From NCBI GenBank assembly GCA_958296235.1, contig OY282457.1, forward strand, positions 558,001 to 622,000: DNA of 64,000 nucleotides, written 5' to 3'. A program made the translations under genes and the position numbers. The first letter of the stretch is position 1; each line of letters starts with the position of its first letter. The stretch comes from an uncultured Candidatus Binatia bacterium. GTDB taxonomy: Bacteria; Desulfobacterota; Binatia; Bin18. Under the pieces are notes generated by a model that was not told the origin of the DNA, made no database searches, and worked only from the letters and a program-made list of their open reading frames with translations. Of this stretch, positions 1 to 64,000 are shown one piece after another.

Positions 1-561
1 TCGAGCCCGTCGGGTCGCTTCTTCTCGAGCTTCCTCTTCTACGGTCATAATCCGTCGTGAGGCGTCTTGGCGGGCCTCCTCGGTCATCTGGTCAACCAGG
101 ACCTGTTTCGCCTCATCCCGACTCAGACCGGCTATTTGTTCGAGTTTCTGACGCGTCTGGTCTACTAGCAGATCGTACTCTTGTTCTTTTTTCTGCTGAC
201 TGTCGGCTCTACTCTTGAGGCTCTGTTCGCGCCGATTCAAGCCGTCCTCCCGACCGGCCAGGGCCTCGGAACGCTTCTCCAACGCTTCATCCCGCCCTTG
301 GATACGGCGCTCAACCTGTTGAATTTCTTTCCGCCTTTCGTTTATTTCCTGCTCTGCTTCGCTTTTCGCCTGCAAAACCGTGTCTTTAGCCTGAACCTGG
401 GCCTCGCGTTTGATGACCGAGACTTCTTTTTTTGCCTCATCAAGAATCTGCTGCGCAGCCTCCTCTGCGCTGTGTATGGTTTCCTGATTCCATTTTTGCC
501 GCAGGAAGACAAGTCCTGCGGCGCCAACTGCGCCTATCAGCAGTCCGAAAAAAAGTTCCAT
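1..561 (-). CDS. rny: Ribonuclease Y, N-terminal part (runs off the window edge)
   Basis: The reading frame is open from the ATG at 559-561 to the window edge, giving 187 codons. The protein begins with a short membrane-anchor helix (MELFFGLLIGAVGAAGLVF) and continues as a long charged coiled coil rich in Glu, Lys, Arg and Gln. This is the N-terminal layout of RNase Y, the membrane-tethered endoribonuclease that starts mRNA decay. The KH and HD domains would lie beyond the edge and are not seen. The start is supported by a strong ribosome binding site (AGGAGGGT) about five bases upstream. The zapA-rny order is, from memory, common in deltaproteobacteria. Confidence 0.9.
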   Translation of the reverse strand, partial: MELFFGLLIGAVGAAGLVFLRQKWNQETIHSAEEAAQQILDEAKKEVSVIKREAQVQAKDTVLQAKSEAEQEINERRKEIQQVERRIQGRDEALEKRSEALAGREDGLNRREQSLKSRADSQQKKEQEYDLLVDQTRQKLEQIAGLSRDEAKQVLVDQMTEEARQDASRRIMTVEEEAREEATRRAR

Positions 562-660
562 GATGACCCTCCTTACCACACACAGGTCGCATGACCTCGC
601 TGTGGCAGCTACTACCCCCTATACGCATCCGCTTCGTCGATATCCTTTCTGATCAATAAG

Positions 661-855
661 TATGGGCTCAGGAGACACGCTCAATAGAGAGCGGCTCCTG
701 AAATAACAACCAACACAGACTATCGTCAGTCTTCACGATCTCCTTCCTTCTTCACCCAAGGGCGGAAGGAGCGCAAGAGGGGGGCGTGCAGTCGCAGCCA
801 CTCGCCTTCAGGATACGAGTGGTGTTACGTTTTCTTTTCTCGGTCGAGAGTTGCA
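661..855 (-). ncRNA. Candidate structured RNA, possibly 6S RNA, between zapA and rny
   Basis: This 299-base gap has no credible protein but several hairpins when read on the minus strand. They are CCACTCG/CGAGTGG (798-804 with 816-822), CTCCTTCC/GGAAGGAG (740-747 with 764-771) and TCAGGAG/CTCCTGA enclosing CGCTC/GAGCG (668-701). The loop of the first hairpin (TCCTGA) is also complementary to the 5' arm of the last one. 6S RNA commonly lies just downstream of zapA, so synteny favours ssrS. I could not draw the full 6S rod with its central bubble, and the ends are approximate. Confidence 0.35.
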
Positions 856-860
856 GACAA

Positions 861-1208
861 CTAGCCGGCAGAGTGTGAGTTCAACGTATTATCAGCCGTT
901 GTCTCACTCGCGAGGCTTTCGGCTTTCTCCAAACGCTCAAGGAGTCGGCTTGAAATCAACTCCGCTTCCTGGATGAGCTGAGTTTCCTGCTGGCTCGATT
1001 CCTGCTGACCGGACTTGGCCAATTCGTCGGCAATACTCAACGCCGCCATAATCGCGACTCGAAAAGGGACCGTCACTCTTGCACTTTCCGCAATCTGGCG
1101 CATGCGCTGGTCAACAAAGGAAGCAATTTCTCGAACATATTGCTCATCATCTTCACTCGTCACAGTGAAGGTTTGTCCAAAAATATGCAATTCCATTAAT
1201 CGCTTCAT
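861..1208 (-). CDS. zapA: Cell division protein ZapA
   Basis: The 115-residue protein matches ZapA in length and layout. An N-terminal globular part (MELHIFGQTFTV followed by the DEQYVREIASFVDQRM region) is followed by a long helix (AALSIADELAKS) that forms the tetrameric coiled coil. ZapA binds FtsZ at midcell and bundles its protofilaments. The start may be the ATG at 1208 or the in-frame ATG four codons later, which gives the more usual N-terminus MELHIFG. It lies three bases downstream of a small coiled-coil gene, so the two are probably co-transcribed. The C-terminal tail is low-complexity Glu/Ser-rich. Confidence 0.88.
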   Translation of the reverse strand: MKRLMELHIFGQTFTVTSEDDEQYVREIASFVDQRMRQIAESARVTVPFRVAIMAALSIADELAKSGQQESSQQETQLIQEAELISSRLLERLEKAESLASETTADNTLNSHSAG

Positions 1209-1211
1209 CGC

Positions 1212-1454
1212 CTAACCCTCATCCTCCAAGGCAATTCCCAAATGGCCGAATTGAGTCAGGATTTTATCCAAGCGGCTACGAATCTCGTTCCGCTCCGCTT
1301 CGTATTGCTGAATTCGCTTGAGCAAGAGCGCATATTCATGCTCTTGTTCATCAATCCGAACCAGCAGTGCGCTATTTGCACTCTGGACCTGCTCGTGGCG
1401 TTCCAAAAATCCACTCAGTTTCGCCTCAAGAAGTTTTAGGCTTTCCAGCGCCAT
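1212..1454 (-). CDS. Small coiled-coil protein, ZapB-like
   Basis: This 80-residue protein is almost all heptad-like helix (MALESLKLLEAKLSGFLER, then QQYEAERNEIRSRLDKIL). Its size, coiled-coil character and place directly upstream of zapA (three-base gap) point to a ZapB-type FtsZ-ring accessory factor. ZapB-like sequences diverge so fast that similarity alone proves little. I start it at the ATG at 1452-1454, which has AGGG five bases upstream, rather than at the GTG two codons earlier. A possible promoter with TTGACG lies upstream. Confidence 0.65.
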   Translation of the reverse strand: MALESLKLLEAKLSGFLERHEQVQSANSALLVRIDEQEHEYALLLKRIQQYEAERNEIRSRLDKILTQFGHLGIALEDEG

Positions 1455-1481
1455 TACCACCCTAGAATAAAGTAAAAGTTC

Positions 1482-1510
1482 ACCCTATTGCCTCTTGGAC
1501 GCAGCGTCAA
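1482..1510 (-). promoter_or_regulatory. Possible promoter for the zapB-like/zapA pair
   Basis: Read on the minus strand there is TTGACG (1505-1510), a 17-base spacer and TAGGGT (1482-1487), about 28 bases before the start codon. The -35 box is good and the -10 box is poor. The TTGACG also lies in a small inverted repeat (1493-1512) that could instead end ftsY transcription. Confidence 0.3.
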
Positions 1511-1519
1511 GAGAAATAT

Positions 1520-2548
1520 TTATCCGACAGGCTGGTCGAAAAGGGCTGTAAGAAAATCCTCCGGGGAGAAGACTTCCAAATCTTCAAGCTGTTCCCCAAG
1601 TCCAATATACTGAATCGGCACTCCAAGCTGGCTCCCAACGGCCAGGGCAACTCCGCCTTTTGCTGATCCATCCATTTTCGACAAGATCACACCGGTAAGC
1701 GGGCAAGCCGCCTGAAAAGTTCGTGCCTGGTTAAGGGCATTCTGTCCGGTTCCGGCGTCCAAGACCAGCAGGACCTCATGCGGTGCCCCAGGAATCTCCC
1801 GCCCAATGACTCGGTGTATTTTTTTGAGTTCCTCCATAAGCGGCGTTTTCGTATGGAGCCGGCCGGCCGTATCAATCAGGACGATATCGACCGCGCGCGC
1901 CAGCGCAGCCCGGACACCGTCAAAGACCACCGCTGAGGGCGCGGCACCGTCCTGATGCTTAATGATATCAAGGCCCAAGCGTTCGGCCCAGACTGAGAGC
2001 TGTTCAATGGCAGCCGCTCGAAAAGTATCTCCGGCGACCAGCAGGACCGTTTTTCCTTCTTTTTTCAGCCGTGCCGCCAACTTCGCGATGGAGGTCGTCT
2101 TCCCCGCCCCATTGACACCGACAACGAGAATGACTCTTGGAGGCGCTTCATCACTCCGTTCAACCGGCTGAGCCGGCCGCTCAAGAAGGGAGCGGAGCTC
2201 GACCTTGAGAGCGGAGCGGAGCGCTTCGGCCTGTTTGCCTGTCCGGGCCGTATTCGTCCGGGCGCGCAGACGATCTATAATCTGCAAGGAGGTCTCGACT
2301 CCAACATCGGCTTGGATAAGGACCTCCTCCAGGTCGGAGAAAAAGCGTTCTCCCGACTGCGTGCTCTGCTCTGACGAGGCATCAAAAGGACGCCGCAAAA
2401 GGTCCCGCAATCGGGTGAGTCCACGGCGCCAGCGCGCGTCTTTCGGAATCGGGGCAGGTGGCGTCTCTTGGGCGGGGGGGTCTGCGACTGAGGGAGCAGC
2501 AGAGGCCGTCCGCGCTTTCTTTTTTCGCTGCCAGAACCGGAGAGCCAT
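1520..2548 (-). CDS. ftsY: Signal recognition particle receptor FtsY
   Basis: The 342-residue protein has a short basic/Ala-Pro-rich N-terminus, a four-helix N domain, and a complete SRP-type GTPase domain. The G1 loop is GVNGAGKTTSIAKLA, followed by DTFRAAA, DTAGR, and a G4-like SKMD motif with the GSAKGG stretch near the C-terminus. FtsY docks ribosome-SRP complexes at the membrane and hydrolyses GTP together with Ffh. Its ATG overlaps the smc stop codon by one base (TGATG), so translation is probably coupled to smc. The long acidic A domain of the E. coli protein is absent, as in many other phyla. Confidence 0.96.
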   Translation of the reverse strand: MALRFWQRKKKARTASAAPSVADPPAQETPPAPIPKDARWRRGLTRLRDLLRRPFDASSEQSTQSGERFFSDLEEVLIQADVGVETSLQIIDRLRARTNTARTGKQAEALRSALKVELRSLLERPAQPVERSDEAPPRVILVVGVNGAGKTTSIAKLAARLKKEGKTVLLVAGDTFRAAAIEQLSVWAERLGLDIIKHQDGAAPSAVVFDGVRAALARAVDIVLIDTAGRLHTKTPLMEELKKIHRVIGREIPGAPHEVLLVLDAGTGQNALNQARTFQAACPLTGVILSKMDGSAKGGVALAVGSQLGVPIQYIGLGEQLEDLEVFSPEDFLTALFDQPVG

Positions 2549-5500
2549 CAGGACACGCGCACGGACACCATGGTCGACACGCCCGGCTCCTGCATGGTTA
2601 CACCGTAAAGCGTATCTGCCACCTCCATAGTGCGCTTGTTATGCGTAATCAAAACAATCTGCGTCGTCTCACTCATTTCCCGCAATAACTGATTAAACCG
2701 CCCGACGTTGGCGTCGTCCAGCGGAGCATCGACCTCATCGAGAATGCAGAACGGACTCGGCCGTATCAAAAACAGGGCAAAGGTGAAACTCAGCGCCGCC
2801 AGGGCCTTTTCTCCGCCGGAAAGAAGCTGCATGGAGCGGAGGCGTTTGCCTGGGGGTTGAACCTCCAGTTCGACCCCACTCTCGGACAAATCCGCTTCAT
2901 TGGTCAGCGTAATATGAGCCTGACCACCGTCAACCAAACGCGTGTACACCTCACCGAACTTCGCGTTCACGCGGTGGAAGGTTTCTCGAAAACGATCCTG
3001 GGACTCTCGGTTTAACTTATTGATTGTACTTTGCAAATCATCAATCGAGCGCAACAGGTCGGCCTTCTGGGATTCAACAAAAGTAAAGCGTTCCTGGACC
3101 TCCTCGAGCTCAACCGCAGCGTTCGGATTGACCTCACCAAGTCGTGCCAGCTTCTCACGTAGTTCCTGACGGCGCGCTTCTCCCTCAGCCTGGTCAAGTT
3201 CCTGGTGACAATAGGCTGCAAGGACCTCCGTCAGATTTACCTGATAGCGTTCCTGGACCGTCTCCTCAAGATGTTCTCGACTCGCCTGCTTTTTAGCCAG
3301 ACTCACTTCAATCTGCGTTTTTTCCTCTTGCAGCCGAGTGGCGGCCTGTCGATGCTCTTCGACCAGCGTTTCACACTGCTGAACAGTCGCCCGGAGCTGA
3401 GCACACTCCGCGCCGCGCCGGGCGCGTTCCTCTTTCGCCGAACCAAGACAGGCTACCGTCTGTGTCACCTGCTCCTCTAGCGCAGCCTTTTCCAACAGGA
3501 GACGCTCTGCCTCGTGCTTTCCGGCCTGGATATCATCCTGACCGACCTGTATCCGTTCTTCCAATTCCTGAATCTGTCTTCCGAGTTGGTCCACCTGAGT
3601 CTGGAGGCCCTCGGCGCGTTCTCGATGTTTGGCAAGGCGGACACGCAGATCATCCATCTGCGTACGGTGCTGGTCACACTCAACCTTGGCTTCTTCCATC
3701 TCTGCTTGCTGAACGGCCAGCAGGTCTTCACGCTCTTGACGTTGCGTCGCAATAGCGCGTTCCTGCGTGTGGGCCTGCTGCATGTCCGCTTGTAAAGACT
3801 GATTTTCCTGCTCCAAGGCGTTCTGCTCGTAGCTCACCCCTTCTCTACGGTCAAGCAGGCGTCTCAATTCCCCTTCAAGCTGCCCCGCCTCGTGCTGAAG
3901 GGCTTCATTCTCTTGGCTCAGTCGCTGAGCTTGCGCGTCAAGATTCCGCACCTCGCCTTCGAGTGCCTGTTGGCGTTGCTTCAGGGTTTGTCGCCGCTCG
4001 CCCAAGTCGGTTACACGCTCAGCCTGCTGGGACAGTTCCTGTCGTAACCCGCGGATTTCACGCCGCCGCTCAAGGAAGACGGCTTCCGCCACGCCCCCAC
4101 TTCCTCCGCTGACTCCGCCAAGAGCGGAAATCATCTCTCCCTGGGGCGTGACATAGGTCCGGGCGTCCTCGCTCTGGTTCCAGAGCTCCAACCCAACCCG
4201 GAGAGTGGGGACGAGCACGACATCACCAAGGAGGGCTTCGACCATCTGTCTATAGTCGGACTGAATATCAACGTGGCGGATGAGAGGTGAGACCCCCTCT
4301 CCAACAGTCGCCCACCTCGGCCCGCCAGCCTCAGCAGAACCTGGCACCTGTTTGTCACACTGGAGTTGGAGCGGAATAAAATGTCCGTGCCCAGACTGCA
4401 TCTGGTTCAAATAGTCTACCGCAACGACACCGGCCTCGGTGTCTGTCACCACCATATACTCCAGCTTCTCCCGTAACACGGCAGCAACCGCGCGCTCATA
4501 GGCCTGCGGCACTTCTATCATTTGCGCCACGACCCCAAGAATGGCCGCGGGAAAGTCGCCGTCGGTCATGACCGACTGGACGCCTTGGTCATAGCGGTCG
4601 TACTCCTGTTCGAGCTCCTCCAATGTCGTCAGGCGCGCCCGCAATTCCGCCTGCCTGGCCCCCGCCTCAGAGAGCGCCGTATCAAGTTGTTCTCCCGCCT
4701 GAAGAGCCGCCCGCAGCTCTCTATTCTTTTCTTCGCGCTGCTGCTGTCCGTGTTGGACACACTGGTGAAGAGCCGCTGACTTCTCCTGGAGCGCGGCAAG
4801 AGACTGCTCCCGCTCTGAGCGGAGTTGGCCAACCTGCTTGGCCTCGTGAGCCAACACCCCTAACCGCTGAGTGACCTCCTCAGTCCGCTTACGGGCATAC
4901 ACCAGCGCGTTCTGGACTTGCGATTCCTGGGTGAGGAGATCAACAATTTCGGTTTTGCGTTCTTCAAGCTGAGACTCGTGCTGCAGGGCGGCGTCTTGCA
5001 GGTCAATGAGGGTATGCTCTTGTGTCTGCAAGGAGCCTTCATCGTGTCGTATCTGCTGCGCCACCTCTGCCGCACTCGCCGCGCGCTGAGCCAACTCTTG
5101 TTCCACCTGCACTTTTTTCTCTGACACCAGGCCATAGTCATGCTCCGCGTTGGCGAGACGTATGTGGACCTGTTCCTCCTGTTGTGCCCGGAAAGACTGT
5201 TTTTGCTCGGACCGCTGAAGCGTACTCTCCAGTTCGTGGATACGCTCCTCAAGCTCCCGGAGCGCGCCTTCCTCACGCGCAAGTCGCTCGGCTGTGGACA
5301 TCCGCTCTGCCTGGAGGGTATGAACCTTTTGGGTGAGTTGCCCTTCTTCTCGTCCGACCGCGGCCTGCCGGCTATTCAGGCTGCGAACCTCTGCTGTCAA
5401 TGCCTGGTAGGCGCGACTCTGGAGGGTCAGGTCTATGGTTTTCAACTCGTCTTGGAGCGCTTTATATTGTTCGGCTTTTTTTGCCTGGCGGCGGAGGGCG

Positions 5501-6168
5501 CCCAACTGACGGTCCATCTCATGCAGAAGATCAGACACCCGAGACAGATTCTCTCGGGTTCGTTGGAGTTTGCGCTCAGCGGCCAAACGGCGACTGCGAT
5601 ACAAACTTACTCCCGCGGCTTCTTCCACAAATGCCCGGATTTCCTGTGCTTTGGCATTAATCAGCGCCTCGACACGACCCTGCTCAATAATGGAGTAGGC
5701 TTTCGTGCCGGCTCCGGTCCCAAGGAAGAATTCAACGATATCGCGCAGACGACAGGGGACTTTATTGAATAAATACTCAGAGTCTCCAGACCGAAAATAG
5801 CGCCGCGAGACCATGACCTCGGCCCAGTCCGGCCCGGCACCATTCTCATGGGCACCGTTATGTTCAGGCTTCCCGTTGGCGAGCGGACCGGGGGAAGCCG
5901 GATTCTCCAGGAGGAGGGAAACGTCGGCCATGCCGAGCGGCGCACTCCCGTCATTCCCGGCAAAGACGATATCACTCATCTCTTGGCCGCGGAGATGTTT
6001 CGCGCTCTGCTCGCCTAAGACCCAACGCAAGGCGTCTACGATGTTCGATTTGCCGCAGCCGTTTGGACCAACGACGGCCGTGATGCCTTTTGGAAAGGTA
6101 AGCGTCGTCTTATGCTTAAAGGACTTAAATCCGAGGAGTTCAAGCTGTTTGATCCGCATTTGCCCCAC
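2548..6168 (-). CDS. smc: Chromosome partition protein SMC
   Basis: This 1206-residue ATPase has the full SMC layout. The N-terminal head carries the Walker A motif GPNGCGKSN and the LGEQSAKHLRG region. A long coiled coil follows, then a hinge around residues 520-690 (PAAILGVVAQMI, LREKLEYMVV), a second coiled coil, and a C-terminal head with the signature LLSGGEKALAAL and Walker B FCILDEVDAPLDD. With ScpA/ScpB it condenses and segregates chromosomes; neither partner is in the window. The start is a GTG at 6166-6168 with GGAGG four bases upstream; an ATG three codons later (6157-6159) is equally possible. It is followed directly by ftsY. Confidence 0.97.
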   Translation of the reverse strand: MGQMRIKQLELLGFKSFKHKTTLTFPKGITAVVGPNGCGKSNIVDALRWVLGEQSAKHLRGQEMSDIVFAGNDGSAPLGMADVSLLLENPASPGPLANGKPEHNGAHENGAGPDWAEVMVSRRYFRSGDSEYLFNKVPCRLRDIVEFFLGTGAGTKAYSIIEQGRVEALINAKAQEIRAFVEEAAGVSLYRSRRLAAERKLQRTRENLSRVSDLLHEMDRQLGALRRQAKKAEQYKALQDELKTIDLTLQSRAYQALTAEVRSLNSRQAAVGREEGQLTQKVHTLQAERMSTAERLAREEGALRELEERIHELESTLQRSEQKQSFRAQQEEQVHIRLANAEHDYGLVSEKKVQVEQELAQRAASAAEVAQQIRHDEGSLQTQEHTLIDLQDAALQHESQLEERKTEIVDLLTQESQVQNALVYARKRTEEVTQRLGVLAHEAKQVGQLRSEREQSLAALQEKSAALHQCVQHGQQQREEKNRELRAALQAGEQLDTALSEAGARQAELRARLTTLEELEQEYDRYDQGVQSVMTDGDFPAAILGVVAQMIEVPQAYERAVAAVLREKLEYMVVTDTEAGVVAVDYLNQMQSGHGHFIPLQLQCDKQVPGSAEAGGPRWATVGEGVSPLIRHVDIQSDYRQMVEALLGDVVLVPTLRVGLELWNQSEDARTYVTPQGEMISALGGVSGGSGGVAEAVFLERRREIRGLRQELSQQAERVTDLGERRQTLKQRQQALEGEVRNLDAQAQRLSQENEALQHEAGQLEGELRRLLDRREGVSYEQNALEQENQSLQADMQQAHTQERAIATQRQEREDLLAVQQAEMEEAKVECDQHRTQMDDLRVRLAKHRERAEGLQTQVDQLGRQIQELEERIQVGQDDIQAGKHEAERLLLEKAALEEQVTQTVACLGSAKEERARRGAECAQLRATVQQCETLVEEHRQAATRLQEEKTQIEVSLAKKQASREHLEETVQERYQVNLTEVLAAYCHQELDQAEGEARRQELREKLARLGEVNPNAAVELEEVQERFTFVESQKADLLRSIDDLQSTINKLNRESQDRFRETFHRVNAKFGEVYTRLVDGGQAHITLTNEADLSESGVELEVQPPGKRLRSMQLLSGGEKALAALSFTFALFLIRPSPFCILDEVDAPLDDANVGRFNQLLREMSETTQIVLITHNKRTMEVADTLYGVTMQEPGVSTMVSVRVS

Positions 6169-6307
6169 AACGCCTCCAAATCCTCCCCCGCCTCTTTCCT
6201 CATGCCAAGGGCAGCACTAACGACTGGGCTACACACGCAAGAGAAAGGGTTCTGGGATCATGTTGCTACTATATCTTGTGGATACAAGAAAATCCAGCCG
6301 GAGGTAG

Positions 6308-6407
6308 GGTCTCAGTTTCACCTCTCCCTTCACTTCTACCAGCTCAGCGCCCCCTCCCTGGCTCTCCCCCTCATGGGGTGAGGGGGAAAATTAAAAGTGA
6401 TACACTA
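6308..6407. repeat. Short copy of the hairpin-rich intergenic repeat
   Basis: This gap between smc and the HNH gene holds a shortened member of the repeat family seen at 20.2, 27.2, 56.3 and 60.5 kb. It starts with GGTCTCAGTTTCAC, contains AGCTCAGCGCCCCCTCCCTGG and a CCCCCTCATGGGGTGAGGGGG hairpin-like segment split by short gaps, and ends near AAAGTGATACAC, a degenerate inverse of the start. The central core with the GGCCCTTCGAC motif is missing. Confidence 0.55.
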
Positions 6408-6441
6408 CCCATTCGGAATGAGAGAGCATCAGGTATGAAGA

Positions 6442-7047
6442 CTACCGTTCCAGGAGCTCGGTATTCCAGTAGGCCGCATCGACTTCGTTGAGAAAAGGCA
6501 ACCATTCCTGGTAGCGCTTGAAAGTAAAGGTCTCAAGCGTAAAAGGGGTCCACTCGGGCTGAACCGGCTTCTTGATTAATCTCATCCCCGCTTCTTCAGG
6601 CCGACGACCGCCTTTCACCCGGTTACACCGCAAACAGGAGCAGACGATATTTGCCCAGGTCGAGAGACCACCCTGAGAGCGAGGGATCACATGGTCGAGA
6701 TTCAGCTCGCTCCGCGAGAAGCGCCGGCCACAGTACTGACACGTATTCTTATCCCGCGCAAAGACGTTGAACCGGCTGAAGCGGACCTGGCGTCGGGGGA
6801 CCCGGTCGTACGAAACGAGCAGAATGACGCGCGGCACCCGGATTGCGCGACCAATAAGACCAATGGTCTCGTCATGAACCGTTGCTGACAGTGCGCTCCA
6901 ACTCTCATAGTCAAACGTGCGATAATGTTGATCGACCGCTTTCGCAATACCCTGATAGAGCAGGGAGAATGCCCGCCGGACCGATGTGATATGCACCGGG
7001 AAATAGGACCGATTGAGAACGAGCACCTTGGTATTGAGAACGCTCAT
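6442..7047 (-). CDS. HNH endonuclease family protein
   Basis: This 201-residue protein carries a C-terminal HNH (beta-beta-alpha metal) fold. CQYCGRRF supplies the first zinc CxxC, LDHVIPRSQGG the catalytic His, and CLRCNRVKGGR the second CxxC. The N-terminal half (VLNRSYFPVHITSVRRAF) is the conserved leader of a widespread stand-alone HNH family of unknown substrate. No phage or restriction genes flank it, so a chromosomal repair or RNA-related role is as likely as restriction. AGGAG lies just before the ATG. Biochemical function is inferred from the fold only. Confidence 0.85.
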   Translation of the reverse strand: MSVLNTKVLVLNRSYFPVHITSVRRAFSLLYQGIAKAVDQHYRTFDYESWSALSATVHDETIGLIGRAIRVPRVILLVSYDRVPRRQVRFSRFNVFARDKNTCQYCGRRFSRSELNLDHVIPRSQGGLSTWANIVCSCLRCNRVKGGRRPEEAGMRLIKKPVQPEWTPFTLETFTFKRYQEWLPFLNEVDAAYWNTELLER

Positions 7048-7244
7048 GTGCTCCTAACCCATCAAAAAAAACAGGGTTTTCCGTTGACTGAGAATATCGG
7101 ACCCGTATACCCAGCCCTGTTCTATGTGTCAAGGTTTTCACCAGAATTTAGTGGCCTGGAGTGATGCGCCAGCTGGCGTGAAAGTCTTCTCCTTGCGGGG
7201 CCAGCGGGATTTCCGGTATAAAGAGACATGAAGAGAGGTATCTA

Positions 7245-10124
7245 TTGAGTGCGGGGATGAGGAAGGAGACCGACCTCCGGCAGGCGTACGCCAGCATTCT
7301 TCCGTTGGTTGAACAGCCTTCTCGCTATACAGGCGGCGAACTCGGGACCATTATCAAAGACCCTGCGGATATACGCCTGCACTTCGCGCTGGCCTTCCCC
7401 GAGGTCTATGAGATCGCGCAGTCTCACTTCGGCTTGCAGGTTCTGTATAATTTGCTCAATAACCGTCCCGATATTCAGGCCGAACGCGCCTATGCGCCGT
7501 GGCTGGACCTGGAAGAGCAGCTGCGCCAGCAGCATTTGCCCCTCGTCTCTCTTGAAACCTACCGGCCATTATCTGCCTTTGAGATTATTGGCTTCAGCCT
7601 TCAGTACGAACTGACCTATACCAATGTCCTGGCCATGCTGGACCTTGGCGGGCTGCCCCTGCTCTCGCGTGACCGCGCCGCGTCTCATCCGCTGGTTATT
7701 GCCGGTGGACCCTGCGCATTTCATCCAGAGCCCATCGCTGACTTTATCGACGCCTTTCTCCTCGGCGATGGTGAGGAGGCGATTTTCGATATCTGTGACG
7801 CCTATTTAGCCTGGGATGGAAAGGACCGGGCATCTCTCCTGCGCGCGCTGTGCCATATCCCGGGTGTCTACGTCCCCGCCTTTTTTGAGCCGGGCTATAC
7901 CCCGAGCGGTACGTTGAGCGACATCCGCCCCCGCTATGCCGACTACTCGGTTGTCAAAAAACGCATTGTTGAAGACCTCAATACTGTTCCCCAGCTCACC
8001 ACCCAGGTCGTGCCGAATGTGAACATCGTGCACGACCGCGTTGCCGCGGAAGTCATGCGCGGCTGCGTCCGCGGCTGTCGCTTCTGCCAGGCCGGCTATA
8101 TCTATCGCCCGTTGCGGGAGCGCGACCCACGCGCCCTTCAGGAACAGATCGACCAATTAGTCAAACAGAGCGGCTATGAAGAGGTTTCTCTGCTCAGTTT
8201 AAGCACCGGCGACTATAGCTGCGTGAACCCGCTCCTGCGGTCGATTATGAATCGCTTTTCAGACCTTAAAGTAGCGGTCTCTCTGCCCTCAACGCGTGTG
8301 GACGCTCTCTCCCCTCATATCCTGGAGGAAATCCGCCGGGTGCGAAAAACAGGCTTTACTCTTGCGCCCGAGGCCGGCTCACAGCGTCTGCGTGACGTGA
8401 TCCAAAAAGAATATCAGGAAGAAGAGCTGATTGAGGCGGCGCGGCTGTTGTTTGGGCTCGGCTGGAAAAGCGTCAAGTTATACTTCATGCTCGGACAGCC
8501 GAGCGAGACAGAAGAGGATCTGCTGGACATCGTGGCCCTGTGCCGGAAGGTCTCCGCGGCCGGCAAGCATCAGCGCCAGGTCACGGCCAGTGTTTCGACC
8601 TTTATCCCCAAACCACATACACCGTTTCAGTGGGCCGCCCAGATAGACCTGGAGGAAACCGAAGCGCGGCAGCAGCTCTTACGGCGCGAACTGCGCCGCT
8701 ACGGTATTCAATTCAAATGGCACGACGCGCGGTTGTCCTTCCTTGAGGGTGTTTTCGCTCGGGGCGATCGTCGCTTGGGAGCGCCGCTCCTGACCGCCTA
8801 CCACCTCGGCTGTCGGTTTGACGGCTGGACAGAACAATTCCGGCTCGACCTGTGGCAGCAGGCCTTTCGCGCCCACCGTATAGAGCCCAATTTTCATCTC
8901 CGCCGACGCCTGCTTGATGAGCCGCTTCCCTGGGACCATCTGGATAGCGGTGTCACCAAGCAATGGCTCCAGCGTGATCTGGCCAAAGCCTTTGAAGGCA
9001 CCCTCACCCCCGACTGTAGCGTCGAACGCTGCTCGTATTGTGGGGCGTGTGATTTTAAGAGTGTCCGCAATGTTACCTATCATCTGAACGGCGCCAAAGG
9101 CGCTGACCATAGAGGACCGGCAGTTGATCCCTGGGCGCAAGCGACCCTGCCCAGCCATGAGGTGTGGGGCACCCGGCAATGGCAGATGATGCAGCAGAAG
9201 AAAGCAGAACAGCAGCAGGCAAAAATAAAACGCGATAGCGGCGTGTTGGAAGAAGCGCAGCTGCAAGCGACCCCCCTTGGAGCACACAGCACTCAATCCG
9301 AGACGCCCCAGCCTGACGCTCCCTCTCCAACTTCGGGCAACGCGGATGAATGGCTTGCCGGCGACCCCAATACCATTGCGGTGAGCCAGGGCAATCAGCA
9401 ACGGGCCGTCGCCCGTTTTCGACTGCGGTATAGCAAGCTCGGCATGGCCCGCTTTCTGGGCGCGAAAGAGGTTGCGACACTCTTTGCCCGCTCCTGTCGC
9501 CGGGCGCGCCTCCCCATTGCCTACAGCCAGGGCTTTCATCCCTTACCCCGGCTGAGTTTTGGTCCAGCTCTCCCAGTCGGCATGGAGAGCGAAGAGGAAT
9601 TTCTTGATATCCTGCTATATGAAGAGATGCCGGCAAAAGAAGTGCAGCAGCGCCTGAATGCCGAACTGCCGAGCGGCTTTCAGATCCACCAGGTGCGGCA
9701 GATCGCCCTGGACAGACCAAGTATCGAGGTGAGCATTGCAACCCAGCGCTACCAGGTTGCCCTGGATACCCTTCCTCCGGAAAAACGCGCTCCGAGTTTC
9801 CTGGAGGATCGATTACTGCATTTTCATCAAGCGGCCATATTCCCCATACACAAACGGACCCGTCATCGGGAACGTACCCTTGATGCCAAGCAGATCATTT
9901 CAGCGCTCACGCTGGAAACACCGCTCACACTCTCCATTGCCATCGCTATGACAGAGGTAGGCACCCTCAAGCCCCACGAATTCATTGGCACCCTCCTCAC
10001 CCTGTCTCCACAAGAGGTGAAACTCTTACGGGTGACAAAAACCGTGACACAATTTCGCCCGGAGGCCCTCCCTCAGAGAGGGGCCCAACACCATGAACAA
10101 GAACAGCGTCCGACAACAGGTTAA
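7245..10124 (+). CDS. Radical SAM protein with C-terminal DUF2344 domain (TIGR03960/TIGR03936-like)
   Basis: This 959-residue protein combines a B12-binding-like N-terminal region, a radical SAM core with the 4Fe-4S motif CVRGCRFCQAG near residue 275, a linker with two CxxC-like pairs (CSYCGACDF), and a C-terminal DUF2344 domain (FRLRYSKLGMARFLG, QGFHPLPRLSFGPALP). This fused architecture is well known, but its reaction has not been established; proximity to RNase G/E suggests RNA modification. The likely start is TTG at 7245 with GAGAGG six bases upstream; an ATG at 7257 is the alternative. Its 3' end overlaps the next gene by 32 bases, so the pair is an operon. Confidence 0.93.
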   Translation: MSAGMRKETDLRQAYASILPLVEQPSRYTGGELGTIIKDPADIRLHFALAFPEVYEIAQSHFGLQVLYNLLNNRPDIQAERAYAPWLDLEEQLRQQHLPLVSLETYRPLSAFEIIGFSLQYELTYTNVLAMLDLGGLPLLSRDRAASHPLVIAGGPCAFHPEPIADFIDAFLLGDGEEAIFDICDAYLAWDGKDRASLLRALCHIPGVYVPAFFEPGYTPSGTLSDIRPRYADYSVVKKRIVEDLNTVPQLTTQVVPNVNIVHDRVAAEVMRGCVRGCRFCQAGYIYRPLRERDPRALQEQIDQLVKQSGYEEVSLLSLSTGDYSCVNPLLRSIMNRFSDLKVAVSLPSTRVDALSPHILEEIRRVRKTGFTLAPEAGSQRLRDVIQKEYQEEELIEAARLLFGLGWKSVKLYFMLGQPSETEEDLLDIVALCRKVSAAGKHQRQVTASVSTFIPKPHTPFQWAAQIDLEETEARQQLLRRELRRYGIQFKWHDARLSFLEGVFARGDRRLGAPLLTAYHLGCRFDGWTEQFRLDLWQQAFRAHRIEPNFHLRRRLLDEPLPWDHLDSGVTKQWLQRDLAKAFEGTLTPDCSVERCSYCGACDFKSVRNVTYHLNGAKGADHRGPAVDPWAQATLPSHEVWGTRQWQMMQQKKAEQQQAKIKRDSGVLEEAQLQATPLGAHSTQSETPQPDAPSPTSGNADEWLAGDPNTIAVSQGNQQRAVARFRLRYSKLGMARFLGAKEVATLFARSCRRARLPIAYSQGFHPLPRLSFGPALPVGMESEEEFLDILLYEEMPAKEVQQRLNAELPSGFQIHQVRQIALDRPSIEVSIATQRYQVALDTLPPEKRAPSFLEDRLLHFHQAAIFPIHKRTRHRERTLDAKQIISALTLETPLTLSIAIAMTEVGTLKPHEFIGTLLTLSPQEVKLLRVTKTVTQFRPEALPQRGAQHHEQEQRPTTG

Positions 10125-11871
10125 TCTCGTGCGTCAAAGAATCATTATTAATTCCACCCACCAAGAGGCCAGGGTTGCCCTCCTCGAAAACGAAACGCTC
10201 GTAGAGATTCACATTGAGCGCGCTCAGCAGCGCAATGTTGCGGGCAACATTTATCTCGGGCGCGTGAATCGCGTTCTCCCAGGCATGCAGGCCGCGTTCA
10301 TTGATATCGGACTTGAAAAAGCCGGCTTCATCCATGCTTCGGATGTGTTTGGCGGCCCATTGCCCCCCGGTATGCTCGATGCCGTTGACGATCAGGCCCC
10401 GGACACAGACGATCTGCTGAGCGCCTTTGACTTGACCGACCCTGAGAGCGAGCCTGACGAAGAAGAGGATCTGCCCTCGAATGTCGAGCCCAAACCCGCC
10501 CGTGGGCGTCGCCGTGCCCGTTCCGAGCCGCGGATTCCACTCGAACAAAAGCTGAAAGAGAATCAGGAAATTCTTGTCCAGGTCGCCAAAGACCCGATCG
10601 GGACAAAAGGTCCCCGACTCACCGCGCATCTCTCTCTGCCCGGACGGCAGCTCGTATACACACCGACCATAGCCCATATTGGGGTATCCCGGCGCATTGC
10701 GGACAGTAAGGAGCGGAGCCGGCTCAGGGAAGCGGTCGCCAGCCTGCGGCCGGCTGAGGGCGGCTTTATTGTCCGAACCGCCTGTGAGGGGCTGACCAAA
10801 AAAGAAATTCACGACGATATGAAATTCCTGCTCAAACTCTGGGGCAGGATCACCAAAAAACGTGAGCAGCACGCCGCCCCGACCCTTGTGCACGACGATA
10901 TGGACGTCGTCCTGCGTATCATCCGCGATGTCTTCACGCCGGACATTAATGAGATCATTATCGATAATGCGAATGATTACGAGCGCATTAACGAATTCAT
11001 CGCGACCTTCATGCCGCGTTTAACCGGTCGCGTGAAGCTCCACGACAAACAGACCCCGCTCTTTGAGCATTACAAAATAGAGCAGCAGATTACCAAAGCG
11101 CTCGACAGGCGCGTCCCCCTCAAATCTGGCGGCCATATCGTTATTGATCACACCGAAGCGCTCACTGCGATTGACGTGAACACAGGTCGCTTTGTTGGGA
11201 AACGGAACCAAGAAGAGACCATGCTCCAGACCAACCTTGAAGCCGCCCAAGTCGTGGTCGAACAGCTCCGCCTGCGCAATATCGGCGGTCTCATTATCGT
11301 AGACTTTATCGATATGGAGCGCGCGGCCAACCGCACCAAAGTCACAGAAACGCTCCGCACGGCCCTGAAGAAAGATAAAACCCGCAGCAATATGCGGAAG
11401 ATCAGCGAACTCGGGCTGGTGCAGATGACGCGCAAACGGACGCGGGAGAGCCTCCAGCAGCAACTCTGCGCTCCCTGCGACTATTGTGACGGTCGGGGTC
11501 ATAGACGGTCGACTCCCACTATTACCTACAATCTCATCCGCCAGTTACAGAAAGAAGTGGCGGTTCAGCCGCACACCCAAGCCGTCACTGTCTATGCCCA
11601 TCCAGATGTCCTCGCTTTTTTATATAAGGAGGAGGAAGAATGGCTGGATGCCCTTGAGACCCAACTCAATACCCGCTTCTTTTTTCGTACCGCCTCCGAC
11701 TTTCATATTGAACAGTATGAAATCGAGATCACCGAAAAACGTCCAATACCCAAGGCAAAACCGAAAAAAGCCCGCCCGAAGAAGAGCGCTGCACCCAGAA
11801 AGCGAAGCACAACAAAACGGGCGACCCGAGCAACCAAACAGAAGACTGACGCAGACGCAGTATTGCTCTGA
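10093..11871 (+). CDS. rng: Ribonuclease E/G family endoribonuclease
   Basis: The 592-residue protein begins with an S1 RNA-binding domain (GNIYLGRVNRVLPGMQAAF). That domain is interrupted by an acidic then Arg-rich insert of about 80 residues (DPESEPDEEEDLP, RGRRRARSEP). The DNase I-like catalytic core follows, with DVNTGRFVGKRN and IIVDFIDME carrying the metal-binding Asp residues. The zinc-link CAPCDYCDGRGH comes next, and a Lys/Arg-rich tail ends the protein. It processes rRNA and degrades mRNA. The length is closer to RNase G than to full RNase E, and no degradosome scaffold is present. It starts inside the 3' end of the radical SAM gene. Confidence 0.93.
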   Translation: MNKNSVRQQVNLVRQRIIINSTHQEARVALLENETLVEIHIERAQQRNVAGNIYLGRVNRVLPGMQAAFIDIGLEKAGFIHASDVFGGPLPPGMLDAVDDQAPDTDDLLSAFDLTDPESEPDEEEDLPSNVEPKPARGRRRARSEPRIPLEQKLKENQEILVQVAKDPIGTKGPRLTAHLSLPGRQLVYTPTIAHIGVSRRIADSKERSRLREAVASLRPAEGGFIVRTACEGLTKKEIHDDMKFLLKLWGRITKKREQHAAPTLVHDDMDVVLRIIRDVFTPDINEIIIDNANDYERINEFIATFMPRLTGRVKLHDKQTPLFEHYKIEQQITKALDRRVPLKSGGHIVIDHTEALTAIDVNTGRFVGKRNQEETMLQTNLEAAQVVVEQLRLRNIGGLIIVDFIDMERAANRTKVTETLRTALKKDKTRSNMRKISELGLVQMTRKRTRESLQQQLCAPCDYCDGRGHRRSTPTITYNLIRQLQKEVAVQPHTQAVTVYAHPDVLAFLYKEEEEWLDALETQLNTRFFFRTASDFHIEQYEIEITEKRPIPKAKPKKARPKKSAAPRKRSTTKRATRATKQKTDADAVLL

Positions 11872-11889
11872 CCGCAGCGGGCGGGAGCC

Positions 11890-12654
11890 CTATGTCAATG
11901 TCACCCCACCATCAACAATAATGTTCTGACCCGTTACAAAGTCCGAAGCCGGGGAGGCCAGGAACAGGGCGGCCCCGACCAGGTCACACGGCTCACCCAA
12001 ACGGCGCAACGGGGTCTGACGCAACATTTCTTTTTCGACCTCAGGCCGGGTGAGATGTGGAGCCGTCATTCCGGTGCGAATATAGCCAGGGCTGAAACAA
12101 TTCACATACACGCCGTGCCGCGCCCACCGCATGGCCAGCACCCGGGTGAGCTGAATAACACCAGCTTTGGCAGTCGAATAGGTCAGCCCCGAGTTGACAA
12201 CCAGGCCCGAGATAGAGGCCGTATTCACAATTTTTCCGCCGCCGTGGGCGATCATATAGCGGCCGGCGGCCTGGCAACACAGAAACACACTGGTCAAGTC
12301 AACATTGAGTTCCTCTTGCCAATCGGCTTGGCTGAGGTCTTCCGGCTTCCCAAGTTTGAGGATACCGGCATTATTAAAGGCAAAGTCCAGTCCGCCCAGC
12401 TCTTCCGTGGTGGTCTGGAGCAGCTTTTCGACCTGGTCTTTTTGCGACACGTCTATAGCCAGGGAGCGCGCCTCTCCACGCTGGGCGCGGATCTCTTCCG
12501 CCACTTTCCGGGCCGCCTCCTGATTGATATCGCTCACCACAACCGCTGCGCCGGCCTCGGCCATACCCAGGGCAATGGCGCGCCCCAGCCCCGAGCCGCC
12601 CCCGGTGATATACCCTCTCTTGCCGCTGACATCGAAGAGACTCTGTCCGCTCAT
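11890..12654 (-). CDS. Short-chain dehydrogenase/reductase (SDR family)
   Basis: The 254-residue protein is a classical NAD(P)-dependent SDR. It has the dinucleotide motif TGGGSGLG near residue 14, the NNAG motif, a catalytic Ser (NTASISG) and YSTAK for the Tyr/Lys pair. The C-terminus (FVTGQNIIVDGG) is typical of the family. The acidic residue after the second strand (VVSDIN) suggests preference for NAD over NADP. The substrate cannot be told. An upstream-extended frame exists, but the ATG at 12652-12654 has AAGGAC upstream and begins at the usual place. It converges on the RNase gene with an 18-base gap. Confidence 0.9.
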   Translation of the reverse strand: MSGQSLFDVSGKRGYITGGGSGLGRAIALGMAEAGAAVVVSDINQEAARKVAEEIRAQRGEARSLAIDVSQKDQVEKLLQTTTEELGGLDFAFNNAGILKLGKPEDLSQADWQEELNVDLTSVFLCCQAAGRYMIAHGGGKIVNTASISGLVVNSGLTYSTAKAGVIQLTRVLAMRWARHGVYVNCFSPGYIRTGMTAPHLTRPEVEKEMLRQTPLRRLGEPCDLVGAALFLASPASDFVTGQNIIVDGGVTLT

Positions 12655-12823
12655 GGCCCGTCCTTTTTCTGTCTTTTTTCGGAGTCTGTTTGTAGCGAGC
12701 TTCTGCAGCCGGAACAAGGCAAGTCTCCGGCCCGGTCGCCCCTCGCCGTTGAAGAAGTCTCTTGGGTGTGACATATCTAGCGCGGAATAGATTCGCAGAA
12801 AGCGCGACCGATCGGACTGCATA

Positions 12824-14311
12824 ATGGACACAAAGTATGACACCGGCATCATAACGCAGACCCAAAAGTTGCGAGGCCCAGACCGCGGTGTTTGGCTGTC
12901 TCTGCTGCTTGTCTTCCCACTTGTCTTCGCTCAACCTCTCCCGGTGGAGCCCCAAGCCATCCCGGACATAGACTGGCCGGCCGTTGAAAAAGAAGCCGGC
13001 GAACTCCTCAGTCAGGTCGTACGCATTGACACGTCCAACCCACCGGGGAACGAGACGGCCGCGGCGCAGTTCTGGCAGAACATCCTCACCCAGGAAGGTA
13101 TTGAGGCCCAGGTCTACGAGTCGGAGCCGGGCCGGGGCATTGTCTATGGCCGGCTCCGAGGAAACGGGCAGAAAAAAGCCCTGATCCTCCTGCATCATCT
13201 CGATGTCGTCCCTGCCGACCCCGCGGAATGGGCGTTCGACCCGTTTGGTGGGGCTATCAAAGACGGCTACGTCCACGGCCGGGGCGCGATCGACTGTAAA
13301 GGTGTAAGCGTTGTCCAATTTCTTGCAATGGCTCTCCTCAAACGGAGTGGCCTGAGGTTTGAACGCGACATTATTTTTCTCGGCACAGGGGATGAAGAAG
13401 TCGGCGGCAGAAAAGGCGCTGGCTGGTTTGTTGATAAGCATTTCGACGTCATTGCCGACGCCGAGTTTCTCCTGACCGAAGGGGGCGGGATTCGACAGCG
13501 CGAGGGCAAACGCTCGTATCGTGTCTCAGTTGCAGAAAAAGCGCCCTGTTGGATAGAGCTCAAAGCGACTGGCCCGGCAGGGCATGGGTCGAGTCCGGTT
13601 CCTGAGACCGCGGTGACTCGCCTGGTGCGGGCTTTGGAGAAAATTCGGCGCTATGAGACCCCTTTCAAGGTCGTGCCGGCGGTACAGGCGTATTTTAATG
13701 CCTTAGCGCAACACCAGGATGAGGAAACGGCGCAGCGCTACCGGGCGCTTGAGCAGGCGCTCAAGGACGAGGCTTTTCGCAAGAAGTTTACGGCAACGCC
13801 CAGCCATAACGCGCTGGTTCGGAATACCATCTCACTCACCGTTCTGAACGGCAGCCCCAAAACCAATGTCGTGCCAGCCTCCGCATCCGCGCAACTCGAT
13901 TGCCGCCTCTTGCCAGGGGAAGACCCACAAACATTCCTCGCACAGCTCAAACAGTTGGTGGATGATCCCCATATCGAGTTCTCAACCCTGTTGAACTTTC
14001 CTGCCGTTGCCTCGGACCCGGACACGCCCCTCTTCGCCGCGATCCGTTCCGTTGCCGCACACCGAGACCCACACGCGCCGGTCATACCCAGCGTCCTGGG
14101 TGGCTTCACCGACACCCACTATTTCAGGGAAAAAGGTATTATCAGTTATGGCTTTTCAGGCTTAGCGCTCACCGCGGAGGACGCCCGCGGCGTGCACGGT
14201 CTGAACGAGCGCATACCCCTTGCTGCGTTACGCGATGCCGTGCAAGTACTGTTTGAGGTCATTCTGTCCATTGACGCTATTCCTGAAGGAGCGAACGCGC
14301 ATGGCCATTAG
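12824..14311 (+). CDS. M20/M25/M40 family metallopeptidase, secreted
   Basis: The 495-residue protein begins with a basic stretch and a hydrophobic segment (VWLSLLLVFPLVFA) that looks like a signal peptide or membrane anchor. The zinc-peptidase fold follows. Metal ligands are visible as HHLDVVPAD, GRGAIDCKG, GTGDEEVGG (the catalytic Glu pair), LLTEGGG and the late FTDTHYFREKG His. The dimerisation (lid) domain is recognisable around TGPAGHGSSP. These enzymes hydrolyse peptide or acyl-amino-acid bonds; the exact substrate is unknown. The gene diverges from the SDR gene and overlaps the start of the next gene by 11 bases. Confidence 0.88.
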   Translation: MDTKYDTGIITQTQKLRGPDRGVWLSLLLVFPLVFAQPLPVEPQAIPDIDWPAVEKEAGELLSQVVRIDTSNPPGNETAAAQFWQNILTQEGIEAQVYESEPGRGIVYGRLRGNGQKKALILLHHLDVVPADPAEWAFDPFGGAIKDGYVHGRGAIDCKGVSVVQFLAMALLKRSGLRFERDIIFLGTGDEEVGGRKGAGWFVDKHFDVIADAEFLLTEGGGIRQREGKRSYRVSVAEKAPCWIELKATGPAGHGSSPVPETAVTRLVRALEKIRRYETPFKVVPAVQAYFNALAQHQDEETAQRYRALEQALKDEAFRKKFTATPSHNALVRNTISLTVLNGSPKTNVVPASASAQLDCRLLPGEDPQTFLAQLKQLVDDPHIEFSTLLNFPAVASDPDTPLFAAIRSVAAHRDPHAPVIPSVLGGFTDTHYFREKGIISYGFSGLALTAEDARGVHGLNERIPLAALRDAVQVLFEVILSIDAIPEGANAHGH

Positions 14312-14570
14312 TCAAGAATTGCTGGCTATCCTGGTGTGTCCGGAAACCAAGCAGCCCGTGGTATTGGCGGCGACCGCTCTGGTAGAAACCCTCAATGCCC
14401 ACATTCAAAACGGCAGCCTCAAAAACCGGGCTGGCGAGACCATCTCCGGAGCAATGGACGCTGCCCTGGTCCGCGAAGACCGACAATATTGCTACCCCAT
14501 TCGAGACGATATCCCAGTCATGTTGATTGACGAAGCCATCCCGCTGCCCCTACCTGGAGAATCGGACTAG
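14301..14570 (+). CDS. Trm112-family small protein
   Basis: This 89-residue protein has the Trm112/YcaR pattern: an N-terminal LLAILVCPETKQPV and a C-terminal YCYPIRDDIPVMLIDEA. Family members activate methyltransferases or are small zinc-ribbon companions. Here the classical CPxC pair is reduced to a single Cys (CPET), so zinc binding may be lost. The ATG at 14301 lies inside the end of the M20 gene, with GAAGGAG upstream, so translation is probably coupled. A longer frame from 14220 has no support. Confidence 0.82.
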   Translation: MAISQELLAILVCPETKQPVVLAATALVETLNAHIQNGSLKNRAGETISGAMDAALVREDRQYCYPIRDDIPVMLIDEAIPLPLPGESD

Positions 14571-14596
14571 ATTTGCCAGGACGTAGGGGTATTGAA

Positions 14597-16933
14597 TCAG
14601 AACGTTGTCCGCAGGCCGACCGTCACGACCCGTCCGGGCTCAAAGACTTCCCGCCCGGTAAACGGATTCTCCCGGGTCAGATGCTCATTATAGTTCTTGT
14701 CAAACAGATTCTCGACATGCAGCGTGAATTCGTGACGACCAAGCAAGCGCCAGCCGGCTCCGATATCAACTGTCACATGCCCCTGCGTCGCCTCTTCGCC
14801 AAACGCGGTATCAATGCGGCGCTGGCTTTGCACAAAACGGATCATCGGGTTGAACCAGAGTCCCCAGCGCGGGTGGTTGTACCGGAGTCCGAGTCTGCCC
14901 TCCAAAGGAGGCATCTCGGCTAACGCCCGGTCGTCCTGCTCGTTTTCTCCGCGCACATACGCGAAGGAACCGAGCAGCGACAGGTTTTCGCGCACGCTGT
15001 AGTTCAGGCTCAGGTCTCCTCCCAACAATGAAGCGTGATCGATATTGCGGAAACCGCGCAAGTTACACGGCCCGTGGGGACACTGAAATGCACGCTCTAT
15101 GATGTATTGCAGAATGTAATCATCAATACGATTGTAGAAAAGGGCTCCATCCACGACCAACCGGCCCCACCGGGCGTTTGCGCCGATATCGACCTCAAAA
15201 CTCTCTTCGGGGTCAAGGCCGGGGTTGCCGACATAAAAACCGCCCGGTCCAGGCCCCAAGGCCAGATACCGCTCAGTCGCATCCGCGGTGCGTACCCCGC
15301 GTCCGACCCCGATGAACAGGTCAACCGAAGACAGGGGCGCGTAGACGAGTCGCGCGTTGGCGCTCACATTCGTCTCAAAGGCGTCTACATCCTGACCATC
15401 GGCAGCGTAATAGGTGTGGTACTGCATGCGCTCGGTCGGGCCCGGCTGCGCGCCAGCATCGACAAAATCGACTCGCGCGCCAACGATCAGACGCCACTTG
15501 AGAGCCGGCCGATAGACGTACTCTCCAAAGATGCCGCCGTCCATAATGCGCGTGTCCGGCCAGGAATGGAAATAGCGGGTGGTGCCGGCCATGTTTCCGC
15601 TCAAGAATGAGAGATGGTTCGTGCCCTCGCGTTCGAGCCTGTACACGTCTCCGCCAAGAGACAAGCGGCCGCCAAAGCCCGGCAGGATGTCCGCTTGCAG
15701 CCGCCCGCCGAACGTTCGGGCATCCAGTGGAAAGACAATGCGTCTGACCGGGTGCGCGTGTCCGGTATGGCCGCCATGTCCGTTATTCGTCATGCCGCCG
15801 TGACCGTTGTCGGTCATGTCAGCACTATGGCCATGCTCTCCATTCTCATGCCCATGCCCGGCAGGGTGGCCGGAGCCGTCCTGCATACCGGGGCCGGAGC
15901 CGTCCCGCCCGCCCCCGCCAGCGCCGCTCCCGGCCCGATGGGGCTTATGCTCATTGTTCATGCGATGATGCACGTAATTGTAGTACCCGCCGAATTGCAG
16001 GCTCTCCACCAATGGGAACGGGTTGCTGAGGGTGTATGACATGGAGCCGAGATAGGCGTCGTCTTCTTCCATATGCAGCGGCAGCGTGGCGAAGCGGGCA
16101 TCCCGGTCGGATTCTCGGCTCAGGGAGAGCAGAAAACGATGCTTGGCATGCGGTTGCCAGAGAAGGGCGCCGGACACCGATTGGCTCTGAAACCCTGACT
16201 GAGTACGTTCTCCGTCACCCGAATCATAGTCCTGATAATCGCGATAGCTGCCAGCCAGACGAAACGCCACGCTTGGCCCGCCGGCGCTGACCAACGCCTT
16301 GGTGGTGAAGCCGTTGTAGTTGCTCGCGTACGCCGCTCCGACCGAACCACGCGCGTACCAGTCGGGCAAGAGTTCCGGTTTCTTAGTCACCAGATTAATC
16401 GTTCCACCAATGCCACTTGGCCCACGCGTGACCGAGTATGGACCTTTAATGACTTCGATGGCCTCAAGCTCGTCAACTTCTAACAGCGAGGTCGGCGGGT
16501 CCATGCGAAACGGTCCGCCGCCCCAGATTTTTGTGCCGTTTGTCATGACACTCAAGCGGTCCTCGCGCAGGCCGCGAATAACCGGGTCAAGGTGCATCCC
16601 ACCGACCCGTTTTCCCGTCACACCAGGGACAATGGCCTTCAAGACCTCAGCCACATCTTTCGCTTGGTATTCCCGTACCTCCTCAGCCGTCACCACCGCG
16701 CTGGCCGCTCCTTCCACGGGCGTAATGCGTTCGGCTGCGACGATCATTTCTTCCAGTTCAACGATTTCCTGTTTCGTAGGTTCTGCTTGTTCTGCTTGTT
16801 GGCCTTGGGTCTCTCCTGCGGATTGAGCAAAGCTCGGCCGCTCTTCGATACCCCTCACACACAGACTGAGAAACACCAGACTCCACAGAAACATGCTCAG
16901 GCCGCGGCCCATGCAAGAATACAGTGCTGACAT
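14597..16933 (-). CDS. TonB-dependent outer-membrane receptor with a His-rich loop (probable metal receptor)
   Basis: The 778-residue protein has a hydrophobic signal segment (FLWSLVFLSLC), a plug domain (VIRGLREDRLSVM, GPYSVTRGPSGIGGTINLV) and a C-terminal beta-barrel ending in VGLRTTF, the usual terminal Phe. Residues about 326-396 form an unusual loop full of Gly and His (HGHENGEHGHS, NGHGGHTGHAHP), typical of zinc or other metal receptors such as ZnuD. I start it at the ATG at 16931-16933, with GGGAGA seven bases upstream, rather than at a longer frame. A small Cys/His-rich secreted protein is encoded upstream on the same strand. No copy of the Zur-type palindrome is seen upstream. The zinc substrate is an inference. 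Confidence 0.88.
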   Translation of the reverse strand: MSALYSCMGRGLSMFLWSLVFLSLCVRGIEERPSFAQSAGETQGQQAEQAEPTKQEIVELEEMIVAAERITPVEGAASAVVTAEEVREYQAKDVAEVLKAIVPGVTGKRVGGMHLDPVIRGLREDRLSVMTNGTKIWGGGPFRMDPPTSLLEVDELEAIEVIKGPYSVTRGPSGIGGTINLVTKKPELLPDWYARGSVGAAYASNYNGFTTKALVSAGGPSVAFRLAGSYRDYQDYDSGDGERTQSGFQSQSVSGALLWQPHAKHRFLLSLSRESDRDARFATLPLHMEEDDAYLGSMSYTLSNPFPLVESLQFGGYYNYVHHRMNNEHKPHRAGSGAGGGGRDGSGPGMQDGSGHPAGHGHENGEHGHSADMTDNGHGGMTNNGHGGHTGHAHPVRRIVFPLDARTFGGRLQADILPGFGGRLSLGGDVYRLEREGTNHLSFLSGNMAGTTRYFHSWPDTRIMDGGIFGEYVYRPALKWRLIVGARVDFVDAGAQPGPTERMQYHTYYAADGQDVDAFETNVSANARLVYAPLSSVDLFIGVGRGVRTADATERYLALGPGPGGFYVGNPGLDPEESFEVDIGANARWGRLVVDGALFYNRIDDYILQYIIERAFQCPHGPCNLRGFRNIDHASLLGGDLSLNYSVRENLSLLGSFAYVRGENEQDDRALAEMPPLEGRLGLRYNHPRWGLWFNPMIRFVQSQRRIDTAFGEEATQGHVTVDIGAGWRLLGRHEFTLHVENLFDKNYNEHLTRENPFTGREVFEPGRVVTVGLRTTF

Positions 16934-16996
16934 TCGATTGTTCTCCCTCTTCCCGGACTGGACGCGCGGCGCATCCACCACGGCCTGCGCCGGCCC

Positions 16997-17036
16997 CTGC
17001 CGGCACCGCGGCACGCTAGCCGCGTAGGACCGGCAG
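16997..17036 (-). promoter_or_regulatory. Strong nested hairpin in the leader of the TonB receptor gene
   Basis: Inverted repeat CTGCCGG/CCGGCAG (16997-17003 with 17030-17036) encloses a second one, CGCGGC/GCCGCG (17007-17012 with 17019-17024). It lies 64-103 bases before the receptor start. No T-tract follows, so it is not a classical terminator, and no cobalamin box is visible. It may be a leader structure or a processing site between the two genes. Confidence 0.4.
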
Positions 17037-17091
17037 TCCTGTGAAGCTCACTGCCTGATAGGACAGCGCGATTGATAAGGAAACGAAATGA

Positions 17092-17517
17092 CTAAACACG
17101 CCGTGGAGAACGTGGCGGGGGAGTGGAGGGGATCAGAGCTAACTCAGCCTGGCGCGCCGGCTGTGAAAAATGGAAACGTCGCTCACGCTGAGGGGCGGGC
17201 AGTCTGGCGCGCCGCGTCAACACAAAGAGAAAAGACTGAGCCGATACCTGTCCATATGGCCCTGACGGAGGACAGGTTTGCAGAGCGCACCGGAAGCTGG
17301 CCTGGGTCTGCTTATGGGCATGAGGACAATCTGGGGTATGGGAGGAATGCGCCGGCGTCTTCTTTCCATATGAGATGGGACAGTGCTGTTGCGACTGACA
17401 GCAGACGGGTTGGTCCGCAGAGAGTAGCAGCTGTAGCCCGCTCCCTACTCGTCCCTGTCCCATAAAGGCAAGGACAAGAAGCAGGGCGAGACAACTGACA
17501 GTACAGGGCCGCTTCAA
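17092..17517 (-). CDS. Small secreted Cys/His-rich protein upstream of the TonB receptor
   Basis: This frame of 141 codons starts with TTG at 17515-17517 and has GGGAG seven bases upstream. The N-terminus (CLALLLVLAFMGQG) looks like a signal peptide. The mature part is rich in Cys and His (QPVCCQSQQHCP, CPHAHKQTQASFRC, LQTCPP), and the C-terminal third is basic and low-complexity. Small proteins with such CC-CP patterns often accompany copper or zinc receptors, and the TonB receptor follows on the same strand. I know no defined family for it. The Cys/His pattern and position support a metal-binding role, but its coding status is less certain than that of its neighbours. Confidence 0.55.
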   Translation of the reverse strand: MKRPCTVSCLALLLVLAFMGQGRVGSGLQLLLSADQPVCCQSQQHCPISYGKKTPAHSSHTPDCPHAHKQTQASFRCALQTCPPSGPYGQVSAQSFLFVLTRRARLPAPQRERRFHFSQPARQAELALIPSTPPPRSPRRV

Positions 17518-17568
17518 CGCTACGCTCCCTTTGCCTTTCTTCCTGAGACGGACGCGAGCAGCCTGACG

Positions 17569-18423
17569 CTATGCGCCCTTCCCGCTCTTCCGGGCGCTCG
17601 TCTTTTTTGTACCGGTCCTTTTGGCCGCTCGTTTCTTCGCGCCCGAACCGTCAAACGCATAGTCATAATCGATACTCAGCGGCGCGTGGTCTGAAAAACG
17701 CGTGTCCTTGTAGATCGCGGTCTGCGTGGCCAGTTTGGCGAAACCCGGTGTTGCCACTTGATAATCGATCCGCCAGCCAACATTTTTCGTCCAGGCCTGG
17801 CCGCGAAATGACCACCAGGTATATTGTTCCTCTTCCTGATTGACGCACCGAAACGCATCCACAAGACCGGCCTCAGCAAACACCCGCGTCATCCAGGTAC
17901 GTTCTTCTGGGAGAAAGCCGGAGTTCTTCTGATTGCCCCGCCAATTTTTGAGGTCCTTCCTGGTATGGGCGATATTCCAGTCCCCACACAGCACCACGTG
18001 GCGGCGACTGGCGCGCAGGGCTTTCAGTTCCGGTAAGAGCTTGTCCATAAACTGATATTTTACGCGCTGACGCTCTTCGGAACTTGAACCGGACGGCAGG
18101 TAGAGCGAAATCACCGCAAGCCGGCCAAAGTCGGCCCGCAGATAGCGTCCTTCACTATCTGCGTCAGGCCAGCCCCAGCCAATACGGACCCTGTCCGGTT
18201 GCCGCCGGGCATAGATACCAACCCCGGAATAGCCCGGCTTTTCTGCGTAGTGAAAAGTTCCTGTCAGGACGCCGGCTTCCTGATAGGTTGGGATGACATC
18301 TTTTTCCTGAGCCTTGAGTTCCTGGACACACACCACATCGGCGTTTTGTTTCTCCAGCCAGGTAAAAAACCCTTTGCGCGCCGCAGACCGAATGCCGTTT
18401 ACATTACACGTAATAATCCGCAT
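17569..18423 (-). CDS. xth: Exodeoxyribonuclease III (AP endonuclease)
   Basis: The 284-residue protein is an ExoIII-type exonuclease/AP endonuclease. It opens with MRIITCNVNGIRSA, then shows the metal-binding CVQELKAQE, the catalytic GDWNIAHT, and the C-terminal RFSDHAPLSIDY His. It repairs abasic sites in DNA. I take the ATG at 18421-18423, which gives the canonical N-terminus; the frame extends further upstream without family resemblance. The last 20 or so residues form a Lys/Arg tail (KKRAAKRTGTKK) not needed for catalysis, possibly for DNA binding. Confidence 0.94.
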   Translation of the reverse strand: MRIITCNVNGIRSAARKGFFTWLEKQNADVVCVQELKAQEKDVIPTYQEAGVLTGTFHYAEKPGYSGVGIYARRQPDRVRIGWGWPDADSEGRYLRADFGRLAVISLYLPSGSSSEERQRVKYQFMDKLLPELKALRASRRHVVLCGDWNIAHTRKDLKNWRGNQKNSGFLPEERTWMTRVFAEAGLVDAFRCVNQEEEQYTWWSFRGQAWTKNVGWRIDYQVATPGFAKLATQTAIYKDTRFSDHAPLSIDYDYAFDGSGAKKRAAKRTGTKKTSARKSGKGA

Positions 18424-18582
18424 CTGTGTCCCACTCCCAACGCGGCAACCCCTTTGAGCGCTACCTTGCCCCACAGTCGGGAGAGGGTCAACAGCCGGCT
18501 TGCCCGAACGGCGCTCTCCCTTGACTCCCTCATGAACAGGCCGAATACTGCCCGTATCCTTTACCGATGAGGAGAATGAGCC

Positions 18583-19062
18583 ATGACGCAATTACATATT
18601 GAAGGAGAAGTCCAGTCGCCAAAAGCCTTTGGTTTTACCGAGCTGCGTTTGCTAGCGGACCAGATTGAGGATGTGAGTCAGCTTATTCCGGGCCGAGAAG
18701 GCAGCGCCGTCCGACTCCAAGCGTTATTGGAGCAAGTCAGACCAATGCAAACCGCCACATACATCACCCTGGAATCCACTGACGGAAAATTTTCTGCCAG
18801 CGTGCCGCTGGAAGCCGTGCAAGAGGGAATTATTGCCTACCGCTTCAATGACGTAGCCCTGCCGGAGAAAAAAGGCGGGCCGTACCGTTTTTTTATTCCA
18901 AACGTTTCGGAGTGTCAGGTCGGCGAGGTTGACGCTTGCGCCAATGTCAAATTTCTGGGCCGCATCTGCCTGAGCCACGAGAAAGGCAGAGACGTGCGCC
19001 CGACCAGTCCGCAGTCTCATGAGGAGCACCATCAAAAGCCTGGCCACGAGCATCTGGGGTAA
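18583..19062 (+). CDS. Small molybdopterin-binding-domain protein (sulfite oxidase-like fold)
   Basis: The 159-residue protein resembles stand-alone fragments of the oxidoreductase molybdopterin-binding domain. It has an N-terminal strand (LHIEGEVQSPKAFGFTELRLL), a GREGSAVRLQALLEQV segment, the TYITLESTDGKFSASVPL core, and GGPYRFFIPNV near the end. A short CANVKFLGRI strand follows, then a His-rich tail (SHEEHHQKPGHEH). It lacks a clear cofactor-ligating Cys in the usual place, so enzymatic activity is doubtful. AGGAG lies seven bases before the ATG. It diverges from xth and converges on the lactonase gene across a strong hairpin. Confidence 0.6.
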   Translation: MTQLHIEGEVQSPKAFGFTELRLLADQIEDVSQLIPGREGSAVRLQALLEQVRPMQTATYITLESTDGKFSASVPLEAVQEGIIAYRFNDVALPEKKGGPYRFFIPNVSECQVGEVDACANVKFLGRICLSHEKGRDVRPTSPQSHEEHHQKPGHEHLG

Positions 19063-19088
19063 GCGCAGCGTCCCAGCCGGCACGCACT

Positions 19089-19143
19089 CCCCTCCCAAAA
19101 GAGGAGGGGATGAGAGGCTGCGGCCAAGCTGGCCGCACTCTCA
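19089..19143. terminator. Bidirectional hairpins between convergent genes
   Basis: Two hairpins lie in tandem. The first is CCCCTCC/GGAGGGG (19089-19095 with 19103-19109). The second is TGAGAG, then TGCGGCCA with TGGCCGCA around a three-base loop, then CTCTCA (19111-19143). They sit between the stop codons of two convergent genes, where a bidirectional terminator is expected. There is no T-tract, so Rho-independent action is uncertain. Confidence 0.5.
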
Positions 19144-19160
19144 GTAGCGAAAAGATACGC

Positions 19161-20102
19161 CTAGCGCGTAAAGTTCAACTTCAGGCCCGGACGCGGCCAG
19201 TCCATAGCCACCAGCTTGCCCGTTCCCGACAGCGTAATATACGCGGTTTTCAGGTCCGGCCCTCCAAAACAGATATTCGTCACCACCGGGTCGCCGGGCA
19301 CGGGCACATGCTCAACGGATGAGCCGTCCGGCGCAAACACGGTAATGCCGCCATTCAGGATGGTCGCCACACACACGTTGCCGTTAGCCTCAACCGCTAA
19401 CGAATCCAGCAACTGATAGCCCGGTAAGCCAGCCACCAGAACCCCGCCACCGGGGCCGGCCAAGAGCGGACCCCCCGCCCCTTCCACACGTTCCAACTCG
19501 CCCGGACCAGTAACGTTCCAGCCCCACACCCGCGCTTCAAAGGTCTGGGCCGCATACAGGGTGGCATCGCCAGGGGCCAAGCCAATGCCGTTCGGTCCCT
19601 GGATCGGATAGACAACTTCCTTGATGAGCGAGCCGTCTGTCTTGGCGTAATAGAGGCCACACACGTCGCGGTCGCGGTCGCGGATCTTGCCAAAGTCGCT
19701 GAACCACATGCCACCTTGGGCATCGAACACAATATCGTTCGGGCCGCACAACTTATTGCCGTCACACTCGGTATAAATCGTTTCCACCGCCCCGGTGTCG
19801 ATATCGGCGCGTTGGATATAGCCATTGGTATAGCTCTCGGGAATGCCGTGCGGCACGGTCAGCCCGCCGGCTTCTATCCATTCAAAGCCGCCGTTATTAC
19901 ACACATAGATTTTGCCGTCCGGTCCAATTGCCGCGCCGTTCGGGCCACCACCCGTTTCCGCCACAACTTCCTTGGTCCCATCAGGCTTGACCCGCGTCAG
20001 CGTGCCGCGCTTGATCTCGGTCAGGATGACGCTGCCGTCATCCATAGCAATCGGGCCTTCGGGGAATTCCAGGCCGGAGGTTATTTCACGTATTTCTGCC
20101 AT
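19161..20102 (-). CDS. SMP-30/gluconolactonase/LRE family beta-propeller hydrolase
   Basis: The 313-residue protein is a six-bladed propeller of the SMP-30 family. The metal-binding residues fall at the expected places: Glu in LEFPEGPI near residue 15, Asn in CGPNDIVFD, and Asp in LLDSLAVEANG. Family members hydrolyse sugar lactones or related esters with Ca or Zn at the propeller centre. The substrate cannot be told. A second, distant member lies at 59606-60436. The region upstream of the start is taken up by a long intergenic repeat. Confidence 0.9.
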   Translation of the reverse strand: MAEIREITSGLEFPEGPIAMDDGSVILTEIKRGTLTRVKPDGTKEVVAETGGGPNGAAIGPDGKIYVCNNGGFEWIEAGGLTVPHGIPESYTNGYIQRADIDTGAVETIYTECDGNKLCGPNDIVFDAQGGMWFSDFGKIRDRDRDVCGLYYAKTDGSLIKEVVYPIQGPNGIGLAPGDATLYAAQTFEARVWGWNVTGPGELERVEGAGGPLLAGPGGGVLVAGLPGYQLLDSLAVEANGNVCVATILNGGITVFAPDGSSVEHVPVPGDPVVTNICFGGPDLKTAYITLSGTGKLVAMDWPRPGLKLNFTR

Positions 20103-20184
20103 GTGTCCTCTCCTTTCGTTTTTCCTGTGGCTGTATGTGTATCATGCTCCGGCATGGAGTGTCAGGTAGCGTCGTCTCCGGGTC

Positions 20185-20448
20185 GTGTCTCAGTTTCACA
20201 TTTCCCTCCCTCGCTGCCGGCTCAGCGCCCCCCTCCCTGACAGACGTGTGATGCGCATTGTGTCGCCGGCCCCCCGACGGTCCGTCCGCCCCCTCACCCG
20301 GCCCTTCGACAGGCTCAGGGCCACCCTCTCCCTCCAGGGGAGAGGGAAAAACAGGAGCCCCTCTCCCGCTGGGAGAGGGGTTGGGGTGAGGGGGAAAAGG
20401 CAACCCGAGGCACTATCCGTCTCCGGGTTGTGGGTCAGTTGAAAGTTT
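20185..20448. repeat. Hairpin-rich intergenic repeat, copy A
   Basis: This is a 264-bp non-coding element in a 378-base gap. It begins GTGTCTCAGTTTCAC and carries a core CGGCCCTTCGACAGGCTCAGG, followed by a hairpin CCCTCTCC/GGAGAGGG (20324-20346) and a 10-bp hairpin CCCCTCTCCC/GGGAGAGGGG (20358-20380). A similar core and hairpins recur at 27191, 56331 and 60519 in both orientations. The element is bracketed by imperfect direct repeats (CGTCTCCGGGT-GTG) at 20173 and 20420. No protein is encoded. Confidence 0.8.
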
Positions 20449-20484
20449 TTCTTGTACGGCTCACAAAAAAGGGGCATAGCCTAA
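20435..20484 (+). repeat. Imperfect direct repeat, copy 1
   Basis: TCAGTTGAAAGTTTTTCTTGT and the following bases through GGCATAGCCTA resemble 21674-21722 (roughly 70 percent identity). The two copies bracket the desaturase-rhodanese gene. This one covers the last codon and stop. Confidence 0.5.
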
Positions 20485-21602
20485 TCTTTATCCGATACGG
20501 GCAGCCCTGCTCCTGTCCATCCGAGCATACCGCCAGACAGAACCAGGAGAGAAGAGAAGCCGTTTTGCCCTAACAACTCCGCCGCTCTGACTGAGCGACG
20601 TTCCGTCTTTCACACCAGGACGACCGGTCGGGAGCGACCGAGAGCCAACTCGTTCAGGCGTTTGTCCAAATCGGAAACCGGCAGCAAGTGGGCCCCTGCG
20701 ATATGACCAAGCTCGCCTGTAAATTCGCCCAGGTCTCGCACGTCGAGTACATAGGGTGGATTTTCTTCTGCGAGCATTTCGCGCAGCTGCAGGGGAGAGA
20801 CTTCTTTCCACGTTTTTTCCAGGGGAGGACTGGTCTGAAAGGGGAGGAGTAATACCTGCCCGAGGGGAAGCGAAGCTCGATACCATGACAGTCCAATCTC
20901 AAGTCCCAGTTGTCCTAACGCCGGCTCAGCCCGATAGGTTCTGCACAGCCGATCCCACCAGGGGACAGAAAAGCCGAAGTTTGCATGGGTTTCCACCGCT
21001 CGTGTGGAGTGATGAATCCGGTGCATGTCTGGCGTCACCAGGAACCAGCGCAGACCCTGGTCAAGCCTTTCAGGCAGACTGACATTACTGTGGTTAAAAA
21101 CAGAAGTGGCGTTCAGGAGGATTTCAAAGGCGACGGCGGCCCAAGCAGGCGCTCCCAGCGCAATAATGACAACCGCTTTGTAGGCGAGAGAGAGGAATAT
21201 CTCAATAGGATGAAAACGGAGGCCAGTCGTGGCATCGACTCCAAGGTCAGCATGATGGACCTGATGCACCCGCCACAGCAGGGGGAAGCTATGGAAGAGA
21301 CGGTGTTGGACATAGAGGGCGAAGTCGAGGACAAGGATGCTGGCAGGGACGGCGAACCAGAAAGGCGCTGACACCCAATGCAGCAGGCCAATCTGTTGTT
21401 CTGCCGCAAAAGTGGCGGCCATATATGCCAAGCCACCGACTACCGCCCAGACCAAAACCATATTGAGCAGCGTCAGCCCCAAGTTCGTGGGCCAGCGTTC
21501 TGCTCTTCTTTGGGAAAGAATGCGGCGCGGGGAGAGGCATTCCCACGTGACCATTATGGAAAAGACCGCGAAAAAGGGCCAGAAGCGAATCCACATTTCC
21601 AT
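20481..21602 (-). CDS. Sterol desaturase/fatty acid hydroxylase fused to a rhodanese domain; in-frame UGA at the catalytic Cys (candidate selenoprotein)
   Basis: The frame encodes 330 residues up to a TGA at 20610-20612 and then 42 more to a TAG at 20481-20483. Residues 1-250 are a di-iron hydroxylase with HRLFH, HQVHH and HRIHH boxes between membrane segments. Residues 270-372 are a rhodanese domain (VLDVRDLGEF, LGHIAGAHLLP). The TGA falls exactly where rhodaneses have the active-site Cys: PVVLV, TGA, then KTERRSVRAAELLG and VLSGGMLGW in frame. Conservation on both sides and a SECIS-like hairpin right after the TGA suggest selenocysteine. A nonsense mutation or sequencing error is the alternative. 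No selenocysteine machinery genes are in the window. Confidence 0.8.
20580..20600 (-). promoter_or_regulatory. SECIS-like hairpin immediately downstream of the in-frame UGA
   Basis: Read on the minus strand, nine bases after the UGA there is CGUCGCUC, loop AGUCA, GAGCGGCG. This is an 8-bp stem with a single G-U wobble. The apical loop starts 17 bases after the UGA, and its second base is G. Both features fit the rules known for bacterial SECIS elements (loop 16-37 bases from UGA, G among the first two loop bases). It lies inside the coding frame, as bacterial SECIS elements do. Confidence 0.65.
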
Positions 21603-21673
21603 AGCGAATACTCCTCGAAAAACGGTCGGATTCGCCCTATCTTTTCAGCCACGCGTTGACTTCGTATCCGGTT

Positions 21674-21722
21674 ATGCAGTTGAGAGTTTTCTTGTGAAAG
21701 CCATAAATTCATGGCATAGCCT
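21674..21722 (+). repeat. Imperfect direct repeat, copy 2
   Basis: GCAGTTGAGAGTTTTCTTGTG through GGCATAGCCTA matches the segment at 20435-20484. It ends six bases before the antitoxin start and probably includes that gene's promoter or operator. Confidence 0.5.
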
Positions 21723-21727
21723 ATGTC

Positions 21728-21997
21728 ATGTCAACAGCGTTCCACAATATGCACGTTCCCCTTTCGACCGACATCCATACTCGTCTCAAAGCAGAAGCAA
21801 AACGCTCTGGGCAGCCCGCAACCGTCCTGGTCCGGGAAGCTATTGAAACATGGCTTGTGGAACGGGAAAAAGCGGCGCTGCATCACGCCATCGCCCACTA
21901 CGCCCAGGCGGTTGCCGGCACTTCCGACGACCTGGATGCGGATGTGGAAAAAGCAGGGGTGGAACGTCTTCTTGACAGCGAACGAGGCAAGACGTGA
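21728..21997 (+). CDS. Ribbon-helix-helix (CopG-like) antitoxin
   Basis: The 89-residue protein has an N-terminal beta strand followed by two helices (VPLSTDIHTRLKAEAKRSGQ, then ATVLVREAIETWL), the pattern of ribbon-helix-helix DNA-binding antitoxins. The acidic C-terminal half would wrap the toxin. The next gene starts in an overlapping GTGA with the N-terminus of a MazF/PemK toxin, which confirms the type II toxin-antitoxin arrangement. The toxin is truncated, so the antitoxin is an orphan here. Confidence 0.8.
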   Translation: MSTAFHNMHVPLSTDIHTRLKAEAKRSGQPATVLVREAIETWLVEREKAALHHAIAHYAQAVAGTSDDLDADVEKAGVERLLDSERGKT

Positions 21998-22107
21998 GAC
22001 GTGGTGAGGTCTACTGGGCGCACTTAACGCCTCGCTCCGGCTCGGAGCAGAGGGGACGCCGGCCCGTGATCGTCGTTTCTCATAGATGTGTGATGACAGT
22101 TTCCTAG
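21994..22107 (+). pseudogene. Truncated MazF/PemK-type toxin
   Basis: A GTG at 21994 overlaps the antitoxin stop. It begins with a clear MazF/PemK N-terminus, MRRGEVYWAHLTP, then GRRPVIVVSH. After about 30 residues the similarity ends, and the frame closes at 22107. Family members are about 110 residues long, so the RNase fold is incomplete and no toxicity is expected. The break coincides with the 3' end of the methyltransferase remnant on the other strand, which implies a rearrangement junction near 22085. Confidence 0.75.
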
Positions 22108-22522
22108 TCCTGCCCGTCTCCGTCCGCTCTTGGCTTGGCCGCACGATAAAATGCGAGGCTGCCATGCACTGTCGCCAGTGATCCCTGAACGGCCACCTCG
22201 GCAAACCCGCCCTGTCGAAAGAGTTAAAGCAATGTCCACTCCTGCCCTCTCCGCCTTCCCCTTTGCCCGCGCCAGCATGGCCGGGTCAGCGTCAATGCCG
22301 GTCAGGGCAATCTCCGGGCGAGCCTGCTTCATCCATATCGCCAGTGTCCCCGTGCCACAGCCGACATCGAGCACAGCATGACCCGGTCCCGTGTCCGCCT
22401 GGCGTCACAGTTCGTGCTTGAATGTCTGCTCCCGCGTGGTCAGGGCAACAAAGGGGATCGTAGAACGCCGCCAGCGCGGAGAAGCGCAGGACCGGCAGAT
22501 AATCGCCGGACGCTTTGCGCAT
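22104..22522 (-). pseudogene. Class I SAM methyltransferase remnant with internal deletion and frameshift
   Basis: Three pieces of one methyltransferase are visible in order on the minus strand. The N-terminus is MRKASGDYLPVLRFSALAAFYDP. In another frame comes motif I and what follows (MLDVGCGTGTLAIWM, GIDADPAMLARAK). In a third frame there is a C-terminal piece (FRQGGFAEVAVQGSLATVHG, ending AAKPRADGDGQD at the TAG 22104-22106). About 60-90 residues between motif I and the C-terminus are missing. Both ends are well preserved while the middle is lost, so the gene is dead. The family suggests a UbiE- or ArsM-like small-molecule methyltransferase. Confidence 0.75.
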
Positions 22523-22564
22523 CATGTCTTTTATGTGAAGTAAGACTCTTTCACACGACAAGGC

Positions 22565-22889
22565 TTATGGGACAACCTCGAAAGGCTGCGTGCCGTTAAT
22601 CCGATACGCCCGAAAGTGCCTGTCCAGAGTGAATATCCGCCGAAGATTCCGCTGCTCCGCACTCCTCGGATAGCCGCTCCTTGCCACTGCCCCGAATACG
22701 TCCGACCCGGCCTGCAAAAAGGTCTGCCAACGTTTGAGAACCGCGCTCTTGGTCTAAACCCTCGTCCAATGGCACTTGAGGGGTGGAGAGATGGGCGGCA
22801 ATCCAGGCCAGCGGGCTGAGGCCGCTGGCAGCGGCAGCTTTCTGTAAAGCGGTATACAGCGCATCCGGGATTTCAAGTGTCTGGCTCAT
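22565..22889 (-). pseudogene. VapB-like antitoxin joined to the tail of a VapC (PIN) toxin
   Basis: The 97-residue frame (22596-22889) starts as an antitoxin (MSQTLEIPDALYTALQKAAA, SPLAWIAAHL, LADLFAGRVGRIRGSGKERL). In the adjoining frame, the DNA from about 22640 to the TAA at 22565-22567 encodes RIFTLDRHFRAYRINGTQPF followed by EVVP, which matches the C-terminal end of PIN-domain VapC toxins. Most of VapC and the antitoxin's usual C-terminus are missing. I read this as an internal deletion that fused the two genes. The antitoxin part may still be translated. Confidence 0.65.
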
Positions 22890-22973
22890 ACGGTTTCTCC
22901 TCTGGCTGTATGTACCATACTCCGGCCTACTATGACACTTTGATACTCTCTTGTTCAGGGAGAGCGTGGAGTG

Positions 22974-23067
22974 GTGAGAAACAAACTCTACTATGGCGAC
23001 AACCTGGATGTTAGCGGTGCGTAATCCGCCAGCCCTCTCTGGTAGATTCGCCGGATGCTTTGCGCAT
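22974..23067. pseudogene. Fragments of a DNA methyltransferase start and of a second methyltransferase start
   Basis: On the plus strand a GTG at 22974 opens MRNKLYYGDNLDV, the typical N-terminus of site-specific DNA methyltransferases, then stops at 23022-23024. On the minus strand, ATG at 23065-23067 opens MRKASGE, nearly the same as the N-terminus of the methyltransferase remnant at 22522, then diverges. Both are only 10-20 residues of recognisable sequence. Similarity is short but distinctive. Confidence 0.45.
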
Positions 23068-23870
23068 TATGCCCTCTCCAGCCACGCCTGAGCCGCGGCC
23101 GCTATCAACCGTAGGGCGTCGCGGCTTCCGGCCCCTTCCCCTTTTTCAAAGTCGCCCTCAATCTGTCCCATCTGATTGGTGACATGGGCAAAGCACACCA
23201 CCGCCTTGTCTCGTGCCTGGGCAAAAGCGTATAGGGCGGCAGCTTCCATTTCGACGGCCAGAATCCCGCGCTGTTCCGCGTGCTGAATCGCTTCCTGTGT
23301 TTCTCGAAACGGGGCATCGGTTGTCCAGGTTGCTCCACGATACACCGGTGGGTCTCCAGCTGAGAGGGCACGGGTAAACAGCTCCAACAGGTCCGGCTTC
23401 AAAAACGAGAAATCAGACGGCGGCAGGTAATGATAGCTCGTGCCTTCGTCGCGCAGAGCCTTTTCGACCAGGATGAAAAACCGCGGCTCTTCTTTCTGGA
23501 CAATCTGACCGGAGGAGGTGAGGTGAATGAGTAACTGACAGCCGGAAGCAAATAATTCTTCCGCTACCAGCACAGCAAACGGCGCGCCGACCACATGGCG
23601 GATAATACCGAGCTCGATCCCGTTGAGCGTAAAGCTGTGTAAGGTCGTGTGGTAACAGGCCCAGGTGTCATGTTCGTGCGCTTCGCCTTGGTCCAGCAGA
23701 CTGGCGACAATATCCCCGTCCGGGTCCAGCACGCAGATGCCGGGGACTGGACCTGCTGGCAAGCCCATTTGCCGCCGCGCTTCGCGCAACAGATTTTCCG
23801 GGACAAATTGCGAGGGCCGGTCGTAGGCTTTGTGTTGGAGAACAGGCGGAGATGAGCGAGTGTCGGCCAT
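23067..23870 (-). CDS. Nucleoside phosphorylase (purine/uridine phosphorylase family)
   Basis: The 267-residue protein belongs to the PNP_UDP_1 family. The purine/uridine-binding signature is GILAVEMEAAALYAFAQ near residue 205, and the phosphate-site region is around LIHLTSSGQI. These enzymes split ribonucleosides with phosphate into base and ribose-1-phosphate. Which nucleoside is used cannot be told. Its stop codon (TAATG) touches a methyltransferase fragment. It lies downstream of the methionine genes on the same strand with a 29-base gap, so co-transcription is possible. Confidence 0.88.
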   Translation of the reverse strand: MADTRSSPPVLQHKAYDRPSQFVPENLLREARRQMGLPAGPVPGICVLDPDGDIVASLLDQGEAHEHDTWACYHTTLHSFTLNGIELGIIRHVVGAPFAVLVAEELFASGCQLLIHLTSSGQIVQKEEPRFFILVEKALRDEGTSYHYLPPSDFSFLKPDLLELFTRALSAGDPPVYRGATWTTDAPFRETQEAIQHAEQRGILAVEMEAAALYAFAQARDKAVVCFAHVTNQMGQIEGDFEKGEGAGSRDALRLIAAAAQAWLERA

Positions 23871-23899
23871 AAGTGCGCAGGAGAACGGCGCCCAGCGCC

Positions 23900-24553
23900 C
23901 TAAAGGCGCTGCAACGCGAAGACCGCGGTGGTGGCGCGTAAGTTTTTGTAGCGCAGACTGCTCAGACGCCGGCTGCGGGATAAATGGATCTCTTCCAGGA
24001 TGCCGAAGCCCAAATGGTGACAGAAGTCGCAGAAGTCAGCCACGGTAAACGCCTGCCAGCGCGGCGCTTCGTGCCAGCGTTCGGCCAGATCAAAGACCTG
24101 TGGAATGCGACCGGCAACCAGCATTTCGAGCCGACAGCGCCAAAAGCCCCAGTTCGGAAAGCTGACAATGGCACGGCTGCCAACCCGGAGCATCTCGCTC
24201 AGGATCATGGCCGGATCGTTCAGAAAGGGCAACGTCTGACTCAAAATCACCGAGTCAAAACTCGCATCCGGGTAATCGGCCAAGCCCTCTTCCAGATTTC
24301 CCTGGCGTACGCTCAGCCCGCGCCGGACACAGGCCAGCATGCCCTCTTCGCTGCGCTCCACGCCCCGTCCCGTCACCTGCTTGCTGCGCACCAGATATTC
24401 GAGCAGGGCCCCGTCCCCGCACCCCAGGTCCAACACCCGCGAGCCGGCCGGGACCATGTCGGCAATGGCGAGCAGGTCTGAGCGCAACAGGACCGGACTC
24501 CCGCTCGATAGGCCCGGACGCGGCGGCGCAGACGGTTCAGTCTCATCACTCAT
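23900..24553 (-). CDS. metW: Methionine biosynthesis protein MetW
   Basis: The 217-residue protein is a MetW-type methyltransferase-fold protein with motif I VLDLGCGDGALLEYL, the RGVERSEEGM segment, and the family-specific FPNWGFWRCRLEML and FCHHLGFGI stretches. In proteobacteria MetW and MetX work together in homoserine acylation. The start ATG overlaps the metX stop by four bases (ATGA), the usual metXW arrangement. Confidence 0.93.
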   Translation of the reverse strand: MSDETEPSAPPRPGLSSGSPVLLRSDLLAIADMVPAGSRVLDLGCGDGALLEYLVRSKQVTGRGVERSEEGMLACVRRGLSVRQGNLEEGLADYPDASFDSVILSQTLPFLNDPAMILSEMLRVGSRAIVSFPNWGFWRCRLEMLVAGRIPQVFDLAERWHEAPRWQAFTVADFCDFCHHLGFGILEEIHLSRSRRLSSLRYKNLRATTAVFALQRL

Positions 24554-25764
24554 GCCGCGGCCTCGGTCTTTGACTGCTCCTTTGGTGAGGCGGCTGGCGA
24601 GAACCCGGCCGGGAGGGCCACCTGCTCCGATTGGACCAAACGCTCCAGAAAGCCACTGAGCAGCTTGGTCATGGTTTCGACCTCAAGCAGAAACGCATCA
24701 TGTCCCCATGAGCTCTGGACATCCAAATAGGTCACATCCGCCCCGGCCGCGGTGAGCGCGCTGACCAGCTCTTTACTGTGGTAGCTCGGGTAGAGCCAGT
24801 CGCTGGTAAAGCTCAGCACCAGGTAACGCAGGTCGGCCGAGTTGGCAAAGGCGGCCGCCACCGAGCCAGTCTCGGCGCTCATATCAAAATAGTCCATCGC
24901 CTTGGTCACATACAGATAGCTGTTGGCGTCAAACCGACGGGTAAAATTATGCCCCTTGTATTTGAGGTAGCTCTCGACCTGAAACTCGGAACGAAACTCA
25001 TAGCCATACCGTACCTGGTCTTGGAGCCGGCGCCCGAACTTCTGCTGCATGGACTCTTCGCTCAGATAGGTAATATGGCCAACCATGCGGGCGACCGCCA
25101 AGCCGGCATCGGGTTTGAGGCCGGCGTCGTAATAGTCCCCATTATTCCAGGCCGGGTCGGCATAAATTGCCTGCCGCCCTACCTCGCTCAGGGCAATCAG
25201 CATGGGGCTGTGATGGGCGGTGGTCGCAATGGGAATGGCGGCTTTCAACCGGTACGGATAATGCGCTGCCCACTCAAGCGCCTGCATCCCGCCCATGGAG
25301 CCGCCGGCCACACACAGCAGGCTGTCTATGCCCAGATGATCGATCAGCCGGACCTGGGCGCGCACCATGTCCCCAATGGTCACGACCGGAAAGTGCATGC
25401 CGTACGGTTTGCCGGTTGCCGGGTCGGGGTCTGACGGTCCGGTCGAGCCGTAGCAGCCGGCCAGGACATTGCTGCAAATAATAAAGAATTTATTGGTATC
25501 AAAGGCTTTACCCGGTCCAATGCAGTCATCCCACCAGCCGGCTTTGGCTTCGTCCGGCTGATGGTAGCCGGCCGCATGCGCGCTGCCACTCAGGGCGTGC
25601 GTAATAAGAATCGCATTGGTCCGGTCGGCGTTGAGTTGACCGTAGGTTTCATACGCCACAGTCACCGGCCCCAGGCTGGCCCCACTGTCCAGCTGAAAGG
25701 GCTCGTTCTCAGCAAAAGTCAACCGCTGGGGCTGAACGAGCCCGACTGAGCCATTCGCGCTCAT
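24550..25764 (-). CDS. metX: Homoserine O-acetyltransferase (acyltransferase) MetX
   Basis: The 404-residue alpha/beta hydrolase shows the nucleophile elbow VAGGSMGGMQALEWA, the oxyanion region ITHALSGSAHAAGY, the catalytic Asp region FTSDWLYPSYHS, and the catalytic His in WGHDAFLLE. It acylates L-homoserine to O-acetyl- (or O-succinyl-) homoserine, the first dedicated step to methionine. Downstream is metW and upstream is metY on the same strand, so the three form the acylation and sulfhydrylation route to homocysteine. Acetyl preference is inferred from metY. Confidence 0.95.
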   Translation of the reverse strand: MSANGSVGLVQPQRLTFAENEPFQLDSGASLGPVTVAYETYGQLNADRTNAILITHALSGSAHAAGYHQPDEAKAGWWDDCIGPGKAFDTNKFFIICSNVLAGCYGSTGPSDPDPATGKPYGMHFPVVTIGDMVRAQVRLIDHLGIDSLLCVAGGSMGGMQALEWAAHYPYRLKAAIPIATTAHHSPMLIALSEVGRQAIYADPAWNNGDYYDAGLKPDAGLAVARMVGHITYLSEESMQQKFGRRLQDQVRYGYEFRSEFQVESYLKYKGHNFTRRFDANSYLYVTKAMDYFDMSAETGSVAAAFANSADLRYLVLSFTSDWLYPSYHSKELVSALTAAGADVTYLDVQSSWGHDAFLLEVETMTKLLSGFLERLVQSEQVALPAGFSPAASPKEQSKTEAAA

Positions 25765-25811
25765 GCTCTATCCCGTCACTCCATTAAAACGTATGCGCCG
25801 CGCGGCCCGGC

Positions 25812-27110
25812 CTACCTGTTGGCGGCATCCAGGGCTTGTTCCAGGTCCCAGATGATATCGTCAATATCTTCCAAGCCCACGCTCAGCCGGACAAAATCCA
25901 CTGTTGCGCCGGCGCTGATCAACTCGTCTTCATTGAGCTGACTGTGCGTCGTACTGGCCGGGTGAATCGCCAGACTCTTGGCATCTCCGACATTGGCGAC
26001 ATGACTGTGCAGCTTGAGGCTGTTGATGAATTTCTCACCCGCGGCTCTGCCGCCCTTGATCTGAAAGCCCATGATGGAGCCGGGTCCGAGCGGCAGATAT
26101 TTCTTGGCCTTTTCATGGTCCGGGCTGTTGGCCAGTCCGGGGAAAGCGACCGCGTTTACGCCGGCATGACCCTCCAGAAACTCGGCGACCTGCTGGGCGT
26201 TTGCGACGTGACGTTCCATACGCAGGCTCAGCGTCTCGATCCCGAGCAAGGTCGTAAAACTGTCAAACGGGGCCTGGCAGCCGCCCACGTCGCGCAGGAT
26301 TTGCACCCGCGATTTGAGTATCATGGCCGGCGCCCCGAGGTCGGCGTACACCAGGCCGTGATATGACGGGTCCGGCTGGGTAAAATTCGGAAAGCGTCCG
26401 CTGGTCCAGTCGAAATTACCGCCATCGACGATCATGCCGCCGATAGCTGTGCCGTGGCCGCTCAGAAACTTGGTCGTGCTGTGGGTGACAATATGCGCGC
26501 CCCATTCAAACGGCCGACACAGGTACGGCGTGGCAAACGTGTTGTCGATCATCACCGGGATATGATGCGCCTCGGAAATGGCCGACACTTCCTCAAAGGG
26601 GAAAACCGTAATGTCCGGGTTGCCCAGGGTCTCGCCATAGATAATTTTGGTATTGGGCTGAATGGCCTTTTCAAATTCGTCCGGCCTGGTCGGGTCTACA
26701 AAGGTTGAGCTAATGCCCATACGCGGGAAGGTATGCGCGAACTGATTAAACGTGCCGCCATACAGCCGACTGCTGGTTACAATATGGTCGCCCTGGCCGC
26801 ACAGCGCCATAATGGCCATCATCTGCGCGGCGTGGCCACTGCTGGCCGCCAGCGCTCCTACCCCACCCTCAAGGGCGGCGACCCGCTGCTCCAGCACATC
26901 ATTGGTCGGGTTCATAATGCGCGTGTAGATATTGCCGGGTTCGCTCAGCGCGAACAGATTGGCCGCGTGCTCGGTATTCTTAAACTGGTAACTCGTAGTG
27001 TGGTAAATCGGAACGGCTCGGCTGCCCGTGGTTGGGTCGGGGCTTTGGCCGGCGTGCAACTGACGCGTATTAAAGCCGTATTTGCGTTCGGTGGTATCGT
27101 CTGCGCCCAT
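25812..27110 (-). CDS. metY: O-acetylhomoserine sulfhydrylase MetY
   Basis: The 432-residue PLP enzyme of the Cys/Met metabolism family begins NTRQLHAGQSPDPTTGSRAV. It has the PLP Lys in the THSTTKFLSGHGTA region and ends in the SVGLEDIDDIIWDL motif. It makes homocysteine from O-acetylhomoserine and sulfide. I use the ATG at 27108-27110, preceded by GAGGAG at six bases; the frame extends 156 codons further through the repeat with no family similarity. It lies 47 bases upstream of metX. Confidence 0.95.
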   Translation of the reverse strand: MGADDTTERKYGFNTRQLHAGQSPDPTTGSRAVPIYHTTSYQFKNTEHAANLFALSEPGNIYTRIMNPTNDVLEQRVAALEGGVGALAASSGHAAQMMAIMALCGQGDHIVTSSRLYGGTFNQFAHTFPRMGISSTFVDPTRPDEFEKAIQPNTKIIYGETLGNPDITVFPFEEVSAISEAHHIPVMIDNTFATPYLCRPFEWGAHIVTHSTTKFLSGHGTAIGGMIVDGGNFDWTSGRFPNFTQPDPSYHGLVYADLGAPAMILKSRVQILRDVGGCQAPFDSFTTLLGIETLSLRMERHVANAQQVAEFLEGHAGVNAVAFPGLANSPDHEKAKKYLPLGPGSIMGFQIKGGRAAGEKFINSLKLHSHVANVGDAKSLAIHPASTTHSQLNEDELISAGATVDFVRLSVGLEDIDDIIWDLEQALDAANR

Positions 27111-27190
27111 GCGATTCTCCTCTTCCTTTCGTGGCTCCCACAGTCTTAGCCGATTCCAGCGCATAGGGCTATAACACGCCCCGCTCGATA

Positions 27191-27438
27191 GTGTCTCAGT
27201 TTGAAACTTCCCCCTCCCCCCAACACCTCTCCCAGCGGGAGTGGGCCTCTTGTCTTTCCCTTGTCTTCCCCTTGTCTTTCCCTCTCCCCTGGAGGGAGAG
27301 GGTGGCCCTGAGCCTGTCGAAGGGCCGGGTGAGGGGGCCGACGGACCGCCCGGGGGGCCGGCGACACAATGCGCATCACACGTCTCTGAGTGGGGCGCTG
27401 AGCCGGCAGCGGGGGCGGGAGATGTGAAACTGAGACAC
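27191..27438. repeat. Hairpin-rich intergenic repeat, copy B (MITE-like)
   Basis: The 248-bp element begins GTGTCTCAGTTTGAAAC and ends GTGAAACTGAGACAC, so it has terminal inverted repeats of at least 12 bp (GTGTCTCAGTTT). Inside it carries the CCTGAGCCTGTCGAAGGGCC core inverted relative to copy A, and CTCTCCC/GGGAGAG-type hairpins. It lies in the 410-base gap between the divergent metY and dsrE-like genes. No transposase is encoded, so it would be a non-autonomous element. Confidence 0.8.
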
Positions 27439-27520
27439 GACCCGAGCGTTGTTGTCTTGGTCAGCGTGGCTGGGCTATGATACCCGCATTTGACAAAGCA
27501 TGACCGCAAAGGAGGACACA

Positions 27521-27883
27521 ATGGCAGGACAATTCTGCGTCTCACTGACCCACGCACAGGATAATACCGACAAGGCAACTGTTGCCTTTGTGATTGCCAA
27601 CGCCGCGCTGGGCTCGGACCAGGACACCCTGGTCTTCTTGAGCACCGAAGGCGTGCGTCTGGCCGTCAACGGCTATGCCGACGATATACATGAGGACGGC
27701 TTTGCTCCGCTCAAGGAGCTGATGACCAATTTTGCCGAAGCCGGCGGCACGATATACGTATGCTCGCCCTGCTTTAAGAAACGCGGCCTGGATGAAAACA
27801 ATCTGGTGCCGGGGGCCAGGATTGTCGGCGGTGCCAAGCTGGTCGAATTCCTGGCCGGTGGGACGCCGAGCGTGTCGTATTAG
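27521..27883 (+). CDS. DsrE-family protein
   Basis: The 120-residue protein has the DsrE/DsrF fold pattern: FVIANAALGSDQDTLVFLST near the start, then GVRLAVNGYADD, and a Cys motif TIYVCSPCFKKRGL. Family members carry or relay sulfur, or act as small accessory proteins. AAAGGAGG lies six bases before the ATG. It is followed 68 bases downstream by a TusA-MetE fusion on the same strand. DsrE and TusA proteins are known partners in sulfur relay, so the context suggests a shared pathway. Confidence 0.85.
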   Translation: MAGQFCVSLTHAQDNTDKATVAFVIANAALGSDQDTLVFLSTEGVRLAVNGYADDIHEDGFAPLKELMTNFAEAGGTIYVCSPCFKKRGLDENNLVPGARIVGGAKLVEFLAGGTPSVSY

Positions 27884-27951
27884 AGAGAACCCTCCAGGAA
27901 GGACCCTCACCCTGCCCCTCTCCCAGAGGGAGAGGGAATCGGCAAGAGGAC

Positions 27952-29547
27952 ATGGGGCAAAGTATCATGGATTCTGGTACTCGGACGCATCCCTACACAC
28001 CAGCAGACAGTTTTGACGGTGGGGACCTCGACTGTGGCAATGGCCTGTTGTTGCTAATCCGCAAGCATATTGATCCCCTCACCCCAGGCCAACTGCTCGA
28101 AATCCTGTCCACCGAAACCTCGGTGGTCGAAGACCTGCCGGCCTGGTGCCGTCTGACCGGAAACGATTTGGTCTCCCACATCAGCCGGGGCAAACAGAAC
28201 AGCTTCCTGGTTTCAAAAGGCCCGGCTGCGGCCCTGCGTGCTGCGGAACCCGAGCCAGCGCCTCCAAAAAAGAAAAAAAAGGCGAAACATCGTTCAGCGA
28301 GCGAAAAAGAATACGCGCCGATTACCCAGCCCATCGCCGAGGTCGTGATTCCCGACCGCCTTCCGCGGTCAGCCCCAGCCCCGAGCATTGCTCCCCTGGC
28401 GGTCATGGGCGTCGGGAGTTGGCCACGGCCTCCCTGGCTGTTGCGCGCCCTCAACGATCATCTCGAAGGCCGCCTGTCATCTGAAGAATTTGGCCAAACC
28501 GCGGATGACGCCGTGCGGCTGGCGGTGGCCGCCCAGCAGCGTGCCGGCGTTGATGTGCTTACCGACGGCGAGCAGCGCCGGGACAACTATGCCAGCTTTG
28601 TCGGCGGGCTGCTCGACAACTGCCAGTTGATTCCAATTACTGACCTGCTGCCGTATGTCGATGACCCCGAAGAGTTTGAGCGCGAGTTGCGCGCCCTGGA
28701 CGTTCCGGCCGGCAAGGTGCGTCATCCGGCCGTTTTCGGGCCGCTGGGCCGCAGCCGCTCGCTGACCGTTCACGAGGCAACTTTTCTTACCAGCCTGACC
28801 GCCCGACCACTCAAGGTCGCCCTGCCCGGCCCTTATCTGCTGACCCGCACAATGTGGATGGAATGTATCTCCGACCGGGCCTATGACACGCGGGAAGAAC
28901 TCGCCACAGATGTCGTTCGGGTCTTACGCGAGGAAATCCACTTCCTGCTCGCCGCTGGGGTCTCGCTGGTTCAGTTGGACGAGCCGGTTCTGACCGAGGT
29001 TGTCTTTAGCGGCAGCTCAAACAATCGCACGTTTATGTGTGGCGCGCTGGGAGAGAAACGTGCGGCTGCGGAGGAATTGGCCCTGGCTGAATCGCTCATT
29101 AACCAGGTGGTCGCCGACCTGCCCCACGAGCGCCTGGCGCTGCACATCTGTCGCGGCAACTGGACACCGGATGAAAGCGTGGCCCTGGCCGGCGACTATG
29201 AGCCCCTCCTGCCTCTCCTGAAAAACATCAAGGTTGGCACGCTCATGCTTGAGCTCTGCACGCCTCGGGCTGGGGATGAGGCCGTGCTGCGCGGCCTGCC
29301 GGACGACCGGCGCATCGGCATTGGAGTGGTGAATCAAAAGACGCAAAGCCTTGAAACGGTAGACCAGATTGTCGCAAAGGCGGAAAAGGCCATTCGTCTT
29401 TTTGGGGCCGAGCGGCTCCTGCTGACCCCCGACTGCGGCTTTGCCACCTTTGCCGATAATCCCATCGCGTCAGCCACGCTGGCCGAACACAAACTGACAG
29501 CCATCACACAGGCCGCCACCATCCTTCGCGACCGGCACGGCTTATAG
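27952..29547 (+). CDS. TusA-like domain fused to a cobalamin-independent methionine synthase-like domain
   Basis: The 531-residue protein has two parts. Residues 1-90 resemble TusA sulfur carriers (DLDCGNGLLLLIRKH, then LPAWCRLTGNDLVS). A Lys-rich linker (PPKKKKKAKHR) follows. Residues 140-531 form the C-terminal MetE (methionine synthase) barrel, with zinc ligands visible in LALHICRGNW (His, Cys), LMLELCTPRAG (Glu) and LLTPDCGFA (Cys). The MetE folate-binding N-terminal half is absent, as in the shorter MetE-like family. The start could be 27952 or the in-frame ATG at 27967. The fusion would place a sulfur carrier beside a homocysteine-methylating centre. Confidence 0.85.
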   Translation: MGQSIMDSGTRTHPYTPADSFDGGDLDCGNGLLLLIRKHIDPLTPGQLLEILSTETSVVEDLPAWCRLTGNDLVSHISRGKQNSFLVSKGPAAALRAAEPEPAPPKKKKKAKHRSASEKEYAPITQPIAEVVIPDRLPRSAPAPSIAPLAVMGVGSWPRPPWLLRALNDHLEGRLSSEEFGQTADDAVRLAVAAQQRAGVDVLTDGEQRRDNYASFVGGLLDNCQLIPITDLLPYVDDPEEFERELRALDVPAGKVRHPAVFGPLGRSRSLTVHEATFLTSLTARPLKVALPGPYLLTRTMWMECISDRAYDTREELATDVVRVLREEIHFLLAAGVSLVQLDEPVLTEVVFSGSSNNRTFMCGALGEKRAAAEELALAESLINQVVADLPHERLALHICRGNWTPDESVALAGDYEPLLPLLKNIKVGTLMLELCTPRAGDEAVLRGLPDDRRIGIGVVNQKTQSLETVDQIVAKAEKAIRLFGAERLLLTPDCGFATFADNPIASATLAEHKLTAITQAATILRDRHGL

Positions 29548-29663
29548 ATCATTATTACCGGTCCGCTCCGCCCGGAAGAACACCGGACAGTCCTACACAT
29601 ACCAGCTTGAGCCATCCCGTAATCCTGGCTCCTTGCCCGTCCGGATTGATGGACGACGATATT

Positions 29664-29704
29664 TTTACAACCCAGTTGCAAATACATTAAACCCTTGATA
29701 TTAG
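29664..29704 (+). promoter_or_regulatory. Putative Zur operator and promoter of the metallochaperone gene
   Basis: The palindrome TTTACAA-CCCAG-TTGCAAA lies at 29664-29682. Its right half, TTGCAA, acts as a -35 box followed after 17 bases by TATTAG (29699-29704) as -10, about 55 bases before the start codon. A repressor on this site would block the -35 box. The same arrangement occurs at 33197-33237. The Zur assignment rests on the zinc genes downstream and the nearby Fur-family gene. Confidence 0.65.
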
Positions 29705-29758
29705 ACTCTCGTTCATCAAGAGAGAAAAGCTTCCTTATGAGAAAAGGACAGGAAAATC

Positions 29759-32536
29759 ATGCACTATAGGAGTATATCCCTACGAGGCTTCACTATCTGG
29801 AGTATCGCTTTCCTCTTGCTGTTCGTCTGGGCGCTCCCCGCTCTTGCCCAAAATGATGGACAGCTCATCGTCGCTGACCCGGCAGCGGAGAAGCTCTACG
29901 TCTATGAACTCCCATCACTCACCTTACAGGCGGAGTTCGATAACGTGCGGATGGCTCCACAGGCGGGCTTTCTTCCCCTCAAAGGAGAACGGCTCATTTT
30001 TATCAATGAAGAGGCCGCCCCGCCCGACGAGCACGAGGGTGAGGACGAGCACGGCCACGCTGACACCCACAGCGAGGCCAGTCCGAGCGGCGAGATGATT
30101 ATGCTCAAGATGAATCTCAGAGGGGAACCAGCCATCATCGGCCGCGCAGTCGTGAACTGGACGGGCGGAGTCGGCCAGATTGCAGTGCATCCAAAGATGG
30201 AATTTGCCGCGGTTGCTTCGGGCGCAGTGCATGCCGAGGACGGCGACCACGACGAGGAGGAGCATGGCCATGAGGACGACCACGACGAGGAGGAGCATGG
30301 CCATGAGGACGACCACGACGAGGAGCATGGTCATGAGGACGGCCACGGCACAGGTGGAGGGTCGGTCTCTGTGGTTGATTTACGCTGGTGGACTTCTTCG
30401 TCCTATAGCACCATTGCAACCAACCCTATTGAGAGTGAAGCGCCTGGTATAGCAATCGCCCGAAGCCCCGACATGCTTTTACAGCGCCTCGGAAGCGCGG
30501 ACGACCATGAGGACGAGCACGCGCATGGGGACAGGCAGCTAATCGGCCGTCTGCTCATCGGCGACGCAGATACGGGCGCCCTTTCGGTCATTGACCTGGG
30601 GCACGGCGATGTAGAGCAGGACGCCTTCGACCTGGGATCGCGCGCCGGACGCATATACGCCACCAAGAACGGGCGTTTCGCCGTCGCCGTGGCCACCGAT
30701 GCCAACAACGTCCACGTCTTCGACGGCGGCATATACATGGAGGAGCACGGCGACCATTTCGACTTGATAAATAATCCGGTGCAGAGGCTGGACCTCGATT
30801 TATCCGGCGACCGTCCGGTGCATCTGTACGTGGGCGGCGAGTGGGCCACTATCTTTTATGACGGCTCCGGCGACGTCGTGCTGCTCAACGAACGTGAGAT
30901 GGAAGAGGAAGGCGCAGATTACTCGCCGCCAGTCTTCAATGTCGGCCCTCACCACGGGGCGGCGGTTCCGCTGTATGACGGACTGATAGCCACCACTACC
31001 CAGCACCCGGATTACGATTCATCCCCCGCTGATTACCGCCTCCCTGTCGGCGCCGACATCCGCGACATCGCCGGTAACGTGCTGTACAGCGCCGCTGGTT
31101 GCGACGGCCTGCACGGCGACGCTGGCAACGGCCATGTCGCCGTCTTTGGATGCATCGGCGGGGCATTGGCAATCGAGGCACACGACGGCCAGTATGAACA
31201 CGTTTTCATACCTCCCCCAGCCGGCGAACCTGACGATTTCCGTCTGACTTCCGTATGGGGATACGCCGGCTTGGACCACTTCTTTGCCCTCGGCTCTGCA
31301 GTGGGGCTGTATGTGGTGGAGCCGGAAGAAGGAAGCATGACGCAGTTCATCCCGGCCAGCGAAGAACTCCGGCCGATAAGCGTCGCCATCAGCCACGACG
31401 GCCAGGCCCTGCTGGTGATAATGAGCGACGGCGAACTGCGGATGTACGACGCCAAAGACCTCGATCTGCTGGCATCGACGACCGGCTTCCTGGCAACTCC
31501 TGTGGAGACCGGCTTCTGGGGCCGTCCGCATATCGCCACCGCTCCCGGCGCAGTCTTCGTCACCGACTCGGTGGGCGACAAGGTGCTGCAACTCGATCCC
31601 CACAACCTCGACTTAGTGCAGCATTGGGACGTCGCCGGCAACCCCGCCAAGATCGCCTTCATCGGCATCAAGGGAGAACCCGAAACTCACGACGAACATG
31701 ACCACGAGGGCGAGGACGACCATGAGGGCGAGCATGAGGACGAACACGACGAGGAACATCATGAAGAAGGCATTCACGAAGCCTTTCGTCTCAGTCGCCT
31801 CATCAGAAACGAAGAGGCATTCCTCAGCGATGTTGAATTAGGCTCCCGGCCTCAGGGTGATGTGATCAGCCATAAGCTGAAGGTATATTGCTCAGCGACT
31901 GACATGGGCATTGAGTGTTCAGATATCGATGGCGGTGATCTGACACCTGGTATTACCCTGCCCTATGACACTGCTGAGCGCAGTGGAGGGCGTGCGTTGT
32001 ATGTACGCCTTGCCGATGACCAACGGACGGTTTTTTCCTTTATTCGAGATGATTCTGCGGATCCGACCGATTGGACCCAATGGTCAAACGACGCGTATAT
32101 CGGCAACCTCGAAACTGGGGCAGTCACCCGAGTCGCCTTTGGTCCGGGATTGTTGCACCGCTTTGCCCTCTCCAAAACCGTGGCGCTCTACATTCTGCAA
32201 GGCCCGCAGAGCGATCGCGCATTCCTGCTTGATGCCGACCCCCAGTCTCCGACATTCACGCAGATCATGACCACGATTGCGCTTCCTGCCTTACAGGAGC
32301 CGCTTGATCCAGACCTGCCGCCACTTGCGGAGGGACAGCAGTTGCGACTCCCGGCACTGACTCCAGACGGGAGCTGGGGATTTGTCACGCACGGTGGAGA
32401 CGGCCTGATCTCGGTCATCAACACGGCTCAGGCAGAAGTCGTCCGGCAGCTTGGGGTTCCCACACCGCTGGGCGGTGGTGGCTATCTTACTGCCGTCCAG
32501 AAAAAGATGAAGCTGTCAGATACGATTGGACGCTAG
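29759..32536 (+). CDS. AztD-like periplasmic metallochaperone with extra C-terminal domain and acidic His-rich linkers
   Basis: The 925-residue protein has a signal peptide (IAFLLLFVWALPALAQ) and then a beta-propeller like AztD, the zinc chaperone of the AztABC importer. Visible landmarks are YMEEHGDHFDL, VGPHHGAAVPL, GCDGLHGDAG and VAVFGCIGG. Three acidic His-rich stretches interrupt it: residues 84-109, 157-199 and 643-671 (HEDDHDEEEHGHE type). After the last one comes a region of about 255 residues with Cys residues (VYCSATDMGIECSD) that ordinary AztD proteins, near 400-450 residues, lack. Its own Zur-type promoter lies upstream, and a terminator hairpin lies downstream. It probably loads zinc onto the binding protein at 35313. 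Confidence 0.75.
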   Translation: MHYRSISLRGFTIWSIAFLLLFVWALPALAQNDGQLIVADPAAEKLYVYELPSLTLQAEFDNVRMAPQAGFLPLKGERLIFINEEAAPPDEHEGEDEHGHADTHSEASPSGEMIMLKMNLRGEPAIIGRAVVNWTGGVGQIAVHPKMEFAAVASGAVHAEDGDHDEEEHGHEDDHDEEEHGHEDDHDEEHGHEDGHGTGGGSVSVVDLRWWTSSSYSTIATNPIESEAPGIAIARSPDMLLQRLGSADDHEDEHAHGDRQLIGRLLIGDADTGALSVIDLGHGDVEQDAFDLGSRAGRIYATKNGRFAVAVATDANNVHVFDGGIYMEEHGDHFDLINNPVQRLDLDLSGDRPVHLYVGGEWATIFYDGSGDVVLLNEREMEEEGADYSPPVFNVGPHHGAAVPLYDGLIATTTQHPDYDSSPADYRLPVGADIRDIAGNVLYSAAGCDGLHGDAGNGHVAVFGCIGGALAIEAHDGQYEHVFIPPPAGEPDDFRLTSVWGYAGLDHFFALGSAVGLYVVEPEEGSMTQFIPASEELRPISVAISHDGQALLVIMSDGELRMYDAKDLDLLASTTGFLATPVETGFWGRPHIATAPGAVFVTDSVGDKVLQLDPHNLDLVQHWDVAGNPAKIAFIGIKGEPETHDEHDHEGEDDHEGEHEDEHDEEHHEEGIHEAFRLSRLIRNEEAFLSDVELGSRPQGDVISHKLKVYCSATDMGIECSDIDGGDLTPGITLPYDTAERSGGRALYVRLADDQRTVFSFIRDDSADPTDWTQWSNDAYIGNLETGAVTRVAFGPGLLHRFALSKTVALYILQGPQSDRAFLLDADPQSPTFTQIMTTIALPALQEPLDPDLPPLAEGQQLRLPALTPDGSWGFVTHGGDGLISVINTAQAEVVRQLGVPTPLGGGGYLTAVQKKMKLSDTIGR
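30248..30343 (+). repeat. Tandem 33-bp coding repeat (His/Asp/Glu)
   Basis: The unit CACGACGAGGAGGAGCATGG plus 13 bases is present as two identical 33-bp copies (30248-30280 and 30281-30313) and a 30-bp third copy (30314-30343). It encodes the repeat HDEEEHGHEDD in the metallochaperone. Copy number could vary by slippage without breaking the frame. Confidence 0.85.
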
Positions 32537-32560
32537 GGTTGCGGGTGACCGCTGAGCGCG

Positions 32561-32594
32561 GCCCCGGCCCTCGCTCAGCGGCGAGGGCCGGGGC
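32561..32594. terminator. Strong bidirectional hairpin between the metallochaperone and zur
   Basis: A perfect 14-bp inverted repeat GCCCCGGCCCTCGC/GCGAGGGCCGGGGC (32561-32574 with 32581-32594) with a six-base loop sits in the 70-base gap between two convergent genes. There is no T-tract. Its position and strength suit a bidirectional transcription stop. Confidence 0.65.
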
Positions 32595-32606
32595 TACCGT
32601 CCGAGT

Positions 32607-33053
32607 CTAGGCGGCGCAACGGTCGCACAGGCCGGTGATCTGCACCTCAAAATGGTGCCTTTTGATCGCACGGGGCGACTGGTGCGGCGCGGATACCTCG
32701 ATGCTCGTATCGGGCAGGCACTCGACCTCGCCACAATCGATACAGGTAAAATGAGGATGTTGTTCGGTCTGGCCATGCGCCTGGTCACGCAATTCAAAAC
32801 GCCAGACATGATCGCCGTGATCCGTTCGCGACAAGAGACCCACGTCAGTGAGGTCAATGAGATTCCGATAGAGTGTCGCCCGGTCCAGGCCCGCCGGCTC
32901 CAGAGCTTCGGCGATCTCCGCATGGCTCATAGGAGTAATTGCCTGCTGAAGCCGCTGCAAAACAGCAACACGGGGACCTGTGCTACGCAGCCCAGTGGAT
33001 CGAATCAGGGCGCGGAGTTCTGCGATTGATCGAACGATCCTTTCCTTTTTCAT
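32607..33053 (-). CDS. zur: Fur-family transcriptional regulator, probable zinc uptake regulator Zur
   Basis: The 148-residue protein has a winged helix (TGPRVAVLQRLQQAI, GLDRATLYRNLIDL) and the C-terminal metal-binding domain of the Fur family. The structural zinc site is CIDCGEVECL plus LCDRCAA. Regulatory ligands are offered by HGDHVWRF, EQHPHF and RHHFEVQI. The start at 33053 is chosen because the upstream extension is not family-like. It is surrounded by zinc transport genes, so Zur is more likely than Fur or PerR. It is convergent with the metallochaperone gene and divergent from the outer-membrane/ABC operon, whose promoter carries the predicted operator. Confidence 0.88.
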   Translation of the reverse strand: MKKERIVRSIAELRALIRSTGLRSTGPRVAVLQRLQQAITPMSHAEIAEALEPAGLDRATLYRNLIDLTDVGLLSRTDHGDHVWRFELRDQAHGQTEQHPHFTCIDCGEVECLPDTSIEVSAPHQSPRAIKRHHFEVQITGLCDRCAA

Positions 33054-33196
33054 AGTGCCGCCTATCTTACCGGTTTCTGTGGCCTCCGGCAAGAAAAAAG
33101 TGCCTCAGGTCCATCCCTTCCAACAGACAACGGAAGGGTAAGCGCACCCTTCTCCACGCCTCTCCTTTTATACGAAGTGTTCACTACAATAATCTT

Positions 33197-33237
33197 TTTA
33201 CAATATAGTTGCAAATACATAAAATACTTGATATAGG
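33197..33237 (+). promoter_or_regulatory. Putative Zur operator and promoter of the outer-membrane/ABC zinc operon
   Basis: The palindrome TTTACAA-TATAG-TTGCAAA (33197-33215) overlaps a -35 box TTGCAA (33209-33214), with TATAGG (33232-33237) 17 bases downstream. Some 42 bases around it match the site at 29662 almost base for base, while flanking DNA differs, as expected for a conserved operator-promoter. It lies between zur and the operon, so it could also affect zur transcription on the other strand. Confidence 0.65.
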
Positions 33238-33314
33238 GTATCCACGATGGGTCGTATTTTGTTCTCAAAGAGTTCGACGTCTCTCAATCCCTCTCCGGGT
33301 AGAGAGGAGGCGGT

Positions 33315-33548
33315 ATGACCGCGCACTCCCTACCCGGCCCCCGGACAGGGTTTCCCTCCTGTTACCTTGTCCGGGGTACCTTTTTGTCTCACTCGGCTGG
33401 TTCTTGCGTTATGCTGTCTGTAAAAACGCTATTCGAGCACGCTCCCAGCATCCCCATCTACGTCATTTCCGGCTTCTTGGGGAGTGGCACGGCGTTTGAC
33501 CGCTCGGCGCTTCTTGCTGCACTCGATTCGTGTCTCGTCCCTCACTAG
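33315..33548 (+). pseudogene. Remnant of a COG0523 (CobW-like) GTPase with the middle deleted
   Basis: The 77-codon frame has a good ribosome binding site (AGGAGG, four bases). From residue 33 it encodes MLSVKTLFEHAPSIPIYVIS then GFLGSG, which matches the strand and P-loop start of COG0523 GTPases (normally GFLGSGKTT). It then jumps to DRSALLAALDSCLVP, which resembles the C-terminal end of the same family. About 250-300 residues in between are missing. COG0523 proteins are classic Zur targets that move zinc, so a functional copy probably once headed this operon. Confidence 0.6.
33339..33384 (+). terminator. Intrinsic terminator/attenuator in the leader of the zinc operon
   Basis: CCCCGGACA (33339-33347) pairs with TGTCCGGGG (33368-33376), a perfect 9-bp stem, and TTTTT follows at 33381-33385 after TACC. 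A second small hairpin CCTCTC/GAGAGG (33290-33295 with 33302-33307) lies over the ribosome binding site of the remnant frame. The terminator is downstream of the predicted Zur promoter and upstream of the outer-membrane gene, so it could attenuate the operon. Confidence 0.5.
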
Positions 33549-33636
33549 AACCGTGACGGTCCGGGGTCGGCTTGACAATCCCTGGTCGTTCTTTAATGAT
33601 GTTTCTATTACAACTATTATGCAACAAGGAACCCTC

Positions 33637-35289
33637 ATGCGCACAACACTCATGATCGCTCTCGTCTCGGCCACCTCCATCCTTTTGTCCCCGCCAGGCG
33701 CCAGCGCCCAGGCCGGCGACCCAGCCGAGGTCCAAGCCCTCCGCAGTCAGGTTGACCGTCTTCAGCAAACTGTCGAGCAACTCCAGCACACCATCTTACA
33801 GATGCAGAAGGACTCGACCTCACGAGATCAGGCACTCAAGCAAAAAGTCGAGGCACAAGAGGCGCAAGTCCAGGCAATACAGCGACAGCAAGTTGACCGT
33901 ATGGCCGCTCGGGTCGACTCTCCGCTGGACCAGGCGCTTGACGAACTCGGCGTCCCGGATTTTGAGCCGGAGCCGGACCGACGGGCGCTCTGGTCACAGC
34001 CGCTGGGCGGAAATACGCAGTTGCGCCTGATTGATATTTCGGCCGATGTGCTGTTCTTCGCCGGCGGCTCCAGCGAGCGGGACGCGGCAATTTCGACGCT
34101 ACAGGGCGGTGGCCACGACCCGAAACAACGAGGCTTCACTTTGGGTCAGGCCGAGTTTTCCCTGTCCGGCGCGGTTGACCCCTACTTTACCGGCGAGGCG
34201 CATATCCTCACCTCGGTCAACCCAAGCACCGGCGAGACTGCGCTTGAGCTTGAAGAGGCATTTCTCACCTCGTCGGCCCTGCCCTACAGTCTTCAGCTTG
34301 AGGTCGGCCATTTTCTGACCGAGTTCGGACTGATCAACCCACAACACCCCCACTTCTGGGATTGGATCGATCAGCCGGTGGTCAACTCCCGCATGTTCGG
34401 CGGAGACGGCATGCGACAAGCCGGTTTTCGGGCCTCGTGGCTTCCCCCCACGCCGTGGTTCTCCGAGTTCCACTTCGGCATGCAGAACGCGGGCGGTGTG
34501 ACCATGGCCAGCTTCCTGGGCGGAGAACTGGCCCATGCCCACGGAGGCGGCGACGAGCATGGCCACGCCGGTGAAGACGAACAGGCTGACGAACAGGCTG
34601 ATGAACACGACCACGGGGGTGAAGACGAGCACGCTGATGAACAGGCCGGAGGCATTCAAGGCGACGGCATCGCCGGCCGGCCGATTGTCGCTCAAGACGT
34701 GCGCGGCTTTGGAGATTTCCTCTATCTGACCCGTTGGGAAAACTCGTTCAACTTCACCGACGACGTGACCGCGGTGTTCGGCCTGTCCGGCCTGTACGGG
34801 CCGAACTCGACCGGGAGGGATGCCGACACCTGGCTGTACGGGCTGGACATGAAATGGCGCTGGCAGCCGGCCGGCAATTTCGGCTATCCGTTCCTGACCT
34901 GGCAGACCGAGATCATGAAGCGCGACTATCACGCGGCCCGCTACACCCAGGAAGCCGAGGACGGCGATTTCGCCAGCCTGCCGGGCCGCACGCTCAAGGA
35001 CTGGGGCCTGTACTCCCAGCTTTTGTACGGTTTTCAGACCAGATGGGCTGCCGGCCTGCGCTATGAATACGCCGGCGGCAGTGGACACAGCATCGGCGGA
35101 CGTAAGAACGACCCGTTCCGGGATGACCGCCACCGCCTCTCTCCGTTGCTGGTCTGGCGACCGTCCGAGTTTTCGCGCATCCGGCTCCAGTACAACTACG
35201 ATATGGCCAGCCACCTCAAGGACGACGCGCATACCATCTGGCTCGGCTTCGAGTGGATGTATGGGGCACACGCCGCGCACAACTTCTAA
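33637..35289 (+). CDS. Outer-membrane beta-barrel protein with His/Asp-rich loop (zinc-linked porin-like)
   Basis: The 550-residue protein has a signal peptide (MIALVSATSILLSPPGASAQ), a periplasmic coiled coil (EVQALRSQVDRLQQTVEQLQ) like that of OprP-type porins, and a long run of amphipathic strands ending FEWMYGAHAAHNF. Around residues 299-338 a loop is packed with His, Asp and Glu (HAHGGGDEHGHAG, EHDHGGEDEHAD). It probably lets zinc cross the outer membrane or traps it at the surface. I start at the ATG at 33637 with AAGGAA six bases upstream. It is the first intact gene of the zinc operon, 23 bases before the binding-protein gene. Confidence 0.8.
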   Translation: MRTTLMIALVSATSILLSPPGASAQAGDPAEVQALRSQVDRLQQTVEQLQHTILQMQKDSTSRDQALKQKVEAQEAQVQAIQRQQVDRMAARVDSPLDQALDELGVPDFEPEPDRRALWSQPLGGNTQLRLIDISADVLFFAGGSSERDAAISTLQGGGHDPKQRGFTLGQAEFSLSGAVDPYFTGEAHILTSVNPSTGETALELEEAFLTSSALPYSLQLEVGHFLTEFGLINPQHPHFWDWIDQPVVNSRMFGGDGMRQAGFRASWLPPTPWFSEFHFGMQNAGGVTMASFLGGELAHAHGGGDEHGHAGEDEQADEQADEHDHGGEDEHADEQAGGIQGDGIAGRPIVAQDVRGFGDFLYLTRWENSFNFTDDVTAVFGLSGLYGPNSTGRDADTWLYGLDMKWRWQPAGNFGYPFLTWQTEIMKRDYHAARYTQEAEDGDFASLPGRTLKDWGLYSQLLYGFQTRWAAGLRYEYAGGSGHSIGGRKNDPFRDDRHRLSPLLVWRPSEFSRIRLQYNYDMASHLKDDAHTIWLGFEWMYGAHAAHNF

Positions 35290-35312
35290 GCGAACAGCAG
35301 GAGAATAGGCCC

Positions 35313-36362
35313 ATGTTGATGATCCGTTTTCTTATCTCTGTAATAACGCTCGTGAGTCTGGTTAGCGGCTTGTGGTTCACCCCGTTCGCTCAGGCACAGC
35401 CGCTCAAAGTCTGTGCCACGGTGCCCGACCTCGGCAGCCTGGTCCAGGAGATTGGTGGCGAGCAGACGACACTGACGGTCTTTGCCAAAGGCACGGAAAA
35501 CCCCCACTTCGTGGTGCCCAAGCCGAGCTTTATCAAGGCCCTGAGTACTTGCGATGCGTATATCCAGATCGGTCTGGACCTGGAAATTGGCTGGGCGCCG
35601 CCCCTACTGCAAAATGCCCGGAACGGCGCTATTCTCCCTGGCGGCCAGGGCTATATCGATGCGTCCACGGCCATCGCTCCGCTTCAGGTTCCCAGCACTC
35701 CGGTCGACCGCTCCATGGGAGATATTCATCCATCCGGTAACCCCCACTATCTGCTCGACCCTATGAACGGCCTGCGTGTCGCACGGCTGCTGCGGGACCG
35801 GCTGAGTGCCCTCCGACCGACCAATGCCCCGTATTTCGCTGAGCGCTATGCCGACTTCCGGCGACGTTTGGGCGTGGCTCTGGTCGGCGAAGCTCTGGCG
35901 GACGCCTACGACTTTGAGAAGCTGCTAGTGTTGGCCCGGCACGGACGGCTGGAAACCTTTCTCAAGAGTCAGGGACAGGAGGCTCTGCTGGGCGGCTGGT
36001 TCGGCAGCCTGCGGCCCTATGCCGGCAGCAAGCTCGTCGGCGACCATAATGCCTGGGTGTACTTTGCCGAACTCTTCAGGTTCGACATCGTCGCCTATCT
36101 CGAACCCCTGCCGGGCCTGCTCCCAACCACGAAACATATGGGCGTGGTGATCGAGTTGATGAAGACGAACAGGGTGAAAGTCCTTCTGCAAGCGGCCTAT
36201 TACGATCCCCGCTATGCCCAATTCGTCTCTGAGAACTCTGGTGCGACCATCGTCCCTATGGCCGAACAAGCCGACTCTCACCCTGGCACGGCACACTACC
36301 TCGATATGCTGGATTACAACGTGAAGCAACTCGCAGCAGCGTTAGCGGGAACGACCAAGTAG
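35313..36362 (+). CDS. Zinc/manganese ABC transporter substrate-binding protein (ZnuA/AztC-like)
   Basis: The 349-residue protein has a signal peptide (LISVITLVSLVSGLWFTPFAQA) and the cluster A-I fold. Ligands can be seen as His in ENPHFVVP, His in GNPHYLLDP, His in VGDHNAWVYF and the late QADSHPGTA. The His-rich charged loop typical of ZnuA is absent, as in AztC, which receives zinc from AztD; an AztD-like protein is encoded nearby. The start at 35313 has AGGAG nine bases upstream. It lies 18 bases before the MerC gene. Confidence 0.9.
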   Translation: MLMIRFLISVITLVSLVSGLWFTPFAQAQPLKVCATVPDLGSLVQEIGGEQTTLTVFAKGTENPHFVVPKPSFIKALSTCDAYIQIGLDLEIGWAPPLLQNARNGAILPGGQGYIDASTAIAPLQVPSTPVDRSMGDIHPSGNPHYLLDPMNGLRVARLLRDRLSALRPTNAPYFAERYADFRRRLGVALVGEALADAYDFEKLLVLARHGRLETFLKSQGQEALLGGWFGSLRPYAGSKLVGDHNAWVYFAELFRFDIVAYLEPLPGLLPTTKHMGVVIELMKTNRVKVLLQAAYYDPRYAQFVSENSGATIVPMAEQADSHPGTAHYLDMLDYNVKQLAAALAGTTK

Positions 36363-36380
36363 GGCATCGGGTCGAGACGC

Positions 36381-36806
36381 ATGCTTTCCCATTCGGCCCT
36401 CTCCCTTTCCCCTAAGCCAAGCGCGGCCGCTCTGTGGGTGGACCAATTCGGGGCGGGGCTGTCGCTGGCCTGCGCTGCTCATTGCATGGCGACTCCCCTG
36501 CTCCTCTCTCTGCTACCGTTCGTAGGGCTCGGCTTTCTTGCTGACGAATCGGTGGAAACCCTGCTTCTGGGTACCTCACTCGTACTGGCCGTGGGGAGCC
36601 TGTGTTGGGGATTTGGCATTCACCACCAACGCCGTACTCTGCTGCTGCTCGGGGCGGCGACCCTGCTCATTGTCGCTGGGCGCCTTTCTCCCGAAGAGGC
36701 GGCCGAGGTCGTGTGTGTCGTGCTCGGAGCCGTGCTGCTGGCGGGCGGGCATCTGCTGAACCGGCATCTCTGTAAGACCTGTTTGCAGTGCCAGGCTGCC
36801 GACTAG
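36381..36806 (+). CDS. MerC-domain membrane protein
   Basis: The 141-residue protein has four hydrophobic segments and the MerC pattern. FGAGLSLACAAHCMATPLLL carries the paired Cys residues and His in the first helix, and HLLNRHLCKTCLQC lies near the C-terminus. MerC proteins carry mercury in mercury operons, but the same family is common in zinc loci, where it may move or sense metal. Its place between the binding protein and the ATPase favours a zinc role here. It ends 14 bases before the ATPase gene. Confidence 0.85.
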   Translation: MLSHSALSLSPKPSAAALWVDQFGAGLSLACAAHCMATPLLLSLLPFVGLGFLADESVETLLLGTSLVLAVGSLCWGFGIHHQRRTLLLLGAATLLIVAGRLSPEEAAEVVCVVLGAVLLAGGHLLNRHLCKTCLQCQAAD

Positions 36807-36820
36807 TACAATACGGACTC

Positions 36821-37570
36821 ATGGACAGCGAGATTGTTCTGCAAACGACCAACCTGTCGGTTGGCTACGGCAACTTTGTTGTGCTCGGGCGCGTCAATCT
36901 GACGATCCGGGCCGGCGAATTGTGGTTCGTGCTGGGCCGGAACGGCAGCGGCAAGACCACCCTGCTCCAGGCCTTGCTGGGACTGCTCAAGCCGCAGACG
37001 GGCCACCTCTACCGGCAGGTAGCTAATGGGGCCGGGTTTGTACCGCAGCGCTGTGATATCAATCCCACGCTGCCGATTACGGTCCGTGAGTTCGTCGGTC
37101 TGGGGCTTGTTGGCACCGACCTGAACCGGACCACACGACGGGAGTATCTGGACCGGGCACTGGGCACATTTGATCTGGCCCAACTGAAGCATAAGAACTA
37201 CTGGACGCTGTCAGGCGGCCAGCGCCAGCGCGCACTGGTTGCCCGAGCCCTGGTGAGACGCCCGGCCCTGTTGATTCTGGACGAGCCCACAAACAACCTT
37301 GACCTCACCGCGGAAAACGACTTCCTGCAAACCTTGACCGATATTCACAAGCGGGAGAACAACACCTGTCTGTTCGTCACCCATAATCTTGGCATTGCCG
37401 AACGCTACGCCACCCATATCGGCCTGGTTGCGCAGGGGACCGTTATTGCCGGCCCCAAAGCCCAGGTGCTGAACGAGTCCAACCTGGATCGTGTCTATGG
37501 CCGCGGCCAGCGTATTCATCTGCACGTCGCGCCAGAGGGTTCGCCTGACCTGCATTCCCAGGCTCCGTAA
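36821..37570 (+). CDS. Metal ABC transporter ATP-binding protein (ZnuC/AztA-like)
   Basis: The 249-residue ABC ATPase has Walker A GRNGSGKTTLL, a Q-loop region (GFVPQRCDIN), signature LSGGQRQRALVARAL, Walker B LLILDEPTNNLDL and an H-loop FVTHNLG. It powers import of the metal delivered by the binding protein. The ATG at 36821 is used because it gives the normal N-terminus. Its stop codon overlaps the permease start by one base (TAATG). Confidence 0.93.
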   Translation: MDSEIVLQTTNLSVGYGNFVVLGRVNLTIRAGELWFVLGRNGSGKTTLLQALLGLLKPQTGHLYRQVANGAGFVPQRCDINPTLPITVREFVGLGLVGTDLNRTTRREYLDRALGTFDLAQLKHKNYWTLSGGQRQRALVARALVRRPALLILDEPTNNLDLTAENDFLQTLTDIHKRENNTCLFVTHNLGIAERYATHIGLVAQGTVIAGPKAQVLNESNLDRVYGRGQRIHLHVAPEGSPDLHSQAP

Positions 37571-38421
37571 TGATCGACAGTTTCGTGAGTTCGTGGCCGC
37601 TCTTCCAGAACGCCTATTTGTCCGGCTGGCTGATTGGCATTCTGCTCTCGCTGATTGGGGTACTGGTAGTCGCCCGCGATCAGATCTTCATTGGCGCGGC
37701 GGTCTCACAGGCGTCGTTGTTGGGTATTGCCATAGGAATCTGGTCTGGCAGCCTGCTCAGTCCGGATTCCTGGTGGAACTCCGAATTGGTCCACTCCATC
37801 ATGGGCGGGCTGTTTGCCGTGCTGGCCGCCTTTCTCACCACGGGCGGCGGGCGGCGGGCCGGTCAGGAAACGCATGAGGCTATCACTGGCTGGGTCTTTC
37901 TGTTCTCGGTGAGCGCCTCCATTCTGCTGCTGTCCCACAGCCCGCACGGTATGGAAGAAGTCAACCGCCTGTTGTCCAGCACGATCATTGGGGCGCGGGC
38001 CGAGGATGTCTGGATTTTTGCCAGCATGACGCTGCTGACCGGCGTGGTCCTGCTTGTGTATTACCACTCCATTTTGCTGGTCACCCTCGACCCGGTCATG
38101 GCCCGCGCGGCCGGTCTGAGAACCGGGCTATGGAACGGCCTGCTCTCGACCTGGCTCGGTCTGGCCGTCGGCTTTTCCATCCATGTTTCCGGCGTTGTGT
38201 TTGCTTTTGCAAGTCTGGTGCTGCCGGCCCTGATTGCCAAGAGCCTGGGCCGAACGGCCAGGAGCCTGTTCATCCTGGCTCCGCTGGTCTCTCTCGGTAT
38301 GAGTGTCTTCGCCTTTATTGTGGCGAATGCGTACGATTACCCTCCCGGTCAGATGGCCGCCGCCTGTCTCGCCCTGCTGTTGGCCGCGGCCTGGCTCTTT
38401 CGAGCAATGCGACCGCGTTAG
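37570..38421 (+). CDS. Metal ABC transporter permease (ZnuB/AztB-like)
   Basis: The 283-residue membrane protein belongs to the ABC-3 permease family, with about eight hydrophobic segments (GWLIGILLSLIGVLVVARDQ, VVFAFASLVLPALIAKSLG). It forms the transmembrane channel for zinc import with the ATPase just upstream. The conserved glycine-rich loop region lies around SIMGGLFAVLAAF. Translation is probably coupled to the ATPase by the one-base overlap. Confidence 0.92.
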   Translation: MIDSFVSSWPLFQNAYLSGWLIGILLSLIGVLVVARDQIFIGAAVSQASLLGIAIGIWSGSLLSPDSWWNSELVHSIMGGLFAVLAAFLTTGGGRRAGQETHEAITGWVFLFSVSASILLLSHSPHGMEEVNRLLSSTIIGARAEDVWIFASMTLLTGVVLLVYYHSILLVTLDPVMARAAGLRTGLWNGLLSTWLGLAVGFSIHVSGVVFAFASLVLPALIAKSLGRTARSLFILAPLVSLGMSVFAFIVANAYDYPPGQMAAACLALLLAAAWLFRAMRPR

Positions 38422-38502
38422 ATGCCCTTCCTTTTCGTCGAGTTTTTCTTTCTTCTCCGTCCATGAAAAGATATGAGGACAGAGGCAGCGGGAGGGCGAC
38501 GG

Positions 38503-39165
38503 ATGGAGAAAGCACAGGGCTCCCCCTACTGGCTACGAGTAGGGATCATCCTGGTTGTCACTACCATGCTCTATAACGTGGTGGAGGCCGGTATTGCGCT
38601 GTGGGCTGGCGTTGAAGCGGCGAGTATTGCCCTGATTGAATTTGGCTCCAACAGCGTCATTGAGCTCGGAGCCGCCAGCGTCCTTATCTGGCGGCTCCGT
38701 TTGGAGACGCGCGGGGCGGATTCTGACCGGGTCGCCCGCGCGGACCTGGTGGTCCATCGCTTTGTGGGCCTGTCTTTTATGGCTCTCGCCCTGTACGTCC
38801 TGGTCCAGTCCATTTGGATGCTGTGGCATCAAGAGGTTCCGAACGTGAGTTATATCGGCCTGCTGCTGGCCGCAGCCTCTCTCATCATTATGCCGCTGGT
38901 CTCATTCGGAAAGTTGCGAGCGGCAACAGAGGTCGGCAGTCGGGCACTACGGGCTGAGGCCAAAGAGACGCTGGCCTGCTCCTATCTGTCGTTTACTCTC
39001 TTGCTTGGACTTGGGGCAAATGCAACTCTTGGCTGGTGGTGGGCGGACCCAGTCGCCGCTCTCCTCATGGTTCCCTGGCTGGTGAAAGAAGGGCTGGAGG
39101 GCCTCTCAGGCAAGGAGCATGAAGCCGAGGCACGAGTCGCCCAGGCGTCCGTCAGCTCTTCATGA
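38503..39165 (+). CDS. Cation-transporter-like membrane protein (CDF-related)
   Basis: The 220-residue protein has about six hydrophobic segments and resembles the membrane half of cation diffusion facilitators. An Asn/Glu pattern is present in YNVVEAGIALWAG, and SNSVIELGAASVLIW and ETLACSYLSFTLL replace the usual HxxxD ligands. No cytoplasmic domain follows. The usual paired Asp/His zinc site is not clear, so transport direction and metal are uncertain. I start at 38503 (GGAGGG seven bases upstream) rather than at 38473. It follows the permease after 81 bases and is probably in the same operon. Confidence 0.65.
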   Translation: MEKAQGSPYWLRVGIILVVTTMLYNVVEAGIALWAGVEAASIALIEFGSNSVIELGAASVLIWRLRLETRGADSDRVARADLVVHRFVGLSFMALALYVLVQSIWMLWHQEVPNVSYIGLLLAAASLIIMPLVSFGKLRAATEVGSRALRAEAKETLACSYLSFTLLLGLGANATLGWWWADPVAALLMVPWLVKEGLEGLSGKEHEAEARVAQASVSSS

Positions 39166-39329
39166 CCTGTACCTGCGCGGGGGAACTGCTGCATCTTTAC
39201 AACAGGACAACCACTACATCTGGCTTGTATTGGCAACTATAAGGGGATAGCGCCGTGTACTCCAAATTGGTAGGCTGACCCATTCCGCTCCGAGTATTCT
39301 CCAGGCACGATTTTTTGTGGAACGCGATC

Positions 39330-40070
39330 ATGACAGCATTCTGGGTAGCTGGCGCAACTTTTGTTCTGACCCTCGGTGGCGGGCTGCTCGTTTTGCGCCT
39401 CCAGGTCTACCAGGGCGTGGTTTTTGCTTTTTGCGCGGGCGCGCTGATTGCCGGGGCGCTGATGGAAGTGATTCCAGAGTCGCTGGAATTGCTCTCGACC
39501 ACCGGCTCAACCTTCCACCATCATCATATCTTATTGTCCTGCGCCTTGGGGTTTCTGTGTTTCTATCTCGTCGAGCATCTCACCCATCAGCGGGAGACAC
39601 CCGCTGAGCAGGCCGCGCACCATGCTCATGCCCCGCACGCTGGCCTCTGGGGCGCAACGGGCATTCTGGTCCATAGTCTTTTTGATGGGTTTGCCATAGG
39701 TCAGGGCTTTCACGCCGGCGAGCAGGTGGGCTGGGCGATTGCCCTGGGTATCACGCTGCACAAGGTAGCGGACGGCGCGAGCATTGCCGGCGTTATGCTC
39801 GGGACGCAGCAGACCGTTCGGGCCACCAGAATCATGCTCGTTCTCACCGCCCTGGCCCCCCTTGCCGGCGTCTATGCCCAGTCGTTTGTGCCCTTTCGCA
39901 CAGCGCTCCTCGCCCTGTTGCTGGCGTGGTTTGGCGGGGTCTTTCTCTATCTGGGAGCCGGGAGTCTCCTTCCCGCAGCGCATGACGCCAGTCACTCACG
40001 CCAGCTTCCAGTGGCAACCCTTGCGGGCGTACTGTTTGTCTATGGGGCGCAGCTCCTGACGCATCATTGA
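39330..40070 (+). CDS. ZIP-family zinc transporter
   Basis: The 246-residue protein has eight predicted membrane segments, with the ZIP metal-binding helices HSLFDGFAIGQGF and ITLHKVADGASI carrying the conserved His, Asp and Glu residues. A His-rich cytoplasmic stretch (AAHHAHAPHAG) lies between helices 3 and 4, typical of ZIP proteins. It would import zinc or related divalent metals. The ATG at 39330 is chosen over a GTG at 39315. Its last seven bases overlap the end of the convergent CoA-transferase gene. A half-match to the operator (TTTACAA at 39196) lies upstream. Confidence 0.85.
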   Translation: MTAFWVAGATFVLTLGGGLLVLRLQVYQGVVFAFCAGALIAGALMEVIPESLELLSTTGSTFHHHHILLSCALGFLCFYLVEHLTHQRETPAEQAAHHAHAPHAGLWGATGILVHSLFDGFAIGQGFHAGEQVGWAIALGITLHKVADGASIAGVMLGTQQTVRATRIMLVLTALAPLAGVYAQSFVPFRTALLALLLAWFGGVFLYLGAGSLLPAAHDASHSRQLPVATLAGVLFVYGAQLLTHH

Positions 40071-41269
40071 GCCGAGTCCGCCCGCGTCGCAATGACCCCA
40101 GCCTTTTCCAACTCCTGAATCTCCTCCCGCGTACAGCCAATCTCGGCCAAGACCTCCGCGGTATGCTCACCGTACAACGGAGAACGACGCGCCAGCCGGG
40201 CCGGCGTCCGGGACAGCTTCGCTGCCGGACCCAGCACCTGCACGCTCCCCCCAATCGGATGTTTCATCTCCTGCACCATACCCCGCGCCTGAATATGCGG
40301 ATCAGCAAACACCTCAGCGTAATTTGAGATCGGTCCACACGGGACGCCTGTTTCTTCAAGCACGGAGAGCCAATACGCGCGTGGCTGCTGCGTTGTGACG
40401 GCTTCTATCTCTCGTGTCAGTTGATGACGGTTTTGGACGCGGAGACCGTCTTCTGCGTATTCGGGCCGGTCCAGCAGTTCGGGGCGCCCGATGGCGTGGG
40501 CAAACTTCTCCCAGGTCCGGGTATTGGCCGCGCCCAGATTGATATAGCCGTCTGCGCAGCGGATGGCTTGATACGGAGCCGACATCCGATGGGCCGAGCC
40601 CATAGGCTCGGGGATGCCCCCGGTCGAGAAATATTGGGTCGATTCCCAGACTGACAGGGCGACCCCGGCTTCCAGCAGCGACGTATCTATATATTGACCC
40701 TCGCCAGTTTTGAGGCGATGAATATACGCGGCAAGAATGGCTTGTTCGGCAAAGAGCCCGGCCCCAAGGTCGGTCACGGGAATCCCGCATTTGACTGGGG
40801 GCCGGCCGTCCTCGCCCGTCACGGACATAATACCTGACATGCCCTGGGCCACGAGGTCAAAGCCGCCTTTGCGCGCGTACGGGCCGGTTGAGCCAAAGCC
40901 GGATACCGAGGCATAGATGAGGCTGGGCCGCTCCTGCTTCAGCCGGTCATAGTCCAATCCGAATCCGGCCATCACACCCGGACGGTAATTCTCCACAACA
41001 ACGTCAGCCTGTCGCCCAAGTGTCCGGGCAATATCCTGGGCGCGACGGTCTTTGAGATTGAGCACAATACCGCGCTTGTTCCGGTTGACCGCCCAATAGC
41101 CGGCGCTCTCCATCCCCTGTCGTTGCCCCATGCGCCGGGTGGTATCTCCGCCGGGCGGCTCGACCTTAATGACATCGGCCCCCAAGTCTCCGAGAAGCAT
41201 GGCGCAGAACGGCCCGGCCATAACCTGGGTAAATTCAAGGACGCGGACTCCCGCAAGTGCTTGTTTCAT
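40064..41269 (-). CDS. CaiB/BaiF family (class III) CoA-transferase
   Basis: The 401-residue protein is a class III CoA-transferase. It starts with VRVLEFTQVMAGPFCAMLLG, has the VEPPGGDTTRRMG region and NRNKRGIVLNLKD, and carries the catalytic-Asp segment VTDLGAGLFAEQAILAA. It moves CoA between carboxylic acids. The acids used cannot be told from sequence. It overlaps the 3' end of the ZIP gene by seven bases. Confidence 0.92.
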   Translation of the reverse strand: MKQALAGVRVLEFTQVMAGPFCAMLLGDLGADVIKVEPPGGDTTRRMGQRQGMESAGYWAVNRNKRGIVLNLKDRRAQDIARTLGRQADVVVENYRPGVMAGFGLDYDRLKQERPSLIYASVSGFGSTGPYARKGGFDLVAQGMSGIMSVTGEDGRPPVKCGIPVTDLGAGLFAEQAILAAYIHRLKTGEGQYIDTSLLEAGVALSVWESTQYFSTGGIPEPMGSAHRMSAPYQAIRCADGYINLGAANTRTWEKFAHAIGRPELLDRPEYAEDGLRVQNRHQLTREIEAVTTQQPRAYWLSVLEETGVPCGPISNYAEVFADPHIQARGMVQEMKHPIGGSVQVLGPAAKLSRTPARLARRSPLYGEHTAEVLAEIGCTREEIQELEKAGVIATRADSAQ

Positions 41270-41425
41270 ATCTTCCCCTCATTGCTCATGTTCTCATACC
41301 AAGGATGAACGGAGCAAAACAAGCGAAGACCGGGGCGGAGGAGCGCTCACTTGGGAGCGGTATGAACTGTAGAAAATGGGCAGAAAAACGGGCTGGAAAA
41401 AGAGTGGACCAACTGGAAGTTAGCC

Positions 41426-41632
41426 TTACGAGCGACGATGCTCGTGGTGGCGTCTTGGTTCGCCCTCGCGGAGGCCGTAGCGAACAACCCCTTTGTCAAT
41501 CCGAATGGTAAAGCAACAGGTCGGATTCGTACACGCCCAAACTTTGAAGTCGAGATCCGATCCTCGCGGACCGTAATCGGACAAGGGAACAAGCACTCCT
41601 TTTGGGCACCTTCGACATCGAGGGATATCCAC
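41426..41632 (-). CDS. Small zinc-ribbon protein
   Basis: In this 605-base gap a short minus-strand frame encodes PRCRRCPKGVLVPLSDYGP and WACTNPTCCFTIRID, two Cys knuckles (CxxC and CxxxxCC) around a conserved-looking LVPLSDYG core. This fits a stand-alone zinc ribbon of about 68 residues. I propose a GTG start near 41632 with GGAGG eight bases upstream; the frame is open further upstream, so the start is uncertain. No known family name comes to mind. The rest of 41270-41868 shows no other gene. Confidence 0.5.
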   Translation of the reverse strand: MDIPRCRRCPKGVLVPLSDYGPRGSDLDFKVWACTNPTCCFTIRIDKGVVRYGLREGEPRRHHEHRRS

Positions 41633-41874
41633 GCCAGCCACCTCCGGGGGCAACCCATTAAACCTATACCTTATAGTATGCCAGAGAAAGGGTTTGGGAG
41701 ACAAGAAATTTCTTAAAAACGCTAGACCCGCTGAGAAGGGGCACGCTTCTTGTCGGGTATATGGATCAGGGCTTTTGGCCCTACAATAAAGGTGGTATGC
41801 ATCCCTGGGATGCACGGACTAACATTACCCGGAATCAGCCGTCCGGCAAAAAGAGATGAGCAAGGTGGATGACA

Positions 41875-42198
41875 ATGGATGTTTTTAAGCAGGTTGCCGA
41901 CCAGATTGCCTTTGCGTCCGAGAAGATGAAAAAAGTCAATCTGTTTACGACCGATCGCCTGTTCTGTGATGTGTACTGCTTTGAGCCTGGACAAGCACAG
42001 ACGCCCCACACGCATACCGGCTCCGACAAAATCTATTACGTGCTTGACGGACGGGCCACAGTCCAGATTGGACAGGAAAGCAGGCAGCTGGGAGCTGGCG
42101 AAATTGCGCTGGCTCCGTCCGGGGCCGAGCACGGCGTCAGCAATACCAGCGCCAACCAACTGACCATCCTGGTTTTCATGGCCCCAAAACCGTCATAG
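41875..42198 (+). CDS. Cupin-domain protein
   Basis: The 107-residue single-domain cupin has both metal-binding motifs, TPHTHTGSDKIYYVLDG with His residues and Glu/Asp, and AGEIALAPSGAEHGVSN. Such small cupins bind a divalent metal and act as dioxygenases, isomerases or sensors. The ATG at 41875 has AAGGTGG six bases upstream and is preferred to the ATG two codons earlier. It is 10 bases upstream of a SnoaL-like gene, so the two are likely co-transcribed. Confidence 0.85.
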   Translation: MDVFKQVADQIAFASEKMKKVNLFTTDRLFCDVYCFEPGQAQTPHTHTGSDKIYYVLDGRATVQIGQESRQLGAGEIALAPSGAEHGVSNTSANQLTILVFMAPKPS

Positions 42199-42207
42199 AG
42201 AAGGCAT

Positions 42208-42624
42208 ATGGAAGAACGCGACGCTGTCACTGCGGCAAACCAGGCATTTTACCGCGCCTTTGAAACGCTGAACATCACAGAGATGGAAAAGGTCTGGCTG
42301 CAAGCCAGCCACATCAAATGTATCCATCCGGGCTGGCCGCTCCTGGCAGGCTGGGGACCGGTTATGGCGAGTTGGGAGCGGATTTTTGCCAATACGCAAT
42401 CCATGCGGTTTGATTTGACGGATGTCCGCGTTGAAGTGGCAGGGAACCTGGGCTGGACGGTCCTCATCGAAAATCTCGAATCGCGCGGGCCGGACGGAAC
42501 CTCCCGGTCGCAGATTCTGACGACAAATCTGTTTGAAAAGCAGGACGGCCAGTGGTTCATTGTGCATCATCATGGCTCGCCGATTTTCGCGCCGCCAACT
42601 CCGGCTGAAGACCAGCTCCACTAG
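42208..42624 (+). CDS. SnoaL/DUF4440-like protein (NTF2 fold)
   Basis: The 138-residue protein has the NTF2-like pattern: an N-terminal helix (AANQAFYRAFETLNITEMEK), a sheet with GWTVLIENLES and LTTNLFEKQDGQWFIVHHHGS at the end. These proteins are often small isomerases, hydratases or binding proteins, and the sequence does not tell which. AGAAGG lies upstream of the ATG. It sits just after the cupin gene. Confidence 0.82.
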   Translation: MEERDAVTAANQAFYRAFETLNITEMEKVWLQASHIKCIHPGWPLLAGWGPVMASWERIFANTQSMRFDLTDVRVEVAGNLGWTVLIENLESRGPDGTSRSQILTTNLFEKQDGQWFIVHHHGSPIFAPPTPAEDQLH

Positions 42625-42707
42625 CGTGCCTCACCTTGCCTGCTTTGCCAGGCCAATGGTAGAGTAATACGGCTGAACACAGCCACGAACAGGAGGATTG
42701 AGTACGG

Positions 42708-43271
42708 ATGCTCATACCAGCGACGCAGCTGCGCGTGGGGGCGCTTGTCATCTATCAAAACGATCTCCATCGCATCATGGACCTGATACACGTGACCCCC
42801 GGCAATAAACGCGGCTTTGTACAAACCAAACTCCGCAATCTGCGGAGTGGCTTACAAACCGAACATAAATTCAGCTCGAACGACAAGGTCGACCGGGTCA
42901 CGCTCGAACAGCGGGAAATGGAATATCTGTACGAATCCAGCGATGAATACTGTTTTATGAACTCCGAGGATTACGAGCAGATTACCTTGTCGAAAGACCT
43001 GCTTGGCGACTCCGTGCACTACCTCGTCCCCAATATGAAGATCACCCTCGATCTGTACGAAGGCGACCCTGTTGGCGTCAGTCTGCCCAAGACAGTTGAC
43101 CTCACTGTGACCGACACTCCACCCGCCATGAAGGGGGCAACGGTCACGAATGAGTTAAAGCCAGCCACCATGGAAACCGGCCTGGTCGTCCGCGTTCCGG
43201 GCTTTATCGACATTGGCGAGTCCGTTCGGGTAGACACCGAAACCGGAGCATATGTCTCTCGGGCCAAATAA
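42708..43271 (+). CDS. efp: Translation elongation factor P
   Basis: The 187-residue protein has three beta-barrel domains. In the N-terminal KOW-like domain the modifiable lysine region is HVTPGNKRGFVQTKLRN, with Lys at residue 34. OB domain II and III motifs are LVVRVPGFIDIGESVRVDTE near the end. EF-P rescues ribosomes stalled at polyproline. The loop PGNKRG differs from the common PGKGQ form, so the modification enzyme may differ. No epmA or deoxyhypusine-type gene is adjacent. Confidence 0.95.
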   Translation: MLIPATQLRVGALVIYQNDLHRIMDLIHVTPGNKRGFVQTKLRNLRSGLQTEHKFSSNDKVDRVTLEQREMEYLYESSDEYCFMNSEDYEQITLSKDLLGDSVHYLVPNMKITLDLYEGDPVGVSLPKTVDLTVTDTPPAMKGATVTNELKPATMETGLVVRVPGFIDIGESVRVDTETGAYVSRAK

Positions 43272-43302
43272 GCCGAACCAGCCACACAAGAAAGCGCCGG
43301 AC

Positions 43303-43698
43303 ATGAAACGTTTCTTCCTGGGTCTGGGTGTCGGCCTGGCGCTGGCGCTGGGCGGCCTCGGAGCGGGCCTTGCGGTTCTGGTTTACACGCCAGTGAGCGC
43401 CGCCGGCACTACGGTCAAACCGATCCTGCTTATTGACCACGAGCGCATCGCCGTCTGGAAACTCGTACTGGAGCCGGGCCAATCCACCAGGCAGCATACG
43501 CATCAGTTTGACGAAGTGGTGATTTGCCTTGAGGGTTCAAAGCTCAGGGCAACAAAAGCCGGCCCGGAGCCTGAACGTCAGACGCATTACCCGGAGGCCG
43601 GCCAAGTCATCATGCCCCCGGTCAAAGGTGTGACCCACACGCTGACCAACGTCGGCGACACGCGCTACAGTCAGATTTCCATCGAGTTGAAAGAGTAG
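43303..43698 (+). CDS. Membrane-anchored cupin-like protein
   Basis: The 131-residue protein has an N-terminal hydrophobic segment (LGLGVGLALALGGLGAGLAV) and a small cupin-like domain. The domain shows HQFDEVVICLEG, HYPEAGQVIMPPVKGVTHT and a C-terminal strand QISIELKE. The start could be the ATG at 43303 or one at 43252 that overlaps efp. Its last 71 bases are duplicated at 45428. The hydrolase gene starts 22 bases downstream. Function is unknown. Confidence 0.7.
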   Translation: MKRFFLGLGVGLALALGGLGAGLAVLVYTPVSAAGTTVKPILLIDHERIAVWKLVLEPGQSTRQHTHQFDEVVICLEGSKLRATKAGPEPERQTHYPEAGQVIMPPVKGVTHTLTNVGDTRYSQISIELKE

Positions 43699-44083
43699 TC
43701 TCGTAATTAAGGAGGGTCGTATGGCTTCACGCTTCGTACCCCTGGTTCGTCTCTGTACCGTCTCTCTTCTCCTGGTTCCGTCGCTGGCTCACACCCAACT
43801 CACCAGTTCCCTTGAGATTCCCGGCAACGGGGTCACCTTGTCGGGCATCGGGGTTATCTCGGGCTGGAAGTGTGAGGCCGAGGGAGACATCACCATCAGA
43901 CTCAACGCTGGAGAGTCTATTCCCGCAACGTATGGGTTGCCCCGTTCAGATACCAGAGGGGTCTGTGGCAATGATGGGAACAACGGCTTTTTTAGCTACA
44001 CGAACTGGGGGAACCTCGGCGACGGAGAACACACCGCCGTCGTGTACGATAATGGCGTGGAGTTTGACCGTAGCACGTTTAGG
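43628..44083 (+). repeat. Long direct repeat, copy 1 (offset 1800 bp)
   Basis: About 456 bp is almost identical to 45428-45883. It spans the 3' end of the cupin gene, the intergenic spacer with the ribosome binding site AAGGAGG, and the first 120 codons of the serine hydrolase. The similarity ends sharply inside the coding frame. Confidence 0.9.
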
Positions 44084-45244
44084 GTCGTCACCACCGGAAA
44101 GCCGTTTCTGGAAGGAGCCAGCGCTCGGGTCAGTGTCCCGGATTTCCCTGCGCCGGGGAAGACCACGCTATTTGAATGGAATCAGGCTACCCAACACCTG
44201 GAGATGGTTTCCGTGCGTGCAAGCGACCGGTCGATTGTCAAGTTCCTGACCGGTCCAGTGGCGGAGGGGAAATCACCGGGGTTGATTGCAGCCATCATCG
44301 GCGAAGCGGGGGTCCGGGCCATTGGGTCCACCGGGGTGCGCAAGCAGGGATCGCCCGAGAAGTTGACCATCAACGATCTGTTACGTATCGGCTCTACTAC
44401 CAAGGCGATGACCTCTACCATGCTGGCAACCCTGATAGAGGATGGGACGTTTGCCAACGGCTGGGAGACGACGATCTCCGAGGTGTTTCCTGAGTTAGTT
44501 GGTGAGATTCATTCCAGCTACTCTCGCGTTACCCTGTGGCAGTTGGTCAGTCACACCAGCGGTATAGCGCGCGAAGCTCAGAACTGGTTGGCCTACGCGG
44601 GGCTGGAGATCAAGGAAATGCGCTATGAGATCATGCGGGAGGCTCTTGCGAATCCACCGGCAGGGCCTATCGGCGAGTATCTGTATTCCAATCTTGGCTA
44701 TATGGTCGCTGGGGCTATGGGGGAAGAACTGACGGGGAAGAGTTGGGAGACATTGATGGAGGAACGCCTGTTCACTCCGTTGGGGATGTATAGCGCGGGC
44801 TTTGGAGCGCCGAACACCCCGAATGAGGTGGATCAGCCCTGGGGGCATGAGCGGGGCACGGGGAATTCTTGGATGCCCTCCCAACGGGAGAGTACGGCTT
44901 TTAGGGGGCCGTCTGGAACCGTGCATGTCTCAATCGCGGATTGGGCCAAGTTCATTCAACTGTGGTTCCCCAACTCGGTTCCGAAGATTCTTGACCGGGA
45001 GACACTGAATGAGTTGATAACCCCCAGGTCAGGATTTTACGCGGCGGGGTGGGGTGTGGCCTACCGCTCCTGGGCTGGCGGCACAGCGCTCTTCCACGGC
45101 GGATTACATGGGCATTTTCGCTCGCTCCTTTGGGTTGCGCCGAATCGAGAGCGCGCTTACGTTGCCGTAGCGAATTCCAACGATGACGCTACTCGCGACA
45201 TGCTCGACGATATAATCGGCAGCCTAATAAACCACAGCCCATGA
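43721..45244 (+). CDS. Secreted beta-lactamase-fold serine hydrolase with N-terminal Ig-like module
   Basis: The 507-residue protein has a signal peptide (LVRLCTVSLLLVPSLAHTQL), an N-terminal beta module (residues about 27-125: GNGVTLSGIGVISGWKCEAE, ending DRSTFRVV), then a class C-type hydrolase domain. The catalytic SxxK is GSTTKAMTS, the YxN motif is YLYSNLGY and the third motif is HGGLHGHF. It would act on esters, amides or peptidoglycan-like bonds outside the inner membrane. Its N-terminal module, leader and upstream spacer are shared with the gene at 45521, so the two are products of a duplication. Confidence 0.85.
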   Translation: MASRFVPLVRLCTVSLLLVPSLAHTQLTSSLEIPGNGVTLSGIGVISGWKCEAEGDITIRLNAGESIPATYGLPRSDTRGVCGNDGNNGFFSYTNWGNLGDGEHTAVVYDNGVEFDRSTFRVVTTGKPFLEGASARVSVPDFPAPGKTTLFEWNQATQHLEMVSVRASDRSIVKFLTGPVAEGKSPGLIAAIIGEAGVRAIGSTGVRKQGSPEKLTINDLLRIGSTTKAMTSTMLATLIEDGTFANGWETTISEVFPELVGEIHSSYSRVTLWQLVSHTSGIAREAQNWLAYAGLEIKEMRYEIMREALANPPAGPIGEYLYSNLGYMVAGAMGEELTGKSWETLMEERLFTPLGMYSAGFGAPNTPNEVDQPWGHERGTGNSWMPSQRESTAFRGPSGTVHVSIADWAKFIQLWFPNSVPKILDRETLNELITPRSGFYAAGWGVAYRSWAGGTALFHGGLHGHFRSLLWVAPNRERAYVAVANSNDDATRDMLDDIIGSLINHSP

Positions 45245-45309
45245 CTGAGCGGTATAGGGGCCGACCTTCACCGTTGACGCCTTGGGCCGCGTGCAGTAAC
45301 AAGAAGTCC

Positions 45310-45498
45310 ATGACCGCCCTCGCCTTTGACACATACAAGGCCGTTAAAGCGCTTCGGGAAGCGGGGGCCGACGAAGCCTTGGCCGAGGCCGTCGTTGCCA
45401 CGGTCGGTGACGCCATAGGCGGCAATGTTGTGACCCACACGTTGACCAACGTCGGCGACACGCGCTACAGTCAGATTTCCATTGAGTTGAAGGAGTAG
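45310..45498 (+). pseudogene. Chimeric ORF: start of a DUF1640-like gene joined to a copied cupin tail
   Basis: The first 40 codons (MTALAFDTYKAVKALREAGA, DEALAEAVVATVGDAIGGNV) are the N-terminus of a DUF1640/CCDC90-type coiled-coil protein. From codon 41 it continues into VTHTLTNVGDTRYSQISIEL, the cupin tail copied from 43628. The missing rest of the coiled-coil gene lies at 46432-46640. Joining 45310-45430 to 46432-46640 restores a 109-residue frame exactly. So the ORF is the left half of a split gene. Confidence 0.75.
45346..45430 (+). repeat. 85-bp direct repeat bounding a 1001-bp segment (left)
   Basis: AAAGCGCTTCGGGAAGC begins a segment that recurs at 46347-46431 (83 of 85 bases the same). 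The pair brackets a 1001-bp segment whose removal restores the split coiled-coil gene. Confidence 0.9.
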
Positions 45499-45883
45499 TC
45501 TCGTAATTAAGGAGGGTCGTATGGCTTCACGCTTCGTATCCCTGGTTCGTCTCAGCATTGTTCTCGGTCTCCTGGTTCCGTCGCTGGCTCACGCCCAACT
45601 CACCAGTTCCCTTGAGATTCCCGGCAACGGGGTCACCTTGTCGGGCATCGGGGTTATCTCGGGCTGGAAGTGTGAGGCCGAGGGAGACATCACCATCAGA
45701 CTCAACGCTGGAGAGTCTATTCCCGCAACGTATGGGTTGCCCCGTTCAGATACCAGAGGGGTCTGTGGCAATGATGGGAACAACGGCTTTTTTAGCTACA
45801 CGAACTGGGGGAACCTCGGCGACGGAGAACACACCGCCGTCGTGTACGATAATGGCGTGGAGTTTGACCGTAGCACATTCACG
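45428..45883 (+). repeat. Long direct repeat, copy 2
   Basis: This is the near-identical partner of 43628-44083, displaced by exactly 1800 bp. It includes the cupin tail, spacer, ribosome binding site, signal peptide (partly divergent) and N-terminal module. Confidence 0.9.
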
Positions 45884-46348
45884 GTAGCGACCCTGGGGGA
45901 GGCGTTCGTGCAGGGGGCGAGCGGGGAGTGTACCATACCGAATTTCCCGTCACCGGGGGAGAGTGCGACATTTGCCTGGAATCAGAGTACCCAACATCTG
46001 GAGTTAGTGCCGGAGGAGACCCCATCCGGATTCGCTCCAGCAGACCAGGCGGCGTTTGATCGTCTTGTCGTCGGCAAGCGGGTAGTGAGCGTAGACGACT
46101 CCCGATATTATACCGATTTTCCCTCTGCCGGGCGTTTCATTGAGTATGAACCGGGCGAGCGGTGGCCAGGAAGATATAGCTATAGAAGGACGGGATCAAA
46201 CACGTGTACGGTGACGCAGAACTATGGTGGTGGTGATGTTTGCACCACTCAATTCACCTTCACTTCACCTACCACAGGTACCTCACGATACACATGTAAC
46301 GACGGAGAGCGGGGTGGGGGGAATTGGCGGCTTATCGACATCCCATAA
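45521..46348 (+). CDS. Secreted protein with the same N-terminal module and a different C-terminal domain
   Basis: The 275-residue protein shares the leader and first module with the hydrolase at 43721 (nearly identical DNA up to DRSTF). It then carries an unrelated C-terminal region: FDRLVVGKRVVSVDDSRYYT, GRYSYRRTGSNTCTVTQNYG and a final FTFTSPTTGTSRYTC. This is a beta-rich domain with Cys residues and looks like a repeated secreted sheet domain. It lacks the SxxK hydrolase core. The signal peptide is LVRLSIVLGLLVPSLAHAQL. Function is unknown; it looks like a module shuffled onto a shared export and anchor unit. Confidence 0.75.
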   Translation: MASRFVSLVRLSIVLGLLVPSLAHAQLTSSLEIPGNGVTLSGIGVISGWKCEAEGDITIRLNAGESIPATYGLPRSDTRGVCGNDGNNGFFSYTNWGNLGDGEHTAVVYDNGVEFDRSTFTVATLGEAFVQGASGECTIPNFPSPGESATFAWNQSTQHLELVPEETPSGFAPADQAAFDRLVVGKRVVSVDDSRYYTDFPSAGRFIEYEPGERWPGRYSYRRTGSNTCTVTQNYGGGDVCTTQFTFTSPTTGTSRYTCNDGERGGGNWRLIDIP

Positions 46349-46640
46349 AGCGCTTCGGGAAGCCGGGGCCGACGAAGCCTTGGCCGAGGCCGTCGTTGCC
46401 ACGGTCGGTGACGCTATAGGCGGCAATGTTGCCACCAAGGCCGACTTGGCCGAAGTCAAGGCCGAGCTCAAGAGTGATATTGCCGTCGTCAAAGCCGACC
46501 TCGCTGAAGCCAAAGCCGACCTCAGGAGCGATATCGCCGAATTAGAAGCCCGGCTCTATCGCCACCTGTGGGCGATGGCCGCCGGTATTGTCGGTCTGAC
46601 TGTCAGCCTCACCGTCGCATTAGTCAAGCTGACCTCCTGA
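46347..46640 (+). pseudogene. 3' part of the split DUF1640-like coiled-coil gene
   Basis: The frame runs KALREAGADEALAEAVVATV, then ATKADLAEVKAELKSDIAV, a heptad-rich coiled coil, and ends with a membrane helix (HLWAMAAGIVGLTVSLTVAL). This matches DUF1640 proteins, but the normal start MTALAFDTYKAV is 1 kb upstream at 45310. The right 85-bp repeat is 46347-46431. It may be expressed from upstream frames, but a proper start codon is missing. Confidence 0.75.
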
Positions 46641-46728
46641 CCAGCTTGGCGGCTGGATATCCTTAGGGCTGGCGGCAAAGCCGGCGCTCTCAACTGTTCG
46701 TACAGCCAATCGTTGTGTTTGACCTTTT

Positions 46729-47898
46729 TCATGCGTGCCCCCGCGACAGCCGGTCCAGGCCCAGCACGTCGGCAACCGCCAAAGTTTCAACGCCGGGAAT
46801 CTTTTGGTCGTGCAGGCTGACCAGACGGGGTTCAAAATCCGGGTGGAGTTTACAGAATTCAAACACGCCACTGAGCCCCTTGAGGTCGGTTGGCCCGGTT
46901 TTCACCTCTACTGCATAGCGTTGATTGAGGGGACCGATCACCACAAAATCAACCTCGTGGTGTCTGTGCCGCCAATAGAAGGTTTCCCAGCCGGCTTCGA
47001 TAAAGCGTGCGCCAATGGCGTTCTCAAAATACCGGCCAAAACGTTCGGCCGTGAGCGGGGCGGTAATCGGGCGTTCAAAAGCTCGTAGCAGGGCATTATC
47101 GTGCATGATGAGTTTGGGGCTGCTCTTTCGGCTGCGAAACAGTGAGGCGCTATATTTTTCCACGCCTGTCACCAGAAAGGCTTGGGCTAGGAGACGCAGA
47201 TAATGTTGAAGGGTCGGCAGGCTGCCCCGCTCTTGCAGATTGCCCTGGAGTTTTGGCAAGCTCAGGATTTGGGCCGGTACGGCAACTGCTGCGCCAAAGA
47301 CTTGGCGCAGCAAGGCAGGAGACGCAACCGGGTGCAACTGCAACAGGTCTCTGCCCAAAGCCGGTTCAACAATCGCGTCCCTCACATAGGCTCCCCAGCG
47401 TGGAATATCGGCCAGGAGAGGAGCGCCGCCGGGGTAACAGCCAAATTCGATAAACGCTTCGACCGACTGCCCAAAAACACGCTTGGCTTCCCGGTAATTC
47501 CAGTGCTCGGCGCGTATCAGCTCAAAACGCCCGGCCAATGTTTCGGTTAAACCTTTTTCAACAAGCAAGGCCGAAGAGCCAGCCACAACGACTTTTATGC
47601 CCGTTCCCCGGTCCCAGGCCGCTTTGAGCGCTGGGGCCCAATTAGTAATTTTTTGGACTTCATCAATGGCTAAAATCCGCTCTGGGGCGTGTTCGGCCTC
47701 GGTCCACCATTCCGCTATGACTTCCGCCGGCAGAGGGGTCGGATAATCCGCGGAGTGATAGACACCGCGGAGACCGAGCGCAGCCCGGAGAGCAGTTGTC
47801 TTTCCGACCTGACGCGGCCCCACAACGACTTGGAGATGGGGCTGTTTTTCAGCCAGACGGTCTTGAATGGTTTTTACAAGAAGACGATTTTTCCCCAC
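46729..47898 (-). CDS. AAA-like ATPase with DUF4143 domain
   Basis: The 389-residue protein belongs to the ATPase-DUF4143 family. It has the P-loop VVGPRQVGKTTALRAAL, a Walker B-like ILAIDEVQKI, a sensor region VVVAGSSALLVEKG, and the C-terminal DUF4143 domain with a nuclease-like core (HHEVDFVVIG, YAVEVKTGPTDL). Its biological role is not established. The start is a GTG at 47896-47898. A perfect 36-bp palindrome lies 23 bases upstream, which suggests autoregulation or insertion into a palindromic site. Confidence 0.9.
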   Translation of the reverse strand: MGKNRLLVKTIQDRLAEKQPHLQVVVGPRQVGKTTALRAALGLRGVYHSADYPTPLPAEVIAEWWTEAEHAPERILAIDEVQKITNWAPALKAAWDRGTGIKVVVAGSSALLVEKGLTETLAGRFELIRAEHWNYREAKRVFGQSVEAFIEFGCYPGGAPLLADIPRWGAYVRDAIVEPALGRDLLQLHPVASPALLRQVFGAAVAVPAQILSLPKLQGNLQERGSLPTLQHYLRLLAQAFLVTGVEKYSASLFRSRKSSPKLIMHDNALLRAFERPITAPLTAERFGRYFENAIGARFIEAGWETFYWRHRHHEVDFVVIGPLNQRYAVEVKTGPTDLKGLSGVFEFCKLHPDFEPRLVSLHDQKIPGVETLAVADVLGLDRLSRGHA

Positions 47899-47920
47899 TA
47901 TGCAGGAGCTTAGCCCAGGT

Positions 47921-47956
47921 GTAACAATTTGTAAAATATATTTTACAAATTGTTAC
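47921..47956. promoter_or_regulatory. Perfect 36-bp palindrome upstream of the DUF4143 ATPase
   Basis: GTAACAATTTGTAAAATA is followed immediately by its exact reverse complement TATTTTACAAATTGTTAC (47921-47956). It is AT-rich, unlike the GC-rich surroundings, and ends 23 bases from the start codon. It can form a hairpin or cruciform, or serve as an operator for a dimer. It contains TTTACAA but not the N5-spaced Zur-type arrangement. The rest of 47957-48152 has no gene that I can support. Confidence 0.8.
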
Positions 47957-48152
47957 AGGCTGTTTGCCAGGATTCAGTAATGCCCGGCGGGTGAGCGGCG
48001 CCCGCGTTCCCAAGACTCTCCGTGTCAAAAAGAGATGGTCCTTAGTCGGCCTTTCGCATCGCGTGGCGATCGCGCAGGAGTTCCTGAATTCCGGCTCCAA
48101 TATCGGCTTGGCCCTCCCGTTGAAAGGAAGGACCGGATTCGGTAGCGCGCTC

Positions 48153-49124
48153 CTATCCTCCAAAATAATTTTTGGGATTTTCAACCGTCATGGTATGGAT
48201 GGCGCCCTCGCTCACCCCGGCCTTGCTCAACTGTGGGATGATATTTTTCAGGATGTGGGAATAGTTCCAGTTCGGACAGGCTTCAATGAACTGTTCCCAC
48301 GCCTGGCTCTGGCGGCCCATCATGCAGTGCACGGCATCGTGTGACAGCATAATCCGGTCATACCCGACGGCCAGTAAGCCGATGAGGGAGGCCAGGCGCA
48401 TTTTATCGGAAGCAATGGTTTCGACTCCAAAGCGGTCAAAGCCGATCCAGGCCCCCCGCTCAAGCACATCAAAGTAGTAGCGCATATCACCCACGCCACA
48501 CGCGTGGCCGATCATCACCCGGTTAAAATCGACCCCTTCGTCTTCAAAGACGTCCAGAGTCTCACGCCCGAACGGCCCCAGCTCATCGTTGTGGCACAGA
48601 ATGGGCAGACCCGTGGCCTTATGCGTCCGGGCCGCGGCTCGCAAACATGTCTCTTCGTGCCGGCCGATACTCGTCGCCGTCTCGGTCATGCCCGGAATGC
48701 CGCCGGTTGCGGTTTTAATGATGCCGGCCTTAATGCCGGTGTTCCCGATCCCTTCGGTGCTCTCACGCACATAGACCTCGGCGATATCGTCCGCCCCAAG
48801 GCTCCGGAAATGCGGCGGGATGCCCAAGGCTTCGTTGTACAGGCCGGTGGCAATGATGACATTCAGCCCGGACCGCTCGGCGCATTCCGCGGCGAATTCC
48901 GGGTCGCGGCCTAATTCCATCGGGCAGGGATCAACAAACGAGGTCACTCCCAGCTCTTTAATCTCTTTGAGCTTTCCAACTGCGCCATCAAGCTCTTTCT
49001 TACGATCAAAACTGGTATTGTCCCATTCATAACCGGGGAAGCCAACCGTCAGATGCTCGTGTACGAGCGTGAATCCCAGCTTATCCGAGGTTGTATCCCC
49101 AAGAACGGTTTGTACTTTTGCCAT
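48153..49124 (-). CDS. Phosphotriesterase-family hydrolase
   Basis: The 323-residue protein is a phosphotriesterase-type TIM-barrel metallohydrolase. It has TLVHEHLTVG (first HxH pair), GIKAGIIKTATGG with the Lys that is usually carboxylated, LPILCHND, IGHACGVGD and LSHDAVHCM. Family members hydrolyse phosphotriesters, lactones or phosphoramide-like bonds. Lactonase activity is as likely as any other. GAGGGA lies just before the ATG. Confidence 0.9.
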   Translation of the reverse strand: MAKVQTVLGDTTSDKLGFTLVHEHLTVGFPGYEWDNTSFDRKKELDGAVGKLKEIKELGVTSFVDPCPMELGRDPEFAAECAERSGLNVIIATGLYNEALGIPPHFRSLGADDIAEVYVRESTEGIGNTGIKAGIIKTATGGIPGMTETATSIGRHEETCLRAAARTHKATGLPILCHNDELGPFGRETLDVFEDEGVDFNRVMIGHACGVGDMRYYFDVLERGAWIGFDRFGVETIASDKMRLASLIGLLAVGYDRIMLSHDAVHCMMGRQSQAWEQFIEACPNWNYSHILKNIIPQLSKAGVSEGAIHTMTVENPKNYFGG

Positions 49125-49198
49125 AGTTCCCTCCTCTATGGTGTTGATCGTCTCTCCCTATCCCAGCCGGGAGAGGATGTATAGGCACAGCGATTCGC

Positions 49199-50242
49199 TC
49201 AGGCCGCGGCCGGCTGCCAGGTCTGGCGTATGATCTGCAACGCCTCATCTATGTCCGCTTGTGATATGCCGTAATGCGTCACGGCGCGGAAGCGTGCGCC
49301 GCCGATATCGCCGATCTTGACCCCGGCCTGCCCCAGCACTTCAGCAAAAGAACCGCCGTTAGCGTGGGGAGTCGGTACGGAAAAGATCACAAGATTGGTC
49401 TGGACCGTCTCAAGATCGATGTCCACGCCTGGCAGCTCAGCCAGGCCCTCAGCCAGCCGCCGCGCGGTCTGGTGGTCCTCGGCCAGCCGCTCGACCATTT
49501 CATTCAGAGCCACGATTCCGGCCGCGGCAATAATGCCAGCCTGACGCATCCCGCCGCCGACCATTTTCCGATAACGCCGAGCCCGCTGGATAAACTCCCG
49601 ACTCCCGCACACAAGGGAACCGACTGGAGCCGACAGCCCTTTGGACAAACAAAATTGGACCGTATCAACGGCTTGGGTCAGCGTCCCCACGTCACAGCCC
49701 AGGGCCACCGCAGCGTTAAAGATGCGCGAACCGTCCAGATGCACCGGCACACCGGCCGTATCGGCCAGAATACGCACAGAATGAAGATACTCGACCGGCA
49801 GGACCGTCCCGCCGCAACGATTATGCGTGTTCTCCAAACAGATCAGACCCGGCGGGGCGTAGTGCACATCAGCGGGATATATGGCCCGTTCCATATCCGG
49901 CAGGGCGAGCGCTCCGAAACGGCCCGTGGGCACAGTGTGAAAGGCCAGCCCACCCAGGGCTGACGCCCCCCCGGCTTCGTATTTGAAAATATGGCACTGG
50001 TCGCCAAGAATGACGTCCTGCCCCCGGGCGCAGTGGCTGAGTAAGGCAACCAGATTGCCCATAGTGCCACTGCTCACCAGCAGCGCGGCCGCTTTGCCCA
50101 TCTTTTGCGCGGCAAGTTCTTCCAGCCGATTGACAGTTGGATCTTCTCCCATGACATCGTCACCCAGCTCGGCCCGCGCAATGGCGTCGCGCATGGCCTG
50201 GCTCGGCAAAGTGACGGTATCGCTCCGCAGATCAATCATCAT
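49199..50242 (-). CDS. ltaE: Low-specificity L-threonine aldolase
   Basis: The 347-residue PLP enzyme begins IDLRSDTVTLPSQAMRDAI, the hallmark of threonine aldolases. It has the PLP Lys in FCLSKGLSAPVGSL and the phosphate-binding LVSSGTMGNLVAL segment. It cleaves L-threonine/allo-threonine to glycine and acetaldehyde. Two ATG codons in a row offer the start; AGGA lies seven bases before the second. It follows the S4-protein gene by 15 bases and is probably in the same transcript. Confidence 0.93.
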   Translation of the reverse strand: MMIDLRSDTVTLPSQAMRDAIARAELGDDVMGEDPTVNRLEELAAQKMGKAAALLVSSGTMGNLVALLSHCARGQDVILGDQCHIFKYEAGGASALGGLAFHTVPTGRFGALALPDMERAIYPADVHYAPPGLICLENTHNRCGGTVLPVEYLHSVRILADTAGVPVHLDGSRIFNAAVALGCDVGTLTQAVDTVQFCLSKGLSAPVGSLVCGSREFIQRARRYRKMVGGGMRQAGIIAAAGIVALNEMVERLAEDHQTARRLAEGLAELPGVDIDLETVQTNLVIFSVPTPHANGGSFAEVLGQAGVKIGDIGGARFRAVTHYGISQADIDEALQIIRQTWQPAAA

Positions 50243-50257
50243 ATTTTCCTCACGTCC

Positions 50258-50680
50258 TCAGTCTCCATCTCGTCCGCGCAACCATTCGGTCTCGCGGCGC
50301 TCGCGCTTGGTCGGACGCCCGCTCCCCCGGGACCGGGAAAACGGCTGGGCAAAAAAATCGACGGACGCGTCGGGTGGCGGCGAATGGTCTTCATACAGCA
50401 AGCGGGCTTCAGTTGCCGGCCCGCGTTTCTCAGAGACCGCCCGGACCTTGAGCTTCTTGAGTCCGTGCGGATGCGTCACGGCAAGCGTGTCATCCGCCCG
50501 CACCAGCTTATGCGGTTTTGCCGTATGCCCGTTGACCTCGACCTTCCCGCCCTCACAGGCTTCAGCCGCCAGCGAGCGGCTCTTATACAACCGCGCAGCC
50601 CATAACCAGCGGTCGGCCCGCACCGCCGCCGCGCGCATATCGAGGGTCGAGTCCGGCGCTTTTTTCGTTCTGCGACTCAT
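50258..50680 (-). CDS. hslR: S4-domain RNA-binding protein (Hsp15/HslR-like)
   Basis: The 140-residue basic protein has an S4 RNA-binding domain (VRADRWLWAARLYKSRSLA, then GKVEVNGHTAKPHKLVRADD) and a charged C-terminal tail (RPTKRERRETEWLRGRDGD). Members of this family rescue stalled 50S subunits that carry nascent chain. It lies directly upstream of ltaE and downstream of the flavin oxidoreductase gene. Confidence 0.88.
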   Translation of the reverse strand: MSRRTKKAPDSTLDMRAAAVRADRWLWAARLYKSRSLAAEACEGGKVEVNGHTAKPHKLVRADDTLAVTHPHGLKKLKVRAVSEKRGPATEARLLYEDHSPPPDASVDFFAQPFSRSRGSGRPTKRERRETEWLRGRDGD

Positions 50681-50710
50681 GCGGGAAGATACCTCATGCA
50701 GAGCGTCGCC

Positions 50711-51682
50711 CTACCCGCCAAACGCATCCAGAACCGCGTTGACACCGCGCTCATAATCACCCTCAATCGCGGTCGGATACAGGATGACATACGACGCCCC
50801 AGCCTGCTCAAACTCTTCAACCTTTTGCTGGCACGCCTGCGGGCTACCCAAGGCGGCAACCTGCTCGGCCATTTCTTCGGACACCGCCGCGGCGGCCGCG
50901 GCCATGTCGTTCTTTTCGGCCGCCGCCATAATGCCGGCCGCTTCTTTCTCAAAGCCCTGTCGAACAAATAAACGGTTGTAATACGGCATGCGTCCATAAA
51001 AAGACAAGGTTTGCCGCACGGAGCGCAGCGCAACCGCTTTATCCTCGCACACACAACAGTGCATGATGAGCCCAATGGAGACATCCGCAGGCGAACGCCC
51101 GGCCTCTTGGGCGCCGGTCGCAATCCCCTCGACTACTTCGCGCAGTCCGTGGGGCGCGTAATTCAGCGGCAGGCTGCCATCGGCCAGTTCGCCGGTCAGG
51201 TGAATACTCTTAGGCGAAATACCGGCCAGATAAACGGGAATCTTGTTATCCGCCTTCATCCGCGGCAGCCCAAGTGCCGCCGCGGCCTCATCTTTCCCAT
51301 CAAAAATATTCCGCACGGCCTGCACATATTCCCGCAGGGCGGTCAGCGGTTTTGCCATATCTATCCCGAACATGCTGTTTAAGGGGACATGACTGGTCCC
51401 TAAACCGAGCAAGAGCCGTCCTGGCGCAAGCCGATCTATGGTCATGGCGTGCAGGGCCGCAATGAGCGGGTTGCGCAGATAGAGGTTGGTAATGCCCGTA
51501 CCGACCTGGATTTTCGAGGTCACGGACGCCAGGTGCTGGGCGAGCGCCAAAGAGTCGGTAAACGATTCCGTTACCAGGAAATTGCGCAGACCGCGCTCCT
51601 CTGCCTTTTTGACATAGGTGGTGTACTGCTCCAAGGAGCCTGGAGCCATATTGCTCATTATCAACATACCGGGCGTTGCCAT
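50711..51682 (-). CDS. LLM-class flavin-dependent oxidoreductase
   Basis: The 323-residue protein has the luciferase-like TIM barrel. Recognisable parts are YVKKAEERGLRNFLVTES, a conserved IQVGTGITNLYLRNP strand, and APGRLLLGLGTSHVP. These enzymes use F420 or FMN to oxidise many substrates. The substrate cannot be told. AGGAGGA lies about eight bases before the ATG at 51682. Confidence 0.88.
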   Translation of the reverse strand: MATPGMLIMSNMAPGSLEQYTTYVKKAEERGLRNFLVTESFTDSLALAQHLASVTSKIQVGTGITNLYLRNPLIAALHAMTIDRLAPGRLLLGLGTSHVPLNSMFGIDMAKPLTALREYVQAVRNIFDGKDEAAAALGLPRMKADNKIPVYLAGISPKSIHLTGELADGSLPLNYAPHGLREVVEGIATGAQEAGRSPADVSIGLIMHCCVCEDKAVALRSVRQTLSFYGRMPYYNRLFVRQGFEKEAAGIMAAAEKNDMAAAAAAVSEEMAEQVAALGSPQACQQKVEEFEQAGASYVILYPTAIEGDYERGVNAVLDAFGG

Positions 51683-51752
51683 ACAAAGCGTCCTCCTGAG
51701 GTGAGATCAGCTCTTCAAATCACAAGCTGACGGAAGCCGCAACGGAAGACCG

Positions 51753-52541
51753 TTACTCGTCGGAAAGGAGTGGCTGCGCGTTTTGCGTCAGCCGACCGCC
51801 CTCTTCTTTGACGGCAACCCCGCTCAGCTGGGCCCGTCGCATGAGTTCAGCCAGACAGAGGATACGGTCGGCGGCTTCCTCTATATCTACGCCGTGAGCA
51901 TGAATGTTGGAGATCAGATTGCGCTCGGCGTCGGTATGGCCGCTATGGGGGCGATAGGCCATGTAGGCCGAGAGGCTCTCTGCGGTCAACAGGCCGGGCC
52001 GCTCTCCAATAAGGAGCACCAGGACGGTCGGAGCAAGCGCCTCGCCAATATCGTTCAGCACGCCGACGCGGCAATAGCGGACGGCAAAAGGCCGGCCAAA
52101 GCGCCAGCCTCGTTTTTCCGCGCCGGCATGCAGCAACGGCAACAGCTGGGGCGCCTGTCTGATGACAGCAGCAACCGAGAGCCCGTCGCCGATAACAATC
52201 TGGAGATCGGCGCCAACAGGGCAACGGCTCGCGATCTCCGCCCGGGCGCGCGCATTGAGTCGGCGTCCCAGGTCGGGTCGCATCAGATATTCGGCTTTGC
52301 TCTGCGCCTGGCTGGAGACGGCAAACATGTCCCACGCCCGCAGAAAGTCCGGCCCAAGGTCTCCTGCCCAATCGATGTCTGTCTGCACCGCGTCCCTGGC
52401 CGCGGCATGATCCGAACGCAGGCTGAGCTGCGTCCGGGTCCGATAAGCCGACCCGGACCGACCGGTAAATATCCGGGCTGGGGTCCGCGTGCGGATGGCG
52501 GCCAATGGGTCGCGAGCGTTCGATACAGCCGGCGTCTTCAT
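51753..52541 (-). CDS. eutC: Ethanolamine ammonia-lyase small subunit
   Basis: The 262-residue protein has the EutC pattern: ARIFTGRSGSAYRTRTQLSL at the start, then ADLQIVIGDGLSVAAVI, and VLVLLIGERPGLLTAESLSA, the region that binds adenosylcobalamin. With EutB it converts ethanolamine into acetaldehyde and ammonia. It follows eutB by 17 bases. No microcompartment or other eut genes are adjacent, so ethanolamine would be used without a shell. Confidence 0.93.
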   Translation of the reverse strand: MKTPAVSNARDPLAAIRTRTPARIFTGRSGSAYRTRTQLSLRSDHAAARDAVQTDIDWAGDLGPDFLRAWDMFAVSSQAQSKAEYLMRPDLGRRLNARARAEIASRCPVGADLQIVIGDGLSVAAVIRQAPQLLPLLHAGAEKRGWRFGRPFAVRYCRVGVLNDIGEALAPTVLVLLIGERPGLLTAESLSAYMAYRPHSGHTDAERNLISNIHAHGVDIEEAADRILCLAELMRRAQLSGVAVKEEGGRLTQNAQPLLSDE

Positions 52542-52558
52542 CTTCCCTCAAATGGCAT

Positions 52559-53959
52559 TCAGGCAATGCGCTTGACAGCCCCTTCCAGGCGTTGCCGGGC
52601 GGGGCTGTCCGCTGCCATCAGCTCTCCGTTCCGCACGATATCCATCTGCTCCAACCAGGCCAGGAACTCCGGAGCCGGCCGTAAGCCGAAGAGCTGACGG
52701 GCGCTGAGGGCGTCGTGAAAGCTGGTTGACTGGTAGCTCAGCATCACATCATCGGCGCACGGGACCCCCATAAAATAATTGCAGCCGGCCGCGGTCAGCA
52801 GAAGCAGGAGATTATCTGCCGAGTTCTGGTCAGCCTGGGCGTGGTTGGTGTAGCACACGTCACACCCCATGGGCAGCCCGAGCAGCTTGCCCATAAAATG
52901 ATCTTCCAGACCGGCGCGAACGATCTGGCGTTCGTCATATAAGTATTCAGGCCCGATAAAGCCTACGACCGTATTGACGAGAAAGGGCGCAAAGGCACGG
53001 GCCACGCCGTAGGTTCGGGCTTCGAGCGTGAGTTGATCCACGTCGTGATGGGCGTTGGCCGACAGCGCGCTCCCCTGCCCGGTTTCAAAATACATGACCG
53101 CGTCGCCCACCCAGGCGACCTCACGATTCCGATGATGTTCGAGAACACGCTCGCGGCCCTCACCCAGCATGTCCAGATTGATGCCGAAACTCGCATTGGC
53201 CGCTTCCGTCCCGGCAAGAGACTGAAACAGCAGGTCCACCGGCGCGCCCCGCTCCAGGCTGTCGAGCTGTGTGCTGATATGCGCCAGGCAGCAGGACTGG
53301 GTGGGGATGTCATAGGCGGCAATCAAACGCTGGAGTCCGTGCAGAATCCGGCTGACCGTCTCCACCGACTCGGTCGCCGGGTTCACGCCAATGACGGCGT
53401 CCCCGCACCCGAACAGCAAGCCATCAACCGCGGACAGCAGAATCCCGCCAAGATCGTCAGCCGGATGATTGGGCTGCACCCGAATGCCCAGGACGCCGGG
53501 CTGGCCCATGGTATTCCGACAGCGCGTGATATTACGGATTTTGCTGGCGGCCATAACCAGGTCTTTATTGCTCATCAGCTTGGTGACCGCGGCGGCGACC
53601 TCCGGGATAATGGCCCAATGGAGCGCGCCCAAACGCGCGCTGTCCTGGCCCTCGTCAAGCACATACTCGCGCAACTCGCCAACCGTCAGATGGGCAAGCG
53701 GACGGAACGCCGCCTGGTCGTGGGTTGCAAGAATAAGCCGGCTTACCTCGTCTTGGGTGGGGTCTATGAGCGGATTCGCCACAATGTCCGCCAACGGAAT
53801 ATCAGCCAGGACCAGCTTGGCCGCAACCCGTTCCTGCTCAGAGCCGGCGGCAATCCCGGCCAAGCGGTCGCCCGACTTGTCTTCATTGGCCTTGGCGAAC
53901 ACTTCGCGCAGGTCGGCGAAGGAAAAACGCTCGCTACGAACGGTTATGGAGTAGCTCAT
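52559..53959 (-). CDS. eutB: Ethanolamine ammonia-lyase large subunit
   Basis: The 466-residue protein is the catalytic TIM-barrel subunit. It begins FADLREVFAKANEDKSGDRL and carries the conserved NPLIDPTQDEVSRLI, GIRVQPNHPADDLGG and CDVCYTNHAQADQNSADNLL segments that bind substrate and cobalamin. It works with EutC just downstream. AGGA lies eight bases before the ATG at 53957-53959; an ATG three codons earlier is the alternative. It ends a block that follows copA on the same strand, 31 bases apart. Confidence 0.93.
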   Translation of the reverse strand: MSYSITVRSERFSFADLREVFAKANEDKSGDRLAGIAAGSEQERVAAKLVLADIPLADIVANPLIDPTQDEVSRLILATHDQAAFRPLAHLTVGELREYVLDEGQDSARLGALHWAIIPEVAAAVTKLMSNKDLVMAASKIRNITRCRNTMGQPGVLGIRVQPNHPADDLGGILLSAVDGLLFGCGDAVIGVNPATESVETVSRILHGLQRLIAAYDIPTQSCCLAHISTQLDSLERGAPVDLLFQSLAGTEAANASFGINLDMLGEGRERVLEHHRNREVAWVGDAVMYFETGQGSALSANAHHDVDQLTLEARTYGVARAFAPFLVNTVVGFIGPEYLYDERQIVRAGLEDHFMGKLLGLPMGCDVCYTNHAQADQNSADNLLLLLTAAGCNYFMGVPCADDVMLSYQSTSFHDALSARQLFGLRPAPEFLAWLEQMDIVRNGELMAADSPARQRLEGAVKRIA

Positions 53960-53990
53960 ACGACACATCCTGTCGGCTGCGCCCGACGCA

Positions 53991-56276
53991 TCAAGGGGCA
54001 GACTCTCCTAAGCGCATCGTCCGCAATCGCAAGGAATTCGTCAACACCGAAACCGAACTCAAGGCCATGGCGGACGCGGCAATCATGGGATCGAGCAGAA
54101 TCCCAAAGAAGGGATAGAGCAGGCCGGCGGCCAGGGGAATCCCGGCGGTGTTATAGGCAAAGGCCCAGAATAAATTCTGCCGGATGATCTGGACCGTTCG
54201 CCGCGACAGGGCAATGGCTGTCGCCACGCCGCGCAATTCACCGCGCAGCAGCGTAATATCCGCGGCCTCAAGAGCAATATCCGTCCCGGCGCCCACGGCA
54301 ATGCCGACCGTCGCCTGGGCCAGGGCCGGAGCGTCATTGATCCCGTCGCCGACCATAGCAACGGCAGCGCCATTGGCCTGGAGGCGCGCAATCTCGGCAG
54401 CCTTCTCCTCGGGGAGGACTTCGGCCACTACTCGCGCAATGCCGGCCTGACGGGCAATCGCGTGGGCGGTGTGTCGATTGTCTCCGGTCAACATGACCGT
54501 TTCGAGCCCCATGCGCTGAAGCCGCCGGACGTCTTCGGCAGCGTGAGGCTTGAGCGTATCGGCGACCGCAATCAGCCCGACGACCCGCCGGTTGACCACA
54601 ACATAGAGCGGCGTCTTGCCCTCACGCGAAAGGCGCTCAGCCTGTTCCGGCAGGTCGCCGGACTGGATGCCGCGCTGGGCGAGGAGCCGCCGGCTGCCAA
54701 CCAGAACCAGCTTTCCCTCCAGCCGGGCTTCGACACCGTGTCCGGCCAGAGCCACAAACGACTCGACCGGCCCGAGCGTCATACCCTGAGTCTGGGCGTG
54801 TTGCACAACGGCCTGTCCCAGCGGATGCTCGCTGTGCCATTCCGCGCCCGCGGCCACCCGCAGGACTTCTGCCCGGCTCAGCGTTGCCGGCTCGGGCAGC
54901 GTCTCGGACGGAATAATCTCCGTCACCGCCGGCTTTCCAGTTGTCAGAGTTCCGGTTTTGTCAAAGACCACGGTGGTCAGAGTATGCGCCCGCTCCAATA
55001 TCTCTCCGCCTTTGATGAGCACCCCGGCCTCGGCCCCACGCCCGGTCCCAACCATGATGGCGGTCGGGGTTGCCAGGCCCAGCGAACACGGACAGGCAAT
55101 AATCAGCACAGCCACAAAGGTCATCAGGGCAAAGCTGAGAGCCGGGTCCGGTCCGAGGAAAAGCCAGAGGCAAAAGGTGACAACCGCAGTCGCAATAACC
55201 ACCGGTACAAAATAGGCCGCAATCGTGTCGGCCAGCCGTTGAATCGGCGCTTTTGAGCCCTGGGCCTGGCGGACGAGATCAAGGATGCGCGCCAGGGCCG
55301 TCTCTGTGCCAACCTTGGTCGCCAGCACGGTCAGCGCGCCCGTGGTGTTGAGCGTCGCGCCGGTCACGCTGTCCCCGGGCCGCTTTTCAACCGGCAGGCT
55401 CTCACCCGTCAGCATGGATTCGTCAACCGCGGCTGAGCCGGCCTGGACGATCCCGTCTACAGGAATGGACTCACCGGGCCGGACGAGGACCCGATCGCCA
55501 GGCTGGACCTGCTCAATGGGAACAACCACGGCTTCCTGTTCTGCCTCGCCGCGTAGCAGTGTCGCTGTTTGAGGTTGCAACTGGGCAAGCCGCCGAATGG
55601 CCGCGGTCGTGCTCCTCTTCGCTCGCGCTTCCAGCAAACGGCCCAGCAAGACCAGGGTCATAATCACCGCGGCAGTATCAAAATACATCTGAGGCTGCTG
55701 GCCGGCTGTCACAAAAAAACCAGGCGCAAACACCGCCACCGTACTGTAGAGATAGGCCGCCGAGGTCCCGACCGCGATCAGGGTATTCATATCGCTGGAG
55801 CCGTGCCGCGCCCTGGACCAGGCGCTCCGGTAAAACTGTCCGCCGACCCAGAACTGGACAGGAGTGGTGAGGACGAATAACCACACAGGAGCGCTGAGCG
55901 GCAGGAAGGTCAGCAGCGGGGTCATGCTCCCCATCAGAATCGCCAGCGTCAACAGAGCGCTGACGACCAGTTTCCTTTTCAGCAGGAGGTAATCGGCCCG
56001 CTGTTGGCGTTCGACTTCCCCTTCGTCGGTCTCGCCACGTTCGACCATTTCAAAGCCGGTTGAGGCAACCGCGGCGCCAAGGCCGGGCAAGCTGACCTGA
56101 CCGGGCAGATATTCCACCAGGGCTTCTTCACTCGCCAGATTGACACTCGCCCGTACGACCCCCGGCGTTTGGGACAGGACCTGTTCGACCTTGGCAACGC
56201 ACGCGGCGCAGTGCATGCCGCGAATGCCCATACGGATCGAAACAGGGTTTTGCGGGGTTTCGGCAACAGTCTCCAC
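53991..56276 (-). CDS. copA: Copper-exporting P-type ATPase (CopA-like)
   Basis: The 761-residue P1B-type ATPase has one N-terminal heavy-metal domain ([13 protein letters not shown]). The actuator loop carries TGES, the transmembrane metal site is [12 protein letters not shown], the phosphorylation site [11 protein letters not shown], and the hinge [12 protein letters not shown]. It pumps Cu(I) (or Ag) out of the cytoplasm. The CPC motif and single HMA domain indicate copper rather than zinc. The start is a GTG at 56274-56276 with AAGG eight bases upstream. An in-frame ATG is not available. The region upstream contains repeat copy C. Confidence 0.93.
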
Positions 56277-56330
56277 TCATGCGCCTTTCATGCTAGCGTG
56301 GCAGCCCTCAGCCTGGCCCTTTCCCTCAGG

Positions 56331-56480
56331 ACGTGTGATGCGCGTTGTGTAGCAGGTCCCCAGACGGTCCGTCCGCCCCCTCACCCGGCCCTTCGACAAG
56401 CTCAGGGCCACCCTCTCCCTCCAGGGGAGAGGGCAAGACAAGAGCCCCTCTCCCGTTGGGAGCGGGGGTGGGGTGAGGGC
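56331..56480. repeat. Hairpin-rich intergenic repeat, copy C
   Basis: This block starts with ACGTGTGATGCGC and holds GACGGTCCGTCCGCCCCCTC, the CCCTTCGACAAGCTCAGGGCC core, and hairpins CCCTCTCC/GGAGAGGG and CCCCTCTCC/GGAGCGGGG (imperfect). It runs in the same direction as copy A and lies between the divergent copA and amidohydrolase genes. Clear terminal inverted repeats are not seen. The rest of the 402-base gap shows no gene. Confidence 0.75.
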
Positions 56481-56678
56481 GAAACAGCGCTCTGGGCCGC
56501 TGAACAACTTAATTTGCATCACCACACGTTCAAGAGGAGAGGGAACTGACCAGTCTGTATATATCATACACCCCGGACCTGGGTACGGAGTCAAGAGGGA
56601 CAGGCCGCGCTCGCTGGACGCAAGGCCTCCCTCCGTGGTAGGCAGCAGAAAGAGACCACCGAGCACAAGGAGAACAGC

Positions 56679-57860
56679 ATGGATGCGAAGGCCGGCGCGC
56701 AGGAACGATTCACCCAATCTCAACATGACCTGATTGCGCTGAGTCATCGGATTCACGCCCATCCCGAGCTTGGTTTTGAGGAAGAGCAAGCCTGCGCCTG
56801 GATTGCAGAAACGCTCAGCGACGCCGGCTTTACCGTAGAAACCGGGATTTGCGATATGCCAACCGCTTTTGTGGCGCGCGCCGGCAGCGGCCCCCTGCAT
56901 ATTGCCATCTGCGCCGAATACGACTGCTTGCCCGGCATCGGTCATGCCTGCGGTCATAATATCATCGCCGCGTCTGCGGTGGGCGCGGGTATTGCGGCAG
57001 CCCAGGTCGCGGACGAGGTGGGCCTGAGTGTGAGTGTGCTCGGTACACCCGCCGAAGAAGCCGGGAACGCCGGGGGCAAGATTCTCCTCTTGGAACGGGG
57101 CGCATTCACAGCTGCCCATGCCGCCATGATGGTCCACCCGGCCCCTATGGATGTGGTTGACCCGGCCATTATCGCCTGCTCCATGTTTCACGTGCGCTAT
57201 ACGGGCAAGGCCGCCCACGCCTCGGCTTTTCCCGAACGCGGCGTGAATGCGGCTGACGCCTTGACACTGGCCCAAACGGCCATCGGTCTCCTGCGCCAGC
57301 ATATTCGCTCAACGGACCGCATTCACGGCATTATCACGCATGGGGGGGACGCGCCGAACATCATCCCCGCTCAGACCGAGGCCAAGTATATTGTCCGCGC
57401 CAAAACTCTGGACGAGTTGGATAGCATCAAAGAAAAAGTCCGGCGCTGCTTTGAAGCCGGCGGTCTGGCAACCGGGGCAAAGCTTGAAATCGTTGGCGGA
57501 GACAAGCCCTACGCTGAGCACCGCTCCGATATGGAGATCGCACGGCGCTACCAACGCAACGCGGAAGCGCTCGGACGCCGTTTCCCGGAGCGTGGCCCGG
57601 CCATTGAGCGGGCCGCCGGCTCAACGGACATGGGCAATGTGTCTTTGGCCCTGCCCTCGATCCACCCGTTTATCGGCATTGACTCGTTGCCGGCCGTGAA
57701 TCACCAACCCGAATTCACTGCGCACTGCGTGACGCCGGCCGCGGACAAAGCCCTGATCGACGGCGCTCTGTGCATGGCCTGGACAGCCATTGATATGGCG
57801 ACCGATGAGCAGATACGTGACCGGCTGATACAGCGGAAAGCCTCTGGGGTGTCCGCTTAG
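56679..57860 (+). CDS. M20-family amidohydrolase, first of two paralogues
   Basis: The 393-residue enzyme starts MDAKAGAQERFTQSQHDLIA. It has metal ligands in ALSHRIHAHPELGFEEEQ, IGHACGHNIIA and VLGTPAEEAGNAGGK, and the AHASAFPERGVNAADALTLA lid region. It resembles AbgA/AbgB-type amidohydrolases that cleave acyl-amino acids or p-aminobenzoyl-glutamate. A paralogue with the same first ten residues lies at 58399. AAGGAG precedes the ATG. Confidence 0.9.
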   Translation: MDAKAGAQERFTQSQHDLIALSHRIHAHPELGFEEEQACAWIAETLSDAGFTVETGICDMPTAFVARAGSGPLHIAICAEYDCLPGIGHACGHNIIAASAVGAGIAAAQVADEVGLSVSVLGTPAEEAGNAGGKILLLERGAFTAAHAAMMVHPAPMDVVDPAIIACSMFHVRYTGKAAHASAFPERGVNAADALTLAQTAIGLLRQHIRSTDRIHGIITHGGDAPNIIPAQTEAKYIVRAKTLDELDSIKEKVRRCFEAGGLATGAKLEIVGGDKPYAEHRSDMEIARRYQRNAEALGRRFPERGPAIERAAGSTDMGNVSLALPSIHPFIGIDSLPAVNHQPEFTAHCVTPAADKALIDGALCMAWTAIDMATDEQIRDRLIQRKASGVSA

Positions 57861-57864
57861 GGCA

Positions 57865-58257
57865 TTATCCGCCCAGGATGGCAAAGCCCAGCAGCGCCAC
57901 GGCAAAATAGGCGGCGATCACTGCCGCGCCGGCGTAATCCTGGGCCAGGCGTTGGCCGAAGAACAGGCACAGCAGCGAGACGGTTGAGAACACCAGCCCC
58001 CACACGGCCATACCCGTTCCCATGCCGAGCAGGATCATCAACGCGCCCAGGCCGCTCAACACGCCGGCCAGCGATTCGAGGACGGTAATGGTCCAGAACA
58101 TCGCCGGAACCATGCCGGCCAGCGGACTATTGGAAAAATGTCCGCCGAAAAACTCGATATTCCCCGCGCTGTCAACCCACTTGTCTGCGGCTGATTGTAA
58201 AAAAGCGATGGCAAAAAAGACCGAAACAGCGAGTTGTCCACACCAGACGGTATCCAT
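57865..58257 (-). CDS. DoxX-like small membrane protein
   Basis: The 130-residue protein has four hydrophobic segments (LAVSVFFAIAFLQSAADKW, MVPAMFWTITVLESLAGVL, ALMILLGMGTGMAVWGLVF, AGAAVIAAYFAVALLGFAI) and resembles the DoxX family of small quinone- or sulfur-related membrane proteins. AAGGAGG lies seven bases before the ATG at 58255-58257. It is transcribed opposite to both amidohydrolase genes that flank it, so it looks like an insertion between duplicated genes. Function is unknown. Confidence 0.75.
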   Translation of the reverse strand: MDTVWCGQLAVSVFFAIAFLQSAADKWVDSAGNIEFFGGHFSNSPLAGMVPAMFWTITVLESLAGVLSGLGALMILLGMGTGMAVWGLVFSTVSLLCLFFGQRLAQDYAGAAVIAAYFAVALLGFAILGG

Positions 58258-58398
58258 ACGCAATCCTCCTTCTTCTTTCTCGCCCTCACAGACGCCTGGT
58301 CTTCATGTACCACGTTCTTTCGTCGATTTGGAAGGACATTTTCTCCTGGACGCCAAAGAAGGACGTGTGGTAAGGCAGACAGAGAAAAAGGAGCATAT

Positions 58399-59574
58399 AT
58401 GGATGCCAAGGCTGGAGCCCAGGAACGATTTGACCGGGCGCGAGACGATCTCATTGCCCTGAGTCACCGGATTCACGCCCATCCGGAAACTGGTTTTGAA
58501 GAAGAACAAGCCGCCGGCTGGCTGTCGGAAACGCTGGCCGACGCGGGTTTCTCGGTTGAAACCGGCATCTGCGATCTGCCGACCGCGTTCATCGCCCGGG
58601 CCGGAAGCGGACCGCTGCATATCGGACTCTGTGCCGAATATGACAGCCTGCCGGGAATCGGCCATGCCTGTGGTCATAATATTATTGCCGCGGCCTCGGT
58701 TGGGGCCGGGATTGCCGCGGCAAAAATTGCGGATGAGGTGGGCCTGAGCGTCAGCGTGATTGGCACCCCGGCAGAAGAAGTGTGTGACGCCGGGGGAAAA
58801 ATTCTCTTGCTCGAACGCGGCGCGTTTGCAGGCCTGCACGCGGCGATGATGGTCCATCCCGCCCCGCTGGACGTGGTTGAATTCCCCATTATTGCCGCCT
58901 CCATGTTTGAGGTCTGCTATCACGGCAAAGAGGCGCACGCCTCAGCCTTTCCCGAGCGTGGCATTAATGCCGCGGATGCCCTGACCGTCGCCCAAACCGC
59001 CATTGGCCTGCTCCGCCAACACATCCGGTCCACCGATCGGATTCACGGCATGATTACCAAAGGGGGTGACGCGCCCAATATTATCCCGGCCCACACCGCG
59101 GCGAAGTATATTGTCCGGGCGAACACCCTGGCGGACCTTGATGAGATCAAACAGAAAGTCGTCAGGTGCTTTGAAGCGGGGGCACTGGCAACCGGTTCCA
59201 GGCTCGCAATACACGGTGGAGAAAAACCGTATGCGGAGATGCTGCACGACCCGGATATGGCCGCCGCCTATCGTCAGAATGCCGAAGCGCTGGGACGAGT
59301 TTTTCCACCAGTTGATGTATCTCTCAAACGGGCGGCAGGCTCAACGGATATGGGCAATGTCTCCCTGGCGATGCCGGCCATTCACCCCGCCATTGGTATT
59401 GATTCGCTGCCCGCGGTCAACCACCAGCCCGAGTTTACCGCGCACTGCGTGACCGAAGCCGCGGATAAAGCCATTGTTGACGGAGCGCTGTCACTGGCCT
59501 GGACCGCGGTTGACTTGGCGACCAACGCGCCGGTCCGAGAGCGGCTCTTGGACCGCGTTATGAAGGTCGAGTGA
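58399..59574 (+). CDS. M20-family amidohydrolase, second paralogue
   Basis: The 391-residue protein closely resembles the gene at 56679 over its full length, including ALSHRIHAHPETGFEEEQ, IGHACGHNIIA and TPAEEVCDAGGKI. It ends with AWTAVDLATNAPVRERLLD. AAAAAGGAG lies five bases before the ATG at 58399. A longer upstream frame was rejected. The two probably arose by duplication and differ in the substrate pocket. Confidence 0.9.
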   Translation: MDAKAGAQERFDRARDDLIALSHRIHAHPETGFEEEQAAGWLSETLADAGFSVETGICDLPTAFIARAGSGPLHIGLCAEYDSLPGIGHACGHNIIAAASVGAGIAAAKIADEVGLSVSVIGTPAEEVCDAGGKILLLERGAFAGLHAAMMVHPAPLDVVEFPIIAASMFEVCYHGKEAHASAFPERGINAADALTVAQTAIGLLRQHIRSTDRIHGMITKGGDAPNIIPAHTAAKYIVRANTLADLDEIKQKVVRCFEAGALATGSRLAIHGGEKPYAEMLHDPDMAAAYRQNAEALGRVFPPVDVSLKRAAGSTDMGNVSLAMPAIHPAIGIDSLPAVNHQPEFTAHCVTEAADKAIVDGALSLAWTAVDLATNAPVRERLLDRVMKVE

Positions 59575-59605
59575 AGTCGGTTGCCGGAGGTCCCCACCCG
59601 CCGCG

Positions 59606-60436
59606 CTAAATGCTGGCCGGCGTCACCGCCAGACCAGGGGTATCCACCTGGGTACGGAAAATCGTTCCCTTACGGTCCGGATCTTCGGTATTATCGGCCG
59701 TCACAATATACAGGTCGCGCCGGTCCGCGCCGCCGAAACATAAACTTGTGACGGCCTTGGCCGGTATCTCAACCTTTTGGTCTTCTTTGCCTTCCGGGGT
59801 GTAACGTAGTGCGCAGCCACCACCATAGACCGCCACCCACACGCAGCCGTCCTCATCAACCGCCAGACCATCGGGCACCCAATCCGCGGGGAGACTGGCC
59901 AGAACGCGGCGATTCGTCATCGACCCGTCAGCCGCCACGTCGTGCAGGATGATGTGACGCGGCGCGCTGTCCGAATGGTAGAGCTTGCTCCCGTCCGGTG
60001 AAAAGCCAATGCCGTTGGTGATACCGACATCGCCGTATAGTTCGACCGCCGAGTCCTCACCCGCCAGCCGCCACAGCTCACCTGGGACCTGGGCCCTGAG
60101 TTTGAAAGGGTCGGAGCGCAGCGAGCCGACCAGAATCCGTCCTTGGGAATCCGTAAAGAGATCGTTAAAGCCAGGAATATCGTCGCGCTGGAACAGGATA
60201 CGCGTTGTGCCGTCTTTGACGTGACACACGTTCTTGCCGGAGATGACCAGGCCGCCAGCCGCATGCAGGGCAATACCGCCAACCCCGCGCCGGCGCGGTA
60301 CAACAGTTGAGATCTCTCCGCCTGGCGCGCGGCAGTACACCCCGCCGTTGGTCACATCGCTGAAATATAAATTGTCCGCGCCATCCACCCGCGGGCCTTC
60401 AAGCAGTCCGTAGCCGGAAGCAATGGTTTCAAGCAT
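59606..60436 (-). CDS. SMP-30/gluconolactonase family protein
   Basis: The 276-residue propeller has Glu in YGLLEGPRVDG, Asn in PGFNDLFTDSQG and Asp in WVPDGLAVDEDG, the usual metal site. It is distant from the member at 19161. The ATG at 60434-60436 has GGGGAG upstream. A longer frame through the repeat to 61423 is rejected. It probably hydrolyses lactones. It is divergent from ilvD. Confidence 0.88.
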   Translation of the reverse strand: MLETIASGYGLLEGPRVDGADNLYFSDVTNGGVYCRAPGGEISTVVPRRRGVGGIALHAAGGLVISGKNVCHVKDGTTRILFQRDDIPGFNDLFTDSQGRILVGSLRSDPFKLRAQVPGELWRLAGEDSAVELYGDVGITNGIGFSPDGSKLYHSDSAPRHIILHDVAADGSMTNRRVLASLPADWVPDGLAVDEDGCVWVAVYGGGCALRYTPEGKEDQKVEIPAKAVTSLCFGGADRRDLYIVTADNTEDPDRKGTIFRTQVDTPGLAVTPASI

Positions 60437-60518
60437 ACTCTCCCCTTTTCTTTGACGCTGATAGCGCCCACAAGCTACAAGATGACTCCCGACTGTCAAG
60501 GGTGACGGCCGGGCAATA

Positions 60519-60756
60519 GTGGTTCCGTTTGCGTATTCTCCCTCACCCCAGCCCCCGCTCCCGCTGGGAGCGGGGCTCTTGTCTTTCCCTCTCCCCTGGA
60601 GGGAGAGGGTGGCCCTGAGCCTGTCGAAGGGCCGGGTGAGGGGGCCGACGGACCGCTTGGGGGCCGGCGACACAATGGGCAGCACACGTAAGGGAGGGCC
60701 AGGGAGGGGAGCACTCCTCCGGCAGAGGTCAAGCGCGATGTGAAACTGAACCAGTG
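60519..60756. repeat. Hairpin-rich intergenic repeat, copy D (MITE-like)
   Basis: The 238-bp element starts near GTGGTTCCGTTTGCG and ends GTGAAACTGAACCAGTG, giving degenerate terminal inverted repeats (TGGTTC-AGTTT type). The core CCCTGAGCCTGTCGAAGGGC and hairpins run in the orientation of copy B, inverted relative to A and C. It lies in the 432-base gap between the divergent lactonase and ilvD genes. The rest of the gap has no gene. Confidence 0.75.
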
Positions 60757-60868
60757 ACGGGCTACAGGCTTGCGCTGAGTCGTCCGACAAGACTATAGAG
60801 CAGGAAGAGCATATTATTCTTCGCCACTTATTTTTTGTCACTATCGCTTTACCACCAAGGAGGGGACT

Positions 60869-62554
60869 ATGGCGTTCAATCCCAAACACTCCAGTCACAT
60901 CATTACCGAGGGCCGCGACCGCGCCGGGGCGCGCTCCATGTTCAAGGCTATCGGCTTTACGGATGACGATCTGGCCAAACCGCTGGTCGGCGTGGCGCAT
61001 ACCTGGATTGAGACCATGCCATGCAACTTCAATCAGCGCCGGCTGGCCGACAAGGTCAAGCAGGGGGTGCGAGAGGCCGGGGGCACACCCATGGAAATCA
61101 ACACCATCTCCATCAGCGATGCCGTCACTATGGGCACGGTGGGCATGAAGGCCTCCCTCGTCAGCCGCGAAGTCATTGCCGACTCGATTGAACTGGTCGG
61201 TCGGGGCTATTTGTTTGACGCTATGGTCATTATCGTGGGATGCGACAAGACCATTCCCGCCGGGGCGCTCGCCCTGACCCGCCTCAATATCCCAGGGCTG
61301 CTGTTGTATGGCGGCTCGATCGCGCCGGGCCGCTTTCAGGACAGAGACGTGACCATTCAGGACGTGTTCGAGGCCATTGGAGCCAATGCCGCCGGACGCA
61401 TGAGTGACACCGACCTCAAACATATCGAAGACTTCGCCTGTCCGGGGGCCGGGGCCTGCGGGGGACAGTATACCGCCAACACTATGGCCACCGTCATGGA
61501 ATTCATCGGCCTGTCGCCCATGGGCACGGGCAGCGTTCCGGCGACCGCTACGCGCAAAGACGCGGTCGCAGTCCAGTGCGGGCAGCGCGTGATGGACCTG
61601 CTCAACAAGAATATCCGCCCGCTGGACATCTTGACCCGTCAGGCGTTTGAGAACGCCATTGCCTGTGTGGCCGCAACCGGCGGATCAACCAACGCGGTAT
61701 TGCATTTGCTGGCAATGGCGCGGGAAGCCGGTATTCCGCTCGCTATTGACGATTTTGATACGGTCAGTCGCCGCACCCCGCTTATAGCCGACCTCAAGCC
61801 CGGCGGGAAATATGTGGCCACCGATGTGGATAAAGCCGGCGGTATCCAACTGATTGCCCAGCGCCTGGTTGACGGTGGTCTGGTTGACGGCGGACAACTG
61901 ACCGCCAGCGGGGAAACCCTGGCGGTTGAGGCGGCAAAAGCCGTTGAAACCCCGGACCAGGATGTCATTCTGCCGCTGGCCCAGCCGCTCAAAGACACCG
62001 GCGGTCTGGTCATTCTGCGGGGGAATCTTGCGCCGGACGGCTGTGTTATCAAAGTCGCCGGGCATGAGCGCCCGTATCACCGCGGGCCGGCGCGTCTCTT
62101 CGAGTGCGAGGAAGACGCTATGGCTGCGGTCACGCAACGTCGCATCAAAGCCGGCGATGTCGTGGTCATTCGTTATGAAGGTCCGAGGGGCGGGCCGGGC
62201 ATGCGAGAGATGTTAGGCGTGACCGCGGCCATCGTGGGTGAAGGACTTGGCGACTCTGTGTCCTTAATCACGGACGGGCGTTTCAGCGGAGCGACGCGCG
62301 GCCTCATGGCCGGTCATATTGCGCCGGAAGCCGCGGTTGGTGGGCCGATTGCCATTCTCCGAGAAGGCGACATCGTGGTGATCGATATTGAAAATCGCCA
62401 GCTCACCGTTGAGTTAAGCGATACCGAGATTCAAACCCGGCTGGCCGACTGGCAACCACCGGCCCCGCGTTACACCTCCGGCGTGTTCGCCAAGTACGCG
62501 GCCCAGGTCACCTCCGCCTCTGAGGGCGCGGTTACTCAGCCGGGCAATAGTTGA
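60869..62554 (+). CDS. ilvD: Dihydroxy-acid dehydratase
   Basis: The 561-residue protein is a full-length IlvD. It begins with HSSHIITEGRDRAGARSMF and holds the cluster Cys residues in ETMPCNFNQ, VGCDKTIPAG and CPGAGACGGQYTANTM. It ends with the PRYTSGVFAKYA region. It makes 2-keto acids in valine, leucine and isoleucine synthesis; the three-Cys pattern fits a [2Fe-2S] or [4Fe-4S] cluster. AAGGAGG lies upstream of the ATG. The gene sits alone; other ilv genes are not in the window. Confidence 0.95.
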   Translation: MAFNPKHSSHIITEGRDRAGARSMFKAIGFTDDDLAKPLVGVAHTWIETMPCNFNQRRLADKVKQGVREAGGTPMEINTISISDAVTMGTVGMKASLVSREVIADSIELVGRGYLFDAMVIIVGCDKTIPAGALALTRLNIPGLLLYGGSIAPGRFQDRDVTIQDVFEAIGANAAGRMSDTDLKHIEDFACPGAGACGGQYTANTMATVMEFIGLSPMGTGSVPATATRKDAVAVQCGQRVMDLLNKNIRPLDILTRQAFENAIACVAATGGSTNAVLHLLAMAREAGIPLAIDDFDTVSRRTPLIADLKPGGKYVATDVDKAGGIQLIAQRLVDGGLVDGGQLTASGETLAVEAAKAVETPDQDVILPLAQPLKDTGGLVILRGNLAPDGCVIKVAGHERPYHRGPARLFECEEDAMAAVTQRRIKAGDVVVIRYEGPRGGPGMREMLGVTAAIVGEGLGDSVSLITDGRFSGATRGLMAGHIAPEAAVGGPIAILREGDIVVIDIENRQLTVELSDTEIQTRLADWQPPAPRYTSGVFAKYAAQVTSASEGAVTQPGNS

Positions 62555-62580
62555 TGGCAAGCGTGAACCAAGGGGGCAAT

Positions 62581-62811
62581 ATGTCGCATACTTACACCGC
62601 CGCCTACACCAGGATTGAGGCCGGCTATATGGGCCAGGTCGTCGAATGGCCGGAGGTCGTGACCGAAGGCAAAGACCTGGAAGAATGCCGGCGCATGCTC
62701 AAAGACGCCCTGCATGGAATGGTCCTGGCCTATCAACAGCAGAACCGGGAACTCCCGCCGGGGAGCGGCTTAATCGAGCACATCCCGGTCGAGCTTGGCG
62801 ATGTCAGTTAG
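62581..62811 (+). CDS. hicB: HicB-like antitoxin
   Basis: The 76-residue protein has the partial RNase H fold pattern of HicB (TAAYTRIEAGYMGQVVEWPE, KDLEECRRMLKDALHGMVLA). The start ATG at 62581 has GGGGG five bases upstream. In type II hicAB loci the toxin HicA is adjacent; here a broken hicA overlaps the stop codon. It follows ilvD by 26 bases. Confidence 0.75.
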   Translation: MSHTYTAAYTRIEAGYMGQVVEWPEVVTEGKDLEECRRMLKDALHGMVLAYQQQNRELPPGSGLIEHIPVELGDVS

Positions 62812-62893
62812 GCGTCGCGACCTGATAAAGATTCATTCTAGGTGTCCTGGCACTGAGCGGGGGATTGGCCGGTCTGTTATTAAAGCTGGATAG
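62801..62893 (+). pseudogene. hicA toxin remnant
   Basis: ATG at 62801 overlaps the hicB end and opens MSVRRRDLIK, the typical HicA start (K/RRRDL pattern), then the sequence loses similarity and stops at 62893. A HicA is about 60-80 residues long with an essential His; here no such His follows. The frame switch coincides with an open frame for a small membrane protein, so a rearrangement joined hicA to other DNA. Confidence 0.6.
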
Positions 62894-63017
62894 TCGTCCA
62901 AAGATCATCCTTTTTGCCGTTGGCCTTATGCTGGATTTTGCACTTGGTATTTTCGTCGTGCTTCTTCATCAACGGATCGAACTGCTTATGAAAGAGATCG
63001 GGAGGCCTGAAGAATGA
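62829..63017 (+). CDS. Small membrane protein, 5'-truncated
   Basis: An open frame from 62829 (after a TAA) to TGA at 63017 encodes two hydrophobic helices (ILGVLALSGGLAGLLLK, IILFAVGLMLDFALGIFVVL) followed by a charged tail (HQRIELLMKEIGRPEE). There is no clear start codon, and the hicA remnant covers its beginning, so its 5' end was probably lost. Its stop overlaps the start of the next gene. Confidence 0.4.
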   Translation, partial: RFILGVLALSGGLAGLLLKLDSRPKIILFAVGLMLDFALGIFVVLLHQRIELLMKEIGRPEE

Positions 63018-63121
63018 GCGCTTACGAACTTATGGGATTTGCTGGACTCCTCATGGTTGCAGGAATGATTATTTACGTCGTCTGGCAGGTCGTCCGAGAT
63101 GCCGGGCGACCTTCGTTGTAG
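63014..63121 (+). CDS. Small single-span membrane protein (35 residues)
   Basis: The ATG at 63014 overlaps the previous stop in ATGA. The product, MSAYELMGFAGLLMVAGMII then YVVWQVVRDAGRPSL, is one hydrophobic span with a short basic tail. GGAGG lies eight bases upstream. The ATGA overlap and good ribosome binding site suggest genuine translation. No family is recognised. Confidence 0.5.
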   Translation: MSAYELMGFAGLLMVAGMIIYVVWQVVRDAGRPSL

Positions 63122-63158
63122 AGATTGAGAGCAACCAATTAAGACGGTCCGACCTGGC

Positions 63159-63290
63159 AGGCCCCCTCACCCTAGCCCTCTCCCTCCAGGGGCGAGGGAA
63201 ACAGGACGCGCACCAGGTGGGCGACCAGTGACGGCACCCGCTCCCTCCAGGGGCGAGGGAAGCAGTCTCCCCCCCTACCCCTCCTTTTCC
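63159..63290. repeat. Partial copy of the intergenic repeat family
   Basis: GGCCCCCTCACCCTAGCCCT and CCCTCCAGGGGCGAGGG appear, the latter segment twice (63178-63198 and 63240-63260). They match the hairpin half of copies A-D, but the terminal repeats and core are missing. The region 63122-63417 has no gene. Confidence 0.6.
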
Positions 63291-63417
63291 TTCGTTTCTG
63301 TGACATAGATGGGGCCCTGCGCCGGTTCGCTTGCGCGGCCTCATGCAGGTGGGCTATAAGGGGATATCTTACCCTGATCGGCATCGATATGACGGTGCGC
63401 AGCAAAGGAGGCTCCAT

Positions 63418-63807
63418 ATGAGCGATGCGAATAAAGGTGTTGTCTTAGGTTTCTTTGAGAATTTTTCAGCCGGGAAATTTGAGGATGCGCTGGGCATGAT
63501 GGCTGACGGTGCCACGTGGTGGGTGGCCGGCAAGTTCGAGTTGTCCGGCACCAAGACCAAAGCGGAGTTCGGTGAACTGGTCAAAGGCATTGGCGCGGCA
63601 ATGCCAAATGGCCTGAAAATCACGCCCAAAGGCGTCACTGCCGAAGGGGACCGGGTGGCGGTTGAAGCCGAGTCGTATGGCGAGTTGGCCAACGGCAAGG
63701 TCTATAACAACCAGTATCACTTTCTGATTGAATTATCGGACGGCAAAATCACAGCCGTGCGGGAATACCTGGATACGATCCACGCCAAAGAAATTCTGGT
63801 TGGCTGA
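63418..63807 (+). CDS. SnoaL-like ketosteroid isomerase-family protein
   Basis: The 129-residue protein has the NTF2 fold: an N-terminal helix (GVVLGFFENFSAGKFEDALG), the conserved WWVAGKFELSGTKTKAEF, and the C-terminal sheet (YHFLIELSDGKITAVREYLD). It would bind or isomerise a small hydrophobic molecule. The ATG at 63418 has AAAGGAGG upstream. The 3' end is followed by an inverted repeat. Confidence 0.85.
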   Translation: MSDANKGVVLGFFENFSAGKFEDALGMMADGATWWVAGKFELSGTKTKAEFGELVKGIGAAMPNGLKITPKGVTAEGDRVAVEAESYGELANGKVYNNQYHFLIELSDGKITAVREYLDTIHAKEILVG

Positions 63808-63815
63808 CATTCCGC

Positions 63816-63839
63816 AAGGGCGGCGTACGCGTCGCCCTT
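63816..63839. terminator. Hairpin between convergent genes
   Basis: AAGGGCG (63816-63822) pairs with CGCCCTT (63833-63839) around a ten-base loop. It lies between the SnoaL stop and the end of a minus-strand gene. The 3' arm covers part of that gene's last codons. There is no T-tract. Confidence 0.5.
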
Positions 63840-64000
63840 ATTCCGGCAACACAAATCCCCTCGGCAACCTGCCATTGTCGCCTGCTCGGCTTGACCCATT
63901 CTGAAACACCACACTTGTCCACTGCCGATACGGCGCATCCTCCACCTTCTCAACCGCATCGGCCTTAATCCCACTGATTTCTGACTCGCCGCCTTGTGTT
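63838..64000 (-). CDS. C-terminal end of an unidentified protein (partial)
   Basis: On the minus strand an open frame from the window edge ends at TAA 63838-63840. The last residues include AVEKVEDAPYRQWTSVVFQN and GRLPRGFVLPE. It is convergent with the SnoaL-like gene, as expected for a real gene end. I do not recognise the family. Confidence 0.45.
   Translation of the reverse strand, partial: TQGGESEISGIKADAVEKVEDAPYRQWTSVVFQNGSSRAGDNGRLPRGFVLPE

Follow-up and report, generated by a model that had tools for sequence, protein, structure and literature searches.

A predicted selenoprotein of Candidatus Binatia that joins an FA_hydroxylase-family membrane domain to a rhodanese with UGA at its catalytic site

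The window (the 64,000-nucleotide stretch of contig OY282457.1 that was analysed) contains, on its minus strand, a gene that encodes a homolog of the sterol desaturases and di-iron hydroxylases fused to a rhodanese. The frame is 1,122 nt long and contains a single in-frame TGA. Re-reading of the sequence gave exactly the frame (20481-21602), the TGA (20610-20612), its context (VVLV-UGA-KTERRS) and the continuation of 42 residues to a TAG that had been reported in the initial annotation. The features of the locus are listed below.

20481..21602, minus strand: desaturase/hydroxylase-rhodanese fusion gene encoding 373 aa with a predicted Sec331; ATG at 21600-21602 and TAG at 20481-20483; full length kept in five same-genus genomes
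21611..21616, minus strand: putative Shine-Dalgarno-like GAGGAG, 8 nt upstream of the ATG, from sequence
20937..21341, minus strand: FA_hydroxylase (PF04116) domain, aa 88-222, with three di-iron histidine boxes, from the Pfam score and an alignment
20511..20795, minus strand: rhodanese (PF00581) domain, aa 270-364, from the Pfam score and from sequence and fold matches
20610..20612, minus strand: UGA, predicted selenocysteine 331, located in the active-site loop of the rhodanese, which connects strand 327-330 to helix 334-346, from sequence, relatives and an AlphaFold model
20580..20600, minus strand: candidate bSECIS hairpin, 8-bp stem CGUCGCUC:GAGCGGCG and 5-nt loop AGUCA, from folding, comparison and the model of PMC13188914

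A reading with the standard code stops the gene at the UGA, and the rhodanese would thus be missing from the annotation. Similar segments (GGCTATGCC...CAAGAAAA..TCAACTG...ACC.GGA) lie on both flanks of the fusion gene (window positions 21660-21723 and 20420-20480) and are perhaps copies of a small repeat; one segment alone passed a pattern search.

Using Pfam profiles, we detected both domains in the read-through protein, PF04116 with 98 bits (cut-off 31) and PF00581 with 49.5 bits (gathering cut-off 22.2), and the rhodanese match was gone from the product that ends at the TGA. The three histidine boxes of the desaturase half, HxxxH (residues 100 and 104), HxxHH (113, 116 and 117) and HxxHH (194, 197 and 198), comprise eight histidines that are invariant in an alignment of 32 sequences. 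The word "sterol" is only a family label as far as the substrate is concerned. The desaturase half was also compared with the ornithine lipid hydroxylase OlsE (NF052566), an identity that was rejected because the score was 69.5 bits against a curated cut-off of 475. The AlphaFold model of the fusion protein has a mean pLDDT of 85 and places residue 331 in the usual active-site loop of rhodaneses, and homologs have the catalytic cysteine at the position of the TGA, as originally proposed. Among the fold-search matches listed, which cover the rhodanese half only, the top match was the rhodanese of BpPRF (PDB 5ve3; 38% identity over 104 columns).

We predict from these sequence data that the UGA is read as selenocysteine and that the fusion gene encodes a real selenoprotein, with a probability of roughly 0.9-0.95. 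The fusion gene was identified in five of the six same-genus genomes searched (G001 and G003-G006, Candidatus Binatia MAGs; 85-87% identity) and was not found in the sixth (G002, 89% complete). All five homologs have TGA at the identical codon followed by an open frame, and no frameshift or other nonsense codon was detected in their rhodanese parts. In this same-genus comparison the mean NG86 dN/dS was 0.17 for the desaturase, 0.26 for the linker and the rhodanese before the UGA and 0.12 after the UGA, and the low value after the UGA indicates that the tail is under purifying selection as a protein. Chance is excluded because the TGA and the downstream frame are kept in five further genomes.

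The TGA might instead be an ordinary stop, as the end of the open reading frame under translation table 11 would have it, in which case the gene encodes a desaturase of 330 aa and the rhodanese tail is the remnant of a decaying pseudogene. We consider this highly improbable, since the TGA and a clean frame to the end occur in six genomes with a dN/dS of 0.12 past the TGA, the rhodanese similarity crosses the TGA, the hairpin is kept, the genome has a complete selenocysteine machinery, and a stop at this codon would cut within the rhodanese fold. At the UGA position, other homologs have the catalytic-site cysteine, namely L048 (ICKTDKRS), L138, L158 and a gene on a Roseibium plasmid. The idea that the cysteine forms are confined to genomes without selenocysteine machinery was dropped, as selA was detected in all 15 genomes tested and no such split exists.

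The source genome is a single contig of 4.62 Mb. The initial annotation had made its reading depend on selA, selB, selC and selD, and all four are present in this genome (selA 595 bits, selB 386 bits, selD 310 bits, and selC in two copies). The second tRNA-Sec gene (G000:C1:2957301-2957377, corresponding to L010:12297-12377; 52.9 bits) lies 1 kb from the first and has a long variable arm that is short by about 14 nt; each of seven relatives searched has a single tRNA-Sec match at E <= 1e-8. Formate dehydrogenase alpha (two matches, one at G000:C1:2832657-2834708) and selD (256428-257342) are encoded without UGA in the source genome, so that the selenocysteine machinery is not maintained here by these common clients. 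The selD gene lies within an open frame of 775 aa and is perhaps part of a fusion itself.

The hairpin CGUCGCUC-AGUCA-GAGCGGCG starts 9 nt past the UGA, and its loop occupies nt 18-22 with G as the second base. Published rules for bacterial SECIS elements require a loop of 3-9 nt, a stem of 4-16 bp, G in one of the first two loop positions, a spacing of 16-37 nt and a minimum free energy of at most -7.5 kcal/mol (PMC13188914). The hairpin of the fusion gene agrees with all of them (a 5-nt loop with G as its second base, an 8-bp stem and a spacing of 17 nt), and folding of positions 20570-20615 gave -16.3 kcal/mol (z -2.8), which bears out the SECIS-type element described in the initial annotation. 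When synonymous codons were resampled, an equally stable hairpin appeared in 3% and a rule-compatible one in 14% of cases, and the hairpin taken alone is only modestly improbable. A search with Rfam returned no match to a SECIS model.

Comparison within the class adds to this picture. A SECIS-type hairpin follows each of the 15 TGA-rhodaneses identified in the class; 14 of the hairpins reach -7.5 kcal/mol or lower with a continuous stem and one (L042) has a single mismatch at pair 6; a hairpin is present in two of about 18 cysteine rhodaneses of the same class. The loop starts at nt 18 in 13 of the 15 and at nt 19 and 22 in the other two, and with a 5-bp stem the hairpin of L159 matches the common register as well. 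The inner 5-bp stem CGCUC:GAGCG is paired in every one of the 15, and pair 6 varies between U-G, G-C and C-G. The loop has 5 nt in the desaturase fusions (protein RSVRAA or RSGRAA) and 3 nt in five VTT fusions (RSASAA or RSSSAA); GAGCG, the conserved 3' arm, therefore stands in a different codon phase in the two groups and encodes different residues. By sequence comparison, the RNA as well as the protein is conserved at the hairpin.

The UGA could also be decoded as tryptophan or cysteine, or it could act as a selenium sensor, with the fusion made when selenium is available and a product ending inside the rhodanese made when it is not. Such selenium dependence holds in principle for any gene with a UGA for selenocysteine, and the desaturase domain is intact upstream of the UGA. 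The SECIS-type hairpin and the tRNA-Sec genes make selenocysteine the simplest reading of the codon, tryptophan is unfit for a rhodanese active site, and the truncated product of a sensor would end in the middle of a domain. We therefore regard these possibilities as very unlikely and retain selenocysteine as the predicted residue.

Other Binatia encode the same desaturase followed directly by a gene for a VTT (PF09335)-rhodanese protein with TGA at the same site, accompanied by a gene for an ArsR-type HTH-rhodanese protein. A rhodanese-domain search of a broad phylum sample with a strict cut-off had found only the gene itself; it was the search of the class that yielded the TGA-rhodaneses. 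The VTT-rhodaneses with TGA and a SECIS-type hairpin (L159 and L160-L166, from genomes G017, G342, G327, G353, G336, G341, G010 and G008) adjoin the desaturase and the ArsR-rhodanese gene in several Binatia. In G011, a solo TGA-rhodanese without VTT lies directly after the desaturase, and cysteine versions of the VTT-rhodanese occur within the class (L138 and L158) and on the Roseibium plasmid, there beside a desaturase. In the rhodanese tree the fusions form a clade with the VTT-rhodaneses[UGA] of G008 and G010 and the solo protein of G011 (94/74 and 90/85; moderate support), and in the desaturase tree the fusion clade adjoins operon desaturases of the same family (94/91). Judged from these sequence relationships, the fusion probably derived from an operon (ArsR-rhodanese; desaturase; VTT-rhodanese[Sec]) by loss of VTT and joining of the genes with retention of the UGA and the SECIS element. 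The ArsR-rhodanese gene is not adjacent to the fusion gene in the window's genus. An alphaproteobacterial MAG (L048) encodes a desaturase-rhodanese fusion with cysteine. In the desaturase tree, branches with good support set its desaturase apart from those of the Binatia fusions, so that at least two independent fusion events took place.

The genomic context of desaturase homologs in phyla other than that of the host includes metal and arsenosugar genes. In the Alphaproteobacteria examined, the genes for the homologs and for an ArsR-rhodanese regulator with the sequence YCRGP(Y/W)C are often transcribed divergently. Several desaturase contexts, some of them on plasmids, have copper ATPase, multicopper oxidase, cation efflux, DUF411 or mercury-resistance genes nearby. 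At about 40 loci, mostly from Methylococcaceae (including L050 and L062), the desaturase has neighbors of the TIGR04283 and TIGR04282 glycosyltransferase types (NCBI names for arsenosugar biosynthesis), an assignment made by scanning one representative of each type, and both types also lie near the desaturase on an Acinetobacter plasmid. This suggests that the desaturase homolog has a role in the arsenosugar pathway at these loci. An arsenosugar/ArsS cluster (TIGR04167, TIGR04282 and TIGR04283) was not found adjacent to the fusion gene and is adjacent only in other phyla; in the source genome, TIGR04283 and TIGR04167 lie about 0.57 Mb and about 1.4 Mb from it. The desaturase contexts in Pseudoalteromonas and Sinorhizobium contain no metal or arsenosugar genes, and the association is thus not universal.

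Our tentative proposal, which draws on these neighborhoods and on the domain content, is that the fusion protein may be a membrane-lipid hydroxylase coupled to a selenocysteine sulfurtransferase that serves under thiophilic-metal, metalloid or reactive-sulfur stress. Under the selenocysteine reading, which we regard as highly probable, SelB would bind the hairpin at 20580-20600 and bring Sec-tRNA to the UGA, and the product would be a polytopic di-iron membrane enzyme of the FA_hydroxylase family with a C-terminal rhodanese and the catalytic Sec331. In the tentatively proposed function, the rhodanese would carry sulfane sulfur (or selenium) as a perselenide-type intermediate, or would reduce persulfides or oxidised thiols at the membrane, while the hydroxylase half would modify a membrane lipid. 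The pair would take part in the response to stress by these metals, metalloids or sulfur species, with related loci controlled by the ArsR-rhodanese protein. A more specific version, which we consider speculative and unlikely, is that the selenocysteine rhodanese might feed sulfur, selenium or electrons directly to the di-iron enzyme in a lipid modification of an undescribed kind that depends on chalcogens or metalloids, with the related operons under ArsR-rhodanese control.

The two chemistries may instead be unrelated, with the fusion merely setting a general sulfurtransferase or redox domain at the membrane. Rhodaneses do have many fusion partners, for example persulfide dioxygenase, MoeB/MoeZ and VTT (PMC10127716). 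We judge this somewhat doubtful, because the desaturase-rhodanese fusion occurred twice independently and genes for rhodanese proteins are conserved neighbors of the desaturase in different phyla, both of which speak for a functional link; they would connect the "sterol desaturase" family to sulfur or selenium transfer and to the ArsR-rhodanese regulator, which provides a functional lead. If the selenocysteine reading is correct, the fusion adds a putative membrane lipid-modifying architecture to the selenoproteins and, together with the VTT-fused and solo forms, a wider set of selenocysteine rhodaneses in Binatia. It may also serve as an example of the stepwise fusion of a selenoprotein from an operon with the SECIS element kept intact.

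Rhodanese selenoproteins are already known as a kind, as the initial annotation had noted: five forms with the motifs UxxS, UxxG, CxU, UxxG and UxxxxU have been catalogued, of which form 3 corresponds to NF041203 and form 5 to TsoB, NF045694 (PMC13188914, 2026). None of the catalogues searched contains the desaturase-fused architecture, and the assertion that the fusion is undescribed held in the open-access papers and family libraries that we searched, where none was found. In the open-access literature we likewise found no paper that combines selenocysteine with sterol desaturase or with DedA-rhodanese, or selenoprotein with Binatota, and no paper on the Binatia selenoproteome.

The fusion protein shares a rhodanese domain, a predicted selenocysteine and a bacterial SECIS element with the catalogued forms (PMC13188914), but its motif is UxxE (UxxE/G/T/D/A/Q in the relatives), a distinction drawn from the catalogue descriptions and models. 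It scores 31.8 bits with the model of form 3 (NF041203), below the curated cut-off of 115, and has no match to the TsoB model; the catalogue lists forms 1-5 without any FA_hydroxylase or VTT partner. With the ornithine lipid hydroxylase OlsE it has in common the FA_hydroxylase domain (PF04116) and the three histidine boxes. BpPRF (persulfide dioxygenase-rhodanese, PDB 5ve3), one of the solved rhodaneses closest in sequence, also joins an oxygenase to a rhodanese; however, its oxygenase is a persulfide dioxygenase and not an FA_hydroxylase, and it has cysteine where the fusion has the predicted selenocysteine. VTT/DedA-rhodanese fusions (PF09335 and PF00581) are already known (PMC10127716) and have the architecture of the related Binatia operon gene, which occurs in selenocysteine and cysteine versions, whereas the window's genus lacks the VTT part and has the rhodanese fused to the desaturase instead.
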